From Planctomycetaceae bacterium (GTDB lineage Bacteria; Planctomycetota; Planctomycetia; Planctomycetales; Planctomycetaceae), in the NCBI GenBank assembly GCA_021732995.1, contig JAKFWA010000135.1, forward strand, positions 1-64,000: a DNA stretch of 64,000 bases, written 5' to 3'. The notes beneath the pieces are model-generated. The model saw only the letters and a list, made by a program, of their open reading frames with translations, had not been told where the DNA came from and searched no databases. This document shows positions 1 through 64,000 of the stretch, one piece after another; positions within the stretch are counted from its first letter, which is position 1, and each line of letters opens with the position of its first letter. Made by a program: the position numbers and the translations under genes.

Positions 1-16
1 AACCACTGAGTTCTAG

Positions 17-3000
17 TTGTTCGCCTCAGACACTCAGCCCACGCCGCGAACCGCAGCCAGCCCGAGCCTGCCCGTCACTCGGCATTTCCTGCCACCGAGT
101 TCGCAACTGCCGTTTCAATCAACGGACGCTTTGGCGAATTACGACGTCGAACGCACGATCGGCCAGGGCGGCATGGGCGTGGTGCTGAAGGCTCGCGATA
201 AGAAGCTGAAGCGGGACGTCGCGATCAAGGTCTTGGCGCCGCAGATGGCCGCTCATCCGGAATCGGTGCAGCGCTTCTTGCGCGAAGCTCAGTCCGCCGC
301 CGCCGTGCGACATGAAAACGTCGTCACGATTTATTCGGTCGATGATAACCCTCAATCGCCGTTCATTGTGATGGAGTACATCGCTGGCGAATCACTCCAA
401 GAACGCATCGCCCGTGAGGGACCGCTGCCCCCGCACGATGTGGCTGAGATCGGCCGCCAGATCGCCCTCGGTCTCGCCGCGGCACACGCGCAAGGTCTGA
501 TGCATCGCGACATCAAGCCGGGGAATGTGTTGCTGGAAGAAGGGATTAGGGGTCAGGGGTTAGGTGCTGGTGTTCAGAACTCGGGCCTCCCTGACGCCCA
601 ATCCCCAACCACTAACCCCTACCGAGTGAAACTCACCGACTTCGGGCTGGCGCGAGCGGTCGATGACATCGGCCTGAGCCACACCGGCACGATCGCGGGG
701 ACGCCGCAATTCATGTCGCCCGAACAGGCGGACGGCCTGGACGTTGATCATCGTACCGACCTGTTTAGCCTGGGCTCTGTGCTCTACACGATGTGTGTCG
801 GACGCCCTCCCTTCGAGGCTCACAACACGGTCGCCACGCTGCGACGCATCGTCAACGCGGAACCAGCACCGATTGCTGAAGAGCGTCAGCAACCTCCCGA
901 AGGGCTGTGGCGAATCATTCACAAGCTGTTAGCCAAGAACCCGGACAACCGCTTTCAAACCGCGACCGAAGTCGCCGAACTGCTCGGTCAATGTTTGCAG
1001 CCAGGGGCTCGGGATCCCGGCCTCGCCAAACCAAGACGTCGCGCGATTTCTGTGGCTACGGCGATCTTAGTGCTTCTTGCCGGTGGTTTTGTGGCGGCGC
1101 AGTTGACGGGTTACATCAATCGAGTCCGCACGCCCGAGCAGGACATTGCCTCGTCGGCGGCACTGTCGAACAGCCAGACGTCCGAAATGAAGGAGCTGCC
1201 AACTGCGGACGCTCCACCATTTGTCATCGTTGCCAAGGACAATCGCGCCAAGTCGCGGCACGCGAGCTTGGCCGCTGCCGTCGAGGTCGCGTCGTCCGGG
1301 GACACGATCGAAATTCGCGGCAACGGCCCGCTGGTCACGGACTCTATCGATCTCGCGAACAAGTCGCTGGTGATACGTGCCGGCGCGGGATTTCATCCCC
1401 TGCTACAGGCCAGTGCGGGCGCGCTCGCCAACGACTGGCTCTTGAAAACCCAAAGCGCTTTGACGCTCGAGGGGTTGGACATTCAGCAACTTCACGATAC
1501 CGCGTGGCGAGAGGGAATGCCCAGCCGCGATATCATCGTTTCCGAAGGCGGGGATTTGCGCGCGGCCAACTGTCGATTTGTAGGTTTGAATCTCAACAAC
1601 ATGATCTACGCCAAGCATGGCGGCGCACTCAAACTCCAAAATTGCCTCTTCATCGGCGACATTGGGGTCGCGGCCACGATCTATCCCACGCGCGGTCCCG
1701 TCCACTTTGACAATTGCATCCAAGTCGTCCGCACGGCAGCGTGCTGGGTGCAGCTCCCCGGGCGACACAGCACGGAAACTCTCGTCGAGCTCACAAGAAA
1801 CACCTTCGTTGACGGCGGAACGCTGTTCATCAATCCGACCAGGCCCTCGCAGGATCAGGGCGAGCGCGGCGGAACAATACGGGTGCAAGCCAGGTCGAAT
1901 GTTCTGGCCTCGCCCATCATGTTTCACATGCGGATATTCGAGGGCTGGCTGAAGGAACATGGGCCTCTCTCTGTGGCGGATACCGAGACCATGGCTCAAT
2001 CCTTGATGCGGTGGGAAGGTGACCGAAACCTGTATGATGCCGACACGACCTGCCTCCTCAAAGGGCCCGACCTGGACCGACGTGTGGTGAAGCAGCTCGC
2101 CGACTGGCAGGCCTGGTGGGGAGACGACGATGCCAATCGCCTGGAAGGGAACGTGCGTTTCCAGGTTGGCGACTGGCGCACCAAGAAACTGTCCGACCTC
2201 ACCGCCGCCGACTTCCGCCTCGCTCCCGGCAGCCCCGGCAAAGGGGGCGACCCCACCGGCAAGGACCTCGGCGCTGACGTCGAGTTCGTCGGCCCCGGTC
2301 AGCCTTACGAGAAATGGAGAGAGACCAAAGAGTATGACGAATGGCGCAAACACAGTCCGGGTGCGACCCCGGCCCGATTGGCCTCACAGGACAAGAACAC
2401 GATCGCCTTCGACACCACGTCCAACGAAAAGGCGCTGTCGAATCCGATTGTCTCGGCAGACTACACATGGTCGGAGCCGGTCAATCTGGGGCCTGGTGTG
2501 AATTCATCGATCAATGACGACTCGGCGTGCATCTCGTCTGATGGTCTGACCCTGATCTTCAATCGGCTTGTGAAGGGCAAGCTGCGACTCTGGGAAAGCC
2601 GCCGCGCGAACATCTCCGAAACGTTCGGTTCGGCAACCCTTCTTCCGGATGAAGTCAACGGGCCGAGATCCGACAACGACACGCCATTCTTGTCTCGCGA
2701 TGGACTGACCTTGTGGTTCTCGTCGAGCCGGCCAGTGGGGTACGGTCAGCGAGACCTGTGGATGAGCCGCCGGCAGTCGCTCACGGCCGCATGGGAACCG
2801 CCGATCAATCTGGGACCGAACGTCAACACGACCGGCTTTGAGCAATCTCCGTTCGTGACCAACGATGGCCGGACGTTGTTCTTCAGTCGCAATGTCTCCG
2901 ATCAATTTCAGATTCTTCAAGCAACGCGAACGAACGAGACCGAACCATTCGGCGACGCGCGGATTCTGACTCACGTCAACAATGGTGAGTGCTCGTCGCT

Positions 3001-3301
3001 TCCGCGGGTGACCGAAGACGGCTTGGTTCTAGTTTTCGTTCATTCCCCAGATCGCCTGGCACCGTTGGGACTGTGGCTCGCGACCCGCCGCTCCGTGGAC
3101 GAAGAGTTCGGCGCGCCGACAAATCTTGGCTCGACGATCAACGACTCTGTCGTCTCTGGCCCTTCCCTCTCCGCCGACGGTCTAACGCTTTACTACGCCT
3201 CGCAACGCCCGGGCGGCCACGGCGGCAGCGACCTGTGGATGATTCGCCGCGCCAAGAAACCGGCGGCAGCCCACGCTTCACCACAATCGGCTAAGGACTA
3301 G
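17..3301 (+). CDS. Membrane Ser/Thr protein kinase with beta-helix and PD40 sensor-like tail
   Basis: The predicted product is a Hanks-type kinase that phosphorylates Ser/Thr on unknown partners. The kinase domain spans residues about 42-327: glycine-rich loop IGQGGMGVV at 48, catalytic Lys71, HRDIKPGN at 163-170, DFG at 208-210 and SPE at 234-236. One hydrophobic segment (about 343-363) would anchor it, leaving the C-terminal part outside. That part resembles a right-handed beta-helix (about 400-620). It is followed by about five PD40/TolB-like blades with SxDGLTLxF motifs (about 820-1080). Residues 174-202 form an insertion between HRD and DFG that its paralogue at 21148 lacks. The start is uncertain: the frame opens with TTG directly after an in-frame TAG at 14-16, and the N-terminal helical domain seen in the paralogue is missing. 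The gene may be truncated or frameshifted at the window edge. It is convergent with the next gene. Confidence 0.85.
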   Translation: MFASDTQPTPRTAASPSLPVTRHFLPPSSQLPFQSTDALANYDVERTIGQGGMGVVLKARDKKLKRDVAIKVLAPQMAAHPESVQRFLREAQSAAAVRHENVVTIYSVDDNPQSPFIVMEYIAGESLQERIAREGPLPPHDVAEIGRQIALGLAAAHAQGLMHRDIKPGNVLLEEGIRGQGLGAGVQNSGLPDAQSPTTNPYRVKLTDFGLARAVDDIGLSHTGTIAGTPQFMSPEQADGLDVDHRTDLFSLGSVLYTMCVGRPPFEAHNTVATLRRIVNAEPAPIAEERQQPPEGLWRIIHKLLAKNPDNRFQTATEVAELLGQCLQPGARDPGLAKPRRRAISVATAILVLLAGGFVAAQLTGYINRVRTPEQDIASSAALSNSQTSEMKELPTADAPPFVIVAKDNRAKSRHASLAAAVEVASSGDTIEIRGNGPLVTDSIDLANKSLVIRAGAGFHPLLQASAGALANDWLLKTQSALTLEGLDIQQLHDTAWREGMPSRDIIVSEGGDLRAANCRFVGLNLNNMIYAKHGGALKLQNCLFIGDIGVAATIYPTRGPVHFDNCIQVVRTAACWVQLPGRHSTETLVELTRNTFVDGGTLFINPTRPSQDQGERGGTIRVQARSNVLASPIMFHMRIFEGWLKEHGPLSVADTETMAQSLMRWEGDRNLYDADTTCLLKGPDLDRRVVKQLADWQAWWGDDDANRLEGNVRFQVGDWRTKKLSDLTAADFRLAPGSPGKGGDPTGKDLGADVEFVGPGQPYEKWRETKEYDEWRKHSPGATPARLASQDKNTIAFDTTSNEKALSNPIVSADYTWSEPVNLGPGVNSSINDDSACISSDGLTLIFNRLVKGKLRLWESRRANISETFGSATLLPDEVNGPRSDNDTPFLSRDGLTLWFSSSRPVGYGQRDLWMSRRQSLTAAWEPPINLGPNVNTTGFEQSPFVTNDGRTLFFSRNVSDQFQILQATRTNETEPFGDARILTHVNNGECSSLPRVTEDGLVLVFVHSPDRLAPLGLWLATRRSVDEEFGAPTNLGSTINDSVVSGPSLSADGLTLYYASQRPGGHGGSDLWMIRRAKKPAAAHASPQSAKD
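542..620. repeat. Palindromic insertion inside the kinase catalytic domain
   Basis: A G-rich left arm (542-564) and a C-rich right arm (592-620) form an imperfect inverted repeat. The 9-mer AGGGGTTAG at 555-563 is exactly complementary to 612-620. The stretch is translated in frame as a Gly/Gln/Pro-rich linker. Compared with the kinase at 21148 it adds 23 residues between HRDIKPGNVLL and KLTDFG. The low-complexity, self-complementary sequence looks like a short repetitive element that entered the gene without breaking the frame. Confidence 0.6.
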
Positions 3302-3521
3302 CATTGCCTGCGGCTTCCGTCGAACGGATAGATCGTCCCATCCGAGTGATCACCAAGCAAAGCTACAGGCCGCGCATTCATAACCTCAGCCGTAACAGAA
3401 TTCTCGCTGAGATTAGAACTTGCGATGCGTTTGCACGACCTGTTTCGCTGTCCCAGGCCGTACCGGGGCGGTAGCCGTCACGTCGACTGAAGCGATGTGG
3501 TCCGCCCTGTCACTCCGGTGG
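3302..3521. other. Intergenic region between convergent genes
   Basis: No convincing gene is visible between the kinase stop and the small minus-strand ORF at 3522-3650. A 71-residue plus-strand frame at 3420-3635 overlaps that ORF and shows no domain or ribosome-binding site. No strong terminator hairpin was recognised. Confidence 0.4.
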
Positions 3522-3650
3522 CTATGCAACCTTCCGCTCAAACAACGGCACCAGTCCACCCACATACGACTTGATCTTCACCGACCCCCTCTTGAACGTC
3601 ACAGCCTCATCCGGCTCTTCGCGAACAGGCAGTAACTGCTCGCGTTCCAT
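3522..3650 (-). CDS. Possible 42-residue small protein or C-terminal fragment
   Basis: An ATG at 3650 opens a 42-codon frame ending in TAG at 3522-3524, just downstream of the giant gene at 3698 on the same strand. The predicted peptide is charged at the N-terminus (MEREQLLPVREEPDEA) and then more hydrophobic (SYVGGLVPLFE). An in-frame TAA lies six codons before the ATG, so the frame does not extend far upstream. I do not recognise the family. The codon pattern looks protein-like, so it may be a real small gene or the end of a decayed one. Confidence 0.25.
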   Translation of the reverse strand: MEREQLLPVREEPDEAVTFKRGSVKIKSYVGGLVPLFERKVA

Positions 3651-3697
3651 GTGCGACCGTCGCGCGTTTTAGTACGCCACTACGACCGTGCTGCCCT

Positions 3698-6600
3698 CTA
3701 CAGTGAATCGATCCAACTCGGCAGCAGCGCGAAGACATCGGCAACAGTTATGTCACCAGCGCCGATGACTCTTGCATCGACGGGATCGTTTTCGAGGACG
3801 TCGGAACCGACGCCACCATCGAGAGAGTCGGTGCCGTCACCGCCGGACACGGTGGCGTCGTTGCGGCTGCCGCCGCTCAAGGTGTCAGCAGCGGATCCTC
3901 CCAGCAGCGTGTCGTTGCCGCGACCTCCGATGAGGACTACGGGCGCTGACGCCAGCGTTGCGTCGAGCTTGTTTGCCCCGATTCCACCAATCAGCACGAT
4001 GCGTTCCACGGTGGTAGGTGTGTCCGAGCCCGTTATTGAAGATGTGATTGTGACGCCATTTATCGTGAAGTTGGTATCAGCTTGCTCATAGACGTAGTCC
4101 GTGCCGGCACCGCCATCCAGAACGTCAGTTCCCGCGCCGCCGAACAACACGTCGTCCCCGTCACCGCCGGAAACGCCATCTGCCTTCGAGCCGCCCAACA
4201 ACGTATCGTTGCCAGCTCCACCAGACAAAAAGACCGGCACGGTGGCTTGGCGTCCGTCGAACAGATTGTTGCCAGCGCCCCCGTTTAGTTGGATGCGTTC
4301 GATCGCGAGGACGGAATCCACACCGAGTCCGTTGCTGCTCAGGTTGATACCAACCACTGTAAAATTGGTGTCCAACACTTCGTTGATACGATCGGAATCG
4401 GCACCACCATCCAGCGTGTCGTTACCAACATCGCCCTGAAGAGTGTCCGCGCCGGCGCCACCGCTCAGGGAATCGTTTCCGCTCGCACCCAGCAGCGAGT
4501 CCGCGCCATCGCCCGCATTGATGACATCATCACCTTGCAGACCATAAAGCCGATCATCACCAGCTTCGCCATTGAGCGTGTCGCCCGCGGTAGCACCTTG
4601 CAGCGTATCGTTGCCATCGCCGCCGCTTAGCAAACCCGCGTCAGTCTGGCCGCTCAAGAAGTCATTGCCCAAGCCGCCAGTGAGTGTGTCAATGCCTGCT
4701 CCACCAATCAGCACATCGTTGTCCGCATCCCCTGCGATCAAGTCATTGCCGTTCTGCCCGTTCAGATTATCCGCACCCGCACCGCCGTTGATGGTGTCGT
4801 TTCCCGTGCCCGCGAAGATGGTATCGCCGCCAGCACCACCGTTGATTGAATCTGCTCCCGTGACCGTGAAGATCATGTCGGCCCCGGGCGTACCCGTGAT
4901 GACATCGTTACCACCGCCACCGCTGAGCGTTGTGATACTGGAGTTGGTAAAACCTGAGGCATTGATGATATCACGCATGATACCGCCGGTCAGATCTGCA
5001 AACTCAAAGCCGAGCAGCGAGTCAGTTGAAAGCGTGGTCGTCCCTTGCTTCACGAGCAACGAAGTACTCGACAGCGTGATGGTTCGGATCTGTCCGGCAA
5101 CCACATCGGTATACGCCACATCGCGGAAGCCGTCCACACCCGCTCCGCCGTTGAGAGTATCATTTCCTCCACCGCCCGTGAGCGTGTCGTTACCTGCCTG
5201 ACCATCAATGTTGTCTGTTCTAGAACCACCAAGCAGAACATCGTTGCCGCCACCGCCAAACAATGTCACCGGAATCCCCGCCACTGAAGCATCCAAAACA
5301 TTCGCCGCCCCACCACCGAAGAGAATCGCTCGTTCAAAGCCACTCAAGGACTCCACCACTGCGGCGCCACCTAGACCAATCGACAACTGCGTCGCCGACA
5401 ACATCAAGTTCGTTGTGGTGGATTCACTCAACACATCCCCCGTTCCGGCTCCGCCAACCAACACGTCAAGGCCATCACCGCCTGTCAGTGTGTCGTTGCC
5501 GAGACCTCCGGTCAGCGAATCATTTCCGATTCCTCCTTCCAGCAGGCTGGGTAGTGAAATCGTTGAGAGGTTGAAGAGGTCATCACCATTGCCGAGCTTG
5601 GCGACAATGCCTGTCACGCCAGTCGCGGGAAACTCAAGCACAGTTTGGGGTGTGCCGACTCCGTCGCGAAAGAGTTCACTGCGAGTGGAAGTCACAATCA
5701 GAACATTACGCCCGGAATCTCGCGTAACCACGATGGAGTTCGAAAGACCAATCAAATCGGTCACTGTCAGTTTGCCAAGGTTGTCGACTCTCACATCCAC
5801 TGCGATCGGATCGTCATTCAGAATCGATCCCGTAGCCGTCGAAGTCCCCAGCACAACGCCTGCCGAGGGATTCGACAACGTGACGATAAAGCCTTCGTCA
5901 TTCTCGGCGATTGTGTCACTGGATGCCTCAAACGTAATTGTTTTTGAGATCTCGCCCGCCGCGAAGTTGAGCGTGCCATTGGGAAGTGTTGAGCCCACGA
6001 AGTCCGCTGCGTTCGCTCCATTGCCGGAAGCAGTAACCGCAAACATGACCGTTGCTGGAGTCGTGAAGACGCCTCCTCGAATCACTCGGAAACTGAACGG
6101 CGTCGTGCCCGTGTTGCGTTCGGAATTGTTGGCATCGACGGCTGCAATCGTGAGCATTGAATCGTCATTCAGGATCGATCCTGAAGCACTGGCGGTCGCT
6201 CCGATGACTCCGCCGACTGGTGTATTGAGCGTCACAGTGAAGCCTTCATCGGCTTCCTGAGTCGTATCACCGATCACATTGACCGAAACGGTCGCCGTTG
6301 TGGCTCCTGCCGCAAAGTTGACGGTGCCCGTCGGAAACGCAGTTCCAAAATCTGCGACGTTGGCTGGGTTACTGCCGCTACCGGCGACGGCAAACTTCAC
6401 ACTGCCTACACCACTGGTCGCACCGGTGCGAGTCACCGTAAACGTGAAGGGACTTGTTGCCGCGCTGCCTTCAGCCTTGTTGCTCACAGCGGTGGCGATT
6501 GAGAACGAGGCATCATCATTGATGATTGTCCCAGTGGCGGTCGTGGAGCCAAGAGTGCCTCCCGATGCCTTCGACAGGGTGACCGTGAAAGTCTCGGTTG

Positions 6601-9600
6601 GCTCTATCGTCGTGTCACCAGCAACGTTGATTGTGACAACTTGCGAGCTTTGATTGGGGGCGAAATTGACCGTCCCAGTCGGGAATGCATTGCCAGTGAA
6701 ATCATCGGCTGTGGCTGGGCTCGCACCGCTGCCGGTGACGGCATAGTTCACGCTGCCAGCACTCGTGGTGACTCCGCCTCGCGTGACTGTGAAGCTGAAC
6801 TGAGTCGAACCGCTGGTGCCCTCATTCTTATTGGCGCTGGTTGGGACGATCGAGAAGCCGCCGTTGTCGATCACTAAATCGAACCTATTGGAAACACCAC
6901 CTCCCGTTGGTCGAATCTGAATTTGAGCCGTGCGCGCCGTTGCAATCTGGTCTGCGGGAATGCTCACTCGCAGTTGAGTCGGACTGTCGACGACTGCTAC
7001 TTGGTTGCGGAAGTTATTTGGGTTGTCGGGAGTGTTGAGGTCGACAGCCATCCCAAACGGATCCGTGCCAAAGCCAGTGCCGGTAATTGTCAGAGAAAGG
7101 AAATTGGGAGCCACAACACTACCGGCCCTGATGATCGCTGGAGTGGTGCTCACGATAACCGGCAACGGATTTCGAACGCTGAAGTTGCGCGTACCAAATG
7201 TCGAACCGTCGGGATTGACAACTCGAATGGTGCCGGACCCTGCTTGAGCCACATCGGCTGCGGTTAGAGTCATGGTGACCTGCTGGCCGCTGACATAAGT
7301 CGTTGCACGAGGCTGTCCATTCCATTGGGCCACAGCACCATTCAGGAAATAGTTGCCAGTTATCGTCACGAGCTGACTACCACTGCCTGGCGGCGCGCTG
7401 TCAGGGCTGATGCCGGAAATGCTCGCAAAGAACGAATTGAGCTGGACGCCGCGCGATCCCGCAGAAGCCGGCGCACCACCACCAGAAATTGTGACCTGTG
7501 CCGTGCTGGCAGTCCGGAGTAGCTCGGCGGGTACATTGGCATCTAACCGACTCGCTGAGACAAACGTCGTCGCCAGTCTCACGCCATCCCAGATGACGTT
7601 GGCACCATCGACAAAATCATGTCCCGTGACCGTGATCTGCGTGTTGGGTGCACCAGCGGAAATACCACCACCAAATGTCTTCTCGACAACCGACGTGACT
7701 CGGGGCTGCGGCCGAGCTAAGACAAAGGTCATCGGGTTCGATGTGCCTCCGCCCGGTTCTGGATTCACGATGGACAGCCCGACGTTGCCTGCCGTTTGCT
7801 CAAGCGGCAGTGAGATCGTGACATGCCTGTCGCTGAATCCAGGAAACGAAGTTAATGGAATCAATTGAACGCCGCTTGGCCCCTCCAATCGCAGGCTCGA
7901 TGCTGCCGTGAAGCCGGTGCCACGAAGCGTGACACTGGCATTTGTTGGATCATTGAGGAGCGGTTGGCTGCTCCGCGTCGGCGCCCAACTCGACTCGATC
8001 GCGGAAAGAGTCGGCTTGGGGTGCAGCACGTCCAATCCAAGTTGGTTAGAAGCGAGGCCAATTCCATTTCCCTTGTTCGTGGCGACTCGAATCAGGTGAC
8101 TGCCACCGACTGCCAGCAGCGACGCGGGCAAGTCGACTTCGAGTTGTGAGTCGCTCAAGAAGCGGGTTGTTAATGGGACGTTGGAATCATCCCAATAAGC
8201 TTTCGTCAAACCGTCCAGGAAGCCGGTTCCTGAAACCATGATTGTCTGCAACGGCGCTCCAGCCGTAATCACCGGTGCCGAACCTCCCGTTAGCGTGGGA
8301 GTCGGGAATACCGCTCTGAAATCCCATACGTCGGGTGTGCCACCCTCACGAGGCGCTGGGTTTTCAACCGTCAAAGAAAAGATTCTGTTGTCGGTTGCTG
8401 GCACCAGTGGGATGCGATTCGCGGGGATGGTGACTACCAGAGTTTGCGAATCTGTGAAGGTCGTTGGTAACTCTGGGCCGCCACCGTTGAGGATGACGCG
8501 TGATCCAGGAAAGAAGTTGGTGCCGCGCAGAGTGAGCACCGCATCCGGACCAACAGTCACCGTTCCGATATTCTGGACGCCCGTTCGAGTCGGTCGAGGA
8601 CTCTTCAAGAAGTAAGCCACTGGGCCGAACACCGCGCCATTGGCGTTTTCGATCGTTATAGAAGCGACCTCGGGATTGGCCATTAAGTTGGCGGGAATGG
8701 TCGCCGCTATAAAGCTCTTTGCTTCGGTGCCTCCGACACTACCGACAATCACTCCATTCCATTTGACGACTGCGCCGGGTTGGAACGTTGGCGTCGGACG
8801 CGAATTCACCAGATCCACAACGAGGCTTGTGCCAAGCCCGTTGAGGACCTTCGAGTTCTCACTCAGCTTGATCGCATTCGATGAATCAACCACGCCAAAT
8901 GGCTTCGCATTCGAAACGATGTTGCCATCGGGATCTTGATTCTCCACGGTCACTGTTTTGATACCGACCGTAGCTTGCAGCGCCGCTGGGATTGTGACGT
9001 TCAATACCTGTGCCGACTGATTTTCAGGCACAAGCGTGGTTGATCCGACGCGCACGATTGGGTTCGAAAAGTTCCGTCCCTCAACCTGGATGGGCTTGTC
9101 CGCACCACCCGTAAGAGCGAATAGATCACTCAATGTTGTGATGAACGGTTCCGGTCGAGGTAGTGTGACATGTACATCATTTGATGGCTCACCTTCATTC
9201 GGCTCCTGACCGGTATCTTGGTTGATGACGGTCACTGTGAATCCCGTCCAACGCTCAATCCGATAATTCTCAATGAACAGCTCAATCTTCGTATCGGTCA
9301 CTTGTTGTGGATAGATGCGGAGAAACTCCGATTCCATTTCATCGGGAGTGATGACTACGAATGATCCGCGTCCGAAGTTATCTCGCTTTGAAAAGTTGGA
9401 TCCGTTGATTGTGAGATGAGCGACCTGGTCGCTTTTCAATACCAGCGAGGTGGGTGTCACCGAAGTAATGGCAGGGGTGGGATTGTGGATTTCGATTTCA
9501 AAACTCACGCCCTCACGATTGAAGTCGTCGAAAAGGGAGACTTCGTGGAGACCAGCGGTCAGATTTGTTGTTCCTTGAATCAGGATGCGAGTACGAGTCA

Positions 9601-10183
9601 GAGCTAGAGTTTCTGGAAAGATGGTAGTTGCCCAAACATTTGTCTGAATCGCTGCCAGGGTCTTATCTGTGAAATTGTCTCCTTCGACTGCAATCACAAA
9701 TGGTTGACCACGCAGAATCCGCGAAGGCGTCGTTTCGAAGCTAGTGACCTTCAGTTTTGGAAACGGCAGAGCCCAGGCAAACGAGTCCGAGAAGACCACC
9801 GAGTCGGCGTCTTCGTTGCGTACCGCAATGGAATTGCTGCCCCAGATGAGACCGTTCGGGAACCCAGAACGTGGTTTCGCCGAGAGTATGTTGCGGCCAA
9901 GCTGAACCGTGTCCCATTCCGTTCCATTGACGAAGACCAGCGATTTCAGGCCCGCGTTTGAATCGTCTACAAAGTTCAGTCCAAAGACGGTCAACTCAAC
10001 GTCTGGCACAGTGCCGTCCAACTTCGGTGAAACTGACTCAGGCTTCACAATGGAAAGCACCACAGGCGCCGTAACCGTCAGTAAGCACCGCGTTTCCAGC
10101 CGTTGGACAAAGGCTGCTGTGGGATTCGATCGACGCACTAACCTTTGAGAGCGAAAGAAGTCACTGAGCCAGGTGATCAACAT
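3698..10183 (-). CDS. Giant surface protein: IPT/TIG repeats, Calx-beta repeats, RTX repeats
   Basis: This is a predicted exported structural or adhesive protein of 2161 residues. The N-terminus is basic and carries LETRCLL around residue 30, a planctomycete LE-x-R-x-LL type motif near the export region. Residues about 45-1100 are tandem IPT/TIG immunoglobulin-like units, with many copies of the pattern V-x-G-x-(N/G)-F. Residues about 1105-1460 are three Calx-beta domains, each ending in an (I/L)NDD-type motif. Residues about 1470-2130 are RTX nonapeptide blocks (GGxGxDxLxG), expected to bind calcium. These alternate with D-x-N-F type modules. The final residues, ADVFALLPSWIDSL, nearly match the ends of the other two giants in this window. 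No RTX-secretion (ABC, HlyD) genes are nearby. The ATG at 10183 has only a weak upstream GAG as ribosome-binding site. Function beyond surface adhesion is unknown. Confidence 0.85.
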   Translation of the reverse strand: MLITWLSDFFRSQRLVRRSNPTAAFVQRLETRCLLTVTAPVVLSIVKPESVSPKLDGTVPDVELTVFGLNFVDDSNAGLKSLVFVNGTEWDTVQLGRNILSAKPRSGFPNGLIWGSNSIAVRNEDADSVVFSDSFAWALPFPKLKVTSFETTPSRILRGQPFVIAVEGDNFTDKTLAAIQTNVWATTIFPETLALTRTRILIQGTTNLTAGLHEVSLFDDFNREGVSFEIEIHNPTPAITSVTPTSLVLKSDQVAHLTINGSNFSKRDNFGRGSFVVITPDEMESEFLRIYPQQVTDTKIELFIENYRIERWTGFTVTVINQDTGQEPNEGEPSNDVHVTLPRPEPFITTLSDLFALTGGADKPIQVEGRNFSNPIVRVGSTTLVPENQSAQVLNVTIPAALQATVGIKTVTVENQDPDGNIVSNAKPFGVVDSSNAIKLSENSKVLNGLGTSLVVDLVNSRPTPTFQPGAVVKWNGVIVGSVGGTEAKSFIAATIPANLMANPEVASITIENANGAVFGPVAYFLKSPRPTRTGVQNIGTVTVGPDAVLTLRGTNFFPGSRVILNGGGPELPTTFTDSQTLVVTIPANRIPLVPATDNRIFSLTVENPAPREGGTPDVWDFRAVFPTPTLTGGSAPVITAGAPLQTIMVSGTGFLDGLTKAYWDDSNVPLTTRFLSDSQLEVDLPASLLAVGGSHLIRVATNKGNGIGLASNQLGLDVLHPKPTLSAIESSWAPTRSSQPLLNDPTNASVTLRGTGFTAASSLRLEGPSGVQLIPLTSFPGFSDRHVTISLPLEQTAGNVGLSIVNPEPGGGTSNPMTFVLARPQPRVTSVVEKTFGGGISAGAPNTQITVTGHDFVDGANVIWDGVRLATTFVSASRLDANVPAELLRTASTAQVTISGGGAPASAGSRGVQLNSFFASISGISPDSAPPGSGSQLVTITGNYFLNGAVAQWNGQPRATTYVSGQQVTMTLTAADVAQAGSGTIRVVNPDGSTFGTRNFSVRNPLPVIVSTTPAIIRAGSVVAPNFLSLTITGTGFGTDPFGMAVDLNTPDNPNNFRNQVAVVDSPTQLRVSIPADQIATARTAQIQIRPTGGGVSNRFDLVIDNGGFSIVPTSANKNEGTSGSTQFSFTVTRGGVTTSAGSVNYAVTGSGASPATADDFTGNAFPTGTVNFAPNQSSQVVTINVAGDTTIEPTETFTVTLSKASGGTLGSTTATGTIINDDASFSIATAVSNKAEGSAATSPFTFTVTRTGATSGVGSVKFAVAGSGSNPANVADFGTAFPTGTVNFAAGATTATVSVNVIGDTTQEADEGFTVTLNTPVGGVIGATASASGSILNDDSMLTIAAVDANNSERNTGTTPFSFRVIRGGVFTTPATVMFAVTASGNGANAADFVGSTLPNGTLNFAAGEISKTITFEASSDTIAENDEGFIVTLSNPSAGVVLGTSTATGSILNDDPIAVDVRVDNLGKLTVTDLIGLSNSIVVTRDSGRNVLIVTSTRSELFRDGVGTPQTVLEFPATGVTGIVAKLGNGDDLFNLSTISLPSLLEGGIGNDSLTGGLGNDTLTGGDGLDVLVGGAGTGDVLSESTTTNLMLSATQLSIGLGGAAVVESLSGFERAILFGGGAANVLDASVAGIPVTLFGGGGNDVLLGGSRTDNIDGQAGNDTLTGGGGNDTLNGGAGVDGFRDVAYTDVVAGQIRTITLSSTSLLVKQGTTTLSTDSLLGFEFADLTGGIMRDIINASGFTNSSITTLSGGGGNDVITGTPGADMIFTVTGADSINGGAGGDTIFAGTGNDTINGGAGADNLNGQNGNDLIAGDADNDVLIGGAGIDTLTGGLGNDFLSGQTDAGLLSGGDGNDTLQGATAGDTLNGEAGDDRLYGLQGDDVINAGDGADSLLGASGNDSLSGGAGADTLQGDVGNDTLDGGADSDRINEVLDTNFTVVGINLSSNGLGVDSVLAIERIQLNGGAGNNLFDGRQATVPVFLSGGAGNDTLLGGSKADGVSGGDGDDVLFGGAGTDVLDGGAGTDYVYEQADTNFTINGVTITSSITGSDTPTTVERIVLIGGIGANKLDATLASAPVVLIGGRGNDTLLGGSAADTLSGGSRNDATVSGGDGTDSLDGGVGSDVLENDPVDARVIGAGDITVADVFALLPSWIDSL
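3760..5560 (-). repeat. RTX (hemolysin-type) calcium-binding repeat region
   Basis: Encoded GGxGxDxLxG nonapeptides occur in blocks of two to six. They are separated by four spacers of the D-x-N-F / GG..N..DAS type that are shared with the other two giant proteins. On the plus strand the DNA reads as repeated cc-(a/g)-cc-g patterns, which generate many spurious open frames. Confidence 0.85.
5800..6870 (-). repeat. Three tandem Calx-beta domains
   Basis: Three units of about 115 residues each follow the order N-E-G...F-x-V-T-R-G...V-x-(Y/F)-A-V-x-G...A-D-F...G-T-(V/L)-N-F-A...(D/E)-E-x-F-x-V-T-L...NDD. This matches Calx-beta domains of exported bacterial proteins, which usually bind calcium at the acidic loop. 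Confidence 0.8.
6880..10060 (-). repeat. Tandem IPT/TIG immunoglobulin-like repeats
   Basis: About eleven units of 85-100 residues recur with signatures such as ITGSGF, VTGHDF, ITGNYF and LRGTNF, followed by W-(N/D)-G or V-x-(V/W)-N-G and then V-x-(I/L)-P-A. These are IPT/TIG folds, typical of exported bacterial stalk-like proteins. Confidence 0.75.
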
Positions 10184-10514
10184 GGGTTACTCAAACGGTA
10201 AGTGGCAAGCGTTGAGACGGAGGTGTCTCGCGTGGTTGTGCAGCGATAATCCTCGCACGAGAGGATACTTAGTCAGTCATACAATTTGCGCCGTAAATTC
10301 AAGGCCATTTGACTTATTGGATTCAGTTTCCCTGATGTCAGGCACCTCGAACCTCCAGGCACTTCGCCTCATCGCCCAGAACCTGCGAGCACAGAACTGT
10401 TCATGGAGTTTGGTATTGGTTCGAGCGTCAGGTCTTCCGTGGTCTGCCATGTTGGAATTGAACTGGAATAATGAGAGTCTTCGAGCCGAAAGAATCCGGT
10501 GAGGAGACGAACCG
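10184..10514. other. Upstream region of the IPT/Calx/RTX gene and IS3 left flank
   Basis: No gene is supported here. A short perfect inverted repeat (ATCCTC / GAGGAT, 10248-10265) lies about 65-82 bp before the minus-strand start and could fold in the 5' leader. The right part runs into a decayed IS3-family element whose first ORF starts at 10515. Confidence 0.35.
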
Positions 10515-10802
10515 ATGGCGAAGCGAGGTGGTAAGCATCACACCCCGGAGCAGATCGTTCAGAATCTGCGGGATGGGGATGCGTTGTTGAATGCCGGTAA
10601 GTCAGTCGCGGAAGTCGTGCAGCACCTTGGCGTGAGCGAGCAGACTTACTACCGGTAGAAGAACCAGTATGGTGGAATGAAGTCCGAAGAGGCGAAGCGG
10701 CTCAAGGAACTGGAGATCGAGAACGCACGGCTCAAGAAGCTGCTGGCCAAGGCGGAACTGGACAAGGCGAAGTTAAAGGAGGTCGCCTCGGGAAACTGGT
10801 GA
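10515..10802 (+). pseudogene. IS3-family OrfA remnant with internal stop
   Basis: This encodes the small HTH protein (OrfA) of an IS3-family element. From the ATG at 10515 the 95-codon frame reads as a typical OrfA, with HTPEQIV, SEQTYYR and YGGMKSEEAKRLKELE followed by a leucine-zipper-like stretch ending KEVASGNW. Codon 48 is TAG (10656-10658) where the family has Trp (the other copy in this window reads YLRWKNQYGG), so a single base change disrupts it. The downstream OrfB frame starts in the -1 register, as expected for IS3 programmed frameshifting. The element is non-functional. Confidence 0.85.
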
Positions 10803-10910
10803 GCCCTTCGCGGAAGCGTGCGGCGGTCGAGCATCTCGCAGAAGCCTTTGAGGAGCCAGCGCCGAGCCTGCAGCGCGCTGGATCAGCCACGGAGCACCAG
10901 CATTAACGTC
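10799..10910 (+). pseudogene. IS3-family OrfB N-terminal remnant, frameshifted
   Basis: The frame opens at GTG 10799 in the -1 register relative to OrfA and reads VSPSRKRAAVEHLAEAF. It then shifts frame near 10854 and continues as SQRRACSALDQPRST, the usual start of IS3-family OrfB. Homology is lost around 10910. The integrase core that should follow is absent, so this is a deletion remnant. Confidence 0.75.
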
Positions 10911-10932
10911 GGAAACCGGCGAACTACGCGGG

Positions 10933-11082
10933 AGCATTTGTTTCGCGGACGAGTGGGGGCCGGACCAGCTTCGGGAACGCGGCATCTGGTTGCTGAAGTT
11001 CATGGAGAAGCGATGGAGCGTTCGCTTTGCCAATGATCAATCGCGTGACGGCTTGCTGTTCATCGGGGCTGAGGACGGCTAG
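10933..11082 (+). pseudogene. C-terminal fragment of an unidentified protein
   Basis: A start-less frame of 49 codons ends at TAG 11080-11082. It reads like the end of a real protein (FADEWGPDQLRERG, then LLKFMEKRWSVRF). The W-(G/T)-x-x-x-(I/L)-R-x-R pattern is reminiscent of the C-termini of DUF262/DUF1524 (GmrSD-like) proteins, but this is only an impression. It sits between two transposon remnants and was probably stranded by insertion and deletion events. Confidence 0.3.
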
Positions 11083-11121
11083 GAATCCGACGATGACTAG
11101 CCGGGATTTAGGTGCCGTACG

Positions 11122-11910
11122 TCAAGCCGCCTTCCGCTCGTAGTGCTTCAGCAGACCGCCCAGCCGCTGCTGGCATGTGATGTCGCCGATCGGCACAACG
11201 TCCGGTGGCGGCGCGGCCGCCTTCAGCCCCTTCGGCTTCTTCTTCGGCGGTTCCGAAGAGGCCCGAATGAGCGGGGCGTTCTCCTTGGCCTGATGCGGCC
11301 GCTCTTCGTGGTAGTGGGCGACCATCTCCGAAACCAAGTGGTTCATGTGCTTTTCGCCGAACACCACGAAGTAATCGAGGCACTCCTGCTGCAGCTTCTG
11401 GATGAATCGCTCCACGAACGCAACCGTGTTCGGTGAACAGTGGGCTGCCTTCTGGACCTTCACTTGCCCGGCCTTCAGCACGTCATCGAACGACGCCGTG
11501 AATTTCGTGTCGCGGTCGTGCATCACCAGCGCCGTGTCGAGGCCGGTCTCTTTCGTATGCTCCAGAAATGCTTCGGCCTGTTGCTTGACCCACGCCTCAT
11601 TGGGGTGATACGAGGCCGGCGCGATGAACACCCGCCGCGTCTCCACATGCAGAAAGATCAGCAGATACAGATCGCGCAGCCCTTTGAGCGTCATCACCTT
11701 CTTCGAGTAGAAGTCGCATTGCCACAGCGTCGCCGCATGAATCTTCAGGAACTCGTCGCGCAGGCGCGAATGAAAACTCTCGGCGTAGCCATTCTCCAAA
11801 GGGCTGCCAGGTTGAACGTATAAAGTTTCAACGCTCACCAACTGCAACCCGCGTTGCACTGCACCTGATACGAACTCAGGACCGTTGTCGCTGCGAATGC
11901 ACTGCGGCAC
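11122..11910 (-). pseudogene. Chimeric transposase ORF: IS3 OrfB tail fused to a second DDE transposase
   Basis: The 262-codon frame is a fusion. Residues 1-55 are the end of an IS3-family OrfB integrase core (RSDNGPEF, then [17 protein letters not shown]). Residues 52-262 are the C-terminal half of another integrase-core transposase, beginning [16 protein letters not shown]. That half contains its own apparent DDE residues: Asp in CDFYSKK, Asp in HDRDTKF and Glu in VERFIQK. The same second transposase appears at 18880-19563, where [12 protein letters not shown] is preceded by its native N-terminal half. The two parents share the DNA word AGGAACTCGTC at the join (11748-11758), so the fusion probably arose by recombination at this short identity. 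The apparent start is only the point after an upstream nonsense codon. It is unlikely to be active. Confidence 0.8.
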
Positions 11911-12363
11911 ACCTCGCTCTGCGAACAGCTATGCCAGCGTATCAATGACATCCTCACTCGTGATGTGTCTGTCGACTTTCAGTGCCAGGCATTCCCGAGT
12001 GTATTCATCCACAATGCTCAACCATTTCAACGGGCTGCCATTAACCGTTCGATCGAATACGAAGTCCCAACACCATGTTGTGATCCTTGTGCTCCGCGGG
12101 ACGGTGCTGGCAACCGTTCTCGCTGATTCCCAGGCCACGCCGTTTAGCCTTCTGTCCTCGTCTTCCAACTCCTTCAGACGCCTGGCCTCCGCAGACTTCA
12201 TCCCTCCGTACTGATTCTTCCATCGCAGGTACGTCGCTTCGCTGACTTCCAAGGCCTGCAACACAGCCGCTTCATCCTGCCCCGCGTTCAGCATCGCGTC
12301 CGCATCCCGCAGCTTTCGCACAATCTGCTCCGGCGTATGCCGCTTGCGTCGTTGAGTCGTCAT
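11911..12363 (-). pseudogene. IS3-family OrfA-OrfB remnant, internally deleted
   Basis: From the ATG at 12363, residues 1 to about 70 are IS3 OrfA (HTPEQIVRKLRDAD, YLRWKNQYGGMKSAEARR). The frame then runs directly into late OrfB sequence (WCWDFVFDRTVNGSPLKW, SIVDEYTRECLALKVDR), so most of OrfA's end and the start of OrfB are deleted. A further frame disturbance is visible because GISENGCQHRPAEHKDH is in a neighbouring frame at about 12100. A TAG at 11929-11931 replaces the expected Glu before [16 protein letters not shown], which continues into the chimeric ORF at 11122-11910. It is oriented opposite to the IS3 remnant at 10515. Confidence 0.8.
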
Positions 12364-12557
12364 CTCCTGGACTCCTCGCCCACTTCGAGCTGTTGAGACC
12401 TTCGTAACGCCCGGCTCAGGTTTTCAAAGGCAGACCACGTGCTCATGCCTCCAAAAAGTCACCTAGCCGTCCGGGCTGGTTGCCGGAAGCATCGAGGCGG
12501 TGGACAATCGGAGTTCATTATGGGATGGAAAGAAGGCGGACAAGCAGGAGTTTCCCA

Positions 12558-13271
12558 ATGCCGATCCAGCGAGAGGCCAGCGGATTCTTTGAGTGGCATG
12601 ATCGTCAGGATCGTGTGCCGCTGCTGGGGCTGGCATCAGGGCGGGTCGACCAGTGCGTCGAACGATTCGACGAAGGAGGATTTCAAGGCTTGTTTGGCAC
12701 GGGATCATTTGGGTTTGCGCAAAAGGATCTTGATTGTCTCGCGCGGTTCCCAACGGCAACTCACATCTGGTTCTGGGACGTGACGCTGCGTGACATTCTG
12801 GGCATCTATAGCCTCACGAGGCTCAGGTATTTCGGAATCAATCCGAAGCGGCCCGGAATCGACTTTGGCCGCTTTCCGGCCCTGCAAACAGTAATTAACT
12901 GGTGGATCAAGGATGACCGGGGATTGGCCAAGTCGCCGATCGCGAACTACCACTTGTGGCACTACAAACCGCGCTCGAAGACATTCAGCGGACTGGAGCT
13001 TCCACTTCACGCGAAGAGCATGGAGCTGTTCTGGGCAAATCCAGTCACGCTAGAGGGTCTGCCGGTGATCCCAGAGCTAGAGGTGTTAGGGTTCCACCGG
13101 TGCCGCAATCTCATTGACCTCTCGGCACTGCCGCGGATCGCACCAAACCTCCGCACGGTGTTCACGACAACGTGTTCTAAGATCGAGGCCGGGCCTGGCA
13201 TCTTGGATCATCCGACGCTGACGCGCGCTGCGATCAACGGGAAAGTCATTCTGCTACGCAATGGAAGTTAA
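12558..13271 (+). CDS. Leucine-rich-repeat-like protein, 237 residues
   Basis: A soluble protein of unknown role. The chosen start is the ATG at 12558 because AGGAG lies at 12546-12550 with ideal spacing; the frame is open further upstream but without a better signal. The middle and end show irregular leucine-rich repeats: LTRLRYFGI, FPALQTVINWW, LHAKSMELFWANPVTLEGLP, IPELEVLGFHRCRNLIDLS and LPRIAPNLRTVF. There is no signal peptide or membrane segment. It lies between IS debris and the ECF sigma gene, with 108 bp to the latter. A protein-binding role is plausible from the fold, but no partner can be named. Confidence 0.7.
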   Translation: MPIQREASGFFEWHDRQDRVPLLGLASGRVDQCVERFDEGGFQGLFGTGSFGFAQKDLDCLARFPTATHIWFWDVTLRDILGIYSLTRLRYFGINPKRPGIDFGRFPALQTVINWWIKDDRGLAKSPIANYHLWHYKPRSKTFSGLELPLHAKSMELFWANPVTLEGLPVIPELEVLGFHRCRNLIDLSALPRIAPNLRTVFTTTCSKIEAGPGILDHPTLTRAAINGKVILLRNGS

Positions 13272-13345
13272 GGTCGAGGCGGGGCAGCTTGACATTTCTC
13301 GAACGGCGGACAGTGTGGAGGTTCTGCGAGAGCGAACTCGATTCT

Positions 13346-13370
13346 GCCACACCGCGAGGTTTTTCCGTAT
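13346..13370 (+). promoter_or_regulatory. Two-block motif before sigma gene (candidate ECF promoter)
   Basis: GCCACA, a 9-base spacer, then TTTTCCGTAT, ending 9 bases before the ATG at 13380. The same two blocks with the same spacer and the same distance to the start codon occur before the kinase gene at 14259. The layout resembles a -35/-10 pair of an ECF promoter with CCGTAT as the -10-like part. If so, the transcript would be almost leaderless. Confidence 0.5.
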
Positions 13371-13379
13371 AAGGAAGTT

Positions 13380-14126
13380 ATGAAGGCCCGCGACCACCGC
13401 CCCAATTCCAGCCCGATGAACGACTCGTTGTTCCACACGACGAGATGGTCCGTCGTGTTGGCCGCCCGCAGCGCAGGCTCTGAACAAGTCGCTCGTTCGC
13501 TGGAGTCGCTGTGCCAGCAGTATTGGCCGCCGCTCTACGCATTCGTCCGACATCGGGGGCATCGCGAACACGATGCTCAGGATTTAACCCAAGCGTTCTT
13601 CGCCCAGTTAATCGAGAAGGATTGGTTGAGCGCTGTGGATCCGGCCCGGGGGAAGTTTCGCGCGTTTTTGCTGATGGCACTCAAGCGGTTCCTTTCGAAA
13701 GACTACGAGCATACGAATGCACAGAAACGTGGCGGGGGACTGCGGATGATTCCCCTCGACGAGAACTTCGCCGGTCTTCTGGCCGATCAGAAGGCAGCAT
13801 CGCCGGAGGCTCTGTTCGACCGGCAATGGGCTCTGACGGTGCTGCAGATTTCGATGACGCGCTTGCAGAACGAATATGTCGATGCGAATCGGTGTGCGGA
13901 CTTCGAGCATCTCAAGGACTGCCTAACGGCGGAACGAGGCACGATCGACTATGTGACGCTGGCTTCACAACTGGAGGTTAGCCCCGTCTCCGCGCGCAGT
14001 AGCGTCCATAGGATGCGGGCCAGGTTTCGAGAGCTGTTCCGCGAGGAAGTTGCAGGGACTGTCGCCAATCCGCGGGATGTGGACGACGAAATGCGGGCCT
14101 TGTTTGCCGCTCTGAGTGCGGATTAG
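13380..14126 (+). CDS. ECF-type RNA polymerase sigma factor (kinase-associated planctomycete type)
   Basis: An alternative sigma factor of 248 residues that would direct RNA polymerase to specific promoters. The N-terminus HTTRWSVVLAAR is typical of the planctomycete ECF group found beside protein kinases. Region 2 covers about residues 40-110 (YWPPLYAFVRHRGHREHDAQ, then DLTQAFFAQL and FRAFLLMALKRFL), followed by a KRGGG linker. Region 4 lies near residues 190-225 (LASQLEVSPVSARSSVHRMR). There is no anti-sigma gene. The kinase starting 132 bp downstream presumably provides signalling control, as in other such pairs. The ATG at 13380 has AAGGAAG just upstream. It shares a 34-bp upstream motif arrangement with the kinase gene, which suggests autoregulation. 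Confidence 0.9.
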   Translation: MKARDHRPNSSPMNDSLFHTTRWSVVLAARSAGSEQVARSLESLCQQYWPPLYAFVRHRGHREHDAQDLTQAFFAQLIEKDWLSAVDPARGKFRAFLLMALKRFLSKDYEHTNAQKRGGGLRMIPLDENFAGLLADQKAASPEALFDRQWALTVLQISMTRLQNEYVDANRCADFEHLKDCLTAERGTIDYVTLASQLEVSPVSARSSVHRMRARFRELFREEVAGTVANPRDVDDEMRALFAALSAD

Positions 14127-14224
14127 ACGGAGCTCTCGTCTCTCGGAGTGGCTTGCTTCTGCGGCGAATCATTCAGGTTTGGGGCAGCGATGCTCGGAAT
14201 CTGCTCTCGTTGATCAAGTTCCTC

Positions 14225-14249
14225 GCCACAGAGGACGACTTTTCCGTAT
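14225..14249 (+). promoter_or_regulatory. Two-block motif before kinase gene (candidate ECF promoter)
   Basis: GCCACA at 14225-14230, nine unrelated bases, TTTTCCGTAT at 14240-14249, then nine bases to the ATG at 14259. This is an exact positional copy of the motif at 13346-13370 before the sigma gene, although the spacer bases differ. Conserved blocks with a diverged spacer argue for a binding site rather than a recent duplication. Confidence 0.5.
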
Positions 14250-14258
14250 GAGAACTGT

Positions 14259-17200
14259 ATGGACAATCGACCAACCACCATGTGCCCTCGGTGCGGGGCT
14301 TCAAGGATAAGCGGCCAGGTATTTGGTCTATGCCCCCGTTGTCTCGGGGCGCTCAACTTCACCAGTGACACATCGGCATCGGAAGGTGCTGCGGTCGGGT
14401 GGATGGAGTTTTCGCGGGAGGATTTGGAAGCGAGTTTCCCTCAACTGGAGATCCTGGAGCTGCTGGGCCGCGGCGGGATGGGGATCGTCTACAAGGCTCG
14501 CCAAAAAGAACTGGGGCGACTCGTTGCGCTCAAACTGCTACCTCCCGATCGCGTCCTGGACCCGCAGTTCGCAGACCGGTTTCGCCGCGAGGCACAGGCG
14601 CTCGCGTCCTTGGCGCATTCCAACATCGTCGCGATTTATGACTTCGGTCAGGCGAACGGACTGTTCTATCTACTCATGGAGTTCGTCGACGGAGTCAACC
14701 TGAGGCAGGCAATGAACGCCGGCCGATTCACTCCAGACCAGGCCCTCGCCATCGTTCCGCCGGTCTGCGAAGCACTGCAGTTTGCGCACGAGCACGGCGT
14801 CGTCCACCGGGACATCAAGCCCGAGAACCTACTGCTCGACAAGCGCGGGCAGGTCAAAATCGTGGACTTCGGGATCGCCAAGATGCTGGGGCAGGACGCA
14901 AATGTTGACGTAACCGAATCTCAGCCCGCCGGAACGCCGCAGTACATGGCGCCTGAGCAAAGGCGGCCTGGTCTGACCGATCACCGGGCCGATATCTACA
15001 GCCTGGGCGTCGTGCTGTACGAAATGCTGACCGGCGAATTGCCGACTGGCCCGCTGCAGCCGCCATCGCGTCGAATTCAGGTCGACGTGCACATCGACGA
15101 AATCGTACTTCGCGCGCTGGAAGCATCGCCTGAAATGCGCTTCGGGACTGCGGCGGAGTTCCGCAGTAGCATTGAGGCAGTGACGCGACGAAGGGCGGCG
15201 CCTTCGGCACAAGAGAGGATGTCTGGCTCCTTCTCGGCACTCGCGCTGTGGGGTGCGGCATGGTCGGCCCTGTGCCTGATCAGCCTCCCGTTTCTGGACA
15301 TGGCATGGATCGGCGGGTTAGGGAGCACAGTGCTGGGCTGGCTGGCGGTCTCGGAGATTCGGCGCTCTGAGGGCCAAGTGCGTGGACTAGGACTGGCCGT
15401 GTTTGATGGGGTCCTATTTCCGCTGCTGATCGTGAATTCCGTTATGGTCGCCGCCTGTGCGAAGTTCACCTTCCCACTTGAAAATCAACGATCGCTGGCA
15501 ATTGCCAGCTCCGACTGGCCGCTAATTGTCATCGGGCTTGGCCTGCTGACATTCCTGCTCGTCGTCCTGGTCGATTTCATCTTGGTGCGCGCTGTATGGA
15601 AATATCTCAACAGGTCCTGCAAGAACGTGGAAATGCCGGCGCGGCCCCGAAGTTGGCGCTCGGTCATGGGTGCCCTGCTTGTACTCGGCGGCGGTGCCGT
15701 CGTGCTCGGGGCGCCCGTCGTTAACGAATTCGTCGATGACTCAAGACTGACGACAACGGCTCGCAATCATCACCATGCACACAAGCGTGCAACACAGCGT
15801 TGGTCCGATCTTAAGGCTTCCGCGACCGAAGCCCTCATCGCTCTTGAAGCCGCTAAGACAACCGCGAGTGTGACCGAAATTGATCGTCTCACAAATGCGT
15901 CTCAGTTACTTCGTGACGAAGTTGCACAAGCGGAGTCTGCCGTCAATCAAGTTGCCTTGCAGAAGGAATCCAGTGAAAGAGAACGGCAGGCTCTATTCTA
16001 CCTGGTCGGCAGCGGTCTGATCGTGACAGGGTTGCTGGTATCTCTGTGGGACGCACGCCGTAACGACCGCTCGATCGCGGATCGAGACATAGGTTTACCC
16101 AAGACCGGCACCGCGACGTTGGTGACACCGAATGAACTCGCGAGCATTTGGAATCAGTGTTTCTGTTACCGCACTCGTGGATCGCTGACTCTGGACGAAA
16201 AGGGCCTGACGCATTCCTATCCCGGCGGCACAAAGACTATCCCGTTGCATGCCATTTGCGACGTCAGCATTGGGCAGCTTCCGCGGTTGATGAATCTTGC
16301 GGGCCTGCGTGTTCTGAGCATCGGATATGAAGACGATGGGCAGACTCGGCAAGTGCTCATATCACCAATCGAGGGGTGGCTTGAATACTCCCAAGAGGCT
16401 GTCTCGGTCTGGTACGAGGCCATCCGAAAGGCCGTTGTCGCCGCGACCGGGCGAAAGCCGACCACCACCCCCCAAGAGCAACTGGGAATTCCGCATAGCT
16501 CTCGATTGATCTCAACGACGGTTTTAGTCGCAGCCTCTCTGCTTGTTCTCGTTCTGTATTTCAAACTGTCTCAAGAATCGCTTCGGACTGCGACGCCGGC
16601 ACCTTCGATGAAGGTGACCAACAGAGGGTTTCCGGTCAGCAGCCATCTCAGTCGGAATCATCACTCCGTGCTGGTTGTGCAGGACGACTCCGCTTCGACT
16701 GTTGACTATGTCCTGTATTTCCCCGGAGACATTTCCACGTCATCCTCCGGCAGCAGAAATCTCGCTGACAAGACGTGGATTGATGAAGGAGTTGTCAAAC
16801 TCAGAAGCGGACGCAAATTTGCGTACTCACGAAAAGCAATTTCTCCGGACGAACTTCAGATCAACGGCGAGAATTTTGATTTGCGTCAGGGGCGTGTTCT
16901 GGTGCTTCACCTGGACGGCCATAGCGAACAGGTCCGTTCCTTCCCAAGCTTGAGTTTCGCTCGCGATCCGGAAGCAGTTGGTCGATTTGTTGCTGAAGAG
17001 GAAGGTCGTAAGAACGGCGTAATCGGCTGTAGCATTCCTCAAGTAAAGGTGCCCGATGGCACGCATGAATTATCACTCCATTTCCAACGTCAGTGGCAGA
17101 AAGCGCCGCGTCTTGGGATTGAGAGCAGTCTGCGCATAGTCGCCTCAGTATCTCCCGATCCGACGAAGCGGATGCCCAAGAATGGGCTGTGGACCACTCA

Positions 17201-17810
17201 GCAGAAGAGGCTCGTTCCCGTCGACGGACAGTTTACGGTCACTTTCGCACTGCCGGATGAAATCCCAATCGCGCGACTCCAGGAGGCCGCGGCAACCATA
17301 CGACGTCGCTATGAGAATAGCTCGGGCGATCGCCTCGGAGTCTGGTGCCAGACATTCGGTGAGGGCGAGCTGAACCAGTTGGCGGTGATCGCACATCCGG
17401 ATGGATGGGAATGCCACTTATTCATAAGAGCTTTGAGGCTAGACGAATTCAACAACCCCATCGAAATTTTAACGGCGCCTTCGGTGTCAGATGACAAGGA
17501 CGAACCTGCGACGCCAGCCGACCCCGTGGATGCCATTTCTGACCTCGCGATGAAGACTTACGATTTCAGTTTCGCATTTGTCGGCGTCGGCAGAGAAGCG
17601 CGTCTGCGTGACGAGGTCCGTCTGGCGATCGAACAATTTGTCCAGAAGGTCGATGCAGAAACCGGCCGGACCCCAGACGCTCGTATGGACGCGGAAACCC
17701 GATTGCTCACGCTCACCGGGCCCGCTGACCAACATCGTGTGATCTCGAAAATGGTCGTGACCTTGAAAGAGAAGTTGGCCCAGGACGCGCTCTCGGAATC
17801 GAAGCCATGA
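14259..17810 (+). CDS. Zinc-ribbon Ser/Thr kinase with multiple membrane segments and PH-like domain
   Basis: A predicted signalling kinase of 1183 residues. It begins with a zinc ribbon (CPRC at 9-12 and CPRC at 25-28). The kinase domain follows at about 63-310: LLGRGGMGIVYKA, catalytic Lys92, HRDIKPEN from 183, DFG at 203-205 and APE at 231-233. About five hydrophobic segments lie between residues 325 and 487, then a probable coiled coil (about 505-575), another membrane segment (about 577-597) and a PH-like stretch (about 618-735, LTLDEKGLTHSY...). One more membrane segment lies near 750-775. The remaining 400 residues match nothing I recognise. It lies downstream of the ECF sigma gene on the same strand and carries its own copy of the shared upstream motif. 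The ribosome-binding site is weak, consistent with a nearly leaderless start. Confidence 0.88.
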   Translation: MDNRPTTMCPRCGASRISGQVFGLCPRCLGALNFTSDTSASEGAAVGWMEFSREDLEASFPQLEILELLGRGGMGIVYKARQKELGRLVALKLLPPDRVLDPQFADRFRREAQALASLAHSNIVAIYDFGQANGLFYLLMEFVDGVNLRQAMNAGRFTPDQALAIVPPVCEALQFAHEHGVVHRDIKPENLLLDKRGQVKIVDFGIAKMLGQDANVDVTESQPAGTPQYMAPEQRRPGLTDHRADIYSLGVVLYEMLTGELPTGPLQPPSRRIQVDVHIDEIVLRALEASPEMRFGTAAEFRSSIEAVTRRRAAPSAQERMSGSFSALALWGAAWSALCLISLPFLDMAWIGGLGSTVLGWLAVSEIRRSEGQVRGLGLAVFDGVLFPLLIVNSVMVAACAKFTFPLENQRSLAIASSDWPLIVIGLGLLTFLLVVLVDFILVRAVWKYLNRSCKNVEMPARPRSWRSVMGALLVLGGGAVVLGAPVVNEFVDDSRLTTTARNHHHAHKRATQRWSDLKASATEALIALEAAKTTASVTEIDRLTNASQLLRDEVAQAESAVNQVALQKESSERERQALFYLVGSGLIVTGLLVSLWDARRNDRSIADRDIGLPKTGTATLVTPNELASIWNQCFCYRTRGSLTLDEKGLTHSYPGGTKTIPLHAICDVSIGQLPRLMNLAGLRVLSIGYEDDGQTRQVLISPIEGWLEYSQEAVSVWYEAIRKAVVAATGRKPTTTPQEQLGIPHSSRLISTTVLVAASLLVLVLYFKLSQESLRTATPAPSMKVTNRGFPVSSHLSRNHHSVLVVQDDSASTVDYVLYFPGDISTSSSGSRNLADKTWIDEGVVKLRSGRKFAYSRKAISPDELQINGENFDLRQGRVLVLHLDGHSEQVRSFPSLSFARDPEAVGRFVAEEEGRKNGVIGCSIPQVKVPDGTHELSLHFQRQWQKAPRLGIESSLRIVASVSPDPTKRMPKNGLWTTQQKRLVPVDGQFTVTFALPDEIPIARLQEAAATIRRRYENSSGDRLGVWCQTFGEGELNQLAVIAHPDGWECHLFIRALRLDEFNNPIEILTAPSVSDDKDEPATPADPVDAISDLAMKTYDFSFAFVGVGREARLRDEVRLAIEQFVQKVDAETGRTPDARMDAETRLLTLTGPADQHRVISKMVVTLKEKLAQDALSESKP

Positions 17811-17843
17811 ATCGCTGACAGCTCAATACATCTCAACTGGCAT

Positions 17844-17867
17844 CAGATTTGACCCCATAAAAATCTG
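17844..17867. other. Short hairpin after the kinase gene
   Basis: CAGATTT (17844-17850) pairs with AAATCTG (17861-17867) around a 10-base loop. It lies 34 bp past the kinase stop and could slow or end transcription, but the stem is weak and AT-rich. The loop word GACCCCATA resembles ends of some REP-associated elements, which is only an impression. Confidence 0.25.
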
Positions 17868-18019
17868 CAGCCAGCACAGGTTAGTGTCTCTCAGTATCGC
17901 GGCGTTTCTTCCTGCGCGAAACGTTGCCATTGTGGACGGAGTGGGACGAAGCGTCCCTAGACTTCTGAACTTATCGGGCGCGAGTTTAGGTGGTGCCCGC
18001 CGCTCACTGGAGCTCTTTG

Positions 18020-18862
18020 ATGATGGTATCTACATACACTCGCTTTGTTGGAATATTACTGATGACGGGAGCGGTCGTCTGTGCAGAAGAGCCGGGCAAG
18101 ACGGTCTCAGATGAACTCACCATGAAGCGTTATCAACTCATGGAGAAGCGAATGAGTGCGGTCCGCGTGACTTCCAGCGAGGAAGGGTTTCCGATGGCGT
18201 TCGAATCGAAGCCAATTTTTCGGTATACGGACCCGGCGCGACAGTATGTGGCAGCTGCCATTTGGAAGCTGGGAGCGGAAGGACGGCCGAAAGCATTTAT
18301 GACGACCGAGCTCCATCGCTCGTATCGCGGGCAGCCGCGCATTGTCTACGAGTATTTGTCGCTGACCCCACTGAAATTCGCAGCCGTGGGCGGGGACGTC
18401 GCGTGGCGGCCAACGGCCTCCGCGGTGGAATTCCAGCCAATCCCCGGAGCACCAACGCCGGAGGCAACTCCCCAGCGGCGGCTGCTGCAAATGCGGGCGC
18501 TGGCGAAGCAATTCGCGGGCAAAGAAACCGTCGGAAACGAAAGGTGCGAACTGAGGCTGCTTCCACAACCCATCGATCGATACACACCCTCAACGGCTGA
18601 CCGCGCCGATGGAGCCATGTTCCTTCAGACGTACGGGACGAATCCCGAGATTGCACTCTTCATCGAATCTGATGGCCAGAGTTGGACCTTCGCGGCGGGT
18701 CGGCTAGCAGGAGCGTCCCGCATTGATCTGACGATCGAAGGGAAAACCGTATGGGAAGGAGCGCCCGTGAACTATGCCTTAACGTCGCCCTACACCGCTT
18801 CGAACTCGCCCGCAGACATTCCCGGGATTAGTCCAGACGGGGCAGAGATCATCAACAAGTGA
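18020..18862 (+). CDS. Exported protein of unknown function, about 280 residues
   Basis: The start at ATG 18020 (or the next codon) is preferred because GGAG lies at 18009-18012 and the resulting N-terminus is a classic signal peptide: a hydrophobic FVGILLMTGAVVCA, probably cleaved after A-x-A-like VCA. The mature part is soluble, with no recognised domain. It contains several beta-rich stretches, e.g. QSWTFAAGRLAGASRIDLTI near the end. It follows the sigma/kinase pair on the same strand after about 200 bp, so co-expression is possible but not shown. An integrase-type IS fragment begins within 75 bp of its stop, so the downstream context is disrupted. Confidence 0.65.
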   Translation: MMVSTYTRFVGILLMTGAVVCAEEPGKTVSDELTMKRYQLMEKRMSAVRVTSSEEGFPMAFESKPIFRYTDPARQYVAAAIWKLGAEGRPKAFMTTELHRSYRGQPRIVYEYLSLTPLKFAAVGGDVAWRPTASAVEFQPIPGAPTPEATPQRRLLQMRALAKQFAGKETVGNERCELRLLPQPIDRYTPSTADRADGAMFLQTYGTNPEIALFIESDGQSWTFAAGRLAGASRIDLTIEGKTVWEGAPVNYALTSPYTASNSPADIPGISPDGAEIINK

Positions 18863-18879
18863 GTGGAGAGAGTGCCGAG

Positions 18880-19563
18880 TCACATCCTACTGTCACGCTT
18901 GGCGGCATGAACTCTGCCGATGCGACGCCGCTCGTTCGGGTGATACGCGGCCGGCGCGATGAACACCCGCCGCGTCTCCACATGCAGAAAGATCAGCAGA
19001 TACAGATCGCGCAGCCCTTTGAGCGTCATCACCTTCTTCGAGTAGAAGTCGCATTGCCACAGCGTGGCCGCATGAATCTTCAGGAACTCGTCCCAAGTGC
19101 CTGCCCCGCGCTTCGGTCCGGGATCCAGTCCGTTCTCCTTCAGGATGTTCTTTACGGTGTTCCGCGACACCGCCTTGATCCCGACCTTGCGGAGTTCGCC
19201 CAGGATGCGGGTGTAGCCCCAGTCGTTCTCACGGGCCAGCTTGAGGATCAACTCGCGGATCTGCTCCTGCGTCCGTGGGCGACCTTTCTTCACGGGTTTC
19301 TTCTTGGCCTTCTGCTGCGAGTCACGAATCCACCGCCGCAGGGTGTCGGGATGCACAATCGTGACCAGCTCGCTCAGCGCCTTTCCCAGCTTCGCTCCGA
19401 ACTTCACCAACCGGTTCTGTTCCTTCGGCGTCACCGGCACTCGCTTGGGAAGTTTGCTGCGGAGGATTTCGTTCTCGATCTTCAGGTATCGGACGTGCCG
19501 GGCCAACTCCAACTGCGCCGCGCCGGCGATCAACAGCAGCGAACGTTGGTAGAGGTTCTTCAT
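18880..19563 (-). pseudogene. Integrase-core transposase, C-terminally truncated
   Basis: Residues 1 to about 208 are the N-terminal part of a DDE (rve) transposase. It has an HTH-like region ([13 protein letters not shown]), a second HTH segment ([18 protein letters not shown]) and the start of the catalytic core with the first Asp ([20 protein letters not shown]). Homology to the copy at 11122 stops after YHPNE near 18936, and unrelated sequence supplies the last residues and stop. The missing C-terminal half is preserved at 11122-11757, so the two remnants together give a nearly complete protein of roughly 370 residues. The IS family is uncertain (IS481/IS3-like integrase core). It is minus-strand, facing the gene at 18020. 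Confidence 0.8.
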
Positions 19564-19909
19564 CGCGGTATAACTTGGAAGGCGTTGTCAGCACGGGAGA
19601 TGGCTTCCTTTTTGCACCCCGGAATGGGCCGTGGTAAAGCCGGGTTTCGCCCCCGGTTCCGGACCGCGGTCAAGACGCCCCGGTCATGCAGATCGTATCG
19701 GGCTGGCACGCGGTGCCCGAACGGATGACGCGCTCTCTTTCCCGCGTCGTGTTCTCGTTGAAGGCAGGCGGACCGGCCTCAATCTTTCCGTAGAGCGTTG
19801 AATCGCGCTTCCCCCCGAATCAGACGGAAATCGCTAAGTCGCTGCGCTTCAACAACTTTTGGCGGCGGCAAAACAGAGAATGGTTCGGAAAAGGGTTTTG
19901 CACGGGGAG
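19211..19909 (-). mobile_element. IS fragment, copy 1 of a 699-bp direct repeat
   Basis: This segment contains the transposase N-terminal region plus a 346-bp upstream non-coding end. It matches 52612-53310 base for base in length, with only scattered substitutions. Both copies end at the word CACGGGGAG, after which the flanks are unrelated (a terminase fragment here, a hairpin and the third giant gene there). That shared limit probably marks one IS end, though no terminal inverted repeat was confirmed. Confidence 0.75.
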
Positions 19910-20328
19910 AATGGAAGATCATCCGCAATCCGCGCAAGCGGGCGATTCCGTATTGCCTCTTCGATGCGAACTGGTGGAAGACCTTCTGCCTGAGCCGCCT
20001 CAAGACGGGCTTGGGAGCTCCAGAAGCTCTGAGCCTGTTCGGCACTACGGACCCGTCCCATCAACTGCTGGCGCACATGCTGACCAGCGTGTACCGCGTG
20101 CCGACCCAAGGTCGAGGCCGCAAGGTGGACGAGTGGATGATGCGTCCCGGCCGCGCAGACAGCCACTGGTGGGATAACCTCGTCGGTGCTGCCGTCGCCG
20201 CTTCAATCGAGGGCATCTCCTTGGCACAATACGTCCCACCACGCCGACGCTCGCCCGCCGAGCGTGCCACGCTGCAAGAGCTCCGCGACGCCGCTCGACG
20301 ACATGACGCCATCCGGCGAGCGGAGTAG
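19910..20328 (+). pseudogene. C-terminal fragment of phage terminase large subunit (GpA type)
   Basis: Directly after the IS end, an open frame encodes about 139 residues that look like the end of a GpA-type terminase large subunit, the motor/endonuclease that cuts and packages phage DNA. Telling features are WWKTFCLSRL, LSLFGTTDPSHQLLAHML, KVDEWMMRPGRADSHWWD and NLVGAAVAASIEG, the usual closing block of this family. The ATPase part and the start are absent, removed or displaced by the IS. The frame appears to begin at 19798 only because IS sequence happens to be open. No other phage genes remain nearby, so this is a relic of a prophage or a horizontally acquired segment. Confidence 0.75.
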
Positions 20329-20467
20329 CTCGGCGGGCGTGCTGGTCGATTCCCAGATACATCAAAGGGAGGCTGATTGTCTTGGGCAAGTGAACCCTCG
20401 ACGCTGGGCCTCAGGCCGACATAGGCTGACATGAATCTACGGTTTGCGGGCACAAAGCGAACAGGCG

Positions 20468-21055
20468 ATGTCGGAAATCACAGAACTGGTGAATGCAGCC
20501 GCCGAGGGCGACGAGCGGGCAGCAGCGGCCCTGTTCGATCGAGTGTATGCGGATTTGCATCGCATGGCCTCGTCACGTATGGCGTTGGAAAAGTCTGATC
20601 ACACCCTGCAGCCGACGGCGTTGATCAACGAGGTTTATCTGCGTCTGTTTGGGATCAGGCGGGACTCGGAGCCGGAAACGACAGACTGGAAGAACCGGGG
20701 CCACTTCTTCGCGGCGGCCGCCGAGGCCATGCGCCGCATTCTGGTTGAGTCCGCACGCAGCAAGCAGCGGAAGAAACGCGGCGGAGGTGCCGTTCGCGAA
20801 CTTCTTGACCCGGACGCTCTGGCGGCTCCCGAGTTTGCTGACGAAGTGCTGTCGCTCAATGATGCCTTGGATGCCCTCACGGCGACGAATCCTCAGGTTG
20901 GACAGCTCGTCACGCTCCGCTATTTCGGAGGTCTGACGATCAAGGAAGCCTCAGAATCGCTGGGAATTTCCCCGCGAACGGGTGATGCTTACTGGGCGTA
21001 CGCACGTGCCTGGCTGCTGGCGGAGATCAAACGCGGCGCCGGGGAATCTGACTAG
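20468..21055 (+). CDS. ECF-type RNA polymerase sigma factor (Sig-70_X6/TIGR02999 type)
   Basis: A sigma factor of about 195 residues from the ATG at 20468, chosen over an upstream TTG at 20444 because MSEITELVNAAAEGD is the usual start of the family. Region 2 includes LFDRVYADLHRMASSRM and TLQPTALINEVYLRLF. The central (A)RSKQRKKRGGG linker is diagnostic of this planctomycete/acidobacterial subgroup. Region 4 includes LRYFGGLTIKEASESLGIS. The Ser/Thr kinase gene starts 92 bp downstream on the same strand, the common pairing for this sigma type. No anti-sigma factor is visible. It lacks the two-block upstream motif found before the other sigma gene, so its promoter is different. Confidence 0.9.
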   Translation: MSEITELVNAAAEGDERAAAALFDRVYADLHRMASSRMALEKSDHTLQPTALINEVYLRLFGIRRDSEPETTDWKNRGHFFAAAAEAMRRILVESARSKQRKKRGGGAVRELLDPDALAAPEFADEVLSLNDALDALTATNPQVGQLVTLRYFGGLTIKEASESLGISPRTGDAYWAYARAWLLAEIKRGAGESD

Positions 21056-21147
21056 TTTGGGAATTTCTCAGAAACTGTTGCGCGTTTCTCAACCAGTTGT
21101 CGCACTTCTCCACACACCATCGACGCCCGCATCTGATTTGTTTGAAA

Positions 21148-23307
21148 ATGCAGGAACAGGACATCTTCATCAACGCCCTGAGCTATGCCGATCCGGCTGA
21201 ACGGAGTCGGTATCTGGATGGGGTGTGCCAAGCTGATGCCAGCCTCCGTCAGCGAATTGATGAGTTGCTGGAATGTCATCAAAGCAGTGATTCCGTGCTG
21301 GATCGGCGGCCGGTGGAACTCGTGGTGTCTCTGGAGTTTCAGGAAGACATTACGGAGAGCTTCGCAGAGCCGGCTGAAACCACCGCCTTGCAGCAGTTGC
21401 AGCCCTATCTGGAGCTGTCCAACTACCCGGGCTCTCTCGGACGGCTTGGCCATTATGAGCTGCTGCAGATTCTCGGGCAGGGCGGTTATGGCATCGTGGC
21501 GAAGGCTGTTGATACCAAGCTGGAGCGTCGAGTCGCCATTAAGGTGCTGGCCCCGCATCTGGCGATTACGTCACCTCCACGAAAGCGTTTCTTGAGAGAA
21601 GCCCGCAGCGCTGCAGCCGTCCGACATGAACACGTTGTGCAGACCTATGCCGTTGAAGACGGACCGCTGCCGCATCTCGTTACTGAGTTCATCGCCGGCG
21701 AGACGCTGCAGCAACGGCTCGATCGTCTGGGGCCATTCGACGCATCTGAAGTGGTTCGTATTGGACGTCAGATTGCTTTGGGGCTCGCGGCAGCTCACCA
21801 GCAGGGTCTCGTTCATCGCGACATCAAGCCTGCGAACATCCTGTTGCAGGAAGGCGTTGAAGAGCAGGCCAAGCTGACCGACTTCGGCCTCGCACAGACT
21901 GCAGACGATGCCAGTATGACTCAAAGCGGTGTGATTGCCGGAACCCCGCTGTACATGTCGCCCGAGCAGGTCTCTGGCCACGATCTGGATCTGCGGGCAG
22001 ACCTCTTCAGTCTGGGCAGTGTGCTCTATGGGATGACGGTCGGTCATCCGCCGTTCCGCGCTCCGAGCACCTTGGCAATTTTGAAGCGAGTCGCCGAAGA
22101 CACCCCGCGTCCAATTCGGCAGATGATTCCCGAAGCGCCGCGCGGACTCTGCGACGTCATTGCCAGGCTGCATGAAAAGTCGAAAGAACGCCGGTATGCG
22201 TCGGCTCAGGAAGTTGCTGATGCGCTCGCCACCTGCCTGATTGAAAAGCCAACGGGATGGGCTGCCTGGTCTGTTGCCAAACGCGCGGCAGCAGTTGCGA
22301 TTGTGCTGTTCATGGTCGCCACTGTCGGCGTTCTGGCGGGCATGTCTCCCTTCAATAAGCCGCAGGTTGTGGCGCAGTCAGACTCATTGGTTGTTTCACA
22401 ACCTGAGCTGCAAACTGCAGAACCGCAGCTGGATTCGCCAGAAGTTTCTTCAGAAGTCGCCGCTTCAAGTCCTGCTGTCGAACAGGTTGCAGTCGCTGCG
22501 ACTCAACAACCTGAACTGAGTCCATCGGAGCTAGCCAATCCGGAACTGACTGAGTGGGATCGCACGTTGATCGCGATGCCTGTGGAGCAGCAGCAGATCG
22601 AGTTTCGAAAGAAACTCGTGGAGCTGAATCCCGAGCTTCCCGATTCTGCCGTTGGGCTGACCTTGACTGACGGAAAGATCACCAGTTGCGTGATTAATCC
22701 ATCGCGGTATCTCCTCGATATTTCGCCGTTAAGAGCTCTGCGTGATTTGGAGATTCTGCGACTGGATGGAGGCGGACTTGTGGAAGACTTACGTCCCTTG
22801 AGCACCTCGATGAAGCTCAGGCGGCTGGTCATCAACAGCCATCCGATTCGTGACCTGACGCCGCTGGCAAAGCTGCCACTCACTGAGATCGCGCTTTGGC
22901 TGTGGCCTGGCGATGACATCTCACCCTTGCGTGGTATGAAGCTCACGTACGCCAATGTGGGAGGCAGCAATGTCAGCGACATCTCGCCCTTGCGTGGCAT
23001 GCCACTGACAGGGTTGTGCCTGAATCACAGCAAGGTAGAAGACCTGTCCCCCTTGGAAGGTATGCCGTTGACTCACCTGGAGACTCAGCACAACCGGGTG
23101 TGGAATCTCAAGCCCATTGCGAAGGCGCCTCTGGAACGTTTATGGACCCAAGGTTCTCTGGTGGTGGACTACGACCCCATCAAAAACATGACGACCGTAC
23201 TTGACTTGACCGTCAATTACGACGCGGAGCGCGACGATGCTGTGTTGCGCACGCTGACGTCGCTTGAGAAGATTAATGGGAATCCTGTGAGCGAAATTCT
23301 GAAGTAG
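21148..23307 (+). CDS. Membrane Ser/Thr kinase with leucine-rich-repeat extracytoplasmic tail
   Basis: A kinase of 719 residues from the ATG at 21148, preferred over the upstream TTG because MQEQDIFINALSYADPAERS starts the helical N-terminal domain common to such kinases (residues 1-55). The kinase domain is at about 103-365: ILGQGGYGIVAKA, catalytic Lys132, HRDIKPAN from 223, DFG at 245-247 and SPE at 271-273. One membrane segment lies at about 379-399, then a Pro/Ser/Glu-rich linker, then five or six leucine-rich repeats (about 545-719) with the repeated phrase ISPLRGMPLTxLxL. The repeats may sense an extracytoplasmic protein ligand. The gene pairs with the sigma gene at 20468. The closest kinase in the window is the one at 17, which has the same domain order but a different sensor. 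The largest gene begins 187 bp downstream. Confidence 0.9.
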   Translation: MQEQDIFINALSYADPAERSRYLDGVCQADASLRQRIDELLECHQSSDSVLDRRPVELVVSLEFQEDITESFAEPAETTALQQLQPYLELSNYPGSLGRLGHYELLQILGQGGYGIVAKAVDTKLERRVAIKVLAPHLAITSPPRKRFLREARSAAAVRHEHVVQTYAVEDGPLPHLVTEFIAGETLQQRLDRLGPFDASEVVRIGRQIALGLAAAHQQGLVHRDIKPANILLQEGVEEQAKLTDFGLAQTADDASMTQSGVIAGTPLYMSPEQVSGHDLDLRADLFSLGSVLYGMTVGHPPFRAPSTLAILKRVAEDTPRPIRQMIPEAPRGLCDVIARLHEKSKERRYASAQEVADALATCLIEKPTGWAAWSVAKRAAAVAIVLFMVATVGVLAGMSPFNKPQVVAQSDSLVVSQPELQTAEPQLDSPEVSSEVAASSPAVEQVAVAATQQPELSPSELANPELTEWDRTLIAMPVEQQQIEFRKKLVELNPELPDSAVGLTLTDGKITSCVINPSRYLLDISPLRALRDLEILRLDGGGLVEDLRPLSTSMKLRRLVINSHPIRDLTPLAKLPLTEIALWLWPGDDISPLRGMKLTYANVGGSNVSDISPLRGMPLTGLCLNHSKVEDLSPLEGMPLTHLETQHNRVWNLKPIAKAPLERLWTQGSLVVDYDPIKNMTTVLDLTVNYDAERDDAVLRTLTSLEKINGNPVSEILK

Positions 23308-23494
23308 CTCGGTGGTTCTGAGCTGACTGATCGTTGTGCCAGACAGGAAACACGGTCGTTGCTTCAAGGTTGAACGTTCACGCCGCGCCGCGCATTCCGA
23401 AGATTCTTTTTGCGCGTTCCCGCCTTATCTGTCGCATGTACTCACAACGGCTCATGGCCTTTCGTGCTTCGAGATATCTGGGTGGGGCTTACTC

Positions 23495-26400
23495 ATGTCC
23501 AAGCGACAGTTGTCAGGCGGCTTCTTCAACCTCTTCGGTTTCTTGACACGTCGCAAGAGCAAGGACTGGAGCCGCTGGTATCGGCAACGACTGCTGCGAC
23601 CGGCTGTGGTGAGCCGCGTTGAGTCGCTCGAAGACCGTCGCATGCTGACATCGGACTTCGTGTTCCAGGCGACCGATGCAACGCCGTTGCAACTGCAGGT
23701 ATCCAGCGGGCAGTTGCAGATCGTCAACAAAGACGCGTCTCAGTCCGTGTTGCTCTCGCAGGCTCTGGCCGGGACCACGCAGGTCATCGTTCAGGGCAAT
23801 GGCAACGACGTACAGCTCTCTCTGGATGAGAGCTTGTCAGGCTTCGGCGGTCCGATTTCGTTTCAGGCTGGCACCGGAAAGACCGCATTGCTGGCACCCG
23901 ACTTCAACAACGTCTGGACCGTGATCGGAACCGGCGCGGGAATTCTGAATGGCAACATTCAGTTTTCGGGTGTGGATTCCATCTTTGGCGGATCAGGGAA
24001 CGACACCTATCAACTCTTCACGAACAACAAGCTCGGCAGCCTCACGATCGATGATACGGCCGGTGGCAACGACACGCTGGACTTCAGCGCGACCTCGAAC
24101 GGTGCGACGATCGATCTGTCGAACACGTCTTCGCAGACTGTTAACAGCAACCTGACGCTCGTGTTGACCAGTGGTGAGGCCTTTGAGAACGCTCTGGGTG
24201 GTAGCGGCGCGGATCGAATTACCGGTAACGGACTGGATAACACGATTCGTGGTGGTTCGGGTAACGACACGTTGACTGGCGGCGGCGGTGACGACACCTA
24301 CATCTTCGGTACGAACTTTGGAACTGACTCAGTTATTGAGGAAGACGGGTCTGACGATGGCAGTGCTGACAAGATCGACACGAGCGCTCTCTCGACGAAC
24401 ACGACGGTTCGGAAGCTGGCGGACGGCACCTATTCCCTGACAACCGACGGCGGCAGCATCGTCTTCGGTAATGTTGATAAGCTGGCGGTCGGAGCTGGAA
24501 TCAACACGCTGGACTATTCAGCCTCGACAGGCGGAGTCTTCGTCAATCTCTCAACTCGCTACGCGGACGAGTTCACTGACATCGCTGGATTCCGCCATGT
24601 CATTGGGTCGAACTTCAATGACACACTAGTCGGCAACGAATTGTCCAATTCGCTGTCCGGCGGACAGGGAAACGATCAGCTCACGGGTCTCGGCGGATCG
24701 GACACCATCAGCGGTGGCACAGGCTATGACACGCTGACTGAAGTTCGTGATGTCAGTTTCTCGCTGAGCAATACGACCCTGATTGTGAGCGGCGGCACAT
24801 CAGAAACCGACTTACTCAGCGGGATCGATTCAGCAACGCTGGGCGGCGGTCTGAGTTCCAATATTCTCAATGCCAGTGCCTTCAAGCCGCTGCTGGCCAC
24901 GACGGACCTGGCGGGTCTTAACTTCGGCGCGGGAGTCAATCTCGCGGCTAATGACCTCACAGTCCGCCTGACGGATGGCACGTCGGTGAACGTGAACCTC
25001 TCCGGCGCTGTGACGATCCAAGATCTGTTGAATCGCATTGCCGCGGCCTCGAACAAACTCGCGGCGGCATTGAATGTGGATTCGAATGCGATCGTCGTTA
25101 CGCAGACCACCGGTAACGGAGCTGGCAACCTGACGTTCTGGTCCGCGTCCACGCTGGCCAAGGATCTGGGACTGAACGTGACCGGGTCCGGCGCGACGCT
25201 CACCAGCCTGCGGACGATCGCCACTGGTGTGCTCCTGGATGGCGGCTCAACAGTTCCGCTCACCGCGTTGAACAATGGAGCCGGAGTTCGCACGACAAAC
25301 CTGGAGCGTCTGCAACTCCGGGGAAATGAAAGCACCACTCCGCTCTCCGTGCTCAATCAAGGCGCCGGCGTGCGTACGGTTGGCGGCAACGATTTCCAGA
25401 TCACGCTGACCGATGGTCTGACGGTGAACGTGGACTTGAATTCCGGCATGACCCTGCAGCAGGCGTTCGATGCCATCACCAGTGCTGCCAATGCTGTCGC
25501 GCCAGGGCGAATCACGATTGAAGTCGATCCGAACGACGAACTGGCTCTGCTGCTGAGCGACTCAAAAGACGGCGGCGGTGACTTGAAGGTCACTGCTCTC
25601 AATGGGTCGTTTGCCGCACAGGACTTGGGGATCAGCGGCGACGGCATTGGCCAGACGCGCGAAGGGAATCACATCGGCCAACTGTCGGCTGATATTCGAG
25701 TGACGTTCACCGATGGTGGAACGATCGATATCGACCTGAGCGGATTGAGCACGCTCGATGAAGTCATCGACGCGCTGAATACGTACGGTGAAACGCTGAC
25801 CGTGATGGTGAACTCCGACGGCACCGGATTGTTGATCACCGATGCGGACCGGGGACCGGGCAACCTCAAGATTGAATCTTTGAACGGATCGTTTGCGGCG
25901 GCAGACCTCGGGATCCTCAAAACCGGCGCGGGCACTGTCCTGAATGGATCGAGTATTGTCAGTGGTGGTCTGCGTCTGGATGGACGCAGCGACGCCGACA
26001 CATTGATTGGCAGTTCTGGCGATGACATCCTCATCACCGGCGGTGGCGGTGACTCATTGGCGGGCGGTGCCGGCGCGGACACCGTGGTAGCCGTGCGCGA
26101 CACGAACATGACGTTGACCAACTCGACCCTGTCGCTTGGGACGGGCGATGCGGCCTCGCTAGGTGGTGTGGAGCAGGCTCGCTTGAAGGGCGGTAGCAGC
26201 GCGAACGTCATCAACGCCAGCGCCTTCAGCCTGGGCTCCGTAACACTGATGGGAAATGCTGGCAACGACACTCTCACTGGCGGCTCTGGCAACGACGTGT
26301 TGTCTGGTGGCTCGGGAACGGACGTGCTGGATGGTAAGGGTGGCACGGACAGCGTTATGGAGACTGGGCCCCGCATGGTGCTCAACAGCCAGGGTAACGG

Positions 26401-29400
26401 CCTGGGTGGAGCGGCCACATTGGACCTCGCCGAAGGAACTAACGAAGTCGTCAGGATCACCTTGGACAGCGGTGTCACGAGCGGCAGCTTCCGAGTGACT
26501 TTTAATGGTGAGACGACGGACGATATTTCGTACGACGCGAGTTCGTTCGACTTGAGAAGCGCGCTCTGGGAACTGGACGGGGTTGACCAGGAAGACGTGA
26601 TCGTTACCCGCCCGGATGGCACAGGGCCGTTCACGATTACGTTTGTGGGAGCGAAGGGTGGCCTGAATGTTGCCGATATCACGGCAGCCAATGTGGATCT
26701 TGTCGGAGGTGGCGTCACCACGAGCGTCACCACGCAAGGTTTTCAGTTGCTGAATCCGCTGACGGGTATTGAGTCCGCCACGCTGTACGGCACGCTCGGC
26801 GACGACCTGATCGATGCGTCGCTTTTTACTGGCACGACGTTGATCGAAGGCCTGTACGGCAATGACACAATTGTCGGCAGCAACGGGGCGGACACCATCG
26901 ACGGCGGCGCGGACGACGACCGGATTACCGGCGGAGCAGGAGTGGACTCGATCGAAGGTGGAGAGGGAACTGACACCCTCATTGAGTCGCGGGACGTCAA
27001 CTTCACGCTCGCCAATGTCACGCTCACTCAGACTGGCGGGGTACTTGGCGGAACGACCGAGGTGGATGCGATTGGTGGATTTGAATGGGCCAAGATTACC
27101 GGCGGCAATTCCGCTAACACGATTGATGTCAGCGCATTTACCGGCCTCACGGACGGCACGGTTTTGGACTTGCTCAACGGTGGGAACGGATTCGGTGCGA
27201 CAAGTGGTACCGAAGTCGTGATGACGGGACTCGAGGCCACGACCCCGCTGTCCACGGTCAACAACGGCGCCGGTGTGCGGACCTCAGCCGGGACCGATTT
27301 CGTCCTCGTCTTGCGTGATGGTACGACGCGCGCTGTGGATCTTGGATCGGCGGTCACGCTCAAGGACGCCTTTGACGCCATTCGTGCCGCTGCTCCAACT
27401 GTGACGGCGACGCTCGATGTGGGTGGAACTGCAATTGTTCTGACCGACACGACGGCAGGCGGAGGCAATCTGAGGGTTCAATCCGTTACGGATACCTCGA
27501 CGGACCTGGGCTTGGTCACCACCGGAGTGGGGGGAGTGCTCACCGGTCTGCCGATCAGCGACGGGGCGAGCGACGTCTTCGTGACTCTCAGCGACGGGAC
27601 GCGAGTGGGCGTTGATCTGAGCACTATTTTCACACTCGACGAAGCGCTGGCGGCGTTCAACCTGACGAACTCAAAACTCTTCGCGGCACTGGATGCAGCG
27701 CGGACTCGCGTCGTTCTCTCTGACACTGCTGGCGGTGCTCTGCCGATCACTGTCACGGCTGCGAATGGCTCGATCGCAGGAATGAGCCTCGGCTTGATCG
27801 GAGCAGGAGTGACGGCCAGCACTGCGTCGCTCACTGGCCTCCTCATCGGCATCGCGAAGTCGGCCATCGATGGTGGTGCAGGAAACGACCTGATTACTGG
27901 TACGGGCGGCGATGACACGCTCACTGGTGGTCTAGGCAACGATACGATCTCCGGCGGCGGTGGCACGAACACGTTGGTCCAGCAGCGTGATGCCAACATG
28001 ACGCTCGGCGTCTCGACGTTGGTCATCGGCGCAGAGACCGACACGTTCTCTTCGATTCAGAAGGCGGAACTGACCGGTGGCGCGAGCGCCAACACAATCG
28101 ACGCGTCGGCCTTCAAGGGATCGGCCATCATCAGCACCGGCGGCGGGCTCGATACGCTTAAGGGACCGCTCGGCGACGCGACGTTCCAGGTCACCATAGA
28201 CGGGCTCACCGCTCCGACCTCGGCTACTGACACCGCCCACCAGATCACGATCCATTCCGCCGGCGGCAGCAGTACCTACGAAATCCTGAAATCCGGCAGC
28301 GCGATCGGACAGTCGGATCTGTGGTGGGTCAACAGCGTGGGCGCGACGGACAAGGCGGAATACCAGTTGCGTGGCGGAGTTGTCTCCGTCGGAGAGAACC
28401 TTGTCGGGAATGGGAAGAACATCAGGATCTCGGCCGATCGGCTGACCATTAACGGCCGCACGATCAGCACTGCGTCCAGCACCGACAACGCCAAGAACAT
28501 CTCCATTCTGGCCAAGCGCATCAATATCGGCGAAGGCACGATTATTGACGCGCGCTCGACAGCCGTGGGCAAGACCAGCGGCACGGTGACCATCGCGGCT
28601 GTTGACGACCGCGCGAGAATTACCGGCGGACCTTTGGCGGCTAACGCCAACGTAGATCGGCTGGATACGAGCATCAATATCGGTGCGGCCAGCATCTATG
28701 GCGGTGACGTCAACATCAAGGCGGTGGCCGACAGCCGCTTCGTGTTTGGTAATCGGACCGAGGGCGGAGACATCGCCCAAAGCCTCGGTTCGAAGATCGG
28801 ATCGCCGATTATCCAGGGTATCACGGAAGCCCTGGCGCTTTTCACACAGGTCGCCCATGCACGCTCGACTGCCAAAATCGACATCGGAACCGCAACATCT
28901 CCGACGGTGATCGTGGGTGAAACGGTCACCGTCATTTCGGACACGGCGGCAAAGGTCGCCACCAAACCGATTGGCATCGCCATCGCTGTGGCGGTCTCGG
29001 TCATGGAGACGGTTTCGAAGATCTACATCGACAATGCCAACATCACCGCGACGGGCGATCTGACGGTCCGTTCCAAGACGGACATGCAACTCAGCAATAT
29101 TGCGGCCGTCAAATCCATTGGTGGCGCGATTGGTGTGTCTGTCGCCGTCACCGACTCTGACGTCACTGCGACGCTAGGGCCGAAGTCGGTCGTCAACGTG
29201 GGGCGTGATCTCTTTGTTCAAGCTGATACGGTCGATCGCAATTACACGAACGCGACCGCCTTCGGGGATCTTTCCACGGCGCTGGCTCTGGGAGTCTCGG
29301 TTCATGTTGCGGATCTTCGTCTGCTGGCCAGCATTGACGGTACCGCGAACGTCGCACGCAACGTCAATGTGACTACAGATGTGCTGAAGGCGCCGGTCGA

Positions 29401-32400
29401 GGGAATTCAGGGCCTGTTCTTCCCCACGTATTACAACGGAGTCTCGGCGGCGGCTTCGATCGACCCCAACGCGTCGACTGGTGACCCGTTCAATGATTTC
29501 GCGGGGAGTCTCATTGCCATCGTCGTGGCCCCACTCAGCAAGAAGGGCATCCGAGCGATCGCATCGAAAGATTCGATCAAGAACGGGGCGACCAAAGGCG
29601 GGCTCGGCGGCTTGATTAGTTCCAAGATTCTGGAGGCCGCAGCACCAACCAAGCCAATGGGCAAGGCTCAGACAGCGGTCAGCCTGGCGATCGACGTCTA
29701 TTCGACGGATGCCGTCTCCCGCATTGGTGACGGAAAACTGAATGACCCAGCCCATGTGGCGACTGTGGATGCGGGCGGGTTCGTCAACGTCAACTCGACT
29801 GTGGAGATTCGCCCCGATATCTCCGCCTCGTCATTGGTGGACTACAGGCCGGCACTTCTCGAAGACGGCACGCCCAATCTTACCGATGACGGCAAGACTC
29901 AGGCGGTGAAAGCCGACGGCGGACAGATCATCATCGGAATCCCGCCGAAGGTCTTTTCGGTGTCGTTCGCACTGGCCTTACATGACAACAAGGCGAGTGC
30001 TTACGTCTCTGGTAATGCCAAAGTCGACGCGGGCAAGGCCGTCACGGTGAACGCTGAGACGCTGAACCGGTTCGATCCGACCAAAGCCTTCGTGGCCAAT
30101 CTGGCCACTCCATTCCGCAAGGCGGTGCCGACTTACGACACGTCGAGCGGCACGCAGTTGCTGAAGAGTGGCGACACGGTCCAGATCAAGGGCAGTCGAT
30201 CTGTTAATGACGTCGCCGGTAAGATCTTTCAGTACATCGGCCCGGATGGCAGTCAGACCGACTTGGGAACGGAAGACTACACAGACAAGAGTCGCTGGCA
30301 GCCTTTCTCGCTCGGCTCGGAAGTCGGTCTCGGCTTCGTGCGTACGCTGGTCACCTTCTTCGATCGCAACTTCGGCTTGGACAAGAACCTGGCGAATGTC
30401 TGGACGCAGTCATCGGCTCATGGGGGCGCGGATGCGTCGATTGGAGGATCGTTCGCACTGATCTTCTTGAAGCAGAAGGCCGATGCGAAAATCCTCAGCG
30501 GCGCGCAGGTCAATCAGAAACAGGACGGCAACCATCCCCGCACGGGAAATCAGAACGTCACTGTGACGGCCAGCAGCCAGAACGACACGATCGACCTGGG
30601 AGGCAACTTCGAAACCCCAGGCGTCGGCAATGTCTTCACGACGGGCGCTGACTTCCGCACCTGGTCGAAGGACCCGTATGCGGCCATCAGGAAGAAGAAG
30701 AATCCTGAGTACCAGAGAAGGCTGAATCTCGGGAAGCCTTCGTCGGGCTTCAAGGGCTTCGATGGCTCGGGCGATGGCGATAGCACGGGAGCCGTCGGCA
30801 TTGCGGTGAACTCTTTCTTCTATCGCAATAACGTGGCGGCCTCGATTGAAGATGGCGTCAGTCTCTTTGCGAACAAGCTCGACGTCCTTGCCGACAACAA
30901 AGTGCTGGCTGTGGCGGTCGGAATATCGGGCGGCAAGGCGGAAAATGTCGCAGTCATCGGCACGGCGGTCGTCAATAAGGTGGACAACACGACCATCGCC
31001 AACATCGGTGGACGGGCCATTGTGGATGTGACCGGCAATACGGTCATCAGTGCTACCGATACGACGAACATCGTCACAGTCGCCGGCTCGCTGGCTCGCT
31101 CGGAGAAGGTGGGGATCGGCGCTTCTTTGGCTCTGAATCTGGTCGACCGGCAAACCGAGGCTTACATCGGAAACTCGCTTGGAGATCCGCATCTGCTCGC
31201 CGGCGGTTCATTCAAGACGGGTGGTACTCTGTCACTGGCTGCATTGGCCAAGGGCTTCATCGGAGCCTTTGGAGTCGCGGGCGCATCGACATCGAATGGC
31301 TCAGTGGGAACTTCCCAGACAGGAGCGGCTATAGCAGGCGGTGTCGCGACGAATACGATCGACGATACCGTCCGGACCTACATCTACCATGGCAAGGTTG
31401 AGGCTGGCGGAGACATCAGCCTGGACGCGACCGCGAGTCCCATCCTCGAAGCATTCACCATCGGAGGTGCAGTCGCTCGCGGCAACACGAACAATGTTGG
31501 GGTTGCCGGAGCAGCCTCGGTGAATGACGTCGAAAATGACGTTCAGGCCTTCATCAAGGACAGCAGCGATACGATTGTGGCGGATCTGCGAGGGGTCACG
31601 TCCACTGCTGGTGGTATCAACCTCGCGGCCATCAATTCGACGCAAGCATTTGCGCATGCGGGGGCGGTCTCACTGGCGTGGTTCAACCCCGAAGGTGCCC
31701 TCCACGAAGGCAAGAGCGTTTCCGTCGGAGTGTCGGTGGCACTCAACCTGGTTGGTGACAGTGACGACCGCAACACAACGCACGCCTTTATTGAAGGCTC
31801 AACTGTAACGGCGCGGGACGCGGTTCAGGTGAGTTCGACGAACGACGGAAGATTCCAGGCTTTGGGTGTGGGCGGCGCGGTTTCTGTCGTCGGAGGCGTG
31901 GGACTGGGAGGTCCGAACGTAGGAATAGGGGACCTGCCAGAGTTGCTGAGCAACACCTCGCTGGCCGCAGCAGTGGCTGGCTCGTTCGCCGCGAACGTCG
32001 TGTACACTTCAATGCAGGCTGTCATTCTCGATGGCAGCAAAGTCACGAGCCAGTTAAATGGCGGTGTCTCGCTGGCGGCCAAGGACGAGACACGGTTGAT
32101 GAACGCCGATGCTTTTGGCGTCGCGGTGGCATTCGCCTCAACGCAGAATCCAACGGGAACCACGACTGCAGTCGCGATCGGTGTCGGAGTTGCCGCCAAC
32201 TACTCGTCCAACGAAATCATTGCGTCCATCCACGGCTCAACGGTCGTGGCGGATGATGAGATCACGCTGACAACAGCCAATCAGGCGAATGTTTCGGCGT
32301 TTGCTCTCGGTGTCGCGGCCTCTGTCGGCAGCTCGCTCGGTTCGACCCGGGCGATTACGGGGGCAGGATCGGCGGCGATCAACCAGATCGAGAATACGAT

Positions 32401-35400
32401 CACAGCCAGTTTCGATTCTGCTCATGTCACATCGAGCAAGTCCGTGAAAGTCTCGGCCAACGACGATGCCACAATCTTCGCGTTTGCTGGCGGCGTGACC
32501 GGCGCGGGAGCCAATGGTGCCACCGGTGCAACGGTTGTCGCCGTTGGCGCGTCACTGGTCCTCAATGAAATCGATAACACGACCGAAGCGTTGAGCATCA
32601 ACTCCACGGTTCGCGGTACCGCAGTTGATTTGGAAGCGACGTCATCTCCCACGATTAAGGCCATCGCTTTGGGCTTCTCGGGTAGCGGTGCCGTCAGTTC
32701 CACCAAGGCCACTGCGATTGCGGCCGCTGGAGCGGGCGTCATCAATGACATCTCCAATTCAACCATCGCCGAAGTCCGGGGCGGCAACGTCACCACCACC
32801 AGCGGCGACCTAGTGCTGATGGCATTTGACGATGCCAATATCGTCGCCGTGGCCGGAGCTGCTGCCGGATCGGGAGCCGGTGGCGATAAGGGTGCGGCGG
32901 TTGCGGCTCAACTGGGAGCTTCATTCGCGGTCAACAGTATCGACGACACGATCCGGGCCCAGATCACCAGCGGAGCGATCGTGTCCGCTGCGGGGAATGT
33001 TGCTCTGTCGGCCAAGCAGGATGCGGACATTCTCGCTCTCTCCTTTGGTTTTGCTGGCGGCGGCAGTTACGCGGCACGTACTGCGATTCAGGTTGCGGGA
33101 GCGGGCTCAGGCTCGGGCAACCGGATCAATAGCACGATTGAAGCGATCGTCGGCCCCAGCACAGTGACTGCCAGTGGAGTGGTCAGTGCAACAGCCACTG
33201 ACAAATCAGACGTCCGTGCGGTGGCGGGAGCCATTGCTGGTGGAGGCGCAGTCTCCAGCGGGATCTCGGTCGCGGGTTCCATCGGCCTGTCGGTTGCCGA
33301 CAACGATATCGGCAATCACGTCCGCGCTGTCGTCGATGGTTCGAAGATCAGTGCCATCCAGGGAATCGCTCTGGATGCTTTTTCAGATTCCAACATTGTG
33401 TGCGTGACGATTGGCGGGGCGATTTCGGTTGGCGCCGGCTCCTACGTTGGTGTCGGCGTGGCACTGGGCGGAGCAGGTTCAGGCAATCGTATTCACAACA
33501 CGATCGACGCCGGGGTTAGAGGCAACAGTGAGATTACGTCGTCTCAAGGCGGACTTTCGATTACTGCGAAGGATGACGCCGATATTACAGCCGTTTCTGT
33601 CGGAGCGGCTCTGGCGATCGCGTCGGGACAAGTAGCAGTGGCTGTACCGATCGGTGCGGCGGTCGCAGTCAATCACATCGACAACTCGATCAATGCGACG
33701 TTCGCTGATTCCAAGGTCATCAGCCTGACGGGACCACTCACCATTTCTGCCGTCGATTCAGCGGAGATCAACTCGGTCGCAGTGGCGGCAACGCTCTCCA
33801 TTACTGGTGGGTCGCAAGCCAACGTGAGCGTCAGCGGCGGCGGTGCCGGTGCCGAGAACATCATCCTCACGCAGACGACAGCCGCGATCGATCGCAGCGA
33901 TATCGCTTCCGTCCCGTCCATTCTGGTGACGACGAATTCCGACTCGTCGATCGACTCGGTGATTACTTCAGTGTCGGCCGCGGGAGTGATCGGAGGCGAA
34001 GCGGGTGTCGGAATCGCGATCGGCGTCGGGGCCGCTCGCAACTTCATCGGCTATGACAAGACCCAGGGCGTGTCGGCTGACTTCACGTCGGAACAACGTC
34101 CAACATCTCTGACGTTCGGCACGACGGTAAAGGTCGCGGATGGGCCACTCCAGAACGATGTCTTCCGGTACGTGGGTTCCAATGTAAATGAAAGCAGCGG
34201 CATTGATCTGTCGACTCAGAACTATGCTGACTCACGCTTGTGGGAACAGGTCAACCTGTCATTGCCAGCCACTGGCAATGTGGCGCGCGTCAGCGATTCG
34301 GACATCAATGCGACAGGTACGTTGACCGTCAATGCTCAGAGCCATGCGGATATTGATTCGACAGTCGTCTCGGTCGCAATTGGCATCTCTGGCGGTGGAC
34401 AGGCAGCCGTAGGTGTCGGAGTTGGTGGTGCGTTTGCTGTCAATAAAATCAAACAGGATGTGCGAGCTACGATTGACGGCGCCGCTGACACCAAAATGTC
34501 CGCAGGGAACGTCATCATCTCGGCACGCGATTTTTCGAGCATCACCGCAGATACGGCTGCTGGCGTCTTGAGTGGTGCCTTCGGGCAGGGGGCAGCGGTA
34601 TCGGTCGCGTTTGGACTCGCCATCGCCAGCAACGAGATCGCCAACAATGTGGAAGCGAGCATCGCCAACGCTGATTCGCTGACGACGACGAGCGGCGATG
34701 TTGATGTCGGGGCTCAGTCGCATAATGACATTGACAGCCTGTCGGTGGCGGTGACTGTTGCTCCCGCCTTCGGAAAGGGTGTCGCCGGCGTGGCTGTCTC
34801 GGGCGGCGGAGCGACGTCCTTCAATGTGGATCTCACTCAGACCAACGCTGCGATTCGCAATAGCACGGTGATCAGTGCCGACGATGTGTCAGTGTCGGCA
34901 GTCAATGACAGCGATCTCGATTCGACCGTCGTGCTGACGTCGGTCGCGGCAGGAGTTGGCAAAGTCGCTGGCGTGGGAGTCTCGATCGGTGCTGCTACCG
35001 CTGATAACTACGTGGGTTACAAGATCAGTGGCGACCGCGTTGGCTCCGACGTGCAAGCCATCGTTGAGAACTCCAGCATCGACGCGAATGGCGCACTCAA
35101 TCAGAGAGCGTGGTCGAATGCGACCATTGACGCGAAAGTCGGTGCCGGAACGCTGGCGATTGCGGCCGTGACGAGCCTTTACAGTGCCAGCGTCGCGGTC
35201 TCTGGTGCTGGTACCGCAACGACCAACAAGATCGCCTACGACACCCGAGCCCTGATCGATGGCGACAGTTCGGGTATCGAAGCTCGCAGCATCTCTCTCG
35301 AAGCGACCGATACGTCGTCCATCACCTCCGACATCGGCAGCGTGGCGACCGCCGCGAACCTCGCGTTGATCGGTGCGTCCATCAGCATTGGCGCCTCGGT

Positions 35401-38400
35401 CGCCAAGAACTTGATTAACAACGACGTCGCCGCACAGATTCTGAACGCGGACCAGACCAATACGACGTCCGGCGGCGTCTTTATGTCGGCTGGTGAATCA
35501 GCCATTGTGCAGAGCCATACATTCTCTGCCGCGGCCGCAGTGAGTGTTTCCATTGGACTCGCTTTGGGCAACGCCATCACCACGGCGGACAACACTCTGG
35601 CCAACAGCGTGCATGTTGATACCACCGGTAGCAATATCACGTCCGCGGGCGACATCACGTTGTCTGCCTACGATGCCTCCAGGGTCAACTCGCACATCGA
35701 AGCCGCCGCAATCTCCGTCGGAGTCGGCTCGATTGGAGTCGGGGCGAGCAACGCCAACAACAACATCGGCGGCTCGGTCTCCGCTTCGGTGGCTAACGGA
35801 ACGCTGACGACGAATGGTACGGGAGACATCAACGTTACGGCCACATCCCAGCCGGAGATCAACTCCGAGAACACAGTGGGTGCAGTAGCTATCGGTGTGG
35901 CCGCCGCCGTCGCTGGCGGTGGCTCGCATGATCGAGTGACGAGCAAGGTCGAGACAACACTCTCCAGCGCGGTTGTCAATGCGGTGGGCGACGACATCAG
36001 GTTCGTGGCCAGTTCCAGCAGCGATGTTTCCCCCGACGCCACGGCGTTCTCGGGATCCAGTTTTATCAGCCTCGGCGCGTTGCAGTCAGATGTGGTCATC
36101 GCGGGTGAGACAACGTCGACCATCTCGGGATCGAGCACGATCAATGCCAAAACGATGACGATGAGTGCCAACAGCACCAACAAAGCCACCACCAACGCGG
36201 TCGTGGCGGGCGTGGGCCTGATCGCAATCACTTCGGCGAGTTCCGACATCGATATTACTCGGACGACCACCGCTCATGTGGCTGAAGGCTCAACCGTAAA
36301 TATTGGTTCGACAACGCTGAAGTTGAATTCGACCTCGACGTCTTCTGCCGATTCCGCAGGTAAGAGCATCACCGGGTCGTTGTTCTCCATCGGCGCCATG
36401 GACATCGACACGAATATCATTGGTACTACGCGCTCGGCGATGGAATCAGGTTCGGTCATCCTAGCCAGTGGTGGCAATGTCGAGTTACTCGCGAATGACG
36501 CGAGCGACGCGCACACGCAGATGAGGTCGGTCGGTGTGGGCGTGGTGCTGAATGTCAATGTCAGCAGTCCCAGCTCAACGGTTCGACCGACGACAACAGC
36601 AGAAGTGTTCGGTGATATCCTCGGCACGACACCGCAAACGAGCGCTGGTCATGTCAGTATCACTGCTGTCTCAAATGATCGTGCAGAAACGGCGTTGCAC
36701 AGCAATAACGGTGGCGCGATCAATGTGTCGGTCGGCGAGGTGAACGCTCTATCGAGTCCGACCACGATCGCACGCATCGGCAGCAATCGCACGGTGAAAG
36801 CCAGCGGAGATGTGGCACTCCGCAGTACGGTCAACTCCGAAGCAGATTCGTCAGCCATTGGTTCGGCTGGTGGTTTCGTCACTGTGAGCGTGCTCAACAG
36901 CGACGCGGTTTCGACGCCCAACACGTATTCCGAAGTTGGTAATGGCGCGATCATCAATGCCGGTGCGATTAGACTTACCAGCCATATCCCGGACACCCGT
37001 ATCTTCAACAATCGGTTCCAGGCGGAAGGGTCGGGGTTCATCCCGGTCTCGGGTGATGGCTACACCATGGCGATGAGTGCCGGTTCATCCGGAGGCTTTG
37101 TCAGTGTCGCCGATGCGAACTCCCATGCCATTAACTCACCGACAACCCGCACGTCCATCGGCGGCGATGCGCAACTGACCGCACGCGACATTGTGCTGGA
37201 AACGAACAGCTTGTCGGCGACTGTCGCAGCGACCACCGGGGTCGGCGGGGGCGTGGTCGCGGTGGGCGGTGTGGATGCCATCATTGACTCTAACAACGTG
37301 TCCCAGAACATCATCGGCGACCGCGCGAAGCTGAACGCGTCCAACAACATCGCTATGACTTCCTGGGGCTTCACGGACACGATGGGTAAGACATCCGCCA
37401 ACACCGGAGGTTTGATTGCCGTCGTGTCTGCGGACACCAAGATCAACGACAAATTCGAAGTTGCGAACATCGTTGGTGGCGCCGCACAATTAACGGCGCT
37501 CGGCACCCTGACCATCGACTCCATCAGTGCCATCGGGGCCGATGGTATCTCGATTGCTGACGGTGGGGGACTGGGAGTTCGTACGGCATCCAGCAACTCA
37601 AACGGCGACGTCGGAAGCTCAGCCAACAAAGGCGTATTTGTCAGCGGTAAAACAGCCGTTGATATTTATGACAACGCCAAGCTGAAAGCCGGCACAATGC
37701 GACTGGCCGGCAGAGTGACCGGCCTGCACGCGGACATGAACTCCAGAAGTACCGGTAAGGGACTCGGATCGAATTCGGATGCCGTGGCGAATGTTGATAT
37801 CTTTGATACCGCAGGCGTCACCATTTACCCGGGCGCCGTAGTGGAATCGGCGGGACGTCTTGATCTGCTAGCGGACCATGAACTGACACAAGCGAATTCG
37901 CTGGCGACTGCCGAAGGCAGATCGGCTTTCGGTGACTCGGACTCCACGAGTATCACGAACCTGCAGAGCTACTCTGTCATCTCCACGGCTGTTGGATCCA
38001 AGGTCATTGCACGAGACCTCAACTCTGAAACGAAGAACAGCGTCCAGATCTACGACCGGAAGGCCGAGCGTTCCGGCGGTATCGACTTCGGCAGCAGTCG
38101 TGAGCGTGGCAACTTCCTGCCGCTGCGAGTTACCGACTGGCGGGGGGATATCGTCATCAATGCGACAGCACCGGATCGCAAACTGGTGATCAACGAAGCC
38201 GGTCGAGTCGAACTCAACAGCAACGTGACCGTTCACGAGAACGATGGGCTTGTTAATGGCATCAGCGGTCTTGGCATTAGTCCGTCGGACGTTGGCTCTG
38301 TTCGGTTCTCAGCGAACTCCATAGGAGTCTACGACGGCCAGACGGCACCGGGCTCGACCTTCTCCACCAGCGGCTTCTTCGGCAATAGTCGCCCGACGCT

Positions 38401-41400
38401 GACTTTCAATGGGACGATGCGATCGATTGAGATTATTAATCGTGGAACGCGAACGCTGGCGTTTGCTCCGATTGACGTTGTCAGCTCGGCAATGCCCACT
38501 GTTGTTATTGATATCAGTAACATCGACACGCAAGGCGTCGTCTTCAACATCCAACGCGCGTTCGAGCCGACAGCGATTAACATTCAGACCAACGGCAACA
38601 TGTATTTCAATGGAAATACATCCGTTAACAACCCTGTCGGCTCGACAAAGATTACTGCGGCGAATGTCGGCTTCGACACCATTCGGACGCACGACCTGGT
38701 AATCAATTCCACGGGCGACGTGGGGGCTATTATCACCGAGTTTCCAAATGGCCAGCCGGTCTCGCGACTGACGGGCATCGAGCTGACTCAAACCAGCGCC
38801 GGTAGTCCGTCGCTCAATTTGCACGCTACCGGAGTGATCACGGCCTCAATCACGGGGTTGCAGCGAGTCAATACGCCCTTCGTTGCCAACATCACTGACA
38901 TTACCGCCCGACAATTGAACGTCGAACTCAATCCAGCGAAGCAGCAATTCGGCGGCGGCAAGCTGGGCCCGGTGCTGGTGCAGAAGACCAAACCCGCAAC
39001 TGGAATCTTCCCGATTCCGCCGTTCTCAAAGTATGTAAATTCACAGCTCTTTGTGTCGAGCTTCGGTTTCGAGTTTGATCCTGAGCTCTACAGCACCGAT
39101 GTCTTTGGCCAGTCCAATGGTAGCCAGAGCGGTGCGACTTACGTCGTCAGAGGTCGCATCGAAGCAGGTACTTCGGGGACTGCGGGAGTTACCGTTAAAC
39201 CCAATGTGGCTGTTGACTATCTTCACTATCAGCAGTCCGCGTCGCTGCCGAGCGGCTTCACGCCGGGCAGACGGCAACAGTGGGCGGACCTGAATGGCGA
39301 CGGGGCGCTGGATCTCGTCACGCTCAACGGTTCCAAACTCACGGTGCTTTCCAACGAACTGACGACGAATAATACCTTCCGGGTCGTTCAGACAATCGAC
39401 GATGAGGCGTTGATTCAGTCGTTCGCGCTCGGTGATATGGATCAGGACGGAGACGTCGATCTCGTGTTCCAACACCGTGCGATGGTGAAGGTCTACAAGA
39501 ACGTCAACGGTATATTCTCCAGCGGTGACACGATTCCGCTGGTGAATCCCGGCTATTCGGGCGTGTTCTTCAATGGCGATATCACTCTCGCGGACGTGGA
39601 CGGTAACGGCTTCCTGGACATCATCGACGCTGGCGAGTTCAGCGTGGCCGTGCATTTGCTGGATGAGACAGGAAACATCAGGGACACGCGATTCACATTC
39701 GGCAGCGGCTATACGCACATTGATTCGGGAGACTACGACCGTGACGGCGACATCGACATCCTGCTCGGCAACTCGGGCGGATCAAAAATTTACAGCAACG
39801 ATGGCAAAGCCAGTTTCACGGACACCAGCATCGCCTTCCCAGGTACGACCAACGGACCGCTGCAGTTCGGAGACAGCGATGGCGATGGTGATCTGGATGT
39901 GCTGGTGCTCGGAAATTCCAACGATGGCCAACGTACGCTTTTGATCTACGAGAATAACGGCGGCGCCTACCGGCTTCGCTCGGAAACCACCGGGGCGATC
40001 AGCAACGTTTTGTGGCAGGATCATGACGCGGACGGCGATCTGGATGTGCTCGTGCATTACACGAATCCCGACCGCAATGTCTTCCTGATTAATGTTGGTG
40101 CGGCGGCGAATCCGAACGACCCGTTGTTTGTGCAGGCATCCACACGCGATCTGCCAAACGGCATCACCTTGCAAGGCTGGTCTGTGGCGAATCTGGTTGG
40201 TGGCAGAGGAGTTGATCTGCTCTACACCGGCCAGCAGAACGGTCAGCCCTTCTATAAGGTCTATGAGAATTTCCAGCCGATTGCGACGACCTCTCCGCCA
40301 ACCGTGCCGCGGCTTGGTGCGACCGCGGTCGGTTCACTGGCAACCATCGACTGGAGCAGTCCGGCAGGCACCGCCGCAGCATCGTCGCCCTATACCTACA
40401 ACCTGCGCGTGCAGCACGGCTCAGACGTGTTCACAATCGGGACTCCGTCGGGGCGCGGTGCGATTTCCGGCAACAGCTTCAAGTTGAGCGATCTGGTTGT
40501 GGGTGAGTCGTACATCATCAGCGTACAGACCGTTGATGCGGCTGGACGACGTTCGGCATGGAGCAATCCTACAGGCTTCGTCAGTACGAATTTCCTGTTC
40601 GTCAATCAGTCGGGTGACACGGACGATGGAAACCCGTCGAATAATCAGACGACGCTGCGGGAAGCCATCAACTTCGCGAACTCGGAGCAAGGACAGTTCC
40701 GCATTCAACTGCAGGCATCGCCGGGGCAATTGCAAAGTCCGCTGACGATTACGAAGTCGATGTTCATTTATGGAGACGGTTCGCAGCAAATCATTGGCAG
40801 TGGCAGCGGCCGACTCTTCAATATCGACGATGGCAACAGTTCCAACGCTCTCGATGTGCGCATCGACGGGCTGACTCTGAAGGGCGGACGAGCCGACTTT
40901 GGCGGCGCGATTCGTTCTACGGAAAGCCTCACGCTCAACGGTATCACGTTCGACGACAATATCGCGACCAAGAGCGGCGGCGCGGTGTGGGTTGATATTC
41001 CAGCCGACGGGCGTGGGTCGTTCAACGGCGTCACCAGTGGAGTCAATCAGGCGACCGATAATGGTGGCTTGATGTGGATCAACAACGCTGGCAGCCTCTT
41101 CATCGGCGGCGGGAGTATCACCTCTGGTGTGAGCCACACCAAGATCGGCAACTCAGCGGGATTCAGCGGCGGAACATTCTACATCACCAATGCAGCGACC
41201 GGGCGAATTGAGACCAGCTCTTACTCCATCAGCTACTCACAGGCCGGTGTCAGTTCCGGTTTCGGCACGAAGTCTGGTGGTGGTGTCTATCTGGCCAACT
41301 ACGGCCTGGCGGATCTGTCCGGCATCAACACCCTGGAAAGCAAAGCTGAAGTCGGCGGCGGTATGGCGGTGTTCAACTACGGTGCGAGTGCGACCGCGAC

Positions 41401-44400
41401 CATAGGCGGACGTCACAACTTCGATCGGGCCGTGCTTGGCGGTGGCCTCTACGCGACTAACGTTGACGGAACGCTCATTACCAGAAACCTGTCCCTGGAA
41501 AACAATACGTCTGACTCCAGCGGTGGTGCATTGTCGTTGTTTCACGCCGGCGGTACGACGACTCTCGACGCGATGTATGTCGAGAACAACAAGTCGCTGC
41601 AGGGAAACGGAGGGGCGTTCGATTTGCAGGCTTATAGCGGCACCCTCAATGTGACGCAGAGTCTGGTTCGTGGAAATCAAACCCCTAACTTTGGTGGTGC
41701 CATCTACTATGCGGGCGATGGCACAGCGCGGACAAACATTGTCGGAAATACATTCGTCAACAATGTTGCAAGCAGTCGCGGTGCCGTTTTTGGGTTCGTG
41801 CACGGCAGCAGCGAATTCAACGTGATCGAGAATACGTTCTCAGGTAACTCGATCACCTCTGGTAACTGGCAGGGTGGCTCTGCTCTCAGTGTGCTGGCGT
41901 TCCCGAATACAGCCACGAACGTGATTGCGAACACGTTTGCCTACAACGATTCAAAGATCAGCTCCGGTTCCGGAACCGTGTCGATCGTGGCCTTCGAGGA
42001 ACCCGCGCAGTTCCTCGCCGCGAACAATCTGGTCACCGACAATGTTCTTGCGAGCGGTGCTACCGCATTCGTCGTCTCCGGCAGCAATCAGACGCTCGAT
42101 TCGAACTGGATCGGCAACAACGCTGGCTTGCTGCCGCTGTCCGTTACTCAAGGCGGACTTGTTCCGACGCACGGACTCGCGCCCGATAGCCCGGTGATCG
42201 ACCGGGGCTCTGATCCTGCTCTGTTGCCGCAGTTCGATCAGCGCGGTTCAGGCTTTACCCGCGCTGTCGGTCGACCGGATATCGGGGCGTTCGAGCGGCA
42301 AGCTGGGAATCCGCAGCCGATCGTCGTTTCGACGTTGATCGACGGAGTGGATGGTGACACGAGCGAAGGTCAATTGAGCCTGGCTGAAGCCGTCCGCCTC
42401 TCTAATGCGCGTCCTGGACCAGACACAATCACGTTCGCGCCGGGCCTGACTGGCTCCATCGACCTGCGCAGCAGTTCGTTACTGTATCTGTTCCAAGGCT
42501 ACACATACCGAATTCTTGAGGATCTGAAGATCATCGGCCCGGGTGCGGACCAACTCAAGTTGCTGCTGCCTTCCTTTGACATCGACGATGGCAATCCTGA
42601 CACCCAGATCAACGTGGAGATTTCGGGCTTGGGTTTCCAGAACACGCTGCAGGGATTCACGACGCGCGAGAACACGAAGCTGAGCAGCGTCGCGTTTAGC
42701 ACCTCATACTCCGGTGGCGGAAATATCATCAACGCGCCGCTCGACGCGGGTGCCAAGCTGCAGATCGAGAATTCGTTCCTCGGGAGTACGCCGATCGCGA
42801 TCAGCGGTGCTGGTCAAGTAACAATTGACAATTCGACGCTCACAACGGGGATCGTCTCCAACGCCAGCAGTAATGCGCACGCCGGCAACTTGATCGTTCG
42901 TAACAGCACACTGACTTCGGGCGGAATCGTCGGTCCGGCCACGGTCATCAGCAGCATCGTTCCCTCTGTGGGTGTTGGTTCAATCGTGAGCAACAGTTTG
43001 ATCATGAACGGTGATGCTTCGGGGTTGGCCAGTGGCCCGTCGATCTCGACGAAGATTGGTATCGATGCCACCGCTCCAGATGCTCCGGTACTGGTGATGC
43101 CGGACTCCCAGTTCACCACGGACTCGACACCCGCCTTTAGCGGAACCGCTGAGTTCAACAACAAGGTTGTTGTCGTCATTGATCCCGACAGCGATGCGAC
43201 AACGCCGAACAGTTTCGCGCTGACCACCATCAGCAATGACAAGGGCAACTGGAGCGTCGATGTTCCGGCCGATAAGGCGCTGCTCAACGGTGCCACGGCC
43301 AGCTACTCGGTGACGGTTATCGATGCCACGGGCAACACCAGTGCGGCAGCCAACGGTTCTGTGAGAGTTGATAATGTCTCACCCACGCTGCCGCTGTTTG
43401 TTTTGCCGACGCTCGGCCACGCGGTGCCCATCATCAATAACTCAACGCCGACCTTCCGAGGATTTGCCGAGCCAGGCAGCACTGTGACGGTCAGCATTCG
43501 GCCTCCGTTTGGAGGAGACTTTGCTCTAACCGCGATTGCCGCAGCAGACGGATCATGGAACACGACCGTTCCTCAAGAGCGAGCACTCGGTGATCAATCC
43601 GGCTACGTCTACCAGTACAGCGTTTCAGCTCGCGATGAGGCCGGAAACGTCAGCAGCGAAGCGACGGGCATCTTCCAAGTGTACCTCACAGGGCCTTCCA
43701 CTCCGACGCTGCAAACCGTCCCGTTGCAGTCTACCACGCCCGAGTTCCGGGGGAGCGCGGCGCCGGGCGTGAAGGTCACTCTCACGATCGACCCGGACAA
43801 CATCTCTGCCACGAGCAATAGTTTTGTCCTGACCACGACGAGCGACGGGAATGGTAGCTGGGTTGTCAGCGTTCCGGCCGAGCACAAGCTGATCTTTGGC
43901 AACACGATCAAGATCTCTTTGGTGACGAAGGATAATCGTGGAGTTAACAGTGAGGTTGTCGAAACCACGCGCCGCATTGAGCCAGCCTACAACGACCAGG
44001 ATCCAGCCATCACGGCACCGACTCTGACGAATGATTCAACGCCGAGAATCTTTGGCGTTGCCTACTCCGGTTCTAATATCGATGTATTCGTCGATTTTGA
44101 TAATGACCCGGACACCAAGAACAGTGTCAAGTTTGAAACCGAAGCCGATGATGATGGCATCTGGAGCATCACCGTCCCTGATGAGAACGCGATCGCGGAT
44201 GGAGCGACCATCGGTATCACGATCGTTGCGGGTGGCGTTACCACGCGGACGGGGTCTATCACGGTTGATTCAACGGCGCCGAACGCCCCGGGCTCGGCGA
44301 TTTCGACTCTATTCACCACGACGACTCCGACTTTGACCGGAACGGCTGAGCCGCTCAACACCGTTCGTCTGACAATTGATCCGTACAACGGCACGTTCCT

Positions 44401-47400
44401 CAATTACAGCGTGACTTTCGAGACGACAGCTCTGGCTGACGGCTCCTGGTCCATCGACGTGCCAGCTTCGGTCGGTCTGCTGAACGGCAGTCGTCCGAGC
44501 TACTCGATCCACTCTGTTGATGCCGCTGGTAACGAGAGCTCTACAATCACCGGTGAGTTCCTGATTGACCAGTCGGCACCCGGCGTACCTACGGTTTACA
44601 TCGGCACGGTGGTGACTTCGGGGACTCCGACTTTGGCAGGCGTGGCTGAACCCAACTCGCTCGTGACGCTCACAATTGACCCGGACAATGATTCCGGCAC
44701 TGATAACAGCGTAACGTTCACCACGACCGCCTCGGCGACGGGTTATTTCAGTATTGTGCTGACACCTGAAATGGCTGATGGAACCCTTGCCAAAGTCACC
44801 GCAACTGCGACGGATCAGGCCGGTAATGTTTCGGCCGTCTCTGCTGCAAAGACGTTCCAGGTCGATCTGACGGCACCAACTGCTCCGAACCTTACCATTC
44901 CCAGTGTCAGCACGACGGGAACTCCCACCTTCAGCGGCACCGCTCAGGCTGGAGCTACAGTCACGCTCAGCATTGATCCTGATGCCAATAGCTCGACGAA
45001 CAACAACCTCGTGTTCACCACCACTGCCGACGGCAAGGGCAACTGGACCGTGGCTGTTCCCGACGAGAACGCCTTCAGCAATCGTACGTTTATCTCCGTT
45101 TCGGCGACTGCCACAGATGGGGCGGGGAATGTCAGTGCTGCGACCAGTGGCTTGGTGCGCATCGCGACCAACGGGGCCGACAAGCCTTATGTCTACGTGC
45201 GTCAGGCCGGAAATGACACCACACCCACCATCAGTGGAACCGGCACGCCAGGCATGACCGTGCGTGTCACGATTGACCCTGATGACAACGCCGCGACCGA
45301 TAACAATTTCACGCTCAGTACGACAATTGCTGCTGATGGCAGTTGGAGTATCACGGTGCCTGATGTCAAAGCGATCGCTGACGGCGCCACCGCCAGCATC
45401 TCGGTCCTCTCGATCGACGCGAATGGTAATATCATCGGCTCGGCTGAGCAGAATGGTGTCGTCGATCCGCAATTCGGATTGCTGAACGTACTGGGCGGTC
45501 GCATTCCTTCGATGTCCCTGCGGCCCACCAGCCCGGCGATCGATGCCGGTTCGAATCCTCTGAACCTGACGACCGATACTCGCGGCGCTGGTTTCGCGCG
45601 AGTCACCGGCGCTGCGGCGGATATGGGCTCTACCGAACTGCAGCCCGCAATTTTCACTGTCACCGTGACGGACGAAGAAGACGACGGAGACTACAGCCCT
45701 AGCGATCTCAGCTTCCGCGAGGCCGTCCTCTTGTCGAACATCAATCCCGGAACTGATACCATCCGTTTCGCCGCTGATCTCACTACGATTCCGGTCAAAT
45801 TGGTCGCACCGAGCGGTCTACAGAGTTATAACTCACAGACTCAACAATTCTATACGCAATTGGCGATTACCGATTCTGTCAATATTGAGGGCCGAGCCGA
45901 TCGCAGTATTAAGTTTACGACCAACAATCTCACCGGCGCGGCATTGCCGTATGGCTTCGGATTCAGAACTCTCAATGCTCTCACATTTGACGACGGCCGC
46001 AGTTCGGAAATTACGGTACGCATCAGTGGAGTAACTCTGCCGAACAGCATTCTGAACAGCGAGAATCTGATTCTCGATAATGTAGAATTTCCAAGTGACA
46101 GCGGGAGCTTCGGGTCCGAATACGTGGTGTCTTCGGGCCATTTGACGCTGACCAATGCTGACATCAATCGCACGTTGACCATTTTCGCCACCGGGACCGG
46201 CATCGAAAACTCATCTACGGAGTTTAAGGGGGTCACGATCAACGCCCGCGTCGGCTTGTATGCGTCAGACGTCACGCTGACACTCGATCAATTGCACATC
46301 AACGAGGAAGACTTCGACTATCTCGCCAACAATCAATCTCCGGGAACATCTGTAGACTTCAACGGTCTGCAATCGTTCCTCAACAACGTCGCTCTGACGG
46401 TACGAGACTCGGACTATCGCGCGTCAGTTGCGTATCATGATTTCAACGGAGTCCGCCTCGGAAATTTGCTTGGTTTCCCGTCGAGTTACATTCGGTTTAG
46501 AGACAGCAATGGAAATCCGAACCTTGAGGCTCCGAACTCACTGGTGCTCGACAACGCACAGATCAATGGCTGGGCTCCAGCGACGATTGCCGCGGGTTCG
46601 GTCACGACGACTGAAGACACGTTTGTAGACATCGACCTGCGAGACTACGCGAAACTGAATAACGGCGACTCGGCTGGCACAATTGCCGGTGTGCTGAACG
46701 CGGTTGGTGGCACAGTGGAACTTCTGAGCGACGGCTTCACTGCCCGGTTCCGTCCTGACGCGAACTACAACGGTGCTGCATCGTTCCAGTACTCCGTCGC
46801 CGGAGATGCCGTGGCCACACCGCTGCGTCCATTCTACCTGCAGGATCCCCTGGGTTTGGCAGAGACGGATTTGCCGACGAATACCGTCGCCATAGCGCGC
46901 GCCACCATCAACATCACTGTCGGGGCGGTTGATGATCCGTTTGAAGTCAATGTTACTCCGGGCAATGGCGTTGAAGACGAGACGCTGGATGTTGATCTCC
47001 GGAACTTCGTGCGCGACGTTGACTCACCGCTCACCGGCTTGACCTTCACGCTCGGCGCGACCTCCAATGCTCAAGTGTCGTTGCAACCGGACGGTCACAC
47101 CGCGCGATTGACCTTCCCCGCGAATTACTTTGGTCCGGCGGGCTTCTCGTTCAACGTCACGGATGGAACGACCACCTTCAGCAACCAGTCGGTCTCGATC
47201 AACGTCGCATCCGTGAATGACGCGCCAACGGTCACAGTGCCGACCGTGAATCCTACGTTGAAGGACACGCAGACGTTGTCGCTGGCTGATGTGACCGTCG
47301 CGGACATCGACTCCACCAATCTGACGGTCACGGTCTCCGCCAGCACCGGAATGTTGCAGCAAGGCAACTCGCAGGCTGCGAAGTTTGTCCTCACTGGCTC

Positions 47401-50400
47401 GGCCGAGCAGATCAATGCAACGCTCGACAACATGCTGTTCATCCCGCAGGCGGGCGAGAGCGTGATTGATGCGTTGAGTGCTGAGGTCACAGACGATGCA
47501 CAGGGCGCAAAGACGGCAGGTTTCCTGATCGGGGTCCGGGCGAATGTTGCTCCACAGGTAGATGCGTCGAGCAGTGAAGTTGTCATTCCTGAAGGTAATA
47601 AGGCCTCGCAGATCGGTAGCTTCCTGGATGCGAACGACGACGAAGTCACGCTGACGGCTTCCGTTGGCAACGTCACGAAGAACGACGACGGCACCTGGAC
47701 GTGGGTCGGATCTGCTCCGACATCGAACGGTCCGTACTCGTTCGATGTCACAATCACTGCCACAGATCCGGACAATGCTTCGTCGACCACGACGTTCACG
47801 GTTTTAGTAGTCAACGCGGCCCCGAGCGATCCAGCTGATAGTGACACGGCAGATAATACCATTTCTGATCGCGCGTCGAATGGCGATCTTGTCGGCATCA
47901 CCGCGAACTCCAGCGACATCCTCGGCGACACGGTCACGTACTTGCTGACGAACGACGCTGGCGGGCGTTTCCAGATCGACTCCACAACTGGTGTAGTCAC
48001 CGTGAAGGATGCTCGGTTCCTCAACGCGGCCAACGCGGCGAGCCATACGATCACCGTGCAGGCCAGCGATGGCAGCCTATCGTCGACTCAAGACTTCAAC
48101 ATCACCGTGACCGATACCGATCCGGCGGTGCTGCACGAAGGCACGATCAGCATTGAAACTGCCGATGGCACAACGACGGTTCGTGACAGTGATCCCTCGG
48201 CCAACAACGTCATTCACATGAAGTTGGACGATGGCAGTCTGCTGCTGACGTTCGGCAACGTGCAGCGTCGAGTTTCTCTCCGCGGTCGCACGTCATTCGT
48301 GTTTGATACGGGTGCTGGCGACGACGAACTGACCGTTGATCTGTCGGGCGGAGTGCTGCCGTTCAACGTGACGTTCCACGGTGGCGTAGGTGGGAAGGAT
48401 GCGCTGAAGGTTGTGGGTTTCAATGCCGCCGGAAACCTCGACGCGATCACGTCTACATACTCGGGGCTGCACGACGGCCAGATCGATCTGCGACAGGGAA
48501 CCACGGTTCGCGGTTTCATCACCTATACGGGCCTGGAGCCGATCAGCATCGATGGCACACCTGCTGAGATCATCTTCAATCTGCCGAGCACTAACGACGG
48601 CGACGTAACGCTGTCTGATATCGGCGGCGCCGATGGAGTCATGCGGCTGTCCGGCAGTACGTTTGAAAGCACTGACTTCTCGGTGGGCAACGCCACCAGC
48701 ATCGTGATCAACGGCCTCGGTGGCCACGATCGCATCACGGTCCAAAGCATCGACACCACCTACGCTGGACTGATCATTCTTGATGGCGGTGAAGGCAACG
48801 ACACGCTCACGGGTAGCATCAACGGCGACCGCATCCTGGGTGGGATTGGTGACGACCTGATTGATGGCGGCAGTGGCAACGATAGCGTCTTGGCTGGAGA
48901 CGGCGTTGATACTGTGACGGGTGGCGATGGTAACGATTCCCTTGATGGCGGCTCCGGCAATGACCGCATCTTCGGCGGTGACGGCGATGATGTGATCATG
49001 GGGCTCACGGGAGCGGATCGCATCGAGGCCGGCGCCGGCAACGACTACGTCTACGGCGGTAACGGCAACGACACCATTGATGGTGGCACGGGCAACGACG
49101 TCTTGCAGGGCCAGGAGAACGACGACTCGCTGTCAGGCAACGATGGTGACGACTCACTCTACGGGCTCAACGGCAACGATGTGATCACCGGCGGTCTGGG
49201 GGATGACCTGTTCAACGGCGGCAACGGGACCGACCTGCTCTTCGAATTGGGTAACATCAACTTCGTGTTGATGCAGGATTCGAAGTTGACCGGCATGGGG
49301 ACCGACACACTGGTCGGAATCGAAGCCGGACGTCTGGCGGGCGGCGGCGGCAATAACACGATCGACGCCAGCCAGTCGACGATCCCCGTCACGTTATCCG
49401 GTGCCAGTGGCGATGACGTTCTGATCGGTTCCAAGCTGGGCGACGTGCTGCTTGGCGAGGCCGGTAACGACATACTCATTGGCGGAGCCGGTGCTGACAG
49501 CCTGGATGGCCAGGTTGGCAACGACGAATTGCAGGGCGGCGAAGGCGATGATTCGCTGGTTGGTGGTGCGGGCATCGACCGCATCCGCGAAGCCGGCGAC
49601 TTCAACTTCGCGCTCACGAACATGCTTTTGACGATGTACACGAATCAGAAGGTGATTGTTTCCCGCGACACGCTCAACTCGATTGAACTCGCGGAACTCA
49701 GTGGTGGAACGTCGCGAAACCTCTTCGATCTGCAGGGGTTCACCGAGGGCCTGGGCACAACCATCATCGGCAACAACGGCCACGATGTGGTCTACGGTTC
49801 GCCAGCGCCAGACAGTGTTATCACCGGCACTGGCCACGATCTCGTCTACGGTAACGGTGGTGCCGATATCATCTATACCGGGTCCGGCAACGACACGATT
49901 CACGGTGGCGATGGTGGTGACATCCTCGGCGGACAAAACGGCGACGACGTCGTCAACGGCGAAGCCGGTAATGACATCCTGATTGGTGGTGCGGGTGTTG
50001 ATACTCTGAATGGTGGAGCGGACAGCGACTTCCTGTCCGGTCAGCAGGACGCCGGTCTGCTGATTGGCGGCAGTGGTGATGACACTCTGCTGGGTCACGC
50101 GGGCAACGACACACTGCAAGGCGATAGCGGTAACGATCGCTTGTATGGCCTGCAGGGTAATGACTTCATCACGGGTGGAGACGACAACGATTGGCTGCTG
50201 GGTGGTATCGGTAACGACACCCTGAATGGTGACGCTGGTATCGACTCGCTGTCTGGTGAACTTGGCAGTGACATCATGGATGGCGGTGCTGACGCCGATC
50301 AGATGATTGAGATGTTCGATACGAACGTGATCATCCTCGCGAATACCCTGATGGCCGGGGCGCTCGGCACGGACACGTTCGCCAACGTCGAGCGTCTCAA

Positions 50401-50992
50401 CTTGCAAGGTGGCTCAGCCAGCAACCTGTTTGATGGTCGTCAGGCAACCATCCAGCTCTATCTGACAGGTGCTGAAGGAGCAGACACGCTGCTGGGCGGC
50501 AGCCGCAACGACGTGCTGATTGGTAACACGGGGAACGACGTCCTGTCTGGCGGCGCCGGTAATGACATGTTCGATGGCGGTGACGGCATCGACTACGTGT
50601 TCGAAAAGGCTGACACGAATTTCGCGGTGAGCGGGTCGACCATTAGCTCCGTAGCGACTGGCACCGAGACTCCAGTCAACGTGGAACGCATTGCTCTGAT
50701 CGGTGGGGCTGGAGCGAATATTCTCGACGCTTCTCTGGCCAACCTGCCTGTGGTGCTGATCGGTGGCCGCGGCAACGATACTCTGCTCGGTGGCAGCGGG
50801 GCTGATACTTTGAGTGGTGGCAATCGCAACGATGCAACGGTTGCGGGGGGCGATGGGGCAGATTCTCTGAATGGCGGCAACGGCGCGGATCTGCTGGAAA
50901 GCGATGCCTTGGACAGTCTCACGCTGGGCGTAGGTGACAGCACTCTGGCGGACGTCTTCGCCCAACTGCCCAGCTGGATTGACGCTCTGTGA
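23495..50992 (+). CDS. Very large exported adhesin-like protein, about 9165 residues
   Basis: A single uninterrupted reading frame of 27.5 kb. The ATG at 23495 (MSKRQLSGGFFNLFGFL) is preferred over an earlier GTG at 23336: GGTGGGG precedes it, and it gives a basic N-terminus followed by VESLEDRRMLTSD, the planctomycete LE-x-R-x-(M/L)-L motif. Domains in order, by position: RTX blocks mixed with flagellin-IN units (23950-28000); a very long LktA/filamentous-haemagglutinin-like beta-helix (28400-38960); VCBS/FG-GAP repeats (39280-40290); one fibronectin-III-like unit (40291-40590); CSLREA/Pmp-like beta-helices (40591-43060, 45655-46560); eight Ig-like units (43066-45456); cadherin/tandem-95-like units (46590-48125); terminal RTX (48770-50900). 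It ends ADVFAQLPSWIDAL. It is probably secreted, calcium-stabilised and cell-surface or matrix-associated. No secretion partner genes are adjacent. Confidence 0.9.
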   Translation: MSKRQLSGGFFNLFGFLTRRKSKDWSRWYRQRLLRPAVVSRVESLEDRRMLTSDFVFQATDATPLQLQVSSGQLQIVNKDASQSVLLSQALAGTTQVIVQGNGNDVQLSLDESLSGFGGPISFQAGTGKTALLAPDFNNVWTVIGTGAGILNGNIQFSGVDSIFGGSGNDTYQLFTNNKLGSLTIDDTAGGNDTLDFSATSNGATIDLSNTSSQTVNSNLTLVLTSGEAFENALGGSGADRITGNGLDNTIRGGSGNDTLTGGGGDDTYIFGTNFGTDSVIEEDGSDDGSADKIDTSALSTNTTVRKLADGTYSLTTDGGSIVFGNVDKLAVGAGINTLDYSASTGGVFVNLSTRYADEFTDIAGFRHVIGSNFNDTLVGNELSNSLSGGQGNDQLTGLGGSDTISGGTGYDTLTEVRDVSFSLSNTTLIVSGGTSETDLLSGIDSATLGGGLSSNILNASAFKPLLATTDLAGLNFGAGVNLAANDLTVRLTDGTSVNVNLSGAVTIQDLLNRIAAASNKLAAALNVDSNAIVVTQTTGNGAGNLTFWSASTLAKDLGLNVTGSGATLTSLRTIATGVLLDGGSTVPLTALNNGAGVRTTNLERLQLRGNESTTPLSVLNQGAGVRTVGGNDFQITLTDGLTVNVDLNSGMTLQQAFDAITSAANAVAPGRITIEVDPNDELALLLSDSKDGGGDLKVTALNGSFAAQDLGISGDGIGQTREGNHIGQLSADIRVTFTDGGTIDIDLSGLSTLDEVIDALNTYGETLTVMVNSDGTGLLITDADRGPGNLKIESLNGSFAAADLGILKTGAGTVLNGSSIVSGGLRLDGRSDADTLIGSSGDDILITGGGGDSLAGGAGADTVVAVRDTNMTLTNSTLSLGTGDAASLGGVEQARLKGGSSANVINASAFSLGSVTLMGNAGNDTLTGGSGNDVLSGGSGTDVLDGKGGTDSVMETGPRMVLNSQGNGLGGAATLDLAEGTNEVVRITLDSGVTSGSFRVTFNGETTDDISYDASSFDLRSALWELDGVDQEDVIVTRPDGTGPFTITFVGAKGGLNVADITAANVDLVGGGVTTSVTTQGFQLLNPLTGIESATLYGTLGDDLIDASLFTGTTLIEGLYGNDTIVGSNGADTIDGGADDDRITGGAGVDSIEGGEGTDTLIESRDVNFTLANVTLTQTGGVLGGTTEVDAIGGFEWAKITGGNSANTIDVSAFTGLTDGTVLDLLNGGNGFGATSGTEVVMTGLEATTPLSTVNNGAGVRTSAGTDFVLVLRDGTTRAVDLGSAVTLKDAFDAIRAAAPTVTATLDVGGTAIVLTDTTAGGGNLRVQSVTDTSTDLGLVTTGVGGVLTGLPISDGASDVFVTLSDGTRVGVDLSTIFTLDEALAAFNLTNSKLFAALDAARTRVVLSDTAGGALPITVTAANGSIAGMSLGLIGAGVTASTASLTGLLIGIAKSAIDGGAGNDLITGTGGDDTLTGGLGNDTISGGGGTNTLVQQRDANMTLGVSTLVIGAETDTFSSIQKAELTGGASANTIDASAFKGSAIISTGGGLDTLKGPLGDATFQVTIDGLTAPTSATDTAHQITIHSAGGSSTYEILKSGSAIGQSDLWWVNSVGATDKAEYQLRGGVVSVGENLVGNGKNIRISADRLTINGRTISTASSTDNAKNISILAKRINIGEGTIIDARSTAVGKTSGTVTIAAVDDRARITGGPLAANANVDRLDTSINIGAASIYGGDVNIKAVADSRFVFGNRTEGGDIAQSLGSKIGSPIIQGITEALALFTQVAHARSTAKIDIGTATSPTVIVGETVTVISDTAAKVATKPIGIAIAVAVSVMETVSKIYIDNANITATGDLTVRSKTDMQLSNIAAVKSIGGAIGVSVAVTDSDVTATLGPKSVVNVGRDLFVQADTVDRNYTNATAFGDLSTALALGVSVHVADLRLLASIDGTANVARNVNVTTDVLKAPVEGIQGLFFPTYYNGVSAAASIDPNASTGDPFNDFAGSLIAIVVAPLSKKGIRAIASKDSIKNGATKGGLGGLISSKILEAAAPTKPMGKAQTAVSLAIDVYSTDAVSRIGDGKLNDPAHVATVDAGGFVNVNSTVEIRPDISASSLVDYRPALLEDGTPNLTDDGKTQAVKADGGQIIIGIPPKVFSVSFALALHDNKASAYVSGNAKVDAGKAVTVNAETLNRFDPTKAFVANLATPFRKAVPTYDTSSGTQLLKSGDTVQIKGSRSVNDVAGKIFQYIGPDGSQTDLGTEDYTDKSRWQPFSLGSEVGLGFVRTLVTFFDRNFGLDKNLANVWTQSSAHGGADASIGGSFALIFLKQKADAKILSGAQVNQKQDGNHPRTGNQNVTVTASSQNDTIDLGGNFETPGVGNVFTTGADFRTWSKDPYAAIRKKKNPEYQRRLNLGKPSSGFKGFDGSGDGDSTGAVGIAVNSFFYRNNVAASIEDGVSLFANKLDVLADNKVLAVAVGISGGKAENVAVIGTAVVNKVDNTTIANIGGRAIVDVTGNTVISATDTTNIVTVAGSLARSEKVGIGASLALNLVDRQTEAYIGNSLGDPHLLAGGSFKTGGTLSLAALAKGFIGAFGVAGASTSNGSVGTSQTGAAIAGGVATNTIDDTVRTYIYHGKVEAGGDISLDATASPILEAFTIGGAVARGNTNNVGVAGAASVNDVENDVQAFIKDSSDTIVADLRGVTSTAGGINLAAINSTQAFAHAGAVSLAWFNPEGALHEGKSVSVGVSVALNLVGDSDDRNTTHAFIEGSTVTARDAVQVSSTNDGRFQALGVGGAVSVVGGVGLGGPNVGIGDLPELLSNTSLAAAVAGSFAANVVYTSMQAVILDGSKVTSQLNGGVSLAAKDETRLMNADAFGVAVAFASTQNPTGTTTAVAIGVGVAANYSSNEIIASIHGSTVVADDEITLTTANQANVSAFALGVAASVGSSLGSTRAITGAGSAAINQIENTITASFDSAHVTSSKSVKVSANDDATIFAFAGGVTGAGANGATGATVVAVGASLVLNEIDNTTEALSINSTVRGTAVDLEATSSPTIKAIALGFSGSGAVSSTKATAIAAAGAGVINDISNSTIAEVRGGNVTTTSGDLVLMAFDDANIVAVAGAAAGSGAGGDKGAAVAAQLGASFAVNSIDDTIRAQITSGAIVSAAGNVALSAKQDADILALSFGFAGGGSYAARTAIQVAGAGSGSGNRINSTIEAIVGPSTVTASGVVSATATDKSDVRAVAGAIAGGGAVSSGISVAGSIGLSVADNDIGNHVRAVVDGSKISAIQGIALDAFSDSNIVCVTIGGAISVGAGSYVGVGVALGGAGSGNRIHNTIDAGVRGNSEITSSQGGLSITAKDDADITAVSVGAALAIASGQVAVAVPIGAAVAVNHIDNSINATFADSKVISLTGPLTISAVDSAEINSVAVAATLSITGGSQANVSVSGGGAGAENIILTQTTAAIDRSDIASVPSILVTTNSDSSIDSVITSVSAAGVIGGEAGVGIAIGVGAARNFIGYDKTQGVSADFTSEQRPTSLTFGTTVKVADGPLQNDVFRYVGSNVNESSGIDLSTQNYADSRLWEQVNLSLPATGNVARVSDSDINATGTLTVNAQSHADIDSTVVSVAIGISGGGQAAVGVGVGGAFAVNKIKQDVRATIDGAADTKMSAGNVIISARDFSSITADTAAGVLSGAFGQGAAVSVAFGLAIASNEIANNVEASIANADSLTTTSGDVDVGAQSHNDIDSLSVAVTVAPAFGKGVAGVAVSGGGATSFNVDLTQTNAAIRNSTVISADDVSVSAVNDSDLDSTVVLTSVAAGVGKVAGVGVSIGAATADNYVGYKISGDRVGSDVQAIVENSSIDANGALNQRAWSNATIDAKVGAGTLAIAAVTSLYSASVAVSGAGTATTNKIAYDTRALIDGDSSGIEARSISLEATDTSSITSDIGSVATAANLALIGASISIGASVAKNLINNDVAAQILNADQTNTTSGGVFMSAGESAIVQSHTFSAAAAVSVSIGLALGNAITTADNTLANSVHVDTTGSNITSAGDITLSAYDASRVNSHIEAAAISVGVGSIGVGASNANNNIGGSVSASVANGTLTTNGTGDINVTATSQPEINSENTVGAVAIGVAAAVAGGGSHDRVTSKVETTLSSAVVNAVGDDIRFVASSSSDVSPDATAFSGSSFISLGALQSDVVIAGETTSTISGSSTINAKTMTMSANSTNKATTNAVVAGVGLIAITSASSDIDITRTTTAHVAEGSTVNIGSTTLKLNSTSTSSADSAGKSITGSLFSIGAMDIDTNIIGTTRSAMESGSVILASGGNVELLANDASDAHTQMRSVGVGVVLNVNVSSPSSTVRPTTTAEVFGDILGTTPQTSAGHVSITAVSNDRAETALHSNNGGAINVSVGEVNALSSPTTIARIGSNRTVKASGDVALRSTVNSEADSSAIGSAGGFVTVSVLNSDAVSTPNTYSEVGNGAIINAGAIRLTSHIPDTRIFNNRFQAEGSGFIPVSGDGYTMAMSAGSSGGFVSVADANSHAINSPTTRTSIGGDAQLTARDIVLETNSLSATVAATTGVGGGVVAVGGVDAIIDSNNVSQNIIGDRAKLNASNNIAMTSWGFTDTMGKTSANTGGLIAVVSADTKINDKFEVANIVGGAAQLTALGTLTIDSISAIGADGISIADGGGLGVRTASSNSNGDVGSSANKGVFVSGKTAVDIYDNAKLKAGTMRLAGRVTGLHADMNSRSTGKGLGSNSDAVANVDIFDTAGVTIYPGAVVESAGRLDLLADHELTQANSLATAEGRSAFGDSDSTSITNLQSYSVISTAVGSKVIARDLNSETKNSVQIYDRKAERSGGIDFGSSRERGNFLPLRVTDWRGDIVINATAPDRKLVINEAGRVELNSNVTVHENDGLVNGISGLGISPSDVGSVRFSANSIGVYDGQTAPGSTFSTSGFFGNSRPTLTFNGTMRSIEIINRGTRTLAFAPIDVVSSAMPTVVIDISNIDTQGVVFNIQRAFEPTAINIQTNGNMYFNGNTSVNNPVGSTKITAANVGFDTIRTHDLVINSTGDVGAIITEFPNGQPVSRLTGIELTQTSAGSPSLNLHATGVITASITGLQRVNTPFVANITDITARQLNVELNPAKQQFGGGKLGPVLVQKTKPATGIFPIPPFSKYVNSQLFVSSFGFEFDPELYSTDVFGQSNGSQSGATYVVRGRIEAGTSGTAGVTVKPNVAVDYLHYQQSASLPSGFTPGRRQQWADLNGDGALDLVTLNGSKLTVLSNELTTNNTFRVVQTIDDEALIQSFALGDMDQDGDVDLVFQHRAMVKVYKNVNGIFSSGDTIPLVNPGYSGVFFNGDITLADVDGNGFLDIIDAGEFSVAVHLLDETGNIRDTRFTFGSGYTHIDSGDYDRDGDIDILLGNSGGSKIYSNDGKASFTDTSIAFPGTTNGPLQFGDSDGDGDLDVLVLGNSNDGQRTLLIYENNGGAYRLRSETTGAISNVLWQDHDADGDLDVLVHYTNPDRNVFLINVGAAANPNDPLFVQASTRDLPNGITLQGWSVANLVGGRGVDLLYTGQQNGQPFYKVYENFQPIATTSPPTVPRLGATAVGSLATIDWSSPAGTAAASSPYTYNLRVQHGSDVFTIGTPSGRGAISGNSFKLSDLVVGESYIISVQTVDAAGRRSAWSNPTGFVSTNFLFVNQSGDTDDGNPSNNQTTLREAINFANSEQGQFRIQLQASPGQLQSPLTITKSMFIYGDGSQQIIGSGSGRLFNIDDGNSSNALDVRIDGLTLKGGRADFGGAIRSTESLTLNGITFDDNIATKSGGAVWVDIPADGRGSFNGVTSGVNQATDNGGLMWINNAGSLFIGGGSITSGVSHTKIGNSAGFSGGTFYITNAATGRIETSSYSISYSQAGVSSGFGTKSGGGVYLANYGLADLSGINTLESKAEVGGGMAVFNYGASATATIGGRHNFDRAVLGGGLYATNVDGTLITRNLSLENNTSDSSGGALSLFHAGGTTTLDAMYVENNKSLQGNGGAFDLQAYSGTLNVTQSLVRGNQTPNFGGAIYYAGDGTARTNIVGNTFVNNVASSRGAVFGFVHGSSEFNVIENTFSGNSITSGNWQGGSALSVLAFPNTATNVIANTFAYNDSKISSGSGTVSIVAFEEPAQFLAANNLVTDNVLASGATAFVVSGSNQTLDSNWIGNNAGLLPLSVTQGGLVPTHGLAPDSPVIDRGSDPALLPQFDQRGSGFTRAVGRPDIGAFERQAGNPQPIVVSTLIDGVDGDTSEGQLSLAEAVRLSNARPGPDTITFAPGLTGSIDLRSSSLLYLFQGYTYRILEDLKIIGPGADQLKLLLPSFDIDDGNPDTQINVEISGLGFQNTLQGFTTRENTKLSSVAFSTSYSGGGNIINAPLDAGAKLQIENSFLGSTPIAISGAGQVTIDNSTLTTGIVSNASSNAHAGNLIVRNSTLTSGGIVGPATVISSIVPSVGVGSIVSNSLIMNGDASGLASGPSISTKIGIDATAPDAPVLVMPDSQFTTDSTPAFSGTAEFNNKVVVVIDPDSDATTPNSFALTTISNDKGNWSVDVPADKALLNGATASYSVTVIDATGNTSAAANGSVRVDNVSPTLPLFVLPTLGHAVPIINNSTPTFRGFAEPGSTVTVSIRPPFGGDFALTAIAAADGSWNTTVPQERALGDQSGYVYQYSVSARDEAGNVSSEATGIFQVYLTGPSTPTLQTVPLQSTTPEFRGSAAPGVKVTLTIDPDNISATSNSFVLTTTSDGNGSWVVSVPAEHKLIFGNTIKISLVTKDNRGVNSEVVETTRRIEPAYNDQDPAITAPTLTNDSTPRIFGVAYSGSNIDVFVDFDNDPDTKNSVKFETEADDDGIWSITVPDENAIADGATIGITIVAGGVTTRTGSITVDSTAPNAPGSAISTLFTTTTPTLTGTAEPLNTVRLTIDPYNGTFLNYSVTFETTALADGSWSIDVPASVGLLNGSRPSYSIHSVDAAGNESSTITGEFLIDQSAPGVPTVYIGTVVTSGTPTLAGVAEPNSLVTLTIDPDNDSGTDNSVTFTTTASATGYFSIVLTPEMADGTLAKVTATATDQAGNVSAVSAAKTFQVDLTAPTAPNLTIPSVSTTGTPTFSGTAQAGATVTLSIDPDANSSTNNNLVFTTTADGKGNWTVAVPDENAFSNRTFISVSATATDGAGNVSAATSGLVRIATNGADKPYVYVRQAGNDTTPTISGTGTPGMTVRVTIDPDDNAATDNNFTLSTTIAADGSWSITVPDVKAIADGATASISVLSIDANGNIIGSAEQNGVVDPQFGLLNVLGGRIPSMSLRPTSPAIDAGSNPLNLTTDTRGAGFARVTGAAADMGSTELQPAIFTVTVTDEEDDGDYSPSDLSFREAVLLSNINPGTDTIRFAADLTTIPVKLVAPSGLQSYNSQTQQFYTQLAITDSVNIEGRADRSIKFTTNNLTGAALPYGFGFRTLNALTFDDGRSSEITVRISGVTLPNSILNSENLILDNVEFPSDSGSFGSEYVVSSGHLTLTNADINRTLTIFATGTGIENSSTEFKGVTINARVGLYASDVTLTLDQLHINEEDFDYLANNQSPGTSVDFNGLQSFLNNVALTVRDSDYRASVAYHDFNGVRLGNLLGFPSSYIRFRDSNGNPNLEAPNSLVLDNAQINGWAPATIAAGSVTTTEDTFVDIDLRDYAKLNNGDSAGTIAGVLNAVGGTVELLSDGFTARFRPDANYNGAASFQYSVAGDAVATPLRPFYLQDPLGLAETDLPTNTVAIARATINITVGAVDDPFEVNVTPGNGVEDETLDVDLRNFVRDVDSPLTGLTFTLGATSNAQVSLQPDGHTARLTFPANYFGPAGFSFNVTDGTTTFSNQSVSINVASVNDAPTVTVPTVNPTLKDTQTLSLADVTVADIDSTNLTVTVSASTGMLQQGNSQAAKFVLTGSAEQINATLDNMLFIPQAGESVIDALSAEVTDDAQGAKTAGFLIGVRANVAPQVDASSSEVVIPEGNKASQIGSFLDANDDEVTLTASVGNVTKNDDGTWTWVGSAPTSNGPYSFDVTITATDPDNASSTTTFTVLVVNAAPSDPADSDTADNTISDRASNGDLVGITANSSDILGDTVTYLLTNDAGGRFQIDSTTGVVTVKDARFLNAANAASHTITVQASDGSLSSTQDFNITVTDTDPAVLHEGTISIETADGTTTVRDSDPSANNVIHMKLDDGSLLLTFGNVQRRVSLRGRTSFVFDTGAGDDELTVDLSGGVLPFNVTFHGGVGGKDALKVVGFNAAGNLDAITSTYSGLHDGQIDLRQGTTVRGFITYTGLEPISIDGTPAEIIFNLPSTNDGDVTLSDIGGADGVMRLSGSTFESTDFSVGNATSIVINGLGGHDRITVQSIDTTYAGLIILDGGEGNDTLTGSINGDRILGGIGDDLIDGGSGNDSVLAGDGVDTVTGGDGNDSLDGGSGNDRIFGGDGDDVIMGLTGADRIEAGAGNDYVYGGNGNDTIDGGTGNDVLQGQENDDSLSGNDGDDSLYGLNGNDVITGGLGDDLFNGGNGTDLLFELGNINFVLMQDSKLTGMGTDTLVGIEAGRLAGGGGNNTIDASQSTIPVTLSGASGDDVLIGSKLGDVLLGEAGNDILIGGAGADSLDGQVGNDELQGGEGDDSLVGGAGIDRIREAGDFNFALTNMLLTMYTNQKVIVSRDTLNSIELAELSGGTSRNLFDLQGFTEGLGTTIIGNNGHDVVYGSPAPDSVITGTGHDLVYGNGGADIIYTGSGNDTIHGGDGGDILGGQNGDDVVNGEAGNDILIGGAGVDTLNGGADSDFLSGQQDAGLLIGGSGDDTLLGHAGNDTLQGDSGNDRLYGLQGNDFITGGDDNDWLLGGIGNDTLNGDAGIDSLSGELGSDIMDGGADADQMIEMFDTNVIILANTLMAGALGTDTFANVERLNLQGGSASNLFDGRQATIQLYLTGAEGADTLLGGSRNDVLIGNTGNDVLSGGAGNDMFDGGDGIDYVFEKADTNFAVSGSTISSVATGTETPVNVERIALIGGAGANILDASLANLPVVLIGGRGNDTLLGGSGADTLSGGNRNDATVAGGDGADSLNGGNGADLLESDALDSLTLGVGDSTLADVFAQLPSWIDAL
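23950..28000 (+). repeat. N-terminal RTX blocks interleaved with D-x-N-F modules
   Basis: RTX clusters at about 23970-24300, 24600-24740, 25990-26090, 26240-26350, 26850-26980 and 27860-27970 encode GGxGNDxLxGG units. Each of the last four D-x-N-F type modules of this region (starting near 24743, 26092, 26985 and 27981) follows an RTX cluster and ends with GG..N.(I/L).(A/V)S(A)F. This places calcium-binding blocks at both ends of the protein, which is unusual for classical RTX toxins, where they are C-terminal. Confidence 0.75.
24914..27850 (+). repeat. About five flagellin-hook IN-type units
   Basis: Units near 24914-25200, 25332-25660, 25680-25960, 27228-27540 and 27560-27850 share the order N-x-G-A-G-V-R-T (where present), (I/V)xLxDGxxxxVDLS, a helix xxxDAxxAIxxA, then LxDxTxGGGNLxVxxxNGSxAAxDLGI. 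This is the signature of the flagellin-hook IN motif known from FliD and some flagellins, here inside an RTX adhesin. Confidence 0.7.
28400..36700 (+). repeat. Long LktA/FHA-like beta-helix with about 70-90-residue repeats
   Basis: The repeat alternates a strand-rich part (G-x-(V/I)-x-(L/V)-x-A-x-(D/N)-x-(A/S)-x-I) with a Gly/Ala-rich hydrophobic part (e.g. GVGVAxGGAGxxN) and a I-x-N-(T/S)-(I/T)-x-A-x-(I/V) hinge. More than twenty copies are visible. The style matches filamentous-adhesin proteins of the leukotoxin LktA type and haemagglutinin beta-helices. Confidence 0.7.
39280..40290 (+). repeat. VCBS/FG-GAP-like calcium-loop repeats
   Basis: About six D-x-(D/N)-x-D-G-x-x-D-(L/I) loops are encoded: DLNGDGALDLV, DMDQDGDVDLV, DVDGNGFLDII, DYDRDGDIDIL, DSDGDGDLDVL and DHDADGDLDVL. 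They suggest a beta-propeller with calcium sites. They sit between the beta-helix and a single fibronectin-III-like unit. Confidence 0.8.
43066..45456 (+). repeat. Eight tandem bacterial Ig-like domains
   Basis: Units of about 95-100 residues start with (T/S)AP-x-(A/V)P and contain (T/S)xTPT(L/F)xGTAE, V-x-(V/L)-x-IDPD, F-x-T-T-x-x-A-(D/N)-G-x-W-(S/T)-(I/V)-x-V-P, and end with (A/T)-x-D-x-(A/T)-GN-x-S. This is the Ig-like family found in large adhesins such as biofilm-associated proteins. Confidence 0.8.
46590..48125 (+). repeat. Cadherin/tandem-95-like units
   Basis: Several units carry TTEDTFVDIDLRD, VEDETLDVDLRNFVRDVDS, NYxGxAxFxYxV and ASVNDAPTV. A final unit carries GRFQIDSTTGVVTVKDA and HTITVQASDGS, typical of cadherin-like domains of exported bacterial proteins. 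Confidence 0.7.
48770..50900 (+). repeat. C-terminal RTX calcium-binding region
   Basis: More than thirty GGxGNDxLxG nonapeptides are encoded in blocks separated by four D-x-N-F type modules (near 49248, 49590, 50310 and 50605). The last 170 residues parallel those of the 2161-residue protein closely, including the identical stretch VVLIGGRGNDTLLGGS. Confidence 0.88.
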
Positions 50993-51425
50993 CCACAGTC
51001 GTTGACCTCTGCAATCGCGGACTACGAGAGACTAGAGTGGGTGCCAAGAGGTCCCGGCCTCGGCTTAATACCGGCAAAGGACCATACTTGGGCGCGTCTT
51101 TGTCAGCCTATGAGCGGATGATTTTCGAGAAGGTGGTGACCGACTATACCAGTCCAACATGGTGCGACCTTGGCCGAATATAAACGATTGTGCACACATC
51201 CTCTGCCGCAGTCTGCCCGCGATTTTCGAGTCGAGAAGTGCGCAAAGTCGTTCTGGCCTGCCATTGAAAACCTGATCCAGTGATGTGAAGACTCGTGCCG
51301 ACTGATACTCCGGAAAAACTTTGGACAACAGGACTGTCTGCCACTCAACCAGAGAAGTAATGCTCGTTCCGGCCCTGCTATGGATCGCCTGCAATGTTCA
51401 TTCGGAGCGAAGGGCGAGTAATCAA
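50993..51425. other. Gap after the largest gene, no gene supported
   Basis: Open frames on both strands here (50989-51183 plus, 51065-51394 and 51103-51462 minus) show no domain, no ribosome-binding site and no consistent protein-like composition. No clear terminator follows the stop at 50990-50992. The right end runs into hairpins that look like an IS200/IS605 end. Confidence 0.35.
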
Positions 51426-51470
51426 CCACGGCCATAGGCCGTGGCTTTGGCTTGCCCCGCAAAGCGGGGC
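51426..51470 (-). mobile_element. Hairpins resembling an IS200/IS605-type element end
   Basis: Two perfect hairpins lie side by side: CCACGGCC with GGCCGTGG (51426-51444, loop ATA) and GCCCCGC with GCGGGGC (51454-51470, loop AAA). A third, partial GCCCCGC...GGGC follows near 51485. On the minus strand the order is GCGGGGC hairpin, CCACGGCC hairpin, then TTGATTAC. Subterminal hairpins of this kind are recognised by Y1 transposases of IS200/IS605 elements. No tnpA is present and the assignment is by resemblance only. Confidence 0.4.
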
Positions 51471-51513
51471 GAGTACGTCAAAAAAGCCCCGCTGGGCAAC
51501 GCCGTTAAGGATT

Positions 51514-51648
51514 TTAGCAGGTGAGTGCCAGGTATTGCTGGAGTTGGAGTTTGTCTTGTTTAGTGGCGGTAATCAGGTCGGGTTTGCCAGCGGAGGGTTT
51601 GTCTTTGTTGAAGGGGCGATAGCGAGCGTGCTTGGAGCGTTTGCTGCG
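51514..51648 (-). pseudogene. 44-residue C-terminal fragment, probably of a transposase
   Basis: A minus-strand frame without a start runs from 51648 to TAA at 51514-51516. It has a strongly basic, protein-like composition (RSKRSKHARYRPF, then GKPDLITATKQDKLQLQQYL). It lies between the IS200/IS605-like hairpins and the serine recombinase remnant, so it is most likely the end of a transposition protein. I cannot name the family. Its upstream part was lost at the junction near 51650. Confidence 0.4.
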
Positions 51649-51654
51649 CGGGTA

Positions 51655-52605
51655 ACCGCCGCTGAGGAGTTAGAGCAGGAGCGGGCACGCCTCGAACTGC
51701 AATGGCGACAGTGCGTGGAACGCGCTGTTTATCAAGCGGATCGTGCAGCGCGACAGTATCAAGCGGTCGAGCCGAAGAATCGACTCGTCGCTCGCACGCT
51801 GGAACAGAACTGGGAAGCTGCCCTGCGCGAACAACAGCAACTCACCCGGGAGTATGAAGACTTCCGCCGCACACAGCCGCTCACGCTGACGGAAGCGCAA
51901 CGTGAATGGATTCGGCACCTCGCTCAGGACATCCCGGCACTGTGGGCGGCACCAACGACCACGCCGCAAGATCGCCAGCAGATCGTGCGCATGCTGATCG
52001 AACGCATCGAACTCAACATTGAGGGCGACAGTGAGCGAACCGAGGTCACGATCACCTGGGCCGGAGGATTCACCAGTCAGGACCGGCTACGCCGCGTGGT
52101 ATGCAGCTATTCGCAGCGTTCCGACCTCGAACCACTCATCACCCGCGTCGTCCAGCTCAGACAGAGCGGCCTCAGTCTGAAACAGGTCGCCGCGCAATTC
52201 AACGAGCAGGGCATCGTGTCTCTTCGCGGCAGTCCTTTTACGACCACCATCCTCAGTCGGTTACTGGTCCGACGAGGTCTGTATCTGCCTTACGGTCGCA
52301 AACGTCCCGATTCCGTCGCGCTCGCCGAACATGAATGGTGGCTCCCCGACATGGCCGATGAACTCCATATGCCGCGCACCAGCCTGACGCACTGGTACAA
52401 TCGGGGCTGGGTCCGCGGTCGCAAGCTCCCCGGACTGCGCGGCCGATTGATTATCTGGGCCAACGAAGCGGAAGTGAACCGGCTGAAGCAACTCCGCGAT
52501 ACCCGTCGCCGCTGGTCCGACAGTCCCTATCCCCAGGATCTCACTACACCCCAATCACCGTCTGATCGTTGTTCAGAAAATTGCAAAGGAGCGGACTATG
52601 AGTGA
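51655..52605 (+). pseudogene. Large serine recombinase, C-terminal part only
   Basis: Large serine recombinases cut and rejoin DNA with an N-terminal catalytic Ser domain, followed by recombinase, zinc-ribbon and coiled-coil regions. Only the last part is here. A long coiled coil (EELEQERARLELQWRQ through REQQQLTREYEDFRR) is followed by LAQDIPALWAAPTTTPQDRQ and LIERIELNIEGDSE. Two HTH-like segments come next (LKQVAAQFNEQGIVS and MPRTSLTHWYNRGWVRGRKL). The catalytic domain and zinc ribbon are missing. The open frame extends upstream to 51394, but that part covers hairpin and opposite-strand transposase sequence. The stop at 52603-52605 abuts IS copy 2. It is therefore a decapitated gene, probably from an integrative element. 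Confidence 0.75.
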
Positions 52606-52607
52606 GG

Positions 52608-52964
52608 CTATGTGTAGCCCCAGTCATTCTCACGGGCCAGTTTGAGGATCAACTCGCGGATCTGCTCCTGCGTCCGCGGGCGGCCCTTCTTCACGGGCTT
52701 CTTCCTGCCCGTTTGTTGCGAGTCACGAATCCAGCGCCGCAGGGTGTCGGGATGCACAATCGTCACCAGCTCGCTCAGCGCCTTTCCCAGCTTCGCTCCG
52801 AACTTCACCAACCGGTTCTGTTCCTTCGGCGTCACCGGCACCCGCTTGGGAAGTTTGCTGCGGAGGATTTCGTTCTCGATCTTCAGGTAACGGACGTGCC
52901 GGGGCAGCTCCAACTGCGTCGCGCCGGCGATCAACAGCAGCAAACGTTGGTAGAGGTTCTTCAT
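52608..52964 (-). pseudogene. Integrase-core transposase N-terminal fragment, copy 2
   Basis: This is the same N-terminus as the transposase at 19563 (MKNLYQR..., [30 protein letters not shown]), ending after NDWGYT at a TAG created by the junction with the serine recombinase remnant. Only 118 residues remain, with the two helix-turn-helix regions and none of the catalytic core. It differs from copy 1 by a few substitutions (e.g. QTGRKKP versus QKAKKKP). Confidence 0.8.
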
Positions 52965-53310
52965 CGCGGTATAACTTGGAAGGCGTTGTCAGCACGGGAG
53001 ATGGCTTCCTTTTTGCACCCCGCAATGGGCCGTGGTAAAGCCGGGTTTCGCCCCCGGCTCCGGTCTGCGGTCAAGACGCCCCGGTCATGCAGATCGTATC
53101 GGGCTGGCACGCGGTGCCCGAACGGATGACGCGCTCTCTTTGCCGCGTTGCGCTCTCGTTGAAGGCGGGCGGACCAGCCTCAATCTTTCCGTAGAGCGTT
53201 GAATCGCGCTTCCCCCCGAATCAAACGGAAATCGCCAAGTCGCTGCGCTTCAACAACTTTTGGCGGCGGCAAAACAGAGAATGGTTCGGAAAAGGGTTTT
53301 GCACGGGGAG
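52612..53310 (-). mobile_element. IS fragment, copy 2 of a 699-bp direct repeat
   Basis: The region from GTGTAGCCCC to CACGGGGAG aligns without gaps to 19211-19909 in the same orientation. The left limit is the fusion with the serine recombinase remnant. The right limit coincides with the right limit of copy 1, supporting a true IS end at this side. Confidence 0.75.
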
Positions 53311-53362
53311 CACGAAGCATTGACTGTGATCAGAAGGCTAAGACGGGCAGTCGTACTGCCGT

Positions 53363-53396
53363 AGGTTGGATGAAGCTCGAAGGCTTCATCCAACCT
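53363..53396 (-). terminator. Perfect 14-bp hairpin after the third giant gene
   Basis: AGGTTGGATGAAGC (53363-53376) is exactly complementary to 53383-53396 around a 6-base loop. It lies 30 bases past the stop codon of the minus-strand giant gene. No T-tract follows on the minus strand, so it may be a transcript-stabilising hairpin or a dispersed REP-like element rather than a classical intrinsic terminator. Confidence 0.45.
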
Positions 53397-53426
53397 GTCA
53401 GCTCGATTGCTCTCACGGGACTTGGG

Positions 53427-56400
53427 TTAGAGGGCGTCGATCCACGCGGGGAGTTGCGCGAAGAGGTCGGCGATGAGTTGGTCTCCGGCGTCGGTGGTGC
53501 GGGTGTCAGCGGGGTCAGTGTCGAACAGGTCATTACCGGCTTGGCCGTTCAATGTGTCGCGGCCGTTGGCTGAGGAGGCTCGGTTGCCGCCGATCAGCAC
53601 ATCGGCAAATGGGCTGCCGTTGAGTACGTCGTTGCCGCCACCACCCAGAAGGGTGACCGGCACGGATGAGAGGCGGGCATCGAGCGCGTTGTTGCCGACT
53701 CCACCGATCAACACGATTCCTTCGATGGCGTTGACGGAATCTACCAACGCGGACCCGCCAACCGTGACTTGCAGTTTGCTGACAATAAAGTCGGTGTTAC
53801 CGGTCTCATACAAGATGTCGGTGCCGAGTCCACCATCAATGGTATCAACATTATTTCCACCCAGAATGACATCGTTACCGGCGCCGCCCTGCAGCAGGTC
53901 GCGGCCATTCGAGCCCAAGAGGGTATCATTACCATCGCCACCCAGCAGTTGGACGGGAACACTGGACCGGCGAGCGTCGAAGAGGTTGTTGCCAATTCCG
54001 CCGCGTAGTGTGATCGCGGAGACATTCTGAATCACATCGCTGTTGCCGAGGACGTCCGATGTGAATTGCGTGCCGACGATCACTACATTGCCGTCCGCAG
54101 TTTCGACGACGCGATTGGCACCAGCTCCGCCGTCAATTTGATCGGAGCCGGCGCCGCCTCCGAGACTATCGTCACCGGCTTCACCCAGCACGGTATCATC
54201 GCCGCTTTGGCCATTCAGGCTGTCATTGCCGTCGCCGCCACGAATCGAGTCCGCTCCATCACCGGAGGAGATTGTGTCGGAGCCGCCACGACCGTCGATG
54301 ACATCCGCGCCGGAAGTGGTTGTGATCAGATCCTGACCGTTCGATCCGATGATCGTGTCGTCGCCGCCACCACCTTGAATGGTCGCAACGCCGGAACCAG
54401 TAAAGCCACTCAGGTCGATGCGGTTGCCACCCACACCACCGGCGATCGAAACCGTTTCGATACTGGTGAATAGGTCGGTGGCAATGACGACATCGCCGAC
54501 AAGTTCTTTCATCCCCGCATTATCGACGAGGAAGTCAGTGGTATTTTTGCGACGTGCAGTGTCAGTGCCGCCAGCTCCAATGAGCGTGTCGTTGCTCGAT
54601 CCGCCGTCGAGGTAATCATCACCAATCCCACCGAACAGCACGTCTTGGCCACCGAGCCCGTACAGTGTGTCGTTTCCCGCCCCACCGTTGATAACGTCGT
54701 TCGCCGATGAGCCCGTGAGCGTGTCGGCTCCCAGACCACCATTCATCGAAACACTGAACGTGGCAGCCGACGCGTCGATGCTGTTGGCCGAGTTGCCGCC
54801 GTTGAGTAATGCTGATTCCAGAGCACTCAGGAAATCGTTGCCCACACCGGTGAGGGACGAGTTCGTCAACACGAAGTTGACGTCGGCCGCTTCCACGAGC
54901 AGATCCACACCCGCACCGCCGATGATGGTGTCATTACCATCGTTGCCCGTGAGCGAGTCTTTGCCGCTGTTGCCGAGCACCATGTCGTTGCCGGCGCCGC
55001 CAACCAGCGAATCATTGCCGGCTTGGCCGTCGAGGTAGTCGTTGCCGAGGCCGCCTTGCACGACGTCATCGCCGTCGCCGGAGATGATCGAATCATTACC
55101 GCCGCGACCATCGATCACGTCGATACCCGAGCCGGTCGTGATACTGTCCACACCTTCGGAACCGAGCACGGTATCATTCCCGCCACCACCCTCGATCACC
55201 GCCCGGCTAGTATTATTGAACGCCGAGAGATCGAACCGATTATTCCCGAGACCACCGATCAGCGTGACCGTTTCGATACCGACCAGCGAATCGAACGAGA
55301 TCACTGCCGTGGCGATGATTTCTCGCAGCTCGTTACTGGTAACTTCGAAATTGAGGTTATTCTTGCGGCGAGCGCGATCGACACCGGCACCGCCGTTGAG
55401 CGTGTCGTTGCTCGCACCGCCGTCCAATGTGTCATCGCCGTCACCGCCATCCAGCGAGTCACGACCACCCGCACCGTAAAGCAGGTCGTTGCCGGAGCCG
55501 CCATTCACGGTGTCGTTGGCCGACGAGCCGGTCAGGACGTCGTTGCCATCGCCGCCGTTGAGTACCACCGAGAAGCTGGCACCCGACGCGTCAAAGATAT
55601 TGGCACCGGTACCGCCAGTGAGCTCGGCAAACTCAAGGCCGCTCAGTACGTCCGCTCCCAGACCTGCCAGCGACGAATTTGTCAGCACGAAGTTGACGTC
55701 GCCGGACTCGATCAGCCGATCATTGCCCGTGCCGCCGGTGATGGTGTCGTTACCCAGACCCGCCGTCAGCGTGTCGTTGCCGACGCCACCATCCAGCAAT
55801 TCGTTGAGTGAACTGCCCAGTAGTACGTCGTTGCCAACATCACCGTGGACCTCGATGGTCTTCGTGAAGGCCGCGCCCGATTCCGTCTTCATCACGGTGA
55901 TGGAGTCATTCGCAAAGCCGGCATTGACGATGACCTTCGAACCGCTGATGGCCGAGAAGGGCACTTCCACGGTCGTATTATTGACGCGAGTCGCACCTGG
56001 TACGTTGATCGCGATCGTGTGCGTGGTTTCCGTAATCACCAGCACTTGTCGAGACAGATCGGCGTCCACGGTGAGTGTATCGGCCAGCCCTTGGTCGGTC
56101 GTATCACTGATGACCAGGTTGCCACCCACAAGCATCACATTGATACCCGCGACAGTAATCTCAATATCCTGCGTGACCGATCCGCCCGCGCCGTCGCTGG
56201 CCATAATGGTCAGGTGAAAGACGTTGTCCGCCCCAATATCTGTCGGCGAATTGAAATTCGGAGCCGTCAAGAAGCTGAGCTTGCCATCGCTGGTGATTGT
56301 GAAACGTGCTTGATCCGCGTCAGTGCCCACGATGGAGAACGTCACGTTCTCGTTCAAATCCGCATCGGCCGCCGTGACCGTGAAGACGCTACTGATCTTC

Positions 56401-59400
56401 TCATCAACGATGAGACGTTTTTCCGACGTGATCATGGGCGTGTTGTCATTCACGGCGGTAACACTGACCGCCACGTTCTGCGTCCGCGTATTGCCGAGCT
56501 TATCGGTGGCCGTAATCACGAGGTCATAGACATTGTTGGCTCCGGCATCCGTGGCCGCTTCGAAGTCCGACGCCGCCTTAAACGTCAGCTCGTTCTTGTC
56601 GTTGAGACTGAATTTGCCCGCGTCCGCGCCACCAGTGATCTCGAAGGTTACTGGACCATTCGCATCCGTAGCCGCGAGCGTGACAACAGCAGTCGAGTTC
56701 TCCGCCGTGGACGGACTGTCCGATGACGTGAACACCGGCCCGCTGCGATCCGACTGAATCGATGCACTGGCTGACTTGTCGTTCTCGTTATTGGCGACGT
56801 CTTGAACTGCGTTGGCCGCGACACTCACCGTCACTGTGCCGTCCGCCGTCGGCGTCACTGCGAGCGTGAAGGTGCTCCCATCCACCGCCGTGAGTTTGCC
56901 CACGGTGCCGTTCGTCACCGAGATATCCGAGGCATCAAATCCGGTGACGGACTCGTTGAAGGTCACCGTGAAGAGAACGATGTTCGCGTTGGTAGGATCG
57001 CTGTCGGCTGGGGTGATGGAAACAACAAACGGTTTGGTCTTGTCGATGGTGTAGCTCTCGCCATCTGTGAAGTTGGCAACGGACGTGTTGAGCAGCCCGT
57101 CCTTCGCGCCGCCACTCGCAGTGGCGTTGAAGTCGATGGAAAGCGAACCATCGCCCGTGCCGGTGCTAACCGTCACCGTGTAGGTATTGCCGCTACCGCT
57201 GACGCTCGTCACCGACGCCCCGGTCAAGCCGATTTGATCCACGAAGAAATCATTCTTATCGACGTTGGTGACCGCTTCACTGAAGGTCACAGTGAAATTA
57301 ACACTGCTGGCATTCGTCGGATCTGAACTCGAACGAACAATCGAGCTGACCGTCGGCGGGCGCGTATCAACCGTAAATTTCTGTCCGGCGGTGAAGTCAT
57401 TCAACGTCAGATTATTGGCCAGGTCGAATACCCCGCCCGAGGCATTCGCGTCGAAGTCAATTGAGAGAGTTCCGTCGCCAATGCCCGTCACGACGGTGAC
57501 ACTGTAGGTGTCGCCGCTGCCTGAGACTCCGGTGATCGACGCATTCGGCAGTCCGACTTGATCAAGCACAAAATCGTCAGCATCCACGCTGGTCACTGCT
57601 TCGCTGAACGTCACTGTGAAGGTGATGCTGGTGGCATTGGTCGGATCGGTGCTGCCTATCGATCGAGAAATCGAATTGACGGTGGGCGGAGTATCATCGA
57701 CGAAGATGACCACATCGTTGTGATCCGTGCCGCCGACATAGGTGATCGTGGCATTCACCCCGCTCCCCAGGAAGTTGATGATCGGCGCCCCTTCGGGGAG
57801 TCCCGCAAACGTGCCGTCGATCGCGTCTGTGCCATCGTTATTGATGATGACAAACGTGTTGCCATCGAGTGATTCAAAGTCGTTGAACCGGATCAGATTC
57901 AGCGTCACGTTCGAGCCGATCGTCACCTTGCCCGTGACATTCAACTGGTCATAGTTGTCGCTGTTGTTGCCGGCTGTCGTGCCGCCGATTTCCACTTCAA
58001 ACGTCGAGCCATCCTCAAAGATGAAGGGGCCAGTGACGTTCAGGATTCCTGGTGAATGGCCAGGGGCGACCACGCCTCCGTTTTCCACATGAACCGGCGC
58101 GACGATCGTCCCCGTACCGTTCAGAACTCCTCCGTCGTAGATGAAGACGGTGTGAGCATTCAACGTGTTGTCGAAGCCCAGTTGCCCGAACAATTCAACG
58201 TCTCCATTTCCGGTGACCGTGCCGGTGATCTTGCTATCGGTGTCGGTAGTGTCCAGCGTGAGCGTGCCGTTGCCAATCGCAATGGTGCCGCTGATCTTCA
58301 GCGTGCCGCCTGCACGCAGAGCTTGATTGTGCGAGATGCCCCGAGCACTCAAGAAGATTCGACCATCGATCGCGCTCAGGTTGCCCGAAATGTCCAAGTC
58401 CGTGCCGGTTACGATGGAGATAAAGTTGCCCGGACCGCTGACGGTGATGTTCGTCGGCAGATCCAGAATTGATCCGCCGGTGTGCAGCAGCAAGCCGTTG
58501 CTTGGAGTGACCGTGACGCCCGTCTCAAGGGTGATGTTGCCCAGCGCCGTCAATGAGATGGTCTTCGGATTACCGCCGGTCGTCGTCTTGAAGCTGGTTG
58601 GAACGGTCAGCGTGCCGGTCGAGAAACGCCCAGACGCATCGAAAAAGCCCATCGCTTGCGCGGTGATGTGTTGAGCCTTCCAGGTTCCCGTGACCAAATC
58701 TTCGCCGGAGATGACTGTGATCGAACTGTCAGTCCCCGCGAGGCTTAGCGTTGAAGTCCGAACTTGACCTTGAGCAATGAACGTTACCGAGTTGCTGATA
58801 GTGCCGATTGTGGCTTGATCGAGCGTGATGGACGCTCCAGCCGCGCGGCCGCCGTTGATGTCCTGGGCGGTCACCGGAACCAGTCGTGCGATGATCGCCG
58901 GGTCCGTCACCGGAATCAGCAACGGCTCGAAGTCGGAAACCGTGGTCGGATCGATAAGCGTTGTCTGGTCGGCGGCATACAGAATTCCCACCGTCGGATC
59001 GGCCGTCGTTGAGTACAGTGTTACGAGCTTCGCGACGTCATAACCTAGTAGGATATCAAACTCGATAGTGATCGCTGAGAACGGGTAGTAGCCCGTGACT
59101 GGATCGGTTTGCCGATTGAACTCGTAGCCGTTGGCACCGGCAAACCGCAGGTAACGCTGATCGTCGGTGGGATCGCGGAACAGGTCCAAGCCCGTAACAG
59201 GATCCTTAACGACGGTAGGTGCTGTCGTGGTGAAGGGCACCAAGTCCAGCTCGTCAAAGTTTGCGACCGGTTGATTCGCGGCATCGACCACGATGCTGCC
59301 AGGAGACAGTTCCGGAGTGCTGCCGTAATATGTTCCGTCGTTGATCAGCGAACGGAAGCGATACAGGCCGTCGAAGTCGCCGCCGAACACACGGTTGCCG

Positions 59401-62400
59401 CGAGCGATGATCGTCAGCGACGGCAGCGGGTTGTTGTTCTTGCCTTGAATCGTGCCGTTGAACGTCACGTCGCCGTGGTTGGAGATCAGCGTAATCCCCG
59501 TGGCCGATTCCAACAGGCCGCTCATGACCAGCGAGCTATTCGATTCAATGACAATCGCGTCGGTCGTGCTGAGGTTCAGTGTTGCGCCGTCGAGCTTCAG
59601 ACCGGTTTGCGACGAGAAGTGGACTGCATGCGGAGCGGTGAAGCCGCTAAAGATGACCAGATCGCCGGCCGATTGCAGAGTCAGATCGTGTCCCGCGACG
59701 ACCGTGTTCACCGTGCCGACCTTCTTGAGCAGTCGCATCACGCCGCCGGAAATCAGCGAGACATCGGAACTCGCGCCTGATCCGCTCACTTGTGTCACAT
59801 CCAGGTCGCCCGGCACGTTGATCAACACGGAACCGTTTGCGTTGGACACGAACAGCACATCGAGACCTGACTGCGGATTGCCAACCCCATCGACGTCGCC
59901 CAGTGTCACGTCGCCGCTCGTGGAATTCGTGATCGACGCGATCGTATTGAGCGACGTTTCAATCCCGCTGACTCCCGCGCCACTGGTGATGGTCAGCGAG
60001 TCGGCGATCAGGTCCACGTCCGCATCAGCCGGACTCGTTTCACCCACCGCACCGCCGGCGGTCAGGATCACGTCGCCGTAGCTCCGAATCGGCTGTTGCA
60101 GATTGAGCTGTCGATCCGCTTCGGCCGCTGCTTTCGTCGCTGCGTCTGCGTCACCGGCATAAATGATCGTCGTCAGCCAATCGACCAGTGACGTCCGCGC
60201 AGAGGCTTGATCCAACGACGCATACGTCGCATCGGTCAAACCCACCGCATCACCGGCTAAGAACCCAGAGGCCCGGAGCGCACCGCTCAAGTATCCCAAC
60301 CGAATCTTGCGAGCATCCGCGTCCGTGGCCGCGAAGACGCCCGCTTGCAACAGTCCGACATCGATGTTGCCGCCGGCGGAGAGCGTGATGTCGTTGTCGT
60401 CAGAGTCCGTCAGGCTGACAGCCTTAGTGACCAGCAAATCACCGGGCGTCGTCACCGTCAGGCTGCCATCGGTGACGGTCACGCTCAGGTCCAGCGGTTG
60501 CGTGCCGGTGTTCTGCACGGACACATCGCCGCTTCCATGCGTCGTGAAGACGATGCCGGTGACAGCCGTGTGCAGGACGCCGCTGGAATTCGTTGCGTCT
60601 AGCGTCAGCCGTCCGCCGGTGATGACCGTGTTCGAGGTTTGAGCGAACTGACCACTGACTTCAAACGTGATCGCACCACTGCCTGTGACTGTACCGGCCG
60701 TCGCATCTCCGTAGACCTGGACCGAGATCTCGCCGTTGGAATTGGTGAGCGGGCCAACGAACGTGACGTTGCCGACGTTGACCAGCGTGACATCGCCTGT
60801 GCCGGAGTTCTGCACGTCGTATTCGCTGACGGCGGTATTCGCCTCGATTCCGGTCTTGGCCCGTACGACCAACTGCTTGCCCGTGAGCATGCCGCCGGTT
60901 TGAGCGACGTGCCCGCCCGGTGCGTTCAGACTGATCAAGCCGGTGCTCGTCGAGCTGTTGATCGCCGAGTCGGTCAGTGTGATATCGCCGCCGGTGGCAC
61001 CGGCGGTCAGAACGATCTCGCTGCCGGTTGTGGTCAGATCAGTATTGAGGCCGCCGCTGATCGAGCCGCTGCCGTCCGTGCCAGCGCTGACTTGGATCAG
61101 ATGAATCGCGCTGACCTGTCCGTTGAGCGTGGTGTCTCCGGCCGAGCTGAGAATCACTTCGCTGACCGTCCCCATTGCGACACCGTCATCGACGGCAATT
61201 CGGCTGTCCGCGCCGAGCGTGAGGTCGCGGCCGGCGGTGATCGTGATTTGGCCGTTGCCGAGTAACTCCGCTGTTGCGGCCAGCGTCCCCGCCGGAGCCC
61301 CCTCAGGCACGATGCCATCCACGAACACATCGCGACCGGCCGTGACGCTCAGCGTTTGGTCGGTGCCGGTCGATTGCACGACACCTTGCACGCTCACATC
61401 CTGTCCGGCGGCGATGGTCACGGTGTTGAGCGCCGCCAGCGACGGTGCTCCGAAGCCACTCTGCAAAGCGCTCCCCTCTTCAAACTGCCGTTGAGTGGTC
61501 AGGACCGTTTGCGCTTCGGTGATGTTCTGAGTCTGCCACTGCGTGACCGACTTCTGCGCCACGACTTTGACCATCGATTCCGCAGTCTCAAACTTCGGCC
61601 GCAGGTCGTACACATCAACCGGCTTCGTCACTAATTGATACGAAAGCTGCAATCGCGTGTCGGCGATATTTCGATATTTGGACTGCCAAGTGAATGTCGT
61701 ATCAATCCATTGCAATATACCGCCTCCTTCGGATTCCGGTATATTGCCCGTTCTGATACTGTTAATACGAAACATGAGGTTTCGTGTGATTTGCGCGTAG
61801 CCCACTGGCGCAATGACTTGAGTTCCATTGATGGGATCAGTCTGTTGTGTGGACGGATTTGACCAGATTGGGTCTAGAAATGCCTTGTTGAACGACAGAC
61901 CATCTTGGAGCGAATAAAAGCGTAAGCCCGCACTGATGGGAAGCACCGTCCACTCTTGAACTGGGCGAAATAGGCCGTTTTGAAAATACAAAACATCCAC
62001 CTCGTTCCAATAGATCCCCGCGTCCGCTTGGAAAGTGTGTGGCTCTCCCTGCGAGACGACTCGCAAAATATCAGACTCCGCCCCGGCGGGGAGTCGGACG
62101 AACTTGTCGCGCCAGCCATCCACGGGCAAGCGGGCAATGTCGGCATGGGCATATTGTTGGATTGGGATTGGCGTGGGTGAGCCTGTGCCGCCACTGAATT
62201 CAAACGTCGTATCCACCGTCGTCGCGGTAAAGTCGTGCTCCCAAGTCGGATGCCACGGGATGTCGGTCGGGATGCCATTGATCGTGTTGTGCGTCACCAG
62301 GTTGGCAAAGCTGACGTTGTAGAGTTTGCGATAACCCAAGCGGATCAGCACGGAGTCGCGCTGATTGTCGGTCAGGGCTCCCCATTCCGTCCCGGCTGAT

Positions 62401-64000
62401 GGCACGGTACTCACGCTGAGCGTTCTCACGTTACCGGTCAGCGGGTCATAGACTTTTGTCCAATCAATCGTCGGATCGGTGTTGAAGTAGTCGGCTCCCT
62501 CCACGAAGACGCTGCGGTTCTTTGACGTCGTACCGTTGTAGTAGCCAATCTGTGTCAGCGTGACGTCGGCCGTGTTAAACGCACTCCCCACGCGAACGCT
62601 TTCTGTTCCGATTTGCTCGGTGGTCGTCGTGGTGACGAAGCTCACTACGGGAACGAAAATCGAACCGACCGCGACTTGTCGCGTGCCGGTAATCACTTCG
62701 ATGGTGCGCGGCACCGTGACAATGATCGGCCGTTGCACCGGCACCTGATCGCCTCCCACCGTCGTGGCACCGGTGACGTTAATCGTGCCCCCGGCGATGA
62801 TCTCGGCCGAACCGGCGGAACTCGTCAGCGTTCCGCCGGTGATCGTGACGTTGCCGCCCGACAGGTTGGCAACGGTCACCGCACCGAACAATTGCGGATC
62901 GGTCCAATTGGCTCCCACGCCGGCGTGAATGGCCAATGAACTCTTCGCATTGACTTCGCCAAAGAAGGTCGCCGCGTGAACCGCGTTGATGGCGATGCGG
63001 CTGGTCGAACTGGTGCTGATGATCTGGCCGTCCAGGCTGAGCGTGTCCGCCATCAGATACACCAGCGAGTCACTTTGAATCAGTGCGGGATTCGTTCCCT
63101 CTGTGGTGGCCCCGATCATGAACGTGCCAGTCGCCCGCAGATCGACCGCGCCACCCGTCGCTCGCGTTTGAATCACGGCATCCGGTGCCACGGCAACGTT
63201 GGTGGCTCGGAACGTGATGCTGTTCGCCGCATTCACGGTTCCGGTCACCATCAAGTCACTGGCTTGCGTGACGTTGATGGATGCTGCGTCTGCGACGTCG
63301 TTGTGGACTTCGCTGATCACGCCTGCCAAAACCATTTTCTGAACGCTGCTAAGCGTGATCGCGCCGCCGACATCCGTCGTCAACGTGCCGCCGCTGATCC
63401 GGATCGGATTGCCGTCGCCATCCAGGATCGCGTCGCCGTTCGCATCCAGTTTGAACGTCAGCGGCTGCACCATCAGTCCCACGCCGGTTTCGTCCGTGCC
63501 ACCCGTCAGGTGGAGTTGATCGTCCGTTTTGACCAGACCGTCGATCAGGATCATTTCGTTCGACGTCAGCGTGACATCGGAACCGCTCACGAGCGCATCA
63601 ATAGCCCCGGAAATTTGAATGTTCTGGTCCGTGGTGATCGTGATGTTGTGGCTGACTCCCGGCGGCTCATTGGTTGCAGCGACCGTTTCGAGACTGCTCG
63701 CCCCACTCATCGTGAAGCTGACGTCCGCTGTGCCACCGCTGACTTGAACCGAGATGTCGCCGGTCGCTCGCAACGTGCCTCCCACGTTTTTCGATTTGCC
63801 ATCGACAATCCCCGTTCCGCCGAGCGTCACTGATTCTTTCGCCGCGATCAGGACGTCGGCCGACGCGCCGCCAAACGTCGTGTCGGAACCGCTGACGGTC
63901 GCTCCGGCCAACAACGAACCGGCAATCGCCAAACTCCCCGCGTGCAAGTCGATGACGGAGTTCTCACCGCTCGTGGCGATCACCGAGCCCGAGCCAATCT
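53427..64000 (-). CDS. Giant FHA/Ig/cadherin/RTX surface protein, N-terminus outside window
   Basis: At least 3518 residues; the frame is still open at the window edge, so the start lies beyond 64000. Visible order from the edge: haemagglutinin-like beta-helix (63980-62760), a non-repetitive insert (about 62760-61500), more beta-helix (61490-58250), an autotransporter-like block with GGVVAPGHSPGILNVTG (58200-57950), Ig-like units of the FTVTFSEAVT type (57700-56770), two or three cadherin-like units (56720-56110), then RTX blocks with six D-x-N-F type modules (55900-53500). The C-terminus ADLFAQLPAWIDAL matches the other two giants. It is probably an exported, calcium-binding adhesin or matrix protein. 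A strong hairpin follows the stop. It faces the serine recombinase and IS debris. Confidence 0.87.
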   Translation of the reverse strand, partial: IGSGSVIATSGENSVIDLHAGSLAIAGSLLAGATVSGSDTTFGGASADVLIAAKESVTLGGTGIVDGKSKNVGGTLRATGDISVQVSGGTADVSFTMSGASSLETVAATNEPPGVSHNITITTDQNIQISGAIDALVSGSDVTLTSNEMILIDGLVKTDDQLHLTGGTDETGVGLMVQPLTFKLDANGDAILDGDGNPIRISGGTLTTDVGGAITLSSVQKMVLAGVISEVHNDVADAASINVTQASDLMVTGTVNAANSITFRATNVAVAPDAVIQTRATGGAVDLRATGTFMIGATTEGTNPALIQSDSLVYLMADTLSLDGQIISTSSTSRIAINAVHAATFFGEVNAKSSLAIHAGVGANWTDPQLFGAVTVANLSGGNVTITGGTLTSSAGSAEIIAGGTINVTGATTVGGDQVPVQRPIIVTVPRTIEVITGTRQVAVGSIFVPVVSFVTTTTTEQIGTESVRVGSAFNTADVTLTQIGYYNGTTSKNRSVFVEGADYFNTDPTIDWTKVYDPLTGNVRTLSVSTVPSAGTEWGALTDNQRDSVLIRLGYRKLYNVSFANLVTHNTINGIPTDIPWHPTWEHDFTATTVDTTFEFSGGTGSPTPIPIQQYAHADIARLPVDGWRDKFVRLPAGAESDILRVVSQGEPHTFQADAGIYWNEVDVLYFQNGLFRPVQEWTVLPISAGLRFYSLQDGLSFNKAFLDPIWSNPSTQQTDPINGTQVIAPVGYAQITRNLMFRINSIRTGNIPESEGGGILQWIDTTFTWQSKYRNIADTRLQLSYQLVTKPVDVYDLRPKFETAESMVKVVAQKSVTQWQTQNITEAQTVLTTQRQFEEGSALQSGFGAPSLAALNTVTIAAGQDVSVQGVVQSTGTDQTLSVTAGRDVFVDGIVPEGAPAGTLAATAELLGNGQITITAGRDLTLGADSRIAVDDGVAMGTVSEVILSSAGDTTLNGQVSAIHLIQVSAGTDGSGSISGGLNTDLTTTGSEIVLTAGATGGDITLTDSAINSSTSTGLISLNAPGGHVAQTGGMLTGKQLVVRAKTGIEANTAVSEYDVQNSGTGDVTLVNVGNVTFVGPLTNSNGEISVQVYGDATAGTVTGSGAITFEVSGQFAQTSNTVITGGRLTLDATNSSGVLHTAVTGIVFTTHGSGDVSVQNTGTQPLDLSVTVTDGSLTVTTPGDLLVTKAVSLTDSDDNDITLSAGGNIDVGLLQAGVFAATDADARKIRLGYLSGALRASGFLAGDAVGLTDATYASLDQASARTSLVDWLTTIIYAGDADAATKAAAEADRQLNLQQPIRSYGDVILTAGGAVGETSPADADVDLIADSLTITSGAGVSGIETSLNTIASITNSTSGDVTLGDVDGVGNPQSGLDVLFVSNANGSVLINVPGDLDVTQVSGSGASSDVSLISGGVMRLLKKVGTVNTVVAGHDLTLQSAGDLVIFSGFTAPHAVHFSSQTGLKLDGATLNLSTTDAIVIESNSSLVMSGLLESATGITLISNHGDVTFNGTIQGKNNNPLPSLTIIARGNRVFGGDFDGLYRFRSLINDGTYYGSTPELSPGSIVVDAANQPVANFDELDLVPFTTTAPTVVKDPVTGLDLFRDPTDDQRYLRFAGANGYEFNRQTDPVTGYYPFSAITIEFDILLGYDVAKLVTLYSTTADPTVGILYAADQTTLIDPTTVSDFEPLLIPVTDPAIIARLVPVTAQDINGGRAAGASITLDQATIGTISNSVTFIAQGQVRTSTLSLAGTDSSITVISGEDLVTGTWKAQHITAQAMGFFDASGRFSTGTLTVPTSFKTTTGGNPKTISLTALGNITLETGVTVTPSNGLLLHTGGSILDLPTNITVSGPGNFISIVTGTDLDISGNLSAIDGRIFLSARGISHNQALRAGGTLKISGTIAIGNGTLTLDTTDTDSKITGTVTGNGDVELFGQLGFDNTLNAHTVFIYDGGVLNGTGTIVAPVHVENGGVVAPGHSPGILNVTGPFIFEDGSTFEVEIGGTTAGNNSDNYDQLNVTGKVTIGSNVTLNLIRFNDFESLDGNTFVIINNDGTDAIDGTFAGLPEGAPIINFLGSGVNATITYVGGTDHNDVVIFVDDTPPTVNSISRSIGSTDPTNATSITFTVTFSEAVTSVDADDFVLDQVGLPNASITGVSGSGDTYSVTVVTGIGDGTLSIDFDANASGGVFDLANNLTLNDFTAGQKFTVDTRPPTVSSIVRSSSDPTNASSVNFTVTFSEAVTNVDKNDFFVDQIGLTGASVTSVSGSGNTYTVTVSTGTGDGSLSIDFNATASGGAKDGLLNTSVANFTDGESYTIDKTKPFVVSITPADSDPTNANIVLFTVTFNESVTGFDASDISVTNGTVGKLTAVDGSTFTLAVTPTADGTVTVSVAANAVQDVANNENDKSASASIQSDRSGPVFTSSDSPSTAENSTAVVTLAATDANGPVTFEITGGADAGKFSLNDKNELTFKAASDFEAATDAGANNVYDLVITATDKLGNTRTQNVAVSVTAVNDNTPMITSEKRLIVDEKISSVFTVTAADADLNENVTFSIVGTDADQARFTITSDGKLSFLTAPNFNSPTDIGADNVFHLTIMASDGAGGSVTQDIEITVAGINVMLVGGNLVISDTTDQGLADTLTVDADLSRQVLVITETTHTIAINVPGATRVNNTTVEVPFSAISGSKVIVNAGFANDSITVMKTESGAAFTKTIEVHGDVGNDVLLGSSLNELLDGGVGNDTLTAGLGNDTITGGTGNDRLIESGDVNFVLTNSSLAGLGADVLSGLEFAELTGGTGANIFDASGASFSVVLNGGDGNDVLTGSSANDTVNGGSGNDLLYGAGGRDSLDGGDGDDTLDGGASNDTLNGGAGVDRARRKNNLNFEVTSNELREIIATAVISFDSLVGIETVTLIGGLGNNRFDLSAFNNTSRAVIEGGGGNDTVLGSEGVDSITTGSGIDVIDGRGGNDSIISGDGDDVVQGGLGNDYLDGQAGNDSLVGGAGNDMVLGNSGKDSLTGNDGNDTIIGGAGVDLLVEAADVNFVLTNSSLTGVGNDFLSALESALLNGGNSANSIDASAATFSVSMNGGLGADTLTGSSANDVINGGAGNDTLYGLGGQDVLFGGIGDDYLDGGSSNDTLIGAGGTDTARRKNTTDFLVDNAGMKELVGDVVIATDLFTSIETVSIAGGVGGNRIDLSGFTGSGVATIQGGGGDDTIIGSNGQDLITTTSGADVIDGRGGSDTISSGDGADSIRGGDGNDSLNGQSGDDTVLGEAGDDSLGGGAGSDQIDGGAGANRVVETADGNVVIVGTQFTSDVLGNSDVIQNVSAITLRGGIGNNLFDARRSSVPVQLLGGDGNDTLLGSNGRDLLQGGAGNDVILGGNNVDTIDGGLGTDILYETGNTDFIVSKLQVTVGGSALVDSVNAIEGIVLIGGVGNNALDARLSSVPVTLLGGGGNDVLNGSPFADVLIGGNRASSANGRDTLNGQAGNDLFDTDPADTRTTDAGDQLIADLFAQLPAWIDAL
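53500..55850 (-). repeat. RTX region of the third giant protein
   Basis: Encoded blocks of GGxGNDxLxG alternate with six spacers. These read (E/R)-x-x-(D/N)-x-(N/D)-F...L...(F/L)-x-x-(L/I)-E...L-x-GG-x-G-x-N-x-(F/I/L)-D-(A/L)-(S/R). Two of the spacers, starting RRKN, form a distinct subtype not seen in the other giants. Confidence 0.85.
56110..57700 (-). repeat. Ig-like and cadherin-like units of the third giant protein
   Basis: Three Ig-like units of about 95 residues have PPTV-x-S-I, DPTNA-x-S and F-x-V-TFSEAVT. A shorter related unit (PADSDPTNANIVLFTVTFNES) follows. Then come cadherin-like units with ENSTAVVTLAATDANGPVTF, GKFSLNDKNELTF and DLVITATDKLGNT. The order Ig, cadherin, RTX resembles other secreted bacterial adhesins. 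Confidence 0.75.

Follow-up and report, generated by a model that had tools for sequence, protein, structure and literature searches.

Planctomycetes and their relatives encode many ECF sigma factors linked to Ser/Thr protein kinases (STPKs), and to our knowledge the promoters and wiring of these factors are largely unstudied. ECF groups encoded beside a Ser/Thr protein kinase are ECF43, 59, 61, 62, 217, and 283, and several of the STPK-linked groups are planctomycete in origin (review PMC8999054). In ECF43 (EcfP/EcfK), the DAED motif of sigma2.2 has been lost, and phosphorylation supplies the charge that is needed for core polymerase binding (PMC8999054). Autoregulation is predicted for about 55% of ECFs, and the AAC hallmark of the ECF -35 element describes the first small set of ECFs studied (PMC8103513). 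As summarized in PMC8103513, Todor et al. (2020, PNAS) predicted promoter bases from the sigma2 and sigma4 residues of autoregulated ECFs. Autoregulated ECFs, ECFs with a linked kinase, and codes derived from covariation have all been described before (PMC8103513, PMC8999054).

Here we analyzed a window of 64,000 nucleotides from a Planctomycetaceae bacterium (assembly GCA_021732995.1, contig JAKFWA010000135.1), in which a two-domain sigma factor gene at 13380 lies directly beside a Ser/Thr kinase gene at 14259. Like the STPK-linked ECFs as they have been described, this sigma factor is encoded next to a Hanks-type kinase with no recognized anti-sigma gene between them. Unlike them, the sigma factor and kinase genes each appear to have a matched promoter. 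The predicted promoters resemble those of Escherichia coli sigmaE, Bacillus subtilis SigW, and Mycobacterium tuberculosis sigmaH in having a -35 element for the sigma4 recognition helix, a CGT -10 element for sigma2, and rigid spacing; like those three factors, the sigma factor at 13380 would transcribe its own gene. They differ in that the -35 element is GCCACA, a kinase whose gene has a putative promoter of its own takes the place of the anti-sigma factor, and the start codon lies ~9 nt from the -10 element. Compared to the code of Todor et al., the one described below concerns a single family with two linked target promoters, including homologs that have a site at the kinase gene but none at the sigma gene. 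A literature search found no case in which a sigma gene and its kinase gene have matching promoters at a fixed, near-leaderless distance, and no published promoter motif for the sigma group of 13380; the scope of this search did not extend to the 2021 ECF classification, which may list a promoter motif.

A matched motif before the sigma factor and kinase genes

The features of the locus, with promoter elements as predicted, are as follows.

13346-13351, + strand: putative -35 element (GCCACA) of the promoter before the sigma gene; exact repeat, found at the same place in orthologs L128, L135, L137, and L139; its bases 2, 3, and 6 vary together with residues 204, 207, and 206 of the sigma factor
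13361-13370, + strand, TTTTCCGTAT: T-tract (13361-13364) and CCGTAT, the putative -10 element for the sigma gene, with its core CGTAT at 13366-13370; G13367 varies together with residue 107 (K) of the sigma factor
13380-14126, + strand: ECF-type sigma factor, 248 aa; sigma2 ~20-118, sigma4 ~142-225, with the recognition helix beginning at 202 and a short helix at the C terminus (231-246)
14225-14230, + strand: putative -35 element (GCCACA) of the promoter before the kinase gene; exact repeat, with equivalents at the kinase gene in L127, L128, L129, L135, L137, L139, and others
14240-14249, + strand, TTTTCCGTAT: T-tract and CCGTAT, the putative -10 element for the kinase gene; the 9-nt distance to the kinase ATG is kept in ~15 verrucomicrobial loci
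14259-17810, + strand: Ser/Thr protein kinase (Hanks-type), 1183 aa; Pkinase (Pfam), 5.8e-52

The preliminary description of this DNA had reported a two-block motif with identical blocks and spacings before both genes and with diverged spacers, and this was confirmed exactly: GCCACA-N9-TTTTCCGTAT-N9-ATG precedes both the ECF-type sigma gene and the kinase gene. The two copies are 879 bp apart and share 2 of 9 spacer bases and 4 of the 9 bases in the tail before the ATG. Allowing up to three mismatches, the motif was found at two places in the window, both of them exact, versus 0.26 expected from shuffles of the window, and the same two copies were the sole exact matches in the 9.39-Mb genome. 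The ten-base block had been described as -10-like, which held for its right half (CGTAT) but not for its TTTT part, a T-tract of the spacer; the gap between the GCCACA -35 element and the CGTAT -10 element is 14 bases, T-tract included.

A genome-wide search for a larger regulon at up to three mismatches gave 41 matches versus 39 in a reversed control, showing no enrichment beyond the two sites, and the near matches, inspected individually, lay within coding sequence or had no gene start close by. The module therefore looks local, with no further convincing site found in the genome. The motif was also absent from a second sigma/kinase pair in the window (20468/21148), as the preliminary description had noted, and the sigma factor of that pair belongs to a different ECF family (PF07638/TIGR02999).

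The sigma factor and the kinase

The sigma factor at 13380 appears to be a divergent member of the ECF type, because it passed Pfam Sigma70 region 2 (Sigma70_r2, 28.5 bits, cut-off 24) yet stayed under the curated NCBIfam ECF cut-offs, scoring 29.9 against 42.9 for sigma70-ECF and 20.8 against 124.55 bits for TIGR02989, the Rhodopirellula/Verrucomicrobium sigma family. An AlphaFold2 model built from 48 homologs had a pLDDT of 84; a model from the single sequence was poor (pLDDT 44) and was dropped. The sigma2 domain of the 48-homolog model superposed on E. coli sigmaE with the -10 DNA strand (4lup; Z 10.2, rmsd 2.3, 91 residues aligned), and its sigma4-like domain on sigmaE region 4 bound to -35 DNA (2h27; Z 6.3, rmsd 3.4, 71 aligned). 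The modelled structure thus conforms to the ECF (group 4) layout, with sigma2 and sigma4 domains only and a short linker.

The sigma2.2 region reads HDAQDLTQ, and A66 and D68 were almost invariant in the 48 homologs. In contrast to the loss of DAED that characterizes ECF43, the sigma factor at 13380 keeps DAQD (residues 65-68). Because DAQD is retained, phosphorylation control, if any, would act otherwise than in ECF43.

The kinase has an N-terminal CPxC zinc-ribbon-like segment, a kinase domain at residues 64-264, and a long C-terminal part. An orthologous kinase gene comes after the sigma gene in most of the homologous loci.

Footprints of the motif at homologous loci

We collected 146 homologous sigma loci and learned a motif matrix by EM from the sigma upstream regions. 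The comparison of upstream regions at orthologous loci that the preliminary description had proposed revealed the same layout and fixed spacing with varying bases: GCCACA-N9-GTTTGCTTAT at L128, GCCACA-N9-TTTTGCTTAT at L135 and L137, GAAACA-N9-TTTTGCTTAAG at L031-L033, and GTAACA-N9-GTTTCCTGAA at L142 and L143. With the matrix fixed, 33 sites in the 146 sigma upstream regions scored at least 14 at a gap of 9, compared to 0-2 at every other gap (4-8 and 10-14), and 20 dinucleotide shuffles of these regions yielded no site with a score of at least 14. The claim of a rigid gap is based on this fixed-matrix test and not on EM with varied gaps. The latter, run on planctomycete kinase upstream regions, gave similar likelihoods for gaps of 7-10 (222-225), because the wide second block takes up the shifts.

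A scan of the entire loci (621 kb) located 30 strong sites in front of sigma genes; 24 more lay at other places, in most cases immediately 5' of the linked kinase. The element was also present in the sigma-kinase gap in Verrucomicrobiota, and in planctomycetes it occurred before the kinase only, in ~30 of 38 loci, with the form tGTMACn-N9-nWTTCCKTYA. Across 15 loci, the sigma and kinase copies within a locus agreed at 186 of 240 letters, versus 159 ± 5 when copies were permuted between loci (p = 1e-4). A search of ten verrucomicrobial genomes for exact GTAACA-N11-TTCCTGAA returned six matches, all before a sigma or kinase gene of the 13380/14259 type; one of them precedes a kinase gene located 23 kb from its own sigma gene, and the element therefore tracks the kinase and not just the locus. 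In a comparable search, all four exact matches to the GCCACA/CTTAT form were at sigma loci. By this comparison of sequences, the motif is conserved across several bacterial phyla.

The sites in the window appear to have the CGT-type -10 element at a rigid distance from the -35 element that is expected of ECF promoters. They lack the AAC expected in the -35 element, having GCCAC in its place; relatives within the same sigma family have GTAAC or GAAAC, and also GTCAC and GCCAC.

Sigma factor residues covary with promoter bases

To analyze covariation at 81 loci, we called sites with a matrix that ignored -35 bases 2 and 3, and then calculated the mutual information of every promoter base with every sigma column. 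In the -35 element, the top columns for base 2 were 204 and 207; base 3 pointed to column 207 and base 6 to column 206. For the second base of the -10 element, column 107 came out on top. All four columns lie in DNA-reading helices, 204, 206, and 207 in sigma4 and 107 in sigma2. Among the variants of residue 207, V went with GTA in 46 of 47 cases, Q with GTC in 8 of 10, M with GTT in 5 of 5, and S with GCC or GAA in 10 of 11. An A at residue 204 went with T at -35 base 2 in 66 of 66 cases. At -35 base 6, R206 was found with A or G (51/52) and K206 with a base other than A (27/28), and at the second -10 base K107 was found with G (18/18), N107 with T (48/53), and S or D with C (6/7).

We also counted coincident changes on a tree built without the tested columns, ignoring branch support. 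Of the 14 changes at the second -10 base, 11 shared a branch with a change of residue 107, where 2.8 were expected (p = 2e-4); among 218 columns, 107 ranked first. Residues 206 and 204 likewise ranked first for their respective bases, and the link between residue 207 and -35 base 3 was borderline (p = 0.05). Restricted to well-supported branches, an independent-pairs test had too few pairs to reach significance. Residues 103 and 110 were considered as readers of the -10 element for their high mutual information and were rejected, the tree giving them no support.

With homologs of at least 60% identity removed, the four residues predicted 278 of 324 bases, compared to 214 for the nearest remaining homolog and 213 for the majority base. 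When the removal threshold was set at 50% identity, the corresponding numbers were 266, 175, and 213. Alignment to solved ECF factors, in which SigW and sigmaH residue numbers were matched via the aligned M. tuberculosis SigE, placed residues 206, 207, and 204 at SigW K170, T171, and T168, and residue 107 at M. tuberculosis sigmaH N92. The three SigW residues contact the corresponding part of the -35 element (PMC6713349), and sigmaH N92 contacts the -11 pair (PMC6411747).

The sigma factor in the window (S204, R206, S207, K107) fits the GCCACA/CGTAT sites. A paralog in the same genome (A204, R206, Q207, N107) has GTCACA-N9-GCTTGCTTTA before its kinase (GTCACA/CTTTA), as the code predicts. Judged by these residues and sites, two insulated sigma/promoter pairs appear to coexist in one genome. 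No site was called at either the sigma or the kinase gene in 65 of the 146 homologous loci, and among 40 further, more distant homologs, planned as a test set for the code, a callable site was present in three. Because these 65 loci and 37 of the 40 distant ones have no recognizable copy, the residue-base code seems to apply to the nearer half of the sigma family.

Probable assignment of the motif to the sigma factor at 13380

Both motifs are very probably promoters used by RNA polymerase in complex with the ECF-type sigma factor from 13380; the sigma factor would thus transcribe its own gene and the kinase gene. This assignment, for which the motif had been put forward as a candidate, is supported because three independent lines agree: the footprints at orthologs, the covariation of residues and bases, and the retention of the element where kinase and sigma genes are 23 kb apart. 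The motif and the covariation together support autoregulation of the sigma gene.

The covariation also bears on whether the two sites are housekeeping (sigmaA-type) promoters with a chance likeness, to be read as CTGCCA-N18-TATAAG in the case of the sigma gene and as TCGCCA-N18-TATGAG in that of the kinase gene. Bases that track the DNA-contact residues of the adjacent sigma factor would be unexpected for such promoters; moreover, orthologs keep GNNACA and CKKAW rather than TTGACA/TATAAT, the gap is rigid, and the exact block does not recur elsewhere in the genome. These points make a housekeeping origin improbable, even though the -35 hexamers match TTGACA at four of six positions or slightly fewer, TATAAG matches TATAAT at five of six, GTATAAG before 13380 can be read as a housekeeping -10 element, and TANAAT lies 6-7 nt before the sigma ATG in 10 of 43 planctomycete homologs. 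An operator through which a separate transcription factor controls both genes, the sigma factor acting elsewhere, is more improbable still: two half-blocks do lie ~15 bases apart, but they form neither an inverted nor a direct repeat, they show the layout of an ECF promoter (-35 element, T-tract, CGT-type -10 element) at a fixed distance to the start codon, and sigma residues 204, 206, 207, and 107 follow their bases. A recent local duplication or functionless coincidence, to which the presence of only two copies 879 bp apart might point, can practically be dismissed, given that the blocks are identical while spacer and flanks have diverged, that the footprints contradict it, and that other phyla show the same arrangement with different bases.

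Predicted transcription starts and leaders

Transcription by the sigma factor at 13380 is predicted to start at ~13377-13380 for its own gene and at ~14257, 2 nt before the ATG, for the kinase gene. If the G of CGTAT is set at -11, as in sigmaH (PMC6411747), +1 would fall at 13378 and 14257, two bases before each ATG; with a preference for purines, 13377, 13380, and 14257 are the likely starts. The kinase ATG is in frame and exactly 9 nt after the element in ~15 verrucomicrobial loci and in the window, and in the verrucomicrobial loci GGT or GGC is usually found just before it. Because of this conserved distance, nearly leaderless mRNAs, starting ~0-3 bases before each ATG, are likely. The preliminary description had suggested such mRNAs, and for the Verrucomicrobiota the conserved geometry supports this, but it does not extend to most planctomycete homologs, in which, as in one verrucomicrobial subgroup, the kinase leaders are roughly 26-50 nt, most of the planctomycete ones having ~30-50 nt.

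Relatives and descent of the sigma factor

The best homologs of the sigma factor at 13380 were from Verrucomicrobiota, with up to 60% identity, and its planctomycete homologs, the same-genome paralog included, shared only 44-47% identity. In a tree of the 146 homologs, the sigma factor of the window was placed inside a verrucomicrobial group of 16 (SH-aLRT 95); trees of the sigma homologs were quick searches with limited support. The placement in the tree suggests that the sigma factor was acquired horizontally. A composition test for recent horizontal transfer found the GC and GC3 of the module unremarkable.

Proposed circuit and implications

In the mechanism that we propose, sigma region 4 would read the -35 element GCCACA and sigma region 2 the -10 element CGTAT. 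The active sigma factor would transcribe its own gene and, separately, the adjoining kinase gene, resulting in positive feedback on both. Synteny and the literature suggest that the kinase in turn probably controls the sigma factor. More speculatively, the module might be a closed two-target circuit, in which the only direct promoters of the sigma factor are its own and that of the kinase and both mRNAs are leaderless. Such a circuit would be a self-amplifying switch with kinase phosphorylation, not a transcriptional regulon, as its output, and it would move between phyla as a unit because its own matched promoters come along; we hold this extended version to be rather unlikely.

For this family of kinase-linked sigma factors, the target promoter may be read from sequence, the transcription start predicted to within a few bases, and a sigma residue named for each base. 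With promoter, start, and base-reading residues predicted, the wiring, the swaps of specificity, and leaderless translation are therefore directly testable. The code is compact, and natural swaps occur at residues 107 (K, N, or S/D), 207 (V, Q, M, or S), and 206 (R or K); these swaps may provide matched sigma/promoter sets, two of which would be present in the window's own genome.

Possible promoters of the sigma gene in planctomycete homologs

In 10 of the 43 planctomycete homologs of the ECF-type sigma gene, a TANAAT element was found 6–7 nt upstream of the sigma ATG (sigma upstream regions of L048–L096, homologous sigma/kinase loci in other genomes), and 1 of 83 Verrucomicrobiota homologs had a TANAAT at the same place. 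This suggests a housekeeping-type promoter from which planctomycete sigma genes with TANAAT would be transcribed nearly leaderless, with the predicted ECF site at the kinase gene only.

Genomic surroundings of the module

The sigma/kinase module of the window was flanked on both sides by broken insertion-sequence genes (rve, HTH_Tnp_1, HTH_32), which shared a 162-bp stretch with 97.5% identity:

11122-12363, broken insertion-sequence genes
18880-19563, broken insertion-sequence genes

Positions 19211-19909 were repeated at 52612-53310 with 95.6% identity. A single open frame, 9218 codons long, occupied positions 23336-50992; its very large protein product has repeats that are glycine/aspartate-rich and look Ig-like.

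Kinase-side motifs and third sites

The L217 locus (G130:C1:981136) carried a kinase gene of the module's type 23 kb from its presumed sigma gene, and this kinase gene retained both the exact predicted promoter and the 9-nt spacing to its ATG. Loci with longer leaders (L151, L155, L168, L170, L171, L173, L174, L176, L180, L182, L184, and several planctomycete loci) had a GGAAGGAGTG-like block directly 3' of the kinase-side motif, 26–47 nt upstream of the kinase ATG, which may belong to the promoter, act as a signal in the leader, or serve a tiny ORF as its ribosome site.

In Verrucomicrobiaceae/Akkermansia-type MAGs, a third site, GCCACA-N9-nGATCCTTAAGTAATG, was located upstream of genes 3' of the kinase.

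Third sites, positions from the conserved TRWS codons
L031: +2093
L032, two copies: +2038 and +3484
L033: +2038

The genes following the sites in L031–L033 are possible further targets.
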